31,169 bases of DNA from Gonapodya prolifera JEL478 (lineage: Eukaryota > Monoblepharomycota > Monoblepharidomycetes > Monoblepharidales > Gonapodyaceae): the NCBI GenBank assembly GCA_001574975.1, contig KQ965734.1, forward strand, positions 964,579-995,747, read 5' to 3'. Below are positions 1 to 31,169 of this stretch, in pieces (the first letter of the stretch is position 1; each line of letters starts with the position of its first letter). Made by a program: the position numbers and the translations under genes. The notes under the pieces were generated by a model, which worked only from the letters and a program-made list of their open reading frames with translations, was not told the origin of the DNA and did not search any database.

Positions 1-2
1 AC

Positions 3-2800
3 AGTGACCCAGGCGCAGCCGAGGGATGGACCATTCTCAACGGCCGCGCAGTGAAACTCGTGGGCAAGTCATCCAACTGGTTTGATGCCATGCTCGATGC
101 GAGCACATATCAGGTGCGTCGAGTGCACGAATTTCGTGTTGTGTGAGAAGAGAAGGACGTGGTCATGACGGTTCTCATCGCGCACAAGGGCGAACTTGCC
201 TTCCCAACCGGGGCTGCAGAAATGATCCAACTCTACAACGCACTTGGTACTTCCATTGGACCAGGGTGAGTGGCGACTGTGGTTCGCATCCGAGGTGCGA
301 TATCTCACCAGACCTTTGTGTCACGTTTCACGGAAGTCTCATTGCCTATGTTGGGGCAGATGATCTTAATACCGTGAGCTGTGCCGCCGATATAAGGTTT
401 TTTCACTTCTCCTGACCACAAACTTTCGAAACTTTCGAAACTTTCTCGGGGTGCTTACGCAGGCGGACCAATTCCAATCGTCGACATCCTACGGCGGCAA
501 TGCGGCTGCGTCGTACGACTTTGTGACAGGTGGACCTGATAACGGATTCGGATACGATTGTCTGGAATTGTGAGGTCTTCCCGCTCCAAGCGTTTTGAAA
601 AAAGGTTTGCTAACGCGCGCNTACCAAGATATGGCTCCGAAGGAGGGAAAGGCAATATTATCAATTGCTTCTTTGTGCGGGACTTCTATATCGTGGAGAG
701 AAGATTGCTACAGTGAGGCCAGTCGGTTTTGACACGCTTTCTCCCACCTTACATAACAATATCAAATTGGAAACGGCAGAATCACAACGACGACTTCTGT
801 GACGACGACACAAACCANTCGGTTTTGACACGCTTTCTCCCACCTTACATAACAATATCAAATTGGAAACGGCAGAATCACAACGACGACTTCTGTGACG
901 ACGACACAAACCAGCACGACGCAAAGTACAACCACCAGTGCCACTACGACCAAGCCCACCACGACATCGACTCAAACAAGCACTATAACGACAAAAACCT
1001 CCACGACTGTTCCAACCACGACGTCGACTCAAACAACCACGGCAACGCAGACGACAACGCAAACTCCCTTGCCGACAACAACGCAGACGACAACGCAAAC
1101 TCCCTCGCCGACAACAACGCAGACGACAACGCAAACTCCCTTGCCGACAACAACGCAGACGACAACGCAAACTCCCCTGCCGACAACAACGCAGACGACA
1201 ACACAAACTCCCTTGCCGACAACAACGCAGACGCCCACGGTTGGAAACACCCCTCCACCACCCGCGACAACGACTGGTCCCTTACCGGAATCAACGCAAG
1301 GGTCAACGGTGCCCCAGACTGGAATTACCACTCTTCCCGCACCTCCACCAGTTTCCCAACCAGGAACTACCACTCTTCCCCCATCGGTTCCTCCAGTTCC
1401 CCAGCCAGGAACGACCACCTTTCCCCCGCCGGTTTCCCCAGTTGTCCCGACGCAAACCCAATCTGCAATTCTGGTACTACCGCCCGTGGAAAGGCCCATC
1501 ACCACCCCTATTCCTCCAATTCTCTTGAGCACCGTGGATACAATTGCTCCTTCCAGCTCGTTGATTGTTCCCTCCGGGACACCACAGCCGTCCATCACAA
1601 TTTCAACCCCCGCGGGGACCGCAACACCACCACCCTTCCGGGACGCTGGTACGTCCGACTCATTTTCCGGATCTCTTCTCTGTAGCAACACACATTTCTC
1701 CAGTCCCATCGCAAACACTTACAATCACAAGCACTGCCGTCGCCGTTGACTCCGCAAGCTCCACGTCCTCGGGTAGACCAAGCCCCGCGGTGATAGCCGG
1801 GGCCACTGTCGGAGCGCTTGCCGGTGCTGCCCTCCTGGGATTCGGCGCAATAGCGGTAAAGGGCGGATTGTAAGCTTCTGTCTCGTTCTTGAAACGTTAG
1901 TAATGACTCATCAACATGCTCTCGCAGTTTCGGGACGGGCTCGTACACTGTGCTTGCGACGACGGGAGCGGCCGCAGGCATGGGTGGAGCCACTGCCGCC
2001 GGCGCTGGCGCTGGTGCCGCTGCATCAGGAGTCGGTGGTGCTGGGGTGACAGCTGGAGCTGGCGGGGTAACAAATGCTGCAGTGATAGCTGGGTATGTAC
2101 ATTTGCTTTTCATTCTAATCTCAGGGCCTTCTGACGCCTTTTCAGGGGTTTTTCTCCTGTTGCCCTCGCTGCCGTGGCGTCGGGGGACGCCGCGATCGGA
2201 GCGGCCACCGGGACCTCTGTGATTACGGGAGTCGGAAAATCACTTGCAGGAGGCGGTGTCTCGACCACCTTTAGTGCAGGGACCGCAACAGGAGTTGCTG
2301 TCCCCAGTGCTGCTGCGGCGTACGTAGTGGGTACCGGTGTTGGTTTGGGCGGTGCACAGGCAACGACAACGAGTGCAGCGGCCGTGGGAATGCAAGGCGC
2401 TGGGATAACGGCAAACGTCCCGGCGAGTGGTATGTCCGGAGCGGGAAGTGTGGGAAATACTGGGTCGGGTAGTGGACAAGGGGTTGGTTCGAATAGAGGA
2501 AACATCGGAGGCGCCGGGACTGTTGGAAATGTTGGGCCAACCCAGGGATTTGGAGTCGGTGCAAATACTGGACCGGTCAGCGGGATGGGAACTGGCGCCA
2601 ACATTTCAGGAATGGGACAAACAGGCGGAACGTTGCCGGGGCTGGGTGTGGAATCGAGCGGTGACGGCCTGAACATATGGCCCATTGTTGCTTCGATCTG
2701 GGCAGGGGGACAGGCTGGAGGCGGCGTTGCAGCGGCACTGGAAGAGGGGCAGGTATTGCTGCCGGCAAGTAAGCGGGATGATGATGATGATGATAAGTGA
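3..2800 (+). CDS. Mucin-like Thr/Pro-rich membrane protein, 3' part
   Basis: The gene enters from the left edge, so its start is missing. Exons I read: 3-113, 153-265, 463-569, 629-712, 876-1648, 1686-1854, then exons starting near 1931 and 2146, with stop TGA at 2798-2800. Phases agree from the 463 exon onward; the join 265/463 is out of phase by one, so a micro-exon or sequence error lies there. The N-terminal part is an unrecognised extracellular-looking domain. It is followed by about 250 residues dominated by Thr, Pro, Ser and Gln with 12-residue repeats (TTTQTPLPTTTQ type), a likely O-glycosylated stalk. A hydrophobic Ala/Gly/Leu segment (about 1780-1860) could be a membrane helix. The remainder is Gly/Ala/Val-rich, has a second weakly hydrophobic stretch, and ends in DDDDDDK. 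A surface or wall-anchored protein is the inference; no enzyme family recognised. Confidence 0.6.
621..621. other. Unknown base (N) inside an intron
   Basis: A single N lies in the intron just before the acceptor at 627-628. Unlike the N at 818, no duplicated flank is visible. It may be a gap placeholder of unknown true length. Confidence 0.9.
723..913 (+). repeat. 95-bp perfect direct repeat flanking an N (assembly join)
   Basis: Bases 723-817 and 819-913 are identical and are separated only by the N at 818. The copy contains the end of an intron (acceptor ggcag) and the first bases of the Thr-rich exon. Two contig ends carrying the same overlap, joined with a one-base gap instead of merged, explains this. 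Only one copy of the acceptor is needed; using the second copy (exon from 876) keeps the reading frame. Confidence 0.85.
1045..1233 (+). repeat. 36-bp coding minisatellite, five units plus a partial
   Basis: Units start at 1045, 1081, 1117, 1153 and 1189, then a partial unit 1225-1233. Each unit encodes a 12-residue block of the type TQTTTQTPLPTT. Differences are few (Leu to Ser in unit 2, some third-position changes), so the array expanded recently. It lies inside the mucin-like stalk of the gene at 3-2800. Confidence 0.9.
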
Positions 2801-2977
2801 TTATTCCACGTTAGAATTAATTTATGTTTTGCGAGAGTAGCTTCGCACGGATTCAAGCAATTTGAGCATAATTAATTCTGTAATGTAACTCCTGTAGAAC
2901 TAACTTCATATTTGTTTTCGACGAAGACCAAGCTGAACGCTCGTACGGCACACCAGGCTCGTTTTGAGACCATTTTC

Positions 2978-2983
2978 AATAAA
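2978..2983 (+). terminator. Possible polyadenylation signal AATAAA
   Basis: AATAAA lies about 180 bp after the stop of the mucin-like gene and before the convergent gene that ends at 3050. The position suits 3' end formation of the plus-strand gene, but no cleavage site can be seen. Confidence 0.35.
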
Positions 2984-3049
2984 ACTCATTTGTATTACTT
3001 AAAGCAAAAGGAACTATTACTACCTCTTGCACACGAAGAAAAAACTAAG

Positions 3050-4961
3050 CTATTGCGATGCTCCAAAAATCTTCAACCGCCTTTCTGCGAGGCTCATGCT
3101 CCTAAGTGTCCTGCACCGTTTCCTCAACCCCTGAGCGAGTGCTCGTGTTTTTTGATGTTCCTGCCGCTTTAAACGAGCAACAGTCGAAAGGTCAGCCATG
3201 TTGCTCACACCCCCTCCTCCCATTCCTTCTGCGACACGAACCTGCACACAAATATATGCACGCCGTCTCTGAACTGGCACACCTTGCACATGTACAATTT
3301 GGTTTTATTGATCCGGCCTTGAACTTTCACGCGACATTCCAGAACATCCCATTCTTTGTTGCAGAGGAACTTGACCCGGTATTCATCACGCTCTGAGACA
3401 GGAATGCACGGGAGGTTCGTAAGAGACCAATTGCCTTTGGCACCTGGAGTGCTGTGAAGGATGGGTGGGAGTGTGTTGAATGGTAACCTCAACCAAAGTT
3501 GTCATGAGTTCCGGGTTCTCACTCACCGCCCGCCTGCTCCAAGACACACGGGGCACCCGCGAAAGTTACCGCTGATCTCTGTAAGTCGGCCGTCGTCTTG
3601 GTGCTTTTCGAAGACCCCCGAAAGGGCTCCAGGTGATTCTGTAATGTTTGGTGGTGTGCTTCCCCCTGACGACGAGTCTGCCCGCTCCGAAGGTGAGGTC
3701 AGGTCTGCGGTCAGATGCTGGCTGTTGGCGCTTGAGCTAAAGTGAAAAATGGGTCGGGGTTACGATAAGACAGGAGATTTCATGGAGCGAAAATACTCAC
3801 CCCGAGGCAGAACGAGACAGATTTGGTGCCGTTATCTGAGCAGCGATGTTGTATGACTGTAGGTCGTCACGTTACGCTTGAAAAGTCAAATAGAGGCTCG
3901 AAACATAACACAACACTCACGAGAAAAGCTTCGGCGGTTCTCCTGTCCTTGAACCGTGGGCCTTCTTCAGTCGGAACGAGCACATGGTTACGCTGGGAAG
4001 AGGTAAGAGGTAACTGCAAAAACCCAGATCTCGATTGACCTGCCAAACTCACTAAGAAGTCGTCTGTCTCTTGCGGAGTGCACATAGACTGAACAAGCTT
4101 CGTAAACGAGATGTGGCGTTGTGGAAAGTGATGACACGTAAAGATGAGCACACTTTCTTACCGTAGTCGGTGGCTGAGAAGTGCAGCGGTTATTTTAGTT
4201 CAGTGAATCAAAGTCACAAGAAAAATTGCATACCTCAGCGACTGGTGCAACCGTGTTAAAAGGCATATCAACTATCTGAGGATGTAAATAAGGACTTACG
4301 GTACCATCCTTGTTGCATCGAAGCCCAACAGCAAACTCACCATGTTTGTTGGGGCGATATTTCTGAATTCAGTGCAAAATTCAATTGCCCCCTTTGAAGT
4401 AAGACAAATGCGTTCGGTCAGTTTCAGACTCCATGGTCAACCGAGAAAGTTTTCGGGATTCACACAAGTTGGATAGCTTGGTTCTGTACGACATTTGCGC
4501 GTTGATGAAACTGAAAACATATTTTGATTTGTGGTAAATACTAGGCAAACAACTTGGATGAAGCTCTGCAACCGTAACTCACAAAGTGTGGTGGGAGAGA
4601 TCCCGTTGTGACTGCACCGACATGAGTAAAAGGTCCAATGCCGACCTTTCCGTGAAACAAATACGTCAGCTGAAAATAATAGCGAAGTTACAAAGAATTT
4701 ACCGTGTAAGATCCTTGATTCTGGAATGTTTGTGCCGCAGAGGGTTGCTGGAACTGCTGCTGTATCTGAAGTTGTAACGCTTGAGTTCCTCTGAGACCTG
4801 GCAGCTGTTGTGACGCAGCATTCCGAAGCGGGTCCTGGAATGTGTGGGTCGCCACGAGTTTGTGGGGCTGTTGTGCCGTGGCGCTCTGAAGTCGAACGGT
4901 TCTGAATATCACGAAGGCATTACAAGGCGAAGGAAACGTACCCCCGAACTGCTGCCTTCAT
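3050..4961 (-). CDS. Unknown multi-exon protein with paired cysteines (about 407 aa)
   Basis: Twelve exons read in phase on the minus strand: 4942-4961, 4703-4901, 4583-4669, 4466-4510, 4234-4362, 4162-4173 (a 12-nt exon), 4053-4088, 3921-3992, 3801-3856, 3527-3736, 3211-3451, 3050-3166. Most donors are GTGAGT or GTAAG-like. The N-terminal 80 residues are Gln-rich (QLQIQQQFQQ). A folded-looking region follows, with a cluster LRCNKDG. The middle is Ser/Thr/Pro-rich. The C-terminal third carries CPVC, LPC, LCN, LEC, MCKVC and VCRF, which could bind zinc, then a basic tail. I recognise no family. A Gln-rich N-terminus plus a Cys-rich C-terminus would suit a nuclear regulator, but that is a guess. 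A 24-nt GT-AG segment at 4276-4299 is in frame and read here as coding. Further 5' exons are possible. Confidence 0.6.
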
Positions 4962-5265
4962 GGACAAGACCTTGTGCGGTTGGCGGGGCCCTTGTGGAGA
5001 TGACACGGATCGCCTCGAGGACAGGCACAAGAGGCTAATTAGTACCTAACCCACGCTTCATTATTGAGGTACATCTGGCACCAGTCCTCCATTGGAGTCA
5101 AGGCTACATTGAGTTCTGTAGTTGGCGGGTCACTGCGGGAAGGAATCGTCCATGATGGGTGCTAAGACCATGATAGTGTGACTGCGTACCCCACAATCCA
5201 GTCTGCCATGTCGAACTCCATTCCGGGTCTTGAGAGTGTGGATTTTTCGATTTCGTTGAGCTTTC
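4962..5265. promoter_or_regulatory. Shared divergent upstream region
   Basis: This 304-bp stretch separates the proposed starts of the minus-strand gene (4961) and the plus-strand gene (5266). It contains short open stretches on both strands, including a minus-strand one around 5067-5240, so extra 5' exons of either gene may lie here. I see no clear TATA box. Confidence 0.3.
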
Positions 5266-6603
5266 ATGGCTGCGGATCCCGGGGCTGATATAGTCTGTCT
5301 CGCAACTTTGGCATCCGGTGAACCACATATTGTGGCATGGATCATTGTGTGCACAGTACGCGACTGTGGCCCAGAACGGATAGATATCACGCGACCGCCC
5401 TTCGACCCCTGTCCGTGGAGTCTTCTGGGATCGCAAGCGCGAAAATGGAATCATCGTACGTCGATGAATCATGAGTGCCAGTACCACGAGTTCACTCATG
5501 AGTCATGATTCATCCTATCCATAAAGCTGGAACTCAGCACTATCACACACTGTGAAAGTGGTTTTCGAGTTCCCTGATGCGAAAGAGATCCTTCACAAAG
5601 CCTGGAAGGATAATTATGCCGTGGTCACAGACAGAGTCTATGACGCCGGAATCCTCGTCGCCTGTACGGTCGTATGCAACATGGCGCAGCACCGCGATCC
5701 TGGAGCGAAAGTCCGCTCCTGCCCATCAGGCAAAACGCTCAAGTGGAGGTGGACGAAGCCGAAGAGCACTGTGAGTCGAGCAAAGACGTCCGTCCCGGAG
5801 GCTCCACCTGTTTAAACTTCAACAAACTCCACTCAATAAACCTAGATACCAGAGCACCCAGAGGGTTCTGGTGACGCCGCAAGTCAGTATGTGGACCGAT
5901 ATTGCAACTTCTTGTTCCGCTTACCCCATAACTATTGAGCCAGAACTTCCCAAATTTCAGTCGAACTCGTTCAAGGAACATGCGTTTATCTGCTCGGGTG
6001 GTAAAGTCCGGTTGTGGGAGAAAGGTATGAAGAGAATCTTGCCTTAATTCCTGCAATTATGTTGTTGACACGGGTGCTCTGGTAGGAGACGTACCAAAGA
6101 AGTTCCGTGCAAAAGACAATCACGAACAGCAACAAGACACCAACGTAGACGGACATTCCAACAAACGTCCTTACAGGAAAACTCGGACGACGGCTACAAT
6201 GTCAAGCAGAGATCTCCCTGATGAGCCTTTAAGCGTCCCAACATCCTTTGATGACGTTCTTCCACCTGCAGCAACCATTTTGTACGACGCAGCGGCGCCA
6301 CCGGACCCTCTGTCGGAGAGAACAGTTAACAACCTTCCCGAAGCGTTTGTTGCGCTCTCTACCCACGTGTACGGCGAATGGGCTATCAAGGGGGCACTGG
6401 GCAATCCACCACCACACCTCCGAAGCAAGTTTGAGAAGCAAATCATCGATCCCATGACTCCACAGCCAATGAGCGCCGACGCTGAGCAAACCTTGCGTGA
6501 CGTTATGAAAGCGTTGAACCGTGTGATGAAAGCCAAGAAGGGCAACGCCGCCGGGACCTACAGGAGTCACGGAATCTCAGCGGCATCATCCAGCTCGCAT
6601 TGA
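5266..6603 (+). CDS. Unknown protein, four exons (about 370 aa)
   Basis: Exons 5266-5455, 5538-5770, 5853-6024 and 6086-6603 join with consistent phase (1, 0, 1) using donors GTACGT, GTGAGT and GTATGA. The start ATG begins MAADPGADIVCLATLASG. The first two thirds look globular, with VVFEFPDAKEILHKAW, VACTVVCN and HAFICSGGKVRLWEKG; the join to the last exon is followed by a basic segment (RPYRKTRTT). The last exon is acidic then helical (AEQTLRDVMKALNRVMKAKK) and ends in a Ser run. I recognise no domain. In exon 2 another frame is also open, starting with an ATG at 5577; I prefer the frame given because it splices in phase on both sides. The last exon by itself (ATG at 6199) is very likely coding. 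Confidence 0.5.
5498..5506. promoter_or_regulatory. ATGAGTCAT, bZIP-type palindrome
   Basis: A perfect 9-bp site of the kind bound by Gcn4/AP-1 bZIP factors lies in the first intron of the plus-strand gene, within a small cluster of TCATGAG repeats (5468-5507). The function is untested and the site may be chance. Confidence 0.2.
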
Positions 6604-6920
6604 TGTCCTAAGGCGTGCACGCTAAGGCGCTAGAGGATAAAGTTCTTTCTCAATCGAGATGGAGACCAGCTCCTAAGCTATGTGTGAGACTCAGCTTTCC
6701 TAAGCCCTGTTCCCATCGATCGACCTGCCTCTCTTTTAATTATTAAACACAGTGTGCCTCGCATATAGCTTTGCAATCTGTAGTGTCGTATTTATTCTGA
6801 ATTCAATTGTTACTGCTATGAGTTGAACATTGCGGTTACAAACATTGCTTACTGCAAAGGGCTCTTCGATCCTCTTTTTGCTGAGGACACCTCCAATCCC
6901 CAAACCACTCGAACTGCTAA
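6604..6920. other. Intergenic region between two plus-strand genes
   Basis: These 317 bp hold the 3' end of the 5266-6603 gene and the 5' region of the 6921 gene. The stretch around 6730-6850 is A/T-rich, as expected for a fungal promoter. I see no RNA gene, repeat or conserved motif. Confidence 0.5.
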
Positions 6921-8086
6921 ATGGCAGCTGGCTCGGCCAAAGTGGAGCTTCTCAAGGAAGGTGTGCCCAATGCCGAGCTACGGCTCCTCATTTGGGAGAG
7001 TTTGAGCGCTGTGGAGCGCGGAGTGGAGTGCGGGTTGTTGCGTTGCGATAAGTATGACGATGGCCCGATGATTGCGCGGTGTACGGGGAAATGCGGCGGA
7101 AAGGAGCAGTGGAAGGAGCCACAATGTGAGTGGATCGCACATATGGCCTTGGAGGAAGGTCCCAAATTGCATTAAAACCCAGCCTCTTCTGGCAGGGAAG
7201 AACCAAGGCTCAAAGATTGCCGCTCATGTTCTCAAGTGCACGGGTATTTCCATTAGCACGTCGCAGCGCAAAGAGTCCAAGTCCAAGGCAGGTGAACGTG
7301 ATGCTCCTATCCCTCCACACGAAGCTGTGGAAAACCTTATGCGCGGGGCAAACGCGGTGATGGACGTACGCGTTCTGGAAAAGATGGCTGGAGAATGCTT
7401 TGATGACGATGAGGAGACGAGAAGAGGGCCATTCCCGTGCAAGAACGGTTGTGAGAGGCAGGTCTGGGTGCTTAGTATCCTTCCGGAAGAAGCGACTCCA
7501 AGTAGGTTGCCACGACAAACTGTTTCGTGGACTCTCAGCAGATCTTTGTTCCCGCCGTGCAATCAGAGTGCTGGTACTGTATATCTCGTGAGAGAGACAG
7601 CCCTGCTCCCGTTCCTCCACCGAGAATCAAGGAGTCCTTGAGGAACGTTCTGTGGTTGGTGCTCTCAACACTAAGGGATCTGGACCTACTCTCGCCAAAT
7701 GTTTTAGAGAGTTTGTTCCAGATTTCAGTATCACCGCGGGCAGGAGAGGAAAGCAGCAACCAGGACCAAATGTTGGTGGAACAACAAGCTTACGAATCAA
7801 TCATGGAAAGCGAAGGTATTTCAACCAGAAGCCTTCTTAAGTTATTATTTTCATGTCACTCTTTCGGATGCTTTTGCTCCCAGACTACCTCTGCGGTTTT
7901 GTTGGTGTACTGGAGGACCGACTTTCTGATTGGGGGAGCTTTGAACTGATCAATAAGTCCACAAGTCTCTCCAAGGAAGAACAAAATACCCTTGAAATGT
8001 TGATGACAACTCTTTATGAGCTTTTGGAGCACAAGATGAGGGCGGAAAATGCTGCCGGAAGTGCGCCAGACCAAATGTACACGTGA
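6921..8086 (+). CDS. Unknown Cys/His-cluster protein, BED-finger-like (about 327 aa)
   Basis: Exons 6921-7125, 7196-7461, 7506-7815 and 7884-8086 join in phase with canonical GT-AG borders (44-70 bp introns). The product starts MAAGSAKVELLKEG. Two metal-site candidates are visible. The first is RCTGKCGG followed about 20 residues later by HVLKC, similar in layout to BED-type or C2HC fingers of hAT transposases and chromatin proteins. The second is PCKNGCERQ followed by NCF and ECWYC. The C-terminal half is helical (LEMLMTTLYELLEHKMRAE) and could form a coiled coil. No transposase catalytic region is visible, so a DNA- or protein-binding role is more likely, but this is inference. In the third exon a second frame is also open for about 60 codons; I rejected it because only the chosen frame joins the last exon in phase. 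Confidence 0.55.
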
Positions 8087-8326
8087 ATGCAGTGTGGGCC
8101 CCGTACCCTTGAGCACAATATCTTATTATTGCACGAAATGTGCACTGTATGAACTTGGAGAATTTAGCATTATCATGAGATGAGATAGAGGAGGTCGTTC
8201 GTTTTGGGACTTTTCTCGGGCAGCCAATTGGTGCTGTAGCACGATTAGCTTTGCACGGGTTTGTCCAGTTTGAGTGTAACTTATTTTGCAATGTAACTTC
8301 ATTACGAACTATTATCTATCTCTATA

Positions 8327-10136
8327 TCATTTTTCGTTTTTCGCGTGCCAGCCCTTCGTACCGCAATTTAAGAGCTCTTCCGTTGGAGAGGTCGGCGAAA
8401 GGCCAGCTTGCTTTATCATACCATACGTGGGGTAATTCGTGTAGCCGTTGCGATCTGGGTTGTAGAAATAATCATGGTCCCATGGTGTGAGTTCAAAATC
8501 ATTGTAGTACCGATCGACAAGGTCGGGATTGCTGATGAAAAACTGTCCCACAGCGACCAGCTCGGCTCTCTCGTCCTCAACGTCAATCGCAGCACGGTCG
8601 CGGGTTTTGTAGCCGCACGTCATGCGAAGAGTGCTTGATCCTTTTGCAACCTGAACCGACGTGTTTTTATTAGTGAGATGGTAACTACAGCCAAAATGTG
8701 TCACTCACTGAAAGGAATTGATCCAAGCCCAAGCTCTCTGGGTCGAAGGTTTGTTCCTTGTTCCCGGCGATGTGATCTGGGGCTCTTTGGTTGGGAGGTT
8801 CGACGAGGTGGACTAGACGTGCAGAGACAAGCACATTAATGACATGAGCATACTTTACCTCAGCCCTGTTTAATAATAGAACTCACCGTACGCGAGTTTC
8901 AGCTCAGTGCAGAGCGCAATCGCAGCCTTAAACGTCTCTTGCGTCAAAGGCACACTGGCGTCTTGCATATCACCAGCGTGCCCAAAGGGGCTGAACCTCA
9001 CACCGACACGATTTGGGGGATACACCGTAAGAATCGCTTCAAGAGCCTCGCGGAGGAAACGAAGACGGTTTTCGAGAGGATAGAACGAGTATGGGTCAGG
9101 CTGCTCGCGCTTGTTCGTGACGTCTTGAAGGAACTGGTCGACGATACTGAACGAAACGGTTGAACAGGTGAATACGATGAAGTGCGCATGATACTCCATG
9201 ATACGCACTAGCCATTGGCGCCATGCAATTCCACACCATCGAATCCGGCCTTTTTGGCGTTTGCAGCGGCATGGCGATATTCTTCGATAGCCTCCTTGAT
9301 ATCATCAAGCGTCATTTTCTTCGGTGTTTCGACTTCGACCATGCCGTAAGGCTTCACAAACTTGCGCAGCTTCGGCCGAACGGCAGATGGGGCAAGTGGC
9401 GGCTCGTTACCGGGCTGGAAGTCTGGCGTATTGGTTGGGGAGGGTTTAAAACAAAGGGAACGGCCACAGATAGGACAGTTATACTTACAGGAGTGGCTTT
9501 GCCTCCCTGTATGCCATAACTGGCAGAAAAACACGCCCTTCGATGCATGTACTTCCTGAACAATTTCGGTCCAACGAGCAACCTGTTCTTCGCTCCAGAT
9601 TCCTGGGGTGCTGTGGGAGCCCACTCCATGATGGGAGATGTTCTGGAGGAGTTTGTAGTGATTATGGCAGTAAGAATCGCTTTAAAAATAATCGGAACTT
9701 ACCGTAGCTTCCGAAATTAGGAGGCCACACGAAGCTCTTTGGGCATAGTACTCCCCGACAAACGGTTCTGGGACGTAGTGTGGCTATCCACACCGAGATG
9801 TCATTCGAATTGAGCCATTATGTGAAGAGAATAGCACGTGAAGAGTTGCTCGATTCACGTACAATGTCGGAACACCTTCTGCGCGTGCAGGGAGCAAAGC
9901 AAAGGCGATTCTTCAGGACCAGGCCATCACCCAAGTCTGCGAAAGAAAGGTACAAGACAACAAGACGATTGAGCTCAACGGTAATTCGTCGATTCTTCGT
10001 CAATCTCACCGATGGGTTTGAACAGCTGGAGTTTATCGCTCGGAGGCAAATTTTCGCTCCTTCCGGGAACACGTGGATTCGGGAGTATTTGCTTCTGCAG
10101 CGGAGCGGTGAGTACATTTGTAGACGGAGGTGCCAT
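8327..10136 (-). CDS. Old yellow enzyme family FMN oxidoreductase (about 445 aa)
   Basis: Eight exons, all in phase: 10010-10136, 9863-9936, 9703-9783, 9489-9642, 9209-9422, 8887-9146, 8709-8812, 8327-8650. The family (NADPH dehydrogenase / 12-oxophytodienoate-type ene reductases) reduces activated C=C bonds with FMN in a TIM barrel. Family landmarks in order: LKNRLCFAPCTRRR (FMN-binding Thr), EYYAQRAS, GVFFCQLWHTGRQ, LAPSAV, then ELHGANGYIVDQF, which holds the His/Asn substrate pair and the nearby catalytic Tyr, GVRFSPFG, and ISNPDL near the end with the usual GY.NYPTY close. The protein is somewhat longer than usual (about 380-400 aa) because of a 40-residue N-terminal extension and a longer tail. 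Odd: the conserved GRxF before the NPDL motif reads GQFF (codon 8543-8545), replacing an Arg that contacts the FMN phosphate in known structures. Confidence 0.92.
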
Positions 10137-10394
10137 CGAACAGGAGCAATCGCTTTGCTGGTCGATTTGTTTCCAGGAATCGGCTGGGAAGAATTGCCGA
10201 AGAAACGTAAGGCCGCAGGCAAATAAATGTCTAACGGTCTCTCCGCTCGTCATACATTTTCCGAGCAGCTCGACTCAAAAACAGCTCCCTGCACAATCGT
10301 TGGCGAAGCGATTATCGCTCGGAAAGAGTAGCAAAATATTATTCGAGCACATTATAGTTCTAGATTATTGTCTGGACCTGCCAGACTATATAAG

Positions 10395-11273
10395 TTATTC
10401 CGCATTACTGGGTCGCGCTCGAGATCTGGAACGCGACCTCGTTCGTGATGAAGTGTCGGTCCTGCTCCTCCTGCTTCCCGAAGGCGGAGAAGAGTCTGGA
10501 GCTACCGATCTTCTTCGAGACGCAGTTCCTGTCCGATGTTCTTCACTTGCTCCATCGGAAGTCTTTCTCCTCGATGACGCTCCTCCTTCGCCTGCAACGC
10601 CAGATCGCCTTCTAGAAGACGAAGGGCCTTCCGTCCCATCAGCAGCTCTCCTTCTTGATGACGACGGAGATCCTCCTGCGGTCATTGTTCCAGAGCCGCC
10701 TCGTTGCACTGCAGTCGCCTCCTGCAAAGGTGATCCAACGCTTCCCGTTGCAGACGCCACCGCAGTCCGATCTGAGGGGGGCAGACTTCGATTGAGATCG
10801 CTCATGCTTGCACCTGCGGACCCTCGCCATGACGCTGGTGGGGTTGCAGGTCCACGCACGTCCATGAAAATGGATTGCGCTCCTCTTTTGGTCATGTTCT
10901 GACGTCACGAATGAACCAAAAATGTTAGCCAAAAAAAGTCATTTTTGGTGGGACAACGCCGTGCTCACCCTACTCGGGCCATTGCCATACTCAGCTGCAT
11001 GTAGTGCATACGCGCTCGCCACGCCCACTGGCATTCCGCTCATGGTAGCGCTCTGGGCAGGCCTGAATCCGGCAAACGAGGAGTGACCTGGGTGGAGCAT
11101 GGACTGACCACCAGAGCCCCAGCCAGGCATGGACGCGAAACGGCGGGAAACAAACGCGGCAGATGCGGAAGAAGGAGTTTGACCGAGTCGAAGACATGCT
11201 CTGGGGCGCATGGCACGTCAATATTGTTGGGGCGTGTCCAGAACAGTTCACACTCACAGTGGCACCATGCCAT
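10395..11273 (-). CDS. Arg/Ser-rich (RS-like) protein, three exons (about 249 aa)
   Basis: Exons 11258-11273, 10969-11198 and 10395-10898 join in phase. The N-terminal half is Ser/Gly/Met/Ala-rich (SMPGWGSGGQSMLHPG). The C-terminal half is low-complexity with repeated SSSRRR blocks and a closing RTRSRSRSRAR run. Such RS tails occur in splicing factors and nuclear-speckle proteins and are phosphorylated by SR kinases, but no RNA-recognition motif is present, so I make no functional claim beyond probable nuclear location. An in-frame ATG upstream (11366) would add about 31 residues; the start is uncertain. It lies tandem with the LRR gene, about 330 bp downstream of that gene's stop. Confidence 0.55.
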
Positions 11274-11600
11274 ATTCCCCTGTTCCCACGTTCTCACCCG
11301 ATGCCCATCCATCACGAAAGACAGCTCGCACCTGTACAAAGTGACCACGCACCAGCGCGATCTCATCGTCGGAAGTTGGGGTATACTAGCGGAACATTTT
11401 AATGTAAGGTTTCAACGAATGCTGCAACTCCTTCTGTACGGCGGCCCGCAAACTTACATCCACGTCTACAGGAATAGGTTCCCGACCTGGGTAAGGTACG
11501 CTGACTTGATCGACAAGGCCAAGTGGAGCGGCGAAGCGGAGGAAGAACCACTGAACAGAGGACGGCAAAGTCAGTTTCACGTAGCTCGAGGAAGAAGCGC

Positions 11601-13080
11601 TCATAGCACGTATATCGCGCCGATAGTCTTCCAAGTGAAGTCCCCGATGACCGCCTGTACTCCCAGATCAGATCTACTCACATGCGCTCCATCTCCCTCC
11701 TCGGCGGCCGTATCCTCGCTTCTCACACTCTCCGTTCCTCTCTGCTTTCCAGACCCTGGCAAAGTGTTTGGCATTACAGTGCCAGACGCGTACATCATTT
11801 CGGGGGGTGGCTCCATTGGTGGGGGTGGGTAGATTGGTGGAGGTGGTGGGTATCCGGCGGGGGGGTATCCGGCAGCAACGGGAGGCGGTGGGTATGGTGT
11901 CGGTGCTCCCGGCTGTGCGGGATAGGTCATTCCGGTTGGGGGAGGGTAGGGGTATGCATATGTCGGTGCGAGTGCGACTGAACACGAAGTGCGGGCAATC
12001 GTGGAATGTTCATCACATGGGGGCGATAACGTGTCCATCGCACAGCAGCAGCAACTCACCTCCATCTCCGACGCCATTCGATTTGGCCTGATCGAGCTCT
12101 TTCTGTTTCTTCCTCCTGATGACGACCCATGCAGCGACCCCCACCACTAGAAGGGCCAAGACTACTCCGCCAACAGCGCCGGCAATCAGCGGAACTGACG
12201 AGGGTGGTGCCGCCAGTGCTGATGGGGCAGGTGCGTTTGCGTTTGGTGTGACGGCCGCATTTGTCGCAGAGGGGGGAGGAGCGGTGGCGAGTGCTCGCGA
12301 GGTGGTTGCAGCTGCTCCTTGCGATTGGGATTGCTGGTTCGTCCCGGCAGCGGGGCAGTCTGGTCCACTTGTTTTCAGGCAATAGGAGTTCAATTTTGAG
12401 CATATTGCTGGAATGGTTTGGTTGCATGTGTACAGCGAGTTTGGTCCAGGGACGCAGAACTGGCAGGACGTCAATGACTGTGGCAAGCGACCATCGACGT
12501 TCCCGTTCATATTATTGCTGTAAATGACCAGCTGTTGGAGCGTTGTGAGCTTGGAGAGGTCGGGAACGTTTCCAGTGAGGGTGTTGTTCTGGATTAGTAT
12601 ATTGGTGATTTTGGGGAGCGAGCCGAGCGTCGACGGAGCTTCGCCCGTGAACTGATTACCAAAAATTAGGTAGAGCTCGAGAACTTTCATATTGACCGGA
12701 TCTGGCAAGTTTCCCGTCAGCATCGTGTTCTCGATGTCGATTGAGATGAGTTGGTCCAACGAGGAAAACGACGCCGGCAGCTCCCCCCTCAGAGGCACGC
12801 CCTTCCAGGTTATCGTATCAATGCGGCCATTGAGACAGTAAATACTTTGGTCCGGTGCATTGGCGCTGAACCCGCAGCAGTTGCCCCCCGTCCAGGGCAC
12901 GGCCATCCCGCTCTGCGTGTACACGGGCTCCAGCACTGCGCAGTCCTGCGAGAACGTTGTCGCATCCTGCGCATGCACGCCCGCGAGAAGACATGTCAGA
13001 GCCAGAACAAGATAAGGCCACGGCATGGGGTGCGCCATCGGCTGCCGCCATCGCCATCGGGGCGCCGCCATGTCCGTCAC
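11601..13080 (-). CDS. LRR receptor-like type I membrane protein (about 465 aa)
   Basis: Exons 12060-13080 and 11601-11977 join in phase (GTGAGT donor). A signal peptide is clear (hydrophobic YLVLALTCLLAGVHA, probably started from the inner Met at 13038). The ectodomain has an N-terminal Cys cap (GGNCCGF), then about four to five plant-type leucine-rich repeats (for example NNTLTGNVPDLSKLTTLQQL) and a C-terminal Cys cap (CQFCVPG). A Ser/Ala/Pro-rich stalk follows, then a membrane helix at about residues 297-321 (VVLALLVVGVAAWVV) with a basic stop-transfer RRKKQK. The cytoplasmic part has no kinase; it is a proline/tyrosine-rich tail with repeated YPPP and GYPP units. Plant-like LRR proteins of this layout occur in early-diverging fungi; a ligand or adhesion role is inferred. 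A 27-nt in-frame GT-AG stretch near 11655-11681 may be intron or coding. Confidence 0.85.
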
Positions 13081-13359
13081 GGTGTTCGTGAGCGATTCCG
13101 TCGTCTTGAAAGAAGGGGAGGGGTAAGGAAAGTCAGTTCTCTCAGTTTAGAAAGTAGGCCGAATGCGGTCAGGGCAAATTGGTCGCCCTGCGCCACCGCG
13201 GGTGCTGTTATCGATTCGCCGAAAGGTAACATTCGGTGTTTCATCTGCATTTGCATCCATTTACATATGTAGCCCCGCGAACACTGTCCTCCTGAGGTAT
13301 GCAATAAAGAAGCCATGTCATCTCATGAGTTTATGAGGCATGTACTATTGGTGACATCG

Positions 13360-14811
13360 TCACACCACGTCAAACCCAACCTCGCACACCACCTTCCCCA
13401 CCGTTGTCGCCTCGGCACGCATCTCAGCAACAACGCGGTCGCACCACGCCTTCTCCCCGCCCATGGGCGCACCTGTCAAGGCCGCTCTTACCGTCACCAG
13501 CGGGACGGGGAGCGCTCGGACAATGGCGCGCACCAAGGCAACGTCCAGTGCCACACTCTGTGGAGACCACGCGGCGCGCAGGATGCGCACCTCGGCGCGA
13601 GGGATGCGGAGGGGGAACATGTGCCCCAGGCATGTCGCGAACGCTTCCAGGCGGCGATCGAGGATTGGGGAGGGCAGAGGCGGGGCCGGGAGGGTGGGAG
13701 ATGTGTACAGGATGGCCACGCCGGCGGGGTGCGTGGTGTAAGTGGGGAGCACGGCAGGGGTAGATCCGGAGGCGAGTGTGGACCATACGGCGTCCAGGGG
13801 TTGGAAGTAGCCCAGAAGGGAGAGGTTTGGGAAGCGGGAGAAGTTGGCGCGGAGTCGGTCCGCGAGCGCAAGTGGGTCCGTGGTGCCTCCGGCGTCGCTG
13901 TAGGGGCACAGGAACGACGTGATGCGGGAGGTGTCGGGGGTGTGAGTGTGTGGGAGGTCGGGCGGGGTGTCGTTCAGGTTGAGGGGTGGCAGGCTGGTGT
14001 CGAATGAGAGATGGCAGAGGTTGGGAAAGCTCTTGACGGCCATGGCGACCATGTCGTCCTCGTCCCCTTTGTTTAACCGAGTCGTCGTTGTCGCCGCAGC
14101 TGTCGCACGATTGACATCGACGACCAATCTCCTGACGGAATCTACTCTACGCACGCTATTGGTATTGGCAAGGTAGCTCTCCATCTTCCGAAACGCGTCC
14201 GCGTCCACCCTGAGCGACACCGGACACGCCTGCAACGCGGCAGCAAGTAACGGCATACTGTACACTGGCGCGTCCTGCGCCTCCCCCAACGCCGCGATAT
14301 CGACCACGCGCACACGCAAGTGCACATCACACTTGCGGTACTTGCGCACGATATGTGCCACGTCGTTCAGCAGCGACGATCCTGCCCCCGACCGCATCCG
14401 TGGCACGTCTGCCTCCACGCGCCCAGCGACACTGAGTCCGCGCCCAGTGACCGGGTCGAGCGCGAGGACGAAGCGCGGGTAGAACGTGGGCACGCTGACG
14501 AGGTACAACGGCCGCGGGTGGTATGTGGAGGTGAGCTTGATGTCCACGTCCAGGGCCAGTTTGGGGGGATCACCGCCGAGGAGCATTTGGGCGGCCGAGC
14601 GCCAGCGGCGGGATACGAGTTGGACGGTGCGTAGGATTGTGGGCGGGGGGAGGTGCAAGAAGCATAAGAGGAGGATTTCCGAGGGTAGGAGAGCGATGGG
14701 AGAGGTGCGTGTGCGGGTGCGTGTGCGGGTGCGGCGGAGGGAGGATGTGGATTTCAGCGACGATGGGAGGCGGGCGAGCCAGGGGATGGGGGAGAGGACG
14801 CTGCGGAGCAT
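13360..14811 (-). CDS. F-box protein, single exon
   Basis: One uninterrupted frame of about 483 codons from the ATG at 14811; the frame is open further up to an ATG at 14934, but those extra 41 residues look non-coding. After a basic leader with an RTRTRTRT run (encoded by alternating gtgcgg/gtgcgt units on the plus strand) comes an F-box: LLPSEILLLCFLHLPPPTI, then VQLVSRRWRSAA. F-boxes bind Skp1 and make the protein a substrate adaptor of an SCF ubiquitin ligase. The remaining 400 residues are Leu/Val/Ala-rich without a repeat I can name (no Kelch, WD40 or clear LRR), so the substrate-binding part is unknown. The ORF is GC-rich, and the absence of introns contrasts with its neighbours. Confidence 0.85.
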   Translation of the reverse strand: MLRSVLSPIPWLARLPSSLKSTSSLRRTRTRTRTRTSPIALLPSEILLLCFLHLPPPTILRTVQLVSRRWRSAAQMLLGGDPPKLALDVDIKLTSTYHPRPLYLVSVPTFYPRFVLALDPVTGRGLSVAGRVEADVPRMRSGAGSSLLNDVAHIVRKYRKCDVHLRVRVVDIAALGEAQDAPVYSMPLLAAALQACPVSLRVDADAFRKMESYLANTNSVRRVDSVRRLVVDVNRATAAATTTTRLNKGDEDDMVAMAVKSFPNLCHLSFDTSLPPLNLNDTPPDLPHTHTPDTSRITSFLCPYSDAGGTTDPLALADRLRANFSRFPNLSLLGYFQPLDAVWSTLASGSTPAVLPTYTTHPAGVAILYTSPTLPAPPLPSPILDRRLEAFATCLGHMFPLRIPRAEVRILRAAWSPQSVALDVALVRAIVRALPVPLVTVRAALTGAPMGGEKAWCDRVVAEMRAEATTVGKVVCEVGFDVV

Positions 14812-15043
14812 AAAAAGGTGGGGTGGCTGAAAGTGGCCACAGCAGATGGGTCCTCCATGTCCAGTCAAACCTGTGATGTGGGCGTCGCAGGCTGATAGAT
14901 TGAGAGGTCTTGCTTGTACAACCTTTACTTGCACATCTATCTACATCTTTCTCTAACTCTCCACCTGGTGACCTGGACTGCCCAGCACAGGTGCTCCACA
15001 CCGCCACGCCTTCCTCGAAGTCCATCTATGCCGCACCAGGAGC

Positions 15044-16210
15044 TCAATCGTCAGGGTCATTCGACGTCTCTTCAGGCACTGTATCCTCAGGATCACCATC
15101 GCTATTTTTGGCGTGTGCAGACAGCTCCCTCTGCACATGGCTGATTTGGGCGTCCGATTCCAATCTTTTTTGTTTGCAAAGGGAGCGTATCAAGTTTTGG
15201 ACCTTTCGGGCGGAATTCCTTGGTTAAGCTTGCCACAATGCGTTCAAACCTCTACTCACGTCCTCATATTCAAACACGCATTCAAACCACCAAATGAGTT
15301 CTCCTGGTCACCCCAGTAATTGTGACTTTACAAGCCACGAGTTGAGATGTATTATCAAAACGGCTGACACGTGAGGAAAAAGATGGTTTGGAATTAAAAG
15401 ACCTGCAAACCTTGTTCACTTCCAAAGATTGAAGCCACTGGGGAGCAGTAAAGTCTACCCGTAACTTTACATGTTTCCCGCGCAAATATGGCAAACGTTA
15501 TCTACATTTATAGGCATATGTTTGTAATTTGCATATGACAATGCAGGGGAATCCAAACCATCATCTTACCTGTTTGCTTCTTGTAACAGTCATAACACAA
15601 CATACGACCTTCCTCGCATGCCGAAACTGGATTGAGAGCAACGTTGATGTAGACATCGCATGTGAGGGCTGGAACAGGTTTTACAAAGTCGAGCCTCCAA
15701 TTGGGAAGTGCCCAGTGACACGAAGGACGTGGAGGCATGATTCTACCAGGTCGTATTTGGAAACAGTGCCGAGAGATACGTCGGCGCTCGAATGTGGTCA
15801 TTTCCATGTCTTTCCATCCTCGGAGGCGTGGTTGAAATCTCTCGGTCAAGCTCCCCTCCTTATTGATAACGGATCCCTTCACAGGACCTCTCAGGCACCC
15901 GGCCGCGGGTGGGCCCCAAATGTCGCTTGCACTTCGTTTCTGTATGGGAGGGGAGATTTTCAGCCATGCCTCTAATTCTCCATTGCACTTTTGAAACGAA
16001 GGTTGTCCCGACAAATTGTCGTGATTTCAACTCTGGGTGGCCCCGCCTCTCATCCGCCAACCTCGCTAAAGAGTGCAGCCAGGCGCACCCAATTCCCAAA
16101 CTCTACATGACCGCCCACTGGCTGCGCAAACTTTGTTTTGAGTATGGTCTCCCCTTGTCTGATTTCTAACTCGGATTTTTCGAGGCAACAAGCACATCTT
16201 TCGTTTGTAC
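15044..16210 (-). CDS. Unknown Cys-rich protein, N-terminal exons unresolved
   Basis: Exons read in phase: 16062-16210, 15570-15987, 15471-15501, about 15307-15363, and 15044-15202 with stop. The first visible exon has RCACCLEKSELEI. The large exon holds a globular region with WALPNWRLDFVKPVPALTCD followed by ACEEGRMLCYDCYKK, and the next small exon adds NVCHICAGN, giving a CxxC-rich cluster likely to bind zinc. A segment VACKVTITG resembles VLECRVKVQG in the gene at 3050-4961, so the two may share a domain. The C-terminus is coiled and acidic (DPEDTVPEETSNDPDD). I recognise no family. Upstream of 16210 none of the open frames joins in phase, so the true start is missing. Confidence 0.5.
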
Positions 16211-16843
16211 CTGCGAGCACAGGCGAGCGCAAGACAGAGTAATTGGAGTATCGAGACTTACTTTTCAAAAATGCAGTTCAGAGTGGTCTTGGTACGCCTC
16301 GTCGGCCTGGTGGAATCCAACTCTGCCCCCATTCGAGGGCCGGGGAGAGTATAGTTTGGCCCTTTCTCTTGTCTCGCAGCCATTTGCGGTCAGCGACGGA
16401 TCCCTTGGCCCATGCGCGTACAAGGCCATTGGATGATGTGGTGTATGGCGCTGGATGCGAACGCAGCGGCAGACATGCGCTCGCGAGATGAGATGTCTTG
16501 CCATTGAACAATGATGGTACATGGGCGCCGCCATGTCATGGGATAGGGATGGCGGGCGTGGCTGTCGTGAGGCTGAGACTGCGTTGGGATATATGAGGCT
16601 GGTACACAGGCGGATACATTAGTACAGGTGGTATTGTAGGGCCGACTTATTAGACTTCCAAAAATGGAATGGCCGTGGCTTTTGTTGGTGTGCACTCGAG
16701 GGGTGAGGCACAAAAGGTGACACACGCACCCACGACCCACACCAGACAGGGCCATCGCACGGGTCGGAGACGCAGGCGAAGACGAGACCTGCGCGCACAG
16801 AAAAAACAGGGAAACGGCGGGAATCGACCTCAGAGCATCGCGG
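16211..16843. other. Intergenic / unresolved 5' exons region
   Basis: This 633-bp stretch separates two divergent genes. On the minus strand it contains a good donor (GTAAGT around 16256-16261) and open frames over 16265-16534, so it probably holds the missing first exon or exons of the Cys-rich gene. On the plus strand it should contain the promoter of the ABC transporter gene. No RNA gene or repeat is seen. Confidence 0.4.
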
Positions 16844-19800
16844 ATGGCGAGCGACAGGAGAGACACTCTGGCCATGGGTGGGGCGACACAGGGGACGGGG
16901 ACGGGACAGGCCACGCGCGGCGTGGGCGGAGTCGGCGTCGGCATAGGCGTGGGAATGGGAATGGGCATGGGCGTGCGCCCCGTCTCGCCTTCCTCGCCCG
17001 TCTCGCCCTCTTCCCCTTCCACGCCCCCCTTGTCCCCGCTCTCCCCGCGCTCGCCATCAGCAACCCCAACATCCCACGCGCCACTCCTCTCAGCCCTCCC
17101 GCCGCTCTCCCCGCGCTCACGGGCCTCACTCGCTTCCCCCTTCCCCTTCACGACCTCGACCGCCTACGCGATCCAGGCGAGCGACGCGGCGGACTTTGAC
17201 CCAGAGGCCGCCGCGCGCGACCTGCCACCGCTGCTTCCACAGCCCCCGCTCCCGCCATACACACCACCGAACCCGCCCCTGCCCTGGTCAGACACCCTGG
17301 CGTTCAACTCCCTGCCCTCCCGCCTCGCTATCCTCCCCGCCGCCATCGCGTCCCTCCTCTCGGGCGCTGCACCACCCGCACTCGCGTGGATCCTTGCCGA
17401 CATGTTCGCCGTGTTCGCACGGTACGCCGCTGCCTCCACATCCCCAACCGCCACCACCACCCCCACCTCCGACTTCTCTCCCTTCCCCGCCACGTCGACC
17501 GCCGGCTCATCCACGGCCCTCTCACCCTCCATCACCCGGGCGCAAGCCCAATCCGACCTCGACGTTCTCCTCGTCCGTGCAGTCATTGTAGCACTCGTCG
17601 GCGCGCTGGCCGGGTGGGTCGCCGTGTTGCTGTGGAGGTGGATTGCCGATGGCGCCGAGAGGGAGTTTCGGTGAGTGTGGTGGTGTTCCCGGGGGTTAGG
17701 GGGGGGTGGGGGGTTAGGGGAGGCGGGGAATGGTACACGTGTGTGGGACACGCGGCATTAGGTGGCACGAGCCCGAACACAGTCGAGCCTGAAAAACATT
17801 CTACGGCAGAGAGCGGACAAAAGCGATAGAGCTACCTGACACGGGAGCGTGAAGTCGCAAGTGGTGGGGTGAGGATGGGGAGTTTGACCCGAGGTGGGGC
17901 ACCAGCCACGACACAGTCGAGCCACAGAAACCTGCTTCAGGAGGGACCAGAACTCAAACTAAGAGAGTAACCTCGCGTGGCGTGAGGTTGCGAGTGGTGG
18001 GGCCAGGGGCGGGGAAAGCAAGTCCTGTCTGGGCAAGAGGATGGCATAGTGTCGGGGGTGGGCCAAAAGGTCGCACCACCCACGACACGGTCGAACTGTG
18101 GGACGACGTGACGTCAGGCTCGACAGGACCATACCGAAAGAAATCCCGATCCGCGCGCAAGGGGTGGATTGGTGCAGTGGATGTGGATGTGGATGGAGCG
18201 CGCGCCAGAATAGAACGAGGACCGTGACGGATGTGCCTCCCCGCACGATTGTTGGCTTTGAAGGGGCGCGCACGTGGGAAGGGAACGTTGTCATGCCACC
18301 CGTGGTGAAGTTGGAGGTGGTGCCTCCCCCTGCGACACCCGCTGTGGTGGCTGTTGCAGCCTCGCTGGAAGGGAATCGATGTGGCGTGTGGTGTGGAAGG
18401 CGTCGGGGTGTCGTCGAACGAAAAGGAAGGGGCGCGCGCTGTTGACCGTCATTCTAACCACGTCCTGCCCCTCTTCACCCTTCACTACCCTCAATCTCAC
18501 TCCCACTCCAACCCCCACCCCCCCACCTACCTCTCCACCCACCCCCCTTCCACCCCACCCACGTTCAGTCTCGCCTACTTCCGAGGCCTGCTGCGACAGG
18601 ACCTGTCCTGGCACGAGTCCGAGGCCGCGTCGCCGATCGAGGTGGTCACGAGTTTGAGGAAGTGAGTTGCTGTCGGTGGGGTTGGGTTTTGGTGGGGAGT
18701 ATTGTCGCTGACGTTCGGTTAACTGTTGCGCCCCCCCCCCCCCCCCCTTCCCCCTNCCCCCCCCTCACCGCACCACCCACCACCCCCAGCGACCCCCTCC
18801 TCTTCTCCCACCTGCTCTCCACCACCATCCCCACCCTCATCACCCTCCTCTCCACTTTGCTCCTCTCACTCATCCTCTCCCTACTGCGCGCGCCCCTGGT
18901 CGCGCTCGTGGCCTGGGGCGGCGCGGCCGCCATGGCGTTGGGCCTCGAAGGCGTCGCGAGGTGGAGCGCTCGTGTCGGGCGCGAGGCTGTAAGACGCCAG
19001 GAGGGCGCGGGGAGGGTCGTGGGTGGGGTTGTGGGGAATGTGAAGGAGGTGGGTTGGAGCTGGGACGGGGTGGGGTGGGATGGAAATTGCGCGGGGGAGT
19101 GGGGGCAGTAAGCCTTAGGTGCCGGGATGTGGAGTGGATGGTGGCGGTGGCCGATTTCGTGTCGCTTTCGTTGACACATTCTTACATCCACCCCCACCGC
19201 ACAGGCCATGCTGCACAACGCCCTCCCCCACGAATCACGCCGCTTCCACCTGCACGCCCTCGCATCTCAATCGCTCGGCGAACGCGCGGCCCACGCGCAC
19301 GCGCTGTCGCTGTCCGCGGCCGGCGCGCTCCTCATCCTCGTCGTCGCCGTTGCCGTCCTCGCGGGAGCCGCGGCCGTCGGGGGACTTATGGGGTCCAAAG
19401 TTGGGCCCGGGGACGTGGTCGCCGTCGTCGTGCTTGGCGTTGTTGGTGTCGTCGCCGCGGGCGGGGGGAGAGGGAGGTGGGAGGAGGTTGCGGCGGGGAG
19501 AGGCGCGGGCGGAGTTGGGTGGGCGGTGATGAGGAGGGTGAGTGCACGCGCTGTGGAGCCGGGTGCGGAGATTTGTGACGGCTTACGCTTGATGTCCTCC
19601 CCGACCCCGCTCGTTCCACTGATGTCAGGTCCCGATGGAATCCTCCGGCCTTCCTCGAACGTCCCGTGCCACATCTTCCCCTGGCCGCCCTACCACCCCG
19701 TTCGACCCTCTTGGGCCGCCTACGTCCGCCCCCCCTTCTCCCGCGCGGCCCAGTTCGACTCCCCCGCACCTCCCTTCACCAGCCTCCGCGCCCCGCGTCA

Positions 19801-22800
19801 CGTTCCGATCCGTCCGCTTCTCCCCGCCCACCCTACCGGGCTCCGAAACCCTCTCCTCATTCTCCTTGGACGTCCCACCGGGAGCCTTGTGTGCCATTGT
19901 CGGTGCCCCGGCGGACTTTCCTGTCGGGGCGCTTCTTGCGCGTTTATATGACCCTGACGATGGCGCTATTGAACTGGACGGCTGTGATGTGCGCTCCGTC
20001 CCCTTGTCCGTGTTGAGGCGCGGACTTGTCCACGTCGTCGACCCGGGCGCGCCGCTGTTCTCCGGTACCGTGGGTGACAACGTTGCCATGGGGCACCCAG
20101 GCGGACTCAGAATGTGTACGGTAAACGAGGTGGAGGCGGCGTGTGGGATGGTGGGAGTGGACGAGAGCATCAAGGCGGCAGGGTTGGGCGAGGGGTACGC
20201 GGCCAGGGTCGAGGATGGAGGTGAATGGCTGGGAGATGAAGTGCGAAAGAGGCTGTTGGTCGCGAGGGCTGTGTGTGGTGCGAGGGGTGGTGTAGTGGTG
20301 ATTGGTGAGTGTTCAGGTGTTTTGTGGTTGGGGGAGGAAGGATGCCACGTGTGATGAATGCGCTCACCAAAATATCCTTTTACAGACCATGCCACGGACA
20401 CGATGGATGAAATTCTCGAAAAAGCCCTGGTACACACCGTTGCCCGAGCAGGCACACCAGCTCTTTCACTCCATCCAGCAGCCCAGGCTCTCCCTCCGAC
20501 ATCTCTTCCTCGTCCACGAACAACTATCCTGCTCACCAATCGAATCACTGCCCTCCACTCGTCGGACCTGGTGGCCGTTGTACGCGATGGGCGAGTAGCG
20601 GAGTTTGGCACTCTGTCCAGGCTCTCTGCGCAACGAGAAGGACCGTTCAGAGACTGGCTGGCTTCTTCTCGCGCAGTGGGTGGAGACGTGGCTATGGCTT
20701 TGGCAGACGCCATCCTCCCCCCACCAGCAGCTGCGCGTGCTGCGGACGGCGGACTTTTGGTACCCCCCGGTGGGGGGTCTGGGGTATCCTTAGCGCCGAG
20801 GCGACGGCGTCGACCGCGAACGGCCGATCAGATGCGTACCGTGTCGCTGAAGGCGCTGTCTCAGCGGGTTCACGCGGGATCGCGGCAGTATGTGACGGAT
20901 TTGCGGAGTAGGGAAAGGTTAGCAGCGTTTTCGGGGCCAGACGGACCCGGGTTGAGTGACCCGACCCTGCCTGGTTATGTCGATGGGCGGAGGCTTTCGG
21001 CAAGTGCATCTGGTATGAGTATCAGCACATTCGCTACGAATACGACGGACGGTCCAGGGCCTATCACAGTTGCCCCCCACGCCTTTTCTATGTGGGATCT
21101 ATTTTTAATGAACAGGCCCGAGTGGCTTCTCATCGCCGTAGGGTCAACCTTTGCAGCGATCAGAGGGGCTGTACTGCCCTGCTTTGCGGTTGCACTTGCA
21201 ATGGCATTCTCGGTGATCTCAGGCTCAACAGATCCATTTGGGAACGTTGGCATATGGGTGATGATTTTGGCCGTGTTGGCGTGCGCGGAGGGATTGTTCT
21301 TCTACCTCAAGGTTGTTGTGCTTGAGGTGACTGGAGAACGTCTCACGATGCGAGTGCGGAGGCAGCTTTTTGACGCGGTGTTGGGGAAAAGCCTTCAGTG
21401 GTTCGCCCAACCGGGCCACGGAACCGACGTTATCTTGGCTCGTATGGCGACAGACGCCCCACGGATTCGCGGCGCTACCACGTCCAACCTCGGCAATGTC
21501 ATCAATTTCGCCGTAGGATTTCTCGTTGGTGCAGTGTGGGCGCTTGCCGTCGGATGGAAGCTCGCTCTGGTTGGACTTGCGTTTGTTCCCGTCGTGTTAG
21601 TCGCAGCGCAGATGGAGGCGGCAAGTGTTACGTCCACTGAAGGACGGACTTCTAAAGCTCTGGGTGATGGTGATAGGATATCATTTGAGGCAGTAGGAAA
21701 CATCGAGACGATAAAGGCCATGGCACTTGAAGGGTGGTTTGTTGACAGGTACCGAAGAAATTGGGATTCTGGCAAGGCGTACGAGAGCTGGCTTGGATTT
21801 GCGCTGGCTTTCGGTTTTGCACTGTCGCAGATGGCAGTTTTTATGTGCCAAGGTGAGTTGGCGTTTGCCGTTTTTGAGTGCAGCCAACTACGACAAAATT
21901 GTTCACTTTAAAAACACCTGTTTGCACTTAGCTGTACTCTTCTACTATGGCGGTCGTCTGATCACCTTGGATGAATATGCCATTTACCAAGTGCTCATCG
22001 TGTGGGCTCTCCTGGTTTTCTGTTGTGTCACCGCAGGCCAGGTGATTGGCCTCTCCTCGGTCGTCTCCAAAGCCCGTGAATCAGCTACTGTCATTTCGGA
22101 GCTCATCACTTCTTATGACGACCGGCCAAGATCTGCTGGGACTTTTCGGGGTGATGGTCGGGGACCAATTGAGTTTCGGGCGGTGTCGTTCTCCTACCCA
22201 CCCCTTCGCCAGCGATCACTCAATGGTCTTACCCTTACGATTACGTCAAATCAAAATGTGGCGCTGATGGGAATGCAACCAGACAGTGGACAGCTTGCCA
22301 TTGTCGACGTCCTGTTGAAGCTTTATGATGTCACCAAGGGGAACATTTACTTTGATGGAGTGGATGTTTCAAGCTGGGACGCCTTCACTTTGCGAAATAG
22401 AATCGGAGTTCTCAATAGCAATGCTCCTTTAGACAACTCCAACATTTTGGAAAATATCTTTTACGGGGCTCGTAAGTCAATCGCATTTCTGTTACTGAAA
22501 GCGTTGATCATAACCGTTCATATTCATTCCTTTCAAGGAACTACGTCAGTTGCAGAAGCAATTGCCGCTTCGAAAGAAGCTGGGCTACACGCTATTATGA
22601 CAAAGCGGCATCTCTCTTATGGCACCGTATGCTACGATCCCTACCACCCTGAAAATACCAATTCTGTCATAACTGATGATGTTCGGCGACATATCCTACT
22701 TGCTCGAGTGCTTCTTCGCAATCCTCGTGTCTTGATTGTGAATGAATTGGACGAATATAGCTCCGTGGGATCAGAGCGAGGCAGAGGGAACGCTTTCGTG

Positions 22801-23043
22801 ACGCCATCATCGGCATCTCTTCGGGCATCAGAGCTCGCATTCGTGGAGACTTTGTCGCGCGTCGCGCAAGGTCGGACATTCATTTGGCTGCCGCGGTACT
22901 TATCTGCAGTCCCCGCTTTCGAAAGTGCATCCTCTGCTTTTGAAAGTGATAGAGTGCGAGTTCTCGTGTTAAAAGAGGGAGATTTGATTTATGAAGGAAC
23001 TGCGGAAGACCTTCTTGCGAGGACGAATGCACAGCCTGTGTAA
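16844..23043 (+). CDS. Full-length ABCB-like exporter with degenerate ATPase sites (about 1566 aa)
   Basis: Eight exons in phase: 16844-17670, 18569-18661, 18790-19048, 19205-19537, 19629-20304, 20386-21852, 21932-22471, 22538-23043. Layout is TMD1-NBD1-TMD2-NBD2 as in P-glycoprotein-type exporters, after a long Ser/Pro/Gly-rich leader. Family marks: YFRGLLRQDLSWHE in TMD1; ARLYDPDDGAIELDG in NBD1; MRVRRQLFDAVLGKSLQWF in TMD2; LLKLYDVTKGNIYFDGVDV in NBD2. Catalytic motifs are lost: NBD1 Walker A reads GAPADFPVG (no Lys), Walker B/D-loop IDHATDTMD, H-switch LTNR; NBD2 Walker A GMQPDSGQLA, Walker B LIVNELDEY, H-switch WLPRY; neither has LSGGQ. ATP hydrolysis is therefore unlikely. The exon chain is intact, so it is not an evident pseudogene. 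A role as a non-catalytic channel, sensor or scaffold is inference. Confidence 0.88.
17691..17728 (+). other. G-run tract with two TTAGGG units (G-quadruplex candidate)
   Basis: Just after the donor of the first ABC intron the plus strand carries runs of 5, 8, 6, 4 and 4 G separated by short spacers, two of which are TTA. This meets the usual four-run G-quadruplex pattern on the non-template strand, so it would be present in the RNA. The TTAGGG match to the common fungal telomere unit is probably coincidental. Confidence 0.6.
17769..18100 (+). repeat. Diverged tandem repeat inside ABC intron 1
   Basis: The core ACACAGTCGAGCC occurs at 17777 and 17911, with a diverged copy at 18085 (ACACGGTCGAAC). 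Another shared element, cGAGTGGTGGGG-like, recurs near 17858 and 17990. Copies are spaced about 134 and 174 bp apart. The intron is 898 bp, far longer than the others in the window, and this repeat accounts for part of the expansion. Confidence 0.5.
18731..18766 (+). repeat. Poly-C / pyrimidine tract with an N
   Basis: Seventeen consecutive C (18731-18747) followed by TTCCCCCT, the N at 18756 and more C. It lies just upstream of the acceptor of ABC intron 2 (18662-18789) and could serve as its polypyrimidine tract. Length is likely misread by the sequencer; it does not affect the reading frame because it is intronic. Confidence 0.85.
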
Positions 23044-23128
23044 AAGTATCTACGTACTGTGAGTATGAATGTATGTATAGTCAACAGTATTCGTATACAT
23101 GAATCGCCCCTACGCGGTACAGCACCGA

Positions 23129-23134
23129 TTTATT
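23129..23134 (-). terminator. Possible polyadenylation signal of the cyclin gene
   Basis: AATAAA on the minus strand, about 10 nt after the cyclin stop at 23145. Convergent with the ABC gene that ends at 23043. Confidence 0.35.
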
Positions 23135-23144
23135 ACTTGCACGC

Positions 23145-24685
23145 TCACTCGCGCAAAAGCTGCTCAATAAATTCGAAATTGGGGTTGGTCCTGAACACAT
23201 GCTTGTTTGAGGAGAGATCATCCTTGACCGATGAAACCGCCGATGTGACAAAGTTGGCATTCTCCGCCGCGGCTCGTGCACTCAGACCCATCATCTTAAT
23301 GTCACGTTGGTCCTGGTAAAGGCCGTTGTAAGAGATGTTGGTAAAGCCGCCGACAAATAGAAGCTTACCCAAGGGTCCTCAAACTGAAGGAGCTTCTTCG
23401 CAATAACGATGGCACCCGAGACCAGATCTGCCATCGTTAACAACAACGTTTCGTTGTGCAGTATGGCGCAATGGCACAAGAGGCTGACAAGCTGCTCGAA
23501 GCCTGCGTCCTCCTCGGAGCAAAGAAACTCGAAATAAGAATACGGTGTTGTCATGTTCAGGGAAATGTTTGGGTCCCACACGGCTGCACCCAATGCCAGT
23601 TGTTCAAGCTCAGCGATTTTGGTCGGGATGTTCGCCTCATCGTTACCAAGATATGCATCGGAAAGGTGGGATAGATTGATTATTTCCACGTCGTGTAACT
23701 TGGCCGCAAGGGTAGCTGAAGCCATTGCAATATGCTCGAGTCGGTTTCTTGGAACATTCGACGCGCGACTCATGAAAAAATCGAATATCCGGATCGCTGC
23801 GTGCTGGGTTGCAATACTCCACTCTTCGTTGAAAACCATATCAAGAATGAAGATGATGACGTTTGTTCGGTGCGACCAAGAGAGCTCGGGGTGCTGGTCG
23901 ATGTAGGCAACATTCACGGGTCTCTCCATCTGTCAATCACAACCAGCTGCTTTTCACAGAAACAAGAGGAGCGCCGCACAATATCATCTCACCTCCTGAG
24001 CGACGAGCTCCTCCCTCCTCGCAAGCCAATATTCAGCGTCAAGCTCTTCCGCTTTGCCAACAGTCCAACCTCCAGGGCGAAAATGAGAGAGCCTAAGAAA
24101 TAAAAACAGTCCGCTGCTCCATTGTGATGAAACTTCTAAACGCTCACCCCTTTGCTGCGGCGGCCGAGTTCAGTTTCTCCGCGCATTCAAATGCCCGCTC
24201 GCTGGGGACACAAACAAAGAACTTGAATTTAAAGCCAGTTTTGGCCCGTTCAGCACTCTCTGTTATGTGCAGAGCACGCGGTCGGGAAAATACGTTCGTT
24301 GCTTCGGGATCTGTCACTAATCAATGGTTGGAACCCATGCCAAAAATCTCGACATTCAGTTCTCACGCATAGCTTCCCACTGTTTTGTCAGTATCCCAAA
24401 CATTTCCTGGGCTGTTTCTTTGGCAACCAGAGAGCGGCTTCGCACTGAGCATGTAATATTCCGATACAAAAGTTCCACAGGTGCCACGATTTGCGTTGGG
24501 ACTGGTCTACGTAAGGGAAGGATTAAATTTGAGGAAAGAAGACAATAAAACAACAGCCGTTACCCTGGTAATACGCTCTCCTCACGCCCGACACGGAAGG
24601 TACCCGGAACAAACACACCCACCCTTTGCACGGGGATCTTCTTAGCTAAAATGGGCGGTGCCAAAACACACCAAAACTCACTCAT
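23145..24685 (-). CDS. Cyclin-box protein with N-terminal extension (about 400 aa)
   Basis: Six exons in phase: 24564-24685, 24367-24506, 24148-24259, 23993-24092, 23369-23929, 23145-23312. The large exon encodes a cyclin N-box: YIDQHPELSWSHRTNVIIF, then IRIFDFFMSRASNVPR and IAMASATLAAKLHD, with a second helical fold after it, as in cyclins that bind and activate a CDK through the Arg/Lys-Asp/Glu pair of the box. The first 155 residues are not cyclin; they include KFFVCVPSERAFECAEKLNS and end in WLARREELVAQE just before the box. The subclass is unclear; A/B-like is a guess. The start ATG overlaps the end of the small upstream ORF. An in-frame ATG at 23929 could give a shorter product. Confidence 0.8.
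23166..23171 (+). terminator. Possible polyadenylation signal of the ABC gene
   Basis: AATAAA on the plus strand about 120 bp after the ABC stop. It falls inside the last exon of the convergent cyclin gene, so the two 3' UTRs would overlap. Confidence 0.3.
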
Positions 24686-25025
24686 CCGCAGCAAGGGAAT
24701 TCATGAGGGCTACGACCTCATTTGCGAACCTCGCTGAGATGGAGAACACGAATGCTTTCTTTCGGTATGCTGCGCCTTCCGCTTCTCCTTGGCGATATCC
24801 CGTCCTGACGAGCGTATGGGCGTTGGTAACATCATTTTCAACCCGAAGAGCTGGGGAAAATGGCGGGTAGGTTCCTGGTTGTCGGTTGACGCGAAAAAAA
24901 ACGTTCAACTCACCACTCCGAGCCAGGGCCGCTTTCAACCCTCCTAAGCACGTGTCTAGAACATCGCTGTCCGATTCGTCAGTTTTGCACCAGATGGTGC
25001 TCTTGATTTTTTGGCGGGCGCTCAT
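24678..25025 (-). CDS. Small unknown protein (about 94 aa), overlapping the cyclin start
   Basis: Exons 24914-25025 and 24678-24850 join in phase. The product begins MSARQKIKSTIWCKTDESD and ends in MNSLAADE. The segment KKAFVFSISARFANEVVALM resembles KFFVCVPSERAFECAEKLNS in the cyclin extension: both have Phe-Val at the start, an Arg, a Glu and a closing NS-x-A-A. This suggests one duplicated small domain. The stop lies 8 nt inside the proposed start of the cyclin ORF, in a different frame, and a perfect donor (GTGAGT) also sits there, so the ORF may instead be the 5' part of the cyclin gene. No known family. Confidence 0.45.
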   Translation of the reverse strand: MSARQKIKSTIWCKTDESDSDVLDTCLGGLKAALARSGELNVFFRVNRQPGTYPPFSPALRVENDVTNAHTLVRTGYRQGEAEGAAYRKKAFVFSISARFANEVVALMNSLAADE

Positions 25026-25489
25026 ACGAGTCGATGCGGGGTGCGGGTAGAGTATGGCGTCACTGAACAATGAACAAAGGAAGCTCCGGCGTCCGTTTGC
25101 GGGTCGAGCGTAGTCGGTGTGTGCCCAACAATCACTATCGTGTCGGACGAGGGGATGTAAGTGTGTCCGGCTTCGTGATTGATTACGGAGTGAGTGTACA
25201 ATACGAAACATTCATCACTTTCAGTAATATGACCTGTACGAGTACAATACTCAACATTAATCACTTTCAATTATCACAACTCTCAAAATTTAGAACCATA
25301 TCAATGAAAGTTCTCAGCAGTCCTATCAGTAGAGTAATCTTAGATAAATCTCAGATTTGGGAAAAGTACCTCTGAGACACAGACTTCTCGAAGATGAAAA
25401 TCACAAACCTGATATAGAAAACAGCAGTACCCAAGACTGGAATGAGTCACTGAACGGCAAAACGGCAAAATTAAGGGCCATCATCATCC
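25026..25489. promoter_or_regulatory. Divergent upstream region of the small gene and carrier A
   Basis: A 464-bp stretch between two divergent starts. The part 25190-25350 is A/T-rich with several AATA and TTAT words, as expected for promoters. There is no clear TATA box, repeat or RNA gene. Confidence 0.35.
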
Positions 25490-27679
25490 ATGAAAGATTC
25501 AAAGAGCACGGCGGCCACCGATTCAACGAGGGGGCCGGCCATCGAGCAGCAGAGGAAACACCAGCGCGTATCTTCCCGCGGTAGGCCACCTCTGGTATAT
25601 GACAGAGCGGAGCCTTTGAAACGGAGGGCAGCGCGCGTCCAAAAGCTTTTCGAAGAGCTGGACCGCGACAGGACTGGCTATATCGAGTACGGAGATCTAA
25701 AATCAAAGCTTCAAAGCCTTACTCCCACCAAGCAACTCAGGGAGGAAACGGTCGAAGACTACTGTGAGTCGAGCTCAGTGTTCAGAGATCCCACCATCCT
25801 TCAAAACTTTCAATTATAGCAAACCATTTCATGGAAAGAGTAGACCTCAATCATGACCAGAAAATATCATTCGAAGAGTTCTCCATCTTCGTGGAGTCGA
25901 AGGAAAGGGAACTCTGGGATCTCTTCTCTCAACTAGATAGTCGGGGAGATGGATTCATTCGGCGAGACGACCTCGTAGTAGCGTTCAAAGAGGCAGGTAT
26001 CAAGATTGACAGAACTGGACTGGACTCTTTCATGAGGGACGTCGACCGAGACGGCAACGGTGCGTCCAACGTTCCCATGCTTCAATTCAGTGTTACCCCA
26101 ATAATTTACAGGTCTTATTGACTTTCCGGAGCTTCGGGACTTCCTCATTCCTCTATGGCGCACCTCCTCACTCCCACACATAATCGAATTCTACCGCGAT
26201 GTGTACGATCCATCCCTACACATTGAGTTTATGCCCTCAGTCGAACCTATCCCTCAGATGCGCTTACGATCTTTTCTCGCTGGCGCAATATCAGGAGCTG
26301 GTGAGCACCTCCTGTTGCTGCTTTTACTTCCTAGTCTGAAGATGTTTCGGAAAATGATTTTAACGTCTTTTGTCCAGTGTCTCGCACTACAGTGGCACCA
26401 CTCGAGCGTATACAATGCCTGATGAACACGCAAACTCATCGTGAATTTCGCTTCTCACGGGACTTTGTCGATTCGGTGAGGGCGATTTGGAAACAGGACC
26501 ACTTACGAGGATTCTGGCGTGGAAATCTAGGTAATGCACCCCCTCGCTCGTCGCGAAACACAATGCAGAAAGCAAATTAGCACATTTGGACACTAGTCAA
26601 CGTACTTCGAATTGCGCCGTCCATGTCCATTACGTTTGGTGTATTCGAGGAAGCAAAACGTGCTCTCGCGCGGCTTGAAGGTGTGTCCATTAAAGACCTC
26701 AGCCCGGGTGACCGATTTGTCGCGGGGGCGATGGCAGGACTGTCCAGTATGACGGTTACTTACCCGTTTGAGGTCGTTCAAGGTGAGTAGATCAACAAGG
26801 AAGAAATTGAATATACTCAAACGGCGTTCTTTGTCAAGTCCGCATGATGGCAACGATTAATGTTCGTGACACGGCGCAAGGTTCCTCCACGCCAATTTTT
26901 CGCCAGGGAAAAGCAATGGAGCCCCCCGTCAGTTCTCCCACCTACCCGATGTCTCCGAAATCCAACTTTCCATCATCCGCTTCACAAGTACGGTCCGTCA
27001 ACACTGGCGCAGGGCAGGCCACTAACGCGTTCTTCGGATCACCGCGACTACATTCGCGACCCGTACTTTCCACATCGCTCATCCTGGAAACTGTAAGGAG
27101 TATGTGGCGAGAAGGTGGTGTAAAAAGGTTCTATAGAGGCCTGGTGCCATCCATGCTGGGGATTGTTCCTTACGCTGGTGAGCTCAGACGTCTTGATCAG
27201 TTTCGTTTGCACGGGCTAACGTCCTCGGTCTGTAATTACTTAAAGGGTTGAACCTCATGACGTACGAAACGCTCAAACAAGCCTACCTCAGCCGCATCCG
27301 CGACCCCTCATCCACCTCACCGGCATCACCATCACCATTTGCTTTGCTTGGTATCGGCGTCGTAGCCACAGCAACTGGCGCCTCTGTTACCTACCCCCTT
27401 TCCGCGGTTCGTCAGAGACTGCAAGCACAGGGGACTGTAAGTCATCCGCAGATGTATGCTGGGATGAGGGATGTGTTTGTAAGGACTTTCAGGAATGAGG
27501 GCATCAAGGGCTTCTACCGAGGGTGAGTTGCCTTCACAGCATCTCAACTTGAGCCGCCTTTGAGCCGATCACCGAGCAGGCTTCCCGCCTCGCTAGCTAA
27601 AGCACTGCCATCGGCGTCTATCTCGTATGTTATCTACGAAGTGGCAAAGGACGCGCTAGGCGTTCCAAAGGGAGAATGA
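25490..27679 (+). CDS. EF-hand mitochondrial carrier A (SCaMC/Sal1-type ATP-Mg/Pi carrier, about 585 aa)
   Basis: Eight exons in phase: 25490-25763, 25820-26059, 26112-26300, 26378-26530, 26597-26782, 26839-27177, 27246-27522, 27580-27679. The N-terminal half has four EF-hand-like loops: DRDRTGYIEYGD, DLNHDQKISFEE, DSRGDGFIRRDD and a canonical DRDGNGLIDFPE. The C-terminal half is a three-repeat SLC25 carrier with signatures APLERIQ, TYPFEVVQ and TYPLSAVR, and matching RGNLVNVLRIAPS, PSMLGIVPYAG and YRGLPASLAKALPS. Such proteins exchange ATP-Mg for phosphate across the inner mitochondrial membrane when cytosolic Ca2+ rises. The family usually has P-x-[DE]-x-x-[KR]; here repeat 1 ends in Gln. 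An extra Ser/Pro-rich stretch of about 60 residues follows VVQVRMM in the second repeat. Paralogue of the next gene. Confidence 0.93.
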
Positions 27680-27875
27680 CTTTCCTCCCCATTTTTTTTT
27701 CTCTTCCTTTTCCCCTTTAGATGCTACAATAAGTAAATATCCTCCACGACTCTGTGACATGTTAAAGTTTGTTTAGACTAGAAAGAAAGCGACTAGACGT
27801 GAGAGAAAGGGTGTAAAATGATGAATCATCAACCTCGGTCATTTAAAACATCGCTTCCGACAGTATCGCGGTCTG

Positions 27876-29860
27876 ATGGGAGCCAACCTGGATGCCGCGT
27901 CTTCTCAAGGCCATCCAAAGGCGCCGCGTCTTTTTCATGACTCCAAGGAGCGGAGAATCAAGAGGATTCGCAAATTATTTGATCGCCTAGACACGGACAA
28001 GAGCGGCTATGTGGAATTTAAGGAGCTAGAATACAATATCTTGGGACTCCGTGGAAACGCGGCATCTGAGGACACTTCCCGGCGTCTCAGCCGTGATTTC
28101 ATGTCCCATGCCGATCGGGACGATGACAGGCGATTGTCATTCGAGGAGTTCTACGAGTTCGTCGAGGGCAAAGAGAAAGAGCTGTGGAAGCTCTTTCGGG
28201 AAATGGACCAGGACTCAGACGGATTCGTCAAGAGGGTAGACCTTGTGGGTGACACAGTAAAACGCCGCACTGTGAAAGAGTCCAACACCTCGCCGTTTCG
28301 CAATGAAGATGAGAGCGTTTTCCGATGCCGGAGTTTGCATTGACGAAAAGGGATTGGATGCCTTCATCGGACGGGCGGATAAAGACGGAAATGGTGAGCT
28401 CGTGCAGAACATACAGGTAGAACACGCCTTGCTGAACTCCCTTCGCAAAGGCCTTCTCGACTTTCCTGAGCTTCGCGACTTTTTAATTCCGCTCTGGAAG
28501 ACGTCCCTTCCGGATATTGTACAGTATTATCGAGATGTCTATGACCCATCACTGGTTATTGAATTTAATCCCGTTGTGCAACCTGATCCAAACAAACGAT
28601 TAAAATCGTTTTTGGCAGGAGCTGTATCTGGAGCAGTCAGCCGAACAAGCGCAGCGCCACTTGAACGCATCAGAGTACTGATGAACACGCTGACCACGAA
28701 GAACCAGACATTCTGGAGGGATTTTGTGAACTCAGCCAAAGCTATTTATCATGCGGACGGTGTTCTTGGGTTTTGGAGAGGAAACTTGAGTATGTGATAC
28801 GTCACGCCCTTTGATGTGCGATCTCAGTGCAACGGAACTCCGCTTTGCTTTAGTAAACGTTATTCGAATCGCTCCTTCCTCTGCTATAACATTTGGTGTT
28901 TTCGAAGAGTCTAAGAAGACTCTCGCTCGCTTGGAAGGTGTTTCGGGAAGAGACTTGTCACCACTTGGTCGGTTTCTTGCCGGGGGATCAGCGGGGATGG
29001 TTGCCATGACGACAACGTATCCATTCGAAGTAGTTCAGGGTGAGCATTCGAGCTTTTGACTGCTTTGAAGACAAGAAAAACGGATGTCCTTGCAACTGCA
29101 GTTAGAATGATGGCAACCGTTCATGTTCCAAGTGAGAGCGACTCACCAAAGAATGTAGCATCCCCCGGGCTCGGGGCCGCTACGGCTGCGCGCTCAGGTT
29201 CTCACGCGCGAATGGTGCCATCAGGTGGGACCGCCGCTGATGGCCGCTCACCATTGCTTCTTCGAATAGTAAACGGAATGTACCGCGATGGGGGCCTCAG
29301 GGTGTTCTACAATGGATTGCTTCCGTCCATGATTGGAATCGTGCCTTACGCCGGTCTGTAGCCAGGCGTTGGCTCAATGCAAACCCAGTCCTTCATCACT
29401 CCATGGTTTTTCGTTTAGGTTTCAATTTTATGACTTATGAATCTCTTAAGCAATCATACTTTCGCCACCTCAAGCGCCATGCCCCTCCACACACCCAAGT
29501 CGAACCGCAATCTATCGTCCTACTTGCCTTTGGAATCATTGCCACCAGCTCTGCCGCCACCGCAACGTATCCACTTGCTACCGTTCGCACTCGGTTGCAG
29601 GCACAGGGAACGCCTGCTCACCCGTTTCGCTATGACGGAATGGTCGACGTATTTCGGAGAACTTGGCAGCTTGAAGGATGGTGGGGATTCTATCGAGGGT
29701 ACGTGTAAAGTTTATGATCACTCTTCAGCTCACTTGTAAACTCGGCTCAATGATTAGGCTTCCCGCGTCTCTCACAAAAGCCGTCCCTTCCGCTTCATTG
29801 TCGTACGTTGTTTATGAATGGGCGAAGACTACCTTAGGAATCGCCTCGAAGAATGACTGA
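27876..29860 (+). CDS. EF-hand mitochondrial carrier B, tandem paralogue (about 537 aa)
   Basis: Seven exons in phase: 27876-28244, 28309-28393, 28451-28789, 28854-29039, 29102-29353, 29419-29698, 29758-29860. EF loops are better preserved than in copy A: DTDKSGYVEFKE, DRDDDRRLSFEE, DQDSDGFVKRVD and DKDGNGLLDFPE. Carrier signatures are APLERIR, TYPFEVVQ and TYPLATVR, with RGNLINVIRIAPS and PSMIGIVPYAG. Substrate is inferred to be ATP-Mg/phosphate as for SCaMC carriers. It starts 197 bp after the stop of copy A, in the same direction. Five intron positions are shared with copy A (after DGN, GNL, VVQ, PYAG and YRG); copy B has one of its own (after VDL) and lacks two of copy A. The 57-nt intron after DGN is in frame if retained. 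Confidence 0.93.
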
Positions 29861-30808
29861 GCAACGCTGATTACGAGAAAAATGTATTCTCAGATCCATG
29901 TTAACATTTCCCTTTCGCTCAAGTTGGTGTTTCGGTGGCATCACAATACTTAACGCCAGACAGAAGAACCTTGTAACGAAAGACTGTCAGTATTGCGAGA
30001 TTTGATGAGCCGCGCTTTGGTGATCTGCTGCTGCCGGTACTATGGATGGGTGGAGAATTTCGGCGAGAATATACCATCAAGTTTGCACCAAATACGAATA
30101 GACAATCGAGGGCCTCTCGCACCGGATTGCACGTGATGTTGATGGGGCAATTGCTTTAGTGAAGATTGCTCTCGGTGACCGGTGTGATCTTGAGCAGTTG
30201 AAGCGTGGAAAACATGAAGACCATCAAGGTGGTTGACCATTACATCAAATCGCCAAGACAACAGCATCCTCAAAACAAATGATGAGCCGGGTGGGCGGCG
30301 CAGGTGAAAGATTAAGGTGGCATTCGCGACGCCGAGAATTTGCTTCACGAAGTATTCGTGCTCTAAAAACCATTGCAAAAGCCCTCCACTTTGAACATCC
30401 TCGGGACACCGCCTGGTTTCTGACGCTCCTCAGGGCCCTGCATGTCGCTGGCACATAAACTTCGAAAAAATGTTCCTCCCCAGAAACGCGATGTAAACTC
30501 CTGGCCTTGCCACAAGCATTGTTTCACGGAGTCCAACGGCGAGCACTTTATGGCGCAGCACTTAGTGAGGTAGAGCTAAAACCGAACACTCCCCGAATGG
30601 CGGCGATACTGTCCTTGACATTTACGCATTCGTAACCTCACGCTTATTCCTTCGTTGTGCTTTAGAGGCCACATCACGCCGCAAAGCCATTATCGCTCGG
30701 AAGGGGCTTGCTGTTCGCACGTAGAGCGAGTGGTGAGGAAAGAAGGTCCGGATAACGCTGTTCAGATAAATGATCAAATTCCCTCTTCTACATAAATGAA
30801 CTAACTTT
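29861..30808. other. Intergenic region, no supported gene
   Basis: A 948-bp stretch without a convincing exon chain. On the minus strand 29919-30122 has an ankyrin-like fragment (EALDCLFVFGANLMVYSRRN), and 30040-30378 is open in another frame; on the plus strand 30130-30235 is also open. The frames do not join. This could be a decayed ankyrin-type gene or chance. The end, 30770-30860, is A/T-rich. No RNA gene seen. Confidence 0.4.
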
Positions 30809-30881
30809 TTATATTATCCAAACTGTTACCCGAAACTCAATTTTAATAAACTGAGACCAACGTTCAATGCTGAAATAGAAA

Positions 30882-31169
30882 CTAGATATCAACAGCGAAA
30901 CGCAAAAAAAAACCCACAGACGCAGCAGGAACGGAGCTCCCCTTCCAGAGTCCACTGGCGGCGTCGATGAGGTAGTGAGGTATCGTCGCGGAAGAGGGGG
31001 TGTGAGGTCTTGAAACGTTGGGCCCTGGATCGTAAGAGAGAAAAGTAAAGGAAAAATGGTTAACCATGTCCGACCACACATCTCCGAGACCGACACTCAC
31101 CAAATGCGCCAAAGGCGTGCGCGCTCGCGGAGCTTTAGCCGGCTCTGGGGGGGCCGGGGAGTGACCCCT
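30882..31169 (-). CDS. Possible 3' end of a gene entering from the right edge
   Basis: A strong donor (GTGAGT at 31100-31095) and a good acceptor (pyrimidine tract ending near 31025) suggest an intron between an edge exon 31101-31169 and a last exon ending near 30882 or 30809. Three frames are open across it, one with a hydrophobic stretch (LLRLWVFFCVSLLISSF), so the product cannot be chosen. Ends are approximate. Confidence 0.25.
   Translation of the reverse strand, partial: RGHSPAPPEPAKAPRARTPLAHLVSVGLGDVWSDMVNHFSFTFLSYDPGPNVSRPHTPSSATIPHYLIDAASGLWKGSSVPAASVGFFLRFAVDI

Follow-up and report, generated by a model that had tools for sequence, protein, structure and literature searches.

The ATP motor is what defines an ABC exporter. 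A composite ABC site is formed by Walker A and Walker B of one nucleotide-binding domain (NBD) together with the signature of the other NBD. In fungi the full-size ABC-B proteins of groups I–IV, with Ste6 and Pmd1 types, have four domains, chytrids included (PMC2848647, excerpt). TmrAB, MRP1/ABCC1, CFTR/ABCC7 and Pdr5 possess one degenerate site besides one working ATP site (PMC7756269, excerpt). SbmA uses the proton gradient to drive an exporter-type transmembrane domain (TMD), and its proposed ancestor is an ABC transporter that shed its NBDs; six glutamates are located in the SbmA cavity, and coupling helices and NBDs are absent (PMC13316013, excerpt).

Here, we describe a gene from Gonapodya prolifera JEL478, a fungus that is probably flagellated, located in a stretch of 31,169 nucleotides of contig KQ965734.1 (the window). 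We assign a probability of roughly 0.6 to the reading that it is an intact gene for a pseudo-ABC exporter, in which the ABC-B architecture was kept and the ATP machinery was lost at both composite sites. The encoded protein shares the four-domain architecture with the fungal ABC-B groups I–IV including the Ste6 and Pmd1 types, but the excerpt of PMC2848647 used here describes no group with both sites lost. With TmrAB, MRP1/ABCC1, CFTR/ABCC7 and Pdr5 it has in common that a nucleotide site is degenerate within an exporter that is otherwise folded; judged by its residues, the absence of the catalytic set from both sites would set it apart from these exporters with one working site, as far as the excerpt of PMC7756269 covers them. 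Among titles and abstract openings of the openly licensed PubMed Central literature no report of a full-length exporter that has lost both its sites was recognised.

Gene structure

Eight exons at positions 16844–23043 of the window, all on the forward strand, can be joined to an open reading frame of 1,566 amino acids with a single terminal stop, and all seven introns are of the GT-AG type. The gene model was built from DNA alone. It agrees with an earlier sequence-only reading of this DNA, which was correct in the coordinates, the eight exons and the order TMD-NBD-TMD-NBD.

Exon 1 (16844–17670) begins with the start codon, is open up to its GT donor and encodes a Pro/Ser-rich N-terminal tail of about 145 residues followed by TM1–TM2 of TMD1, the helices being assigned by hydropathy; its codon periodicity is 74.7 against a shuffle mean of 5.8. 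Exon 2 (18569–18661) continues TMD1 after TM2 as indicated by its frame, its GT-AG borders and a gap-free alignment with P-glycoprotein (P-gp) across the junction, and its periodicity is weak (13.8 vs 6.3 in shuffles, sd 3.5). Frame, P-gp alignment and periodicity define exon 3 (18790–19048) with the TM3–TM4 region and exon 4 (19205–19537) with the TM5–TM6 region of TMD1. Exon 5 (19629–20304) is assigned by frame, homology and HMM alignment to NBD1 with Walker A, Q-loop and signature lost; its donor splits the codon of the Walker B Asp. The end of NBD1 (with H731 and N781), a basic linker and the TM7–TM11 region of TMD2 are found in exon 6 (20386–21852), which is based on frame, an ABCB1 match and HMM alignment. 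Frame, homology and predicted NBD fold support the last two exons: exon 7 (21932–22471) contains TM12 and the first part of NBD2, with Walker A and Q-loop lost, and exon 8 (22538–23043) the remainder of NBD2, with signature and switch His lost, and the stop codon. Intron 7 between them (22472–22537, GTAAGT..CAAG) has 66 bases, a length divisible by three, and can be read through in frame with no stop. The 22 residues that it would encode break up the NBD alignment, and the read-through residues 139–157 of the NBD2 model have a pLDDT below 50.

Homology and domain conservation

The whole protein matches ABCB1 with an E-value of 1.9e-99 and a yeast Ste6-type chain with 5.3e-62. With single domains as queries TMD1 matched tuna P-gp (3e-15), NBD1 matched ABCB19 (1.1e-43) and NBD2 matched ABCB1 (1.6e-36), each of the last two E-values combining the matches with the two NBDs of its target. 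On these alignments the similarity to ABC-B exporters is beyond chance. The claim of a full-length ABCB-like gene is supported, since all four domains resemble ABC-B exporters such as P-gp and can be aligned with them in the ABCB order. Hydropathy peaks would be compatible with about six helices per half (some of them merged, with one additional peak inside NBD1). TMD2 in exon 6 is the top ABC_membrane exon match among 61 in the genome (124.2 bits); ABC_tran gave a single match in the whole protein (40.9 bits). Many bacterial exporter families of NCBIfam were matched, every one far under its cut-off. Domain order, four-domain sequence similarity and predicted NBD2 fold are common to this protein and P-gp/ABCB1, ABCB19 and PGP-1, but unlike those it has no Walker A, Q-loop Gln, signature or switch His in either NBD, and it carries the long Pro/Ser-rich tail and a linker with a basic stretch.

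The four domains retain their conserved columns to different extents, namely 14/77 in TMD1, 28/86 in TMD2, 60/132 in NBD1 and 43/93 in NBD2. Single-exon fragments of ten paralogue loci retain 399/919 TMD and 1561/1997 NBD columns, values that may be overstated as these fragments were preselected by E-value. In this sequence comparison TMD2 is better kept than TMD1, which is strongly diverged.

Structure prediction, proposed as a check with the sequence-only reading, was applied to both NBDs. The AlphaFold2 model of NBD2 (mean pLDDT 78.2) shows an NBD-like fold that superimposes on P-gp chain 6fn1_A with a VIA-align Z of 24.8 and an rmsd of 2.7 over 250 residues, a canonical fold that is partly expected because a canonical-NBD alignment was used, with the 22-residue intron read through. 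The NBD1 model is weak and comprises only part of the domain, with a pTM of 0.54 and no strand before the P-loop.

Loss of the nucleotide sites

Residues of the nucleotide sites were assigned from the HMM alignment and rechecked in the spliced protein. In NBD1 the A-loop Tyr is replaced by P570, Walker A reads GAPADFP, is two residues short and has D600 at the Lys column, the Q-loop Gln is P643, LSGGQ has become LGDEV (705–709), the catalytic Glu is H731 and the switch His is N781; the Walker B Asp (D730) and the D-loop Asp (D737) are retained. In NBD2 Walker A reads GMQPDSGQLA, is one residue longer and has Q1339 at the Lys column, the Q-loop Gln is S1381, LSGGQ has become ITDDV (1443–1447), the Walker B Asp is N1467 and the switch His is R1518 (a column taken from a weak second alignment segment of 1.9 bits); here the A-loop Y1307 and the catalytic Glu E1468 are retained. 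In neither NBD do Walker B Asp, catalytic Glu and switch His occur together. Because Walker A/B of one NBD combines with the signature of the other in a composite site, Lys, Gln, signature and His are missing from the two sites alike, and no canonical composite ATP site is left. The alignment bears out each loss reported by the sequence-only reading for both NBDs (Walker A Lys, Q-loop Gln, LSGGQ, H-switch His). Its word “dismantled” is apt for sites stripped of their key residues and slightly overstated in that each NBD retains one Walker B acid.

That an error in the gene model or assembly masks a canonical transporter has a negligible probability. The model is derived from DNA and a single N occurs at 18756 inside intron 2, but the motif positions are situated within long open exons, the changes are many separate in-frame substitutions with no frameshift, and neither Walker A (GxxxxGK[ST]) nor LSGGQ is encoded in either NBD or in any of the six frames of 16401–23300, so that this explanation is largely contradicted. 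Alternative exons restoring canonical motifs, named earlier as a refuting case, are very unlikely for the same region, as the lost motifs are all intra-exonic and neither its six frames nor the spliced protein contain them.

The concentration of losses at the sites was evaluated by one-sided Fisher tests on alignment columns with a conservation of 80% or more among 77 bacterial exporters. These were obtained from 80 loci by requiring both motifs and an open frame of 450 amino acids or more (three were dropped), and being canonical by selection they say nothing on the frequency of dead exporters in bacteria. NBD1 retains 4/19 site residues vs 41/73 others (p 0.006); in NBD2, with 4/16 vs 34/69, there is a trend (p 0.068), and thresholds of 70, 80 and 90% gave p = 0.070, 0.068 and 0.109. 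As a control from the same genome, 24 ABC_membrane-matching loci were scanned with single-frame patterns, which miss intron-split motifs, hit C76 being left out: strict Walker A was found in 16/24, LSGGQ[KR] in 20/24, both in 15/24 and at least one motif in 21/24. Three loci show neither strict motif: C129 has the variant AGGQK and 145 N in its stretch, C10 has the variant FSVGQ, and C54 lies at a contig end with no motif seen. Several of the 24 are presumably ABCC-like rather than ABC-B by motif style. A PF00005 search of the genome scored 19 of 173 candidates, which makes this an incomplete ABC census.

With one Walker B acid retained per NBD, plus the A-loop Tyr in NBD2, weak or unusual nucleotide binding is conceivable, and the protein might be a non-hydrolysing regulator that senses ATP/ADP by means of the Walker B and A-loop residues that are left. 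D730, D737, Y1307 and E1468 are kept, and in some exporters a degenerate site can still bind ATP (PMC7756269, excerpt). We regard such a regulator as quite improbable, for both Walker A loops have lost Lys and other near-invariant residues, the NBD1 loop is in addition two positions short, and neither NBD has its Q-loop Gln or its signature. Under the pseudo-exporter reading ATP hydrolysis would be absent, and because nearly all ATP-using parts are lost at both sites the protein probably works without ATP, which is unusual for an ABC-type pump.

Coding character and decay

Codon periodicity is far above shuffles in seven of the eight exons and in none of the seven introns. When exons 6, 7 and 8 were regenerated with a first-order Markov model, no version was stop-free (0/400 each, with 14.2, 6.1 and 7.5 stops on average); for the GC-rich exons 1–4 between 39 and 200 of 400 versions were stop-free, so the open frame is weak evidence there. 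Neutral drift was simulated on the frame of the gene with substitutions only: a 10% amino-acid change led to a median of 7 stops (range 1–14, 200 runs) and a 77% change to a median of 51 (31–73), whereas no internal stop is observed. Stops, frameshifts and lost splice sites as marks of a pseudogene are missing from all 1,566 codons and seven introns. Simple decay is unlikely, because internal stops are absent in comparison with simulated drift and strong periodicity is confined to exons. In this respect the earlier argument from open frames and good splice sites stands.

The gene could still be on its way out if its function disappeared so recently that neither stops nor frameshifts have had time to arise, and recent functional loss would indeed give an identical picture. 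TMD1 is strongly diverged and no second close copy was found: with the second half as query (weak matches can be missed) neither a second haplotype nor a recent duplicate was detected in its own genome, the best match outside the window having 32% identity over query residues 260–424 of 608. Nevertheless, we consider recent loss rather improbable. By itself it would not account for the number of changes seen at the two sites; many site residues are lost, but roughly half of the remaining conserved NBD positions persist (41/73 and 34/69); and the frame has no internal stop, with seven of the eight exons showing strong codon periodicity. Viral contigs were also scanned with the second half; one stretch fits a pattern and none encodes a relative.

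Possible modes of action

In the pseudo-exporter reading the protein would function without an ATP cycle, its NBDs persisting as folded, non-catalytic cytoplasmic domains attached to the transmembrane helices. Its most likely role there, though it claims somewhat less than half of the weight, is that of a membrane receptor or scaffold that binds ligands, favoured because TMD2 is kept better than TMD1, which speaks against a maintained two-fold pumping pathway. Second comes a passive or gradient-driven conduit, to be taken tentatively. The channel, lipid scaffold or sensor role proposed in the sequence-only reading is speculation.

A rival explanation is a transporter of the secondary or passive kind, in which the exporter helices alternate or form a pore and are driven by a gradient and not by ATP, as in SbmA/BacA (SLiPT). 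What the two have in common is an exporter-type TMD that lacks a functional ATP engine, and SbmA provides the precedent that such a TMD can run on the proton gradient (PMC13316013, excerpt). The better preservation of TMD2 and the position of E1031 well inside one hydropathy-defined stretch (TM8) fit this explanation. On the other hand, SLiPTs have a glutamate ladder, six cavity glutamates in SbmA, and neither NBDs nor coupling helices (same excerpt). Here both NBDs remain by sequence, NBD2 also by its predicted fold, acidic residues mostly lie near the ends of the ten hydropathy stretches listed, where no SbmA-like multi-glutamate pattern is obvious and one Glu is well inside (hydropathy being not decisive on this point), and only 14/77 conserved columns persist in TMD1. 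We judge this explanation unlikely.

A kept full-length exporter without a working site would be a test case for roles of NBDs besides burning ATP and would also show how a primary pump becomes something else while retaining its parts. For annotation it means that automated counts of fungal ABC pumps can include proteins unable to pump with ATP. We put forward with reserve that a zoosporic-fungal lineage possesses a complete four-domain exporter without ATP use, possibly a phosphorylation-switched receptor, scaffold or conduit for lipids or amphiphiles; if true, it would be the eukaryotic, NBD-retaining counterpart of the route of SbmA away from ATP. A natural switch, suggested only by motifs, might be phosphorylation of the Pro/Ser-rich tail and the basic linker: twelve S/T-P pairs are found in residues 1–145, and RRLS is located at residue 931 within the basic linker of exon 6.

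Coding character and architecture of the gene

The gene at 16844-23043 (+) is intact, with a maintained frame and exporter architecture, and both of its ATP sites are stripped. Its eight exons splice to 1,566 codons plus stop, and all seven introns (66 to 898 bases) are of the GT...AG type, with the donors GTGAGT or GTAAGT in six and GTGGGT in one. In the coding frame exons 6, 7 and 8 contain no stop besides the terminal one and each other forward frame has 5 to 18; stop-free first-order Markov versions amounted to 0 of 400 for each of these exons and to 2 of 400 for exon 5. Exons 1-4 are GC-rich and their Markov versions were stop-free in 39 to 200 of 400, hence they represent weak evidence. 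Codon periodicity is far above shuffles in seven of eight exons, weak in exon 2 (93 bases) and present in none of the seven introns.

Neutral substitutions without indels, simulated on this frame in 200 runs, produced 1 to 14 stops (median 7) once 10% of residues had changed and 31 to 73 (median 51) at 77%. The observed frame has no internal stop, which argues, indirectly, that the site residues most likely went while the remaining frame stayed under maintenance. The open frames and good splice sites described in the sequence-only reading were recovered. Intron 7 (22472-22537) comprises 66 bases in frame and without stop, so its retention would add 22 residues to NBD2 without a frameshift. GC is 0.65 to 0.68 at 17001-20000 and about 0.50 downstream. 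At third codon positions exons 1-4 have a GC of 0.80-0.87, compared with 0.43-0.56 for exons 6-8. The GC-rich half of the gene is also its more diverged half.

By descent, the sequence matches identify the protein as an ABC-B-type full transporter. In the Pfam search, two stretches match ABC_membrane (190.1 bits) and a single one matches ABC_tran (40.9 bits). Among solved structures the whole protein matches ABCB1 (E 1.9e-99) as well as a yeast exporter of the Ste6 type (5.3e-62), and separate queries lead to ABCB19 as top match for NBD1 (1.1e-43), ABCB1 for NBD2 (1.6e-36) and tuna P-glycoprotein for TMD1 (3e-15). The previously proposed TMD-NBD-TMD-NBD order and ABCB likeness are hence confirmed.

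Loss of the ATP sites

Both halves were aligned to a profile built from 77 bacterial exporters (drawn from 80 loci; canonical by selection) and the site columns were read off. In NBD1 the A-loop column is occupied by P570, Walker A reads GAPADFP and is two residues shorter (D600 in the lysine column), the Q-loop has P643, the signature LGDEV, the catalytic glutamate column H731 and the switch histidine column N781; Walker B D730 and D-loop D737 are retained. In NBD2 Walker A reads GMQPDSGQLA (Q1339 in the lysine column), followed by S1381 (Q-loop), ITDDV (signature), N1467 (Walker B aspartate) and R1518 (switch histidine, weak alignment segment), with A-loop Y1307 and E1468 in the catalytic glutamate column retained. 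Thus, the earlier claim that both domains lack the Walker A lysine, Q-loop glutamine, LSGGQ and switch histidine is upheld.

When the comparison is restricted to reference columns with a conservation of 80% or more, NBD1 retains 4/19 site residues vs 41/73 others (p 0.006 in a one-sided Fisher test; with thresholds of 70% and 90%, p is 0.012 and 0.008). NBD2, whose D-loop columns did not align, keeps 4/16 vs 34/69 (p 0.068; 0.070 and 0.109). These values indicate that the loss was directed at the ATP site beyond chance in NBD1 and as a trend in NBD2. In three canonical fragments of this genome, 12/13, 13/13 and 11/11 site residues are present.

A misread gene that conceals canonical motifs is very unlikely: all lost-motif positions fall within exons, and the spliced protein contains neither a Walker A nor an LSGGQ pattern, nor does any frame of 16401-23300. 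At 24 other loci of this genome with exporter TMD matches, strict Walker A is found in 16, LSGGQ in 20 and at least one of the two in 21; of the remaining three, two carry signature variants and the third is truncated at the end of a contig. A search with the second half of the gene as query found no second close copy in the genome.

Domain conservation and predicted fold

Where 60% or more of the reference sequences share one residue at a column, the protein retains it in 14/77 columns (18%) of TMD1, 28/86 (33%) of TMD2, 60/132 of NBD1 and 43/93 of NBD2; the corresponding figures for ten paralogue loci, taken as single-exon fragments, are 399/919 (43%) for TMDs and 1561/1997 for NBDs. By this measure TMD2 is near the paralogue level and TMD1 far below. 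Of the genome's 61 ABC_membrane exon matches TMD2 gives the strongest, a rank due in part to its location in one long exon. A further ABC_membrane match (G000:C76:9018-9218, another contig of this genome) lies within a 3,117-aa open frame.

The NBD2 region, translated through intron 7, was modelled with AlphaFold2 (mean pLDDT 78.2, pTM 0.79); pLDDT is below 50 in most of the intron-derived stretch (139-157) and two other short segments. Foldseek gave ABCB6 and P-glycoprotein as top solved matches, and VIA-align scored two P-glycoprotein chains at Z 25.4 (rmsd 4.5, 265 residues) and Z 24.8 (rmsd 2.7, 250 residues). The model indicates that the NBD2 sequence is compatible with the NBD fold, short of proof since its alignment was built from canonical NBDs. 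A partial NBD1 model (176 residues) is weaker (pTM 0.54) and misses the strand preceding the P-loop.

Proposed mode of action and comparison with known systems

From the residues lost we infer that the protein does not hydrolyse ATP. As the NBDs are retained and TMD2-NBD2 aligns continuously with P-glycoprotein, they probably remain attached as non-catalytic struts. Because TMD1 diverged further than TMD2, we tend to favour a receptor or scaffold that binds a ligand over a pump-like alternating pathway. Twelve S/T-P pairs in the Pro/Ser-rich N-terminal tail and one RRLS at 931 in the linker could act as phosphorylation switches, a weak reading because the composition is so biased.

The best precedent for abandoning ATP is SbmA, described in excerpts of PMC13316013 as a proton-driven transporter with a glutamate ladder and proposed to have originated from an ABC exporter minus NBDs and coupling helices. 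In contrast, the present protein retains its NBDs and has no obvious ladder. Degenerate-site exporters in the available part of a review (PMC7756269) combine one degenerate with one working site. Excerpts of a fungal ABC survey (PMC2848647) recognise four full-size ABC-B groups and mention none with both sites lost; those of mycorrhizal (PMC4692070) and Trichomonas (PMC3378599) surveys mention pseudogenes and degenerate motifs and no full exporter of this kind. Loss of both sites in a full-length exporter is strongly supported as sequence, so far for a single gene.

Host genome and neighbouring genes

The window (G000:C4:964579-995747) belongs to a genome of 47.6 Mb in 207 contigs. A zoosporic (flagellated) fungus is the most likely host, given a gene for a radial-spoke protein of the flagellar axoneme and 36 chitin-synthase exon matches in this genome. 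Immediately downstream of the exporter gene, on the opposite strand, follows a gene with a cyclin N-terminal domain match (23291-23932, -), and 25475-29700 holds two adjacent similar genes with open frames, which on visual inspection appear to combine an EF-hand part with a mitochondrial carrier; the carrier domain was found in one fragment. Domain matches also reveal an F-box protein gene (13360-14940, -; surrounding GC 0.61-0.63) and an exon of the NADH:flavin oxidoreductase family (9208-9681, -). A repetitive stretch at 853-1749 yields open frames rich in Thr/Pro/Gln and has frames open on both strands; single Ns occur at 621 and 818.
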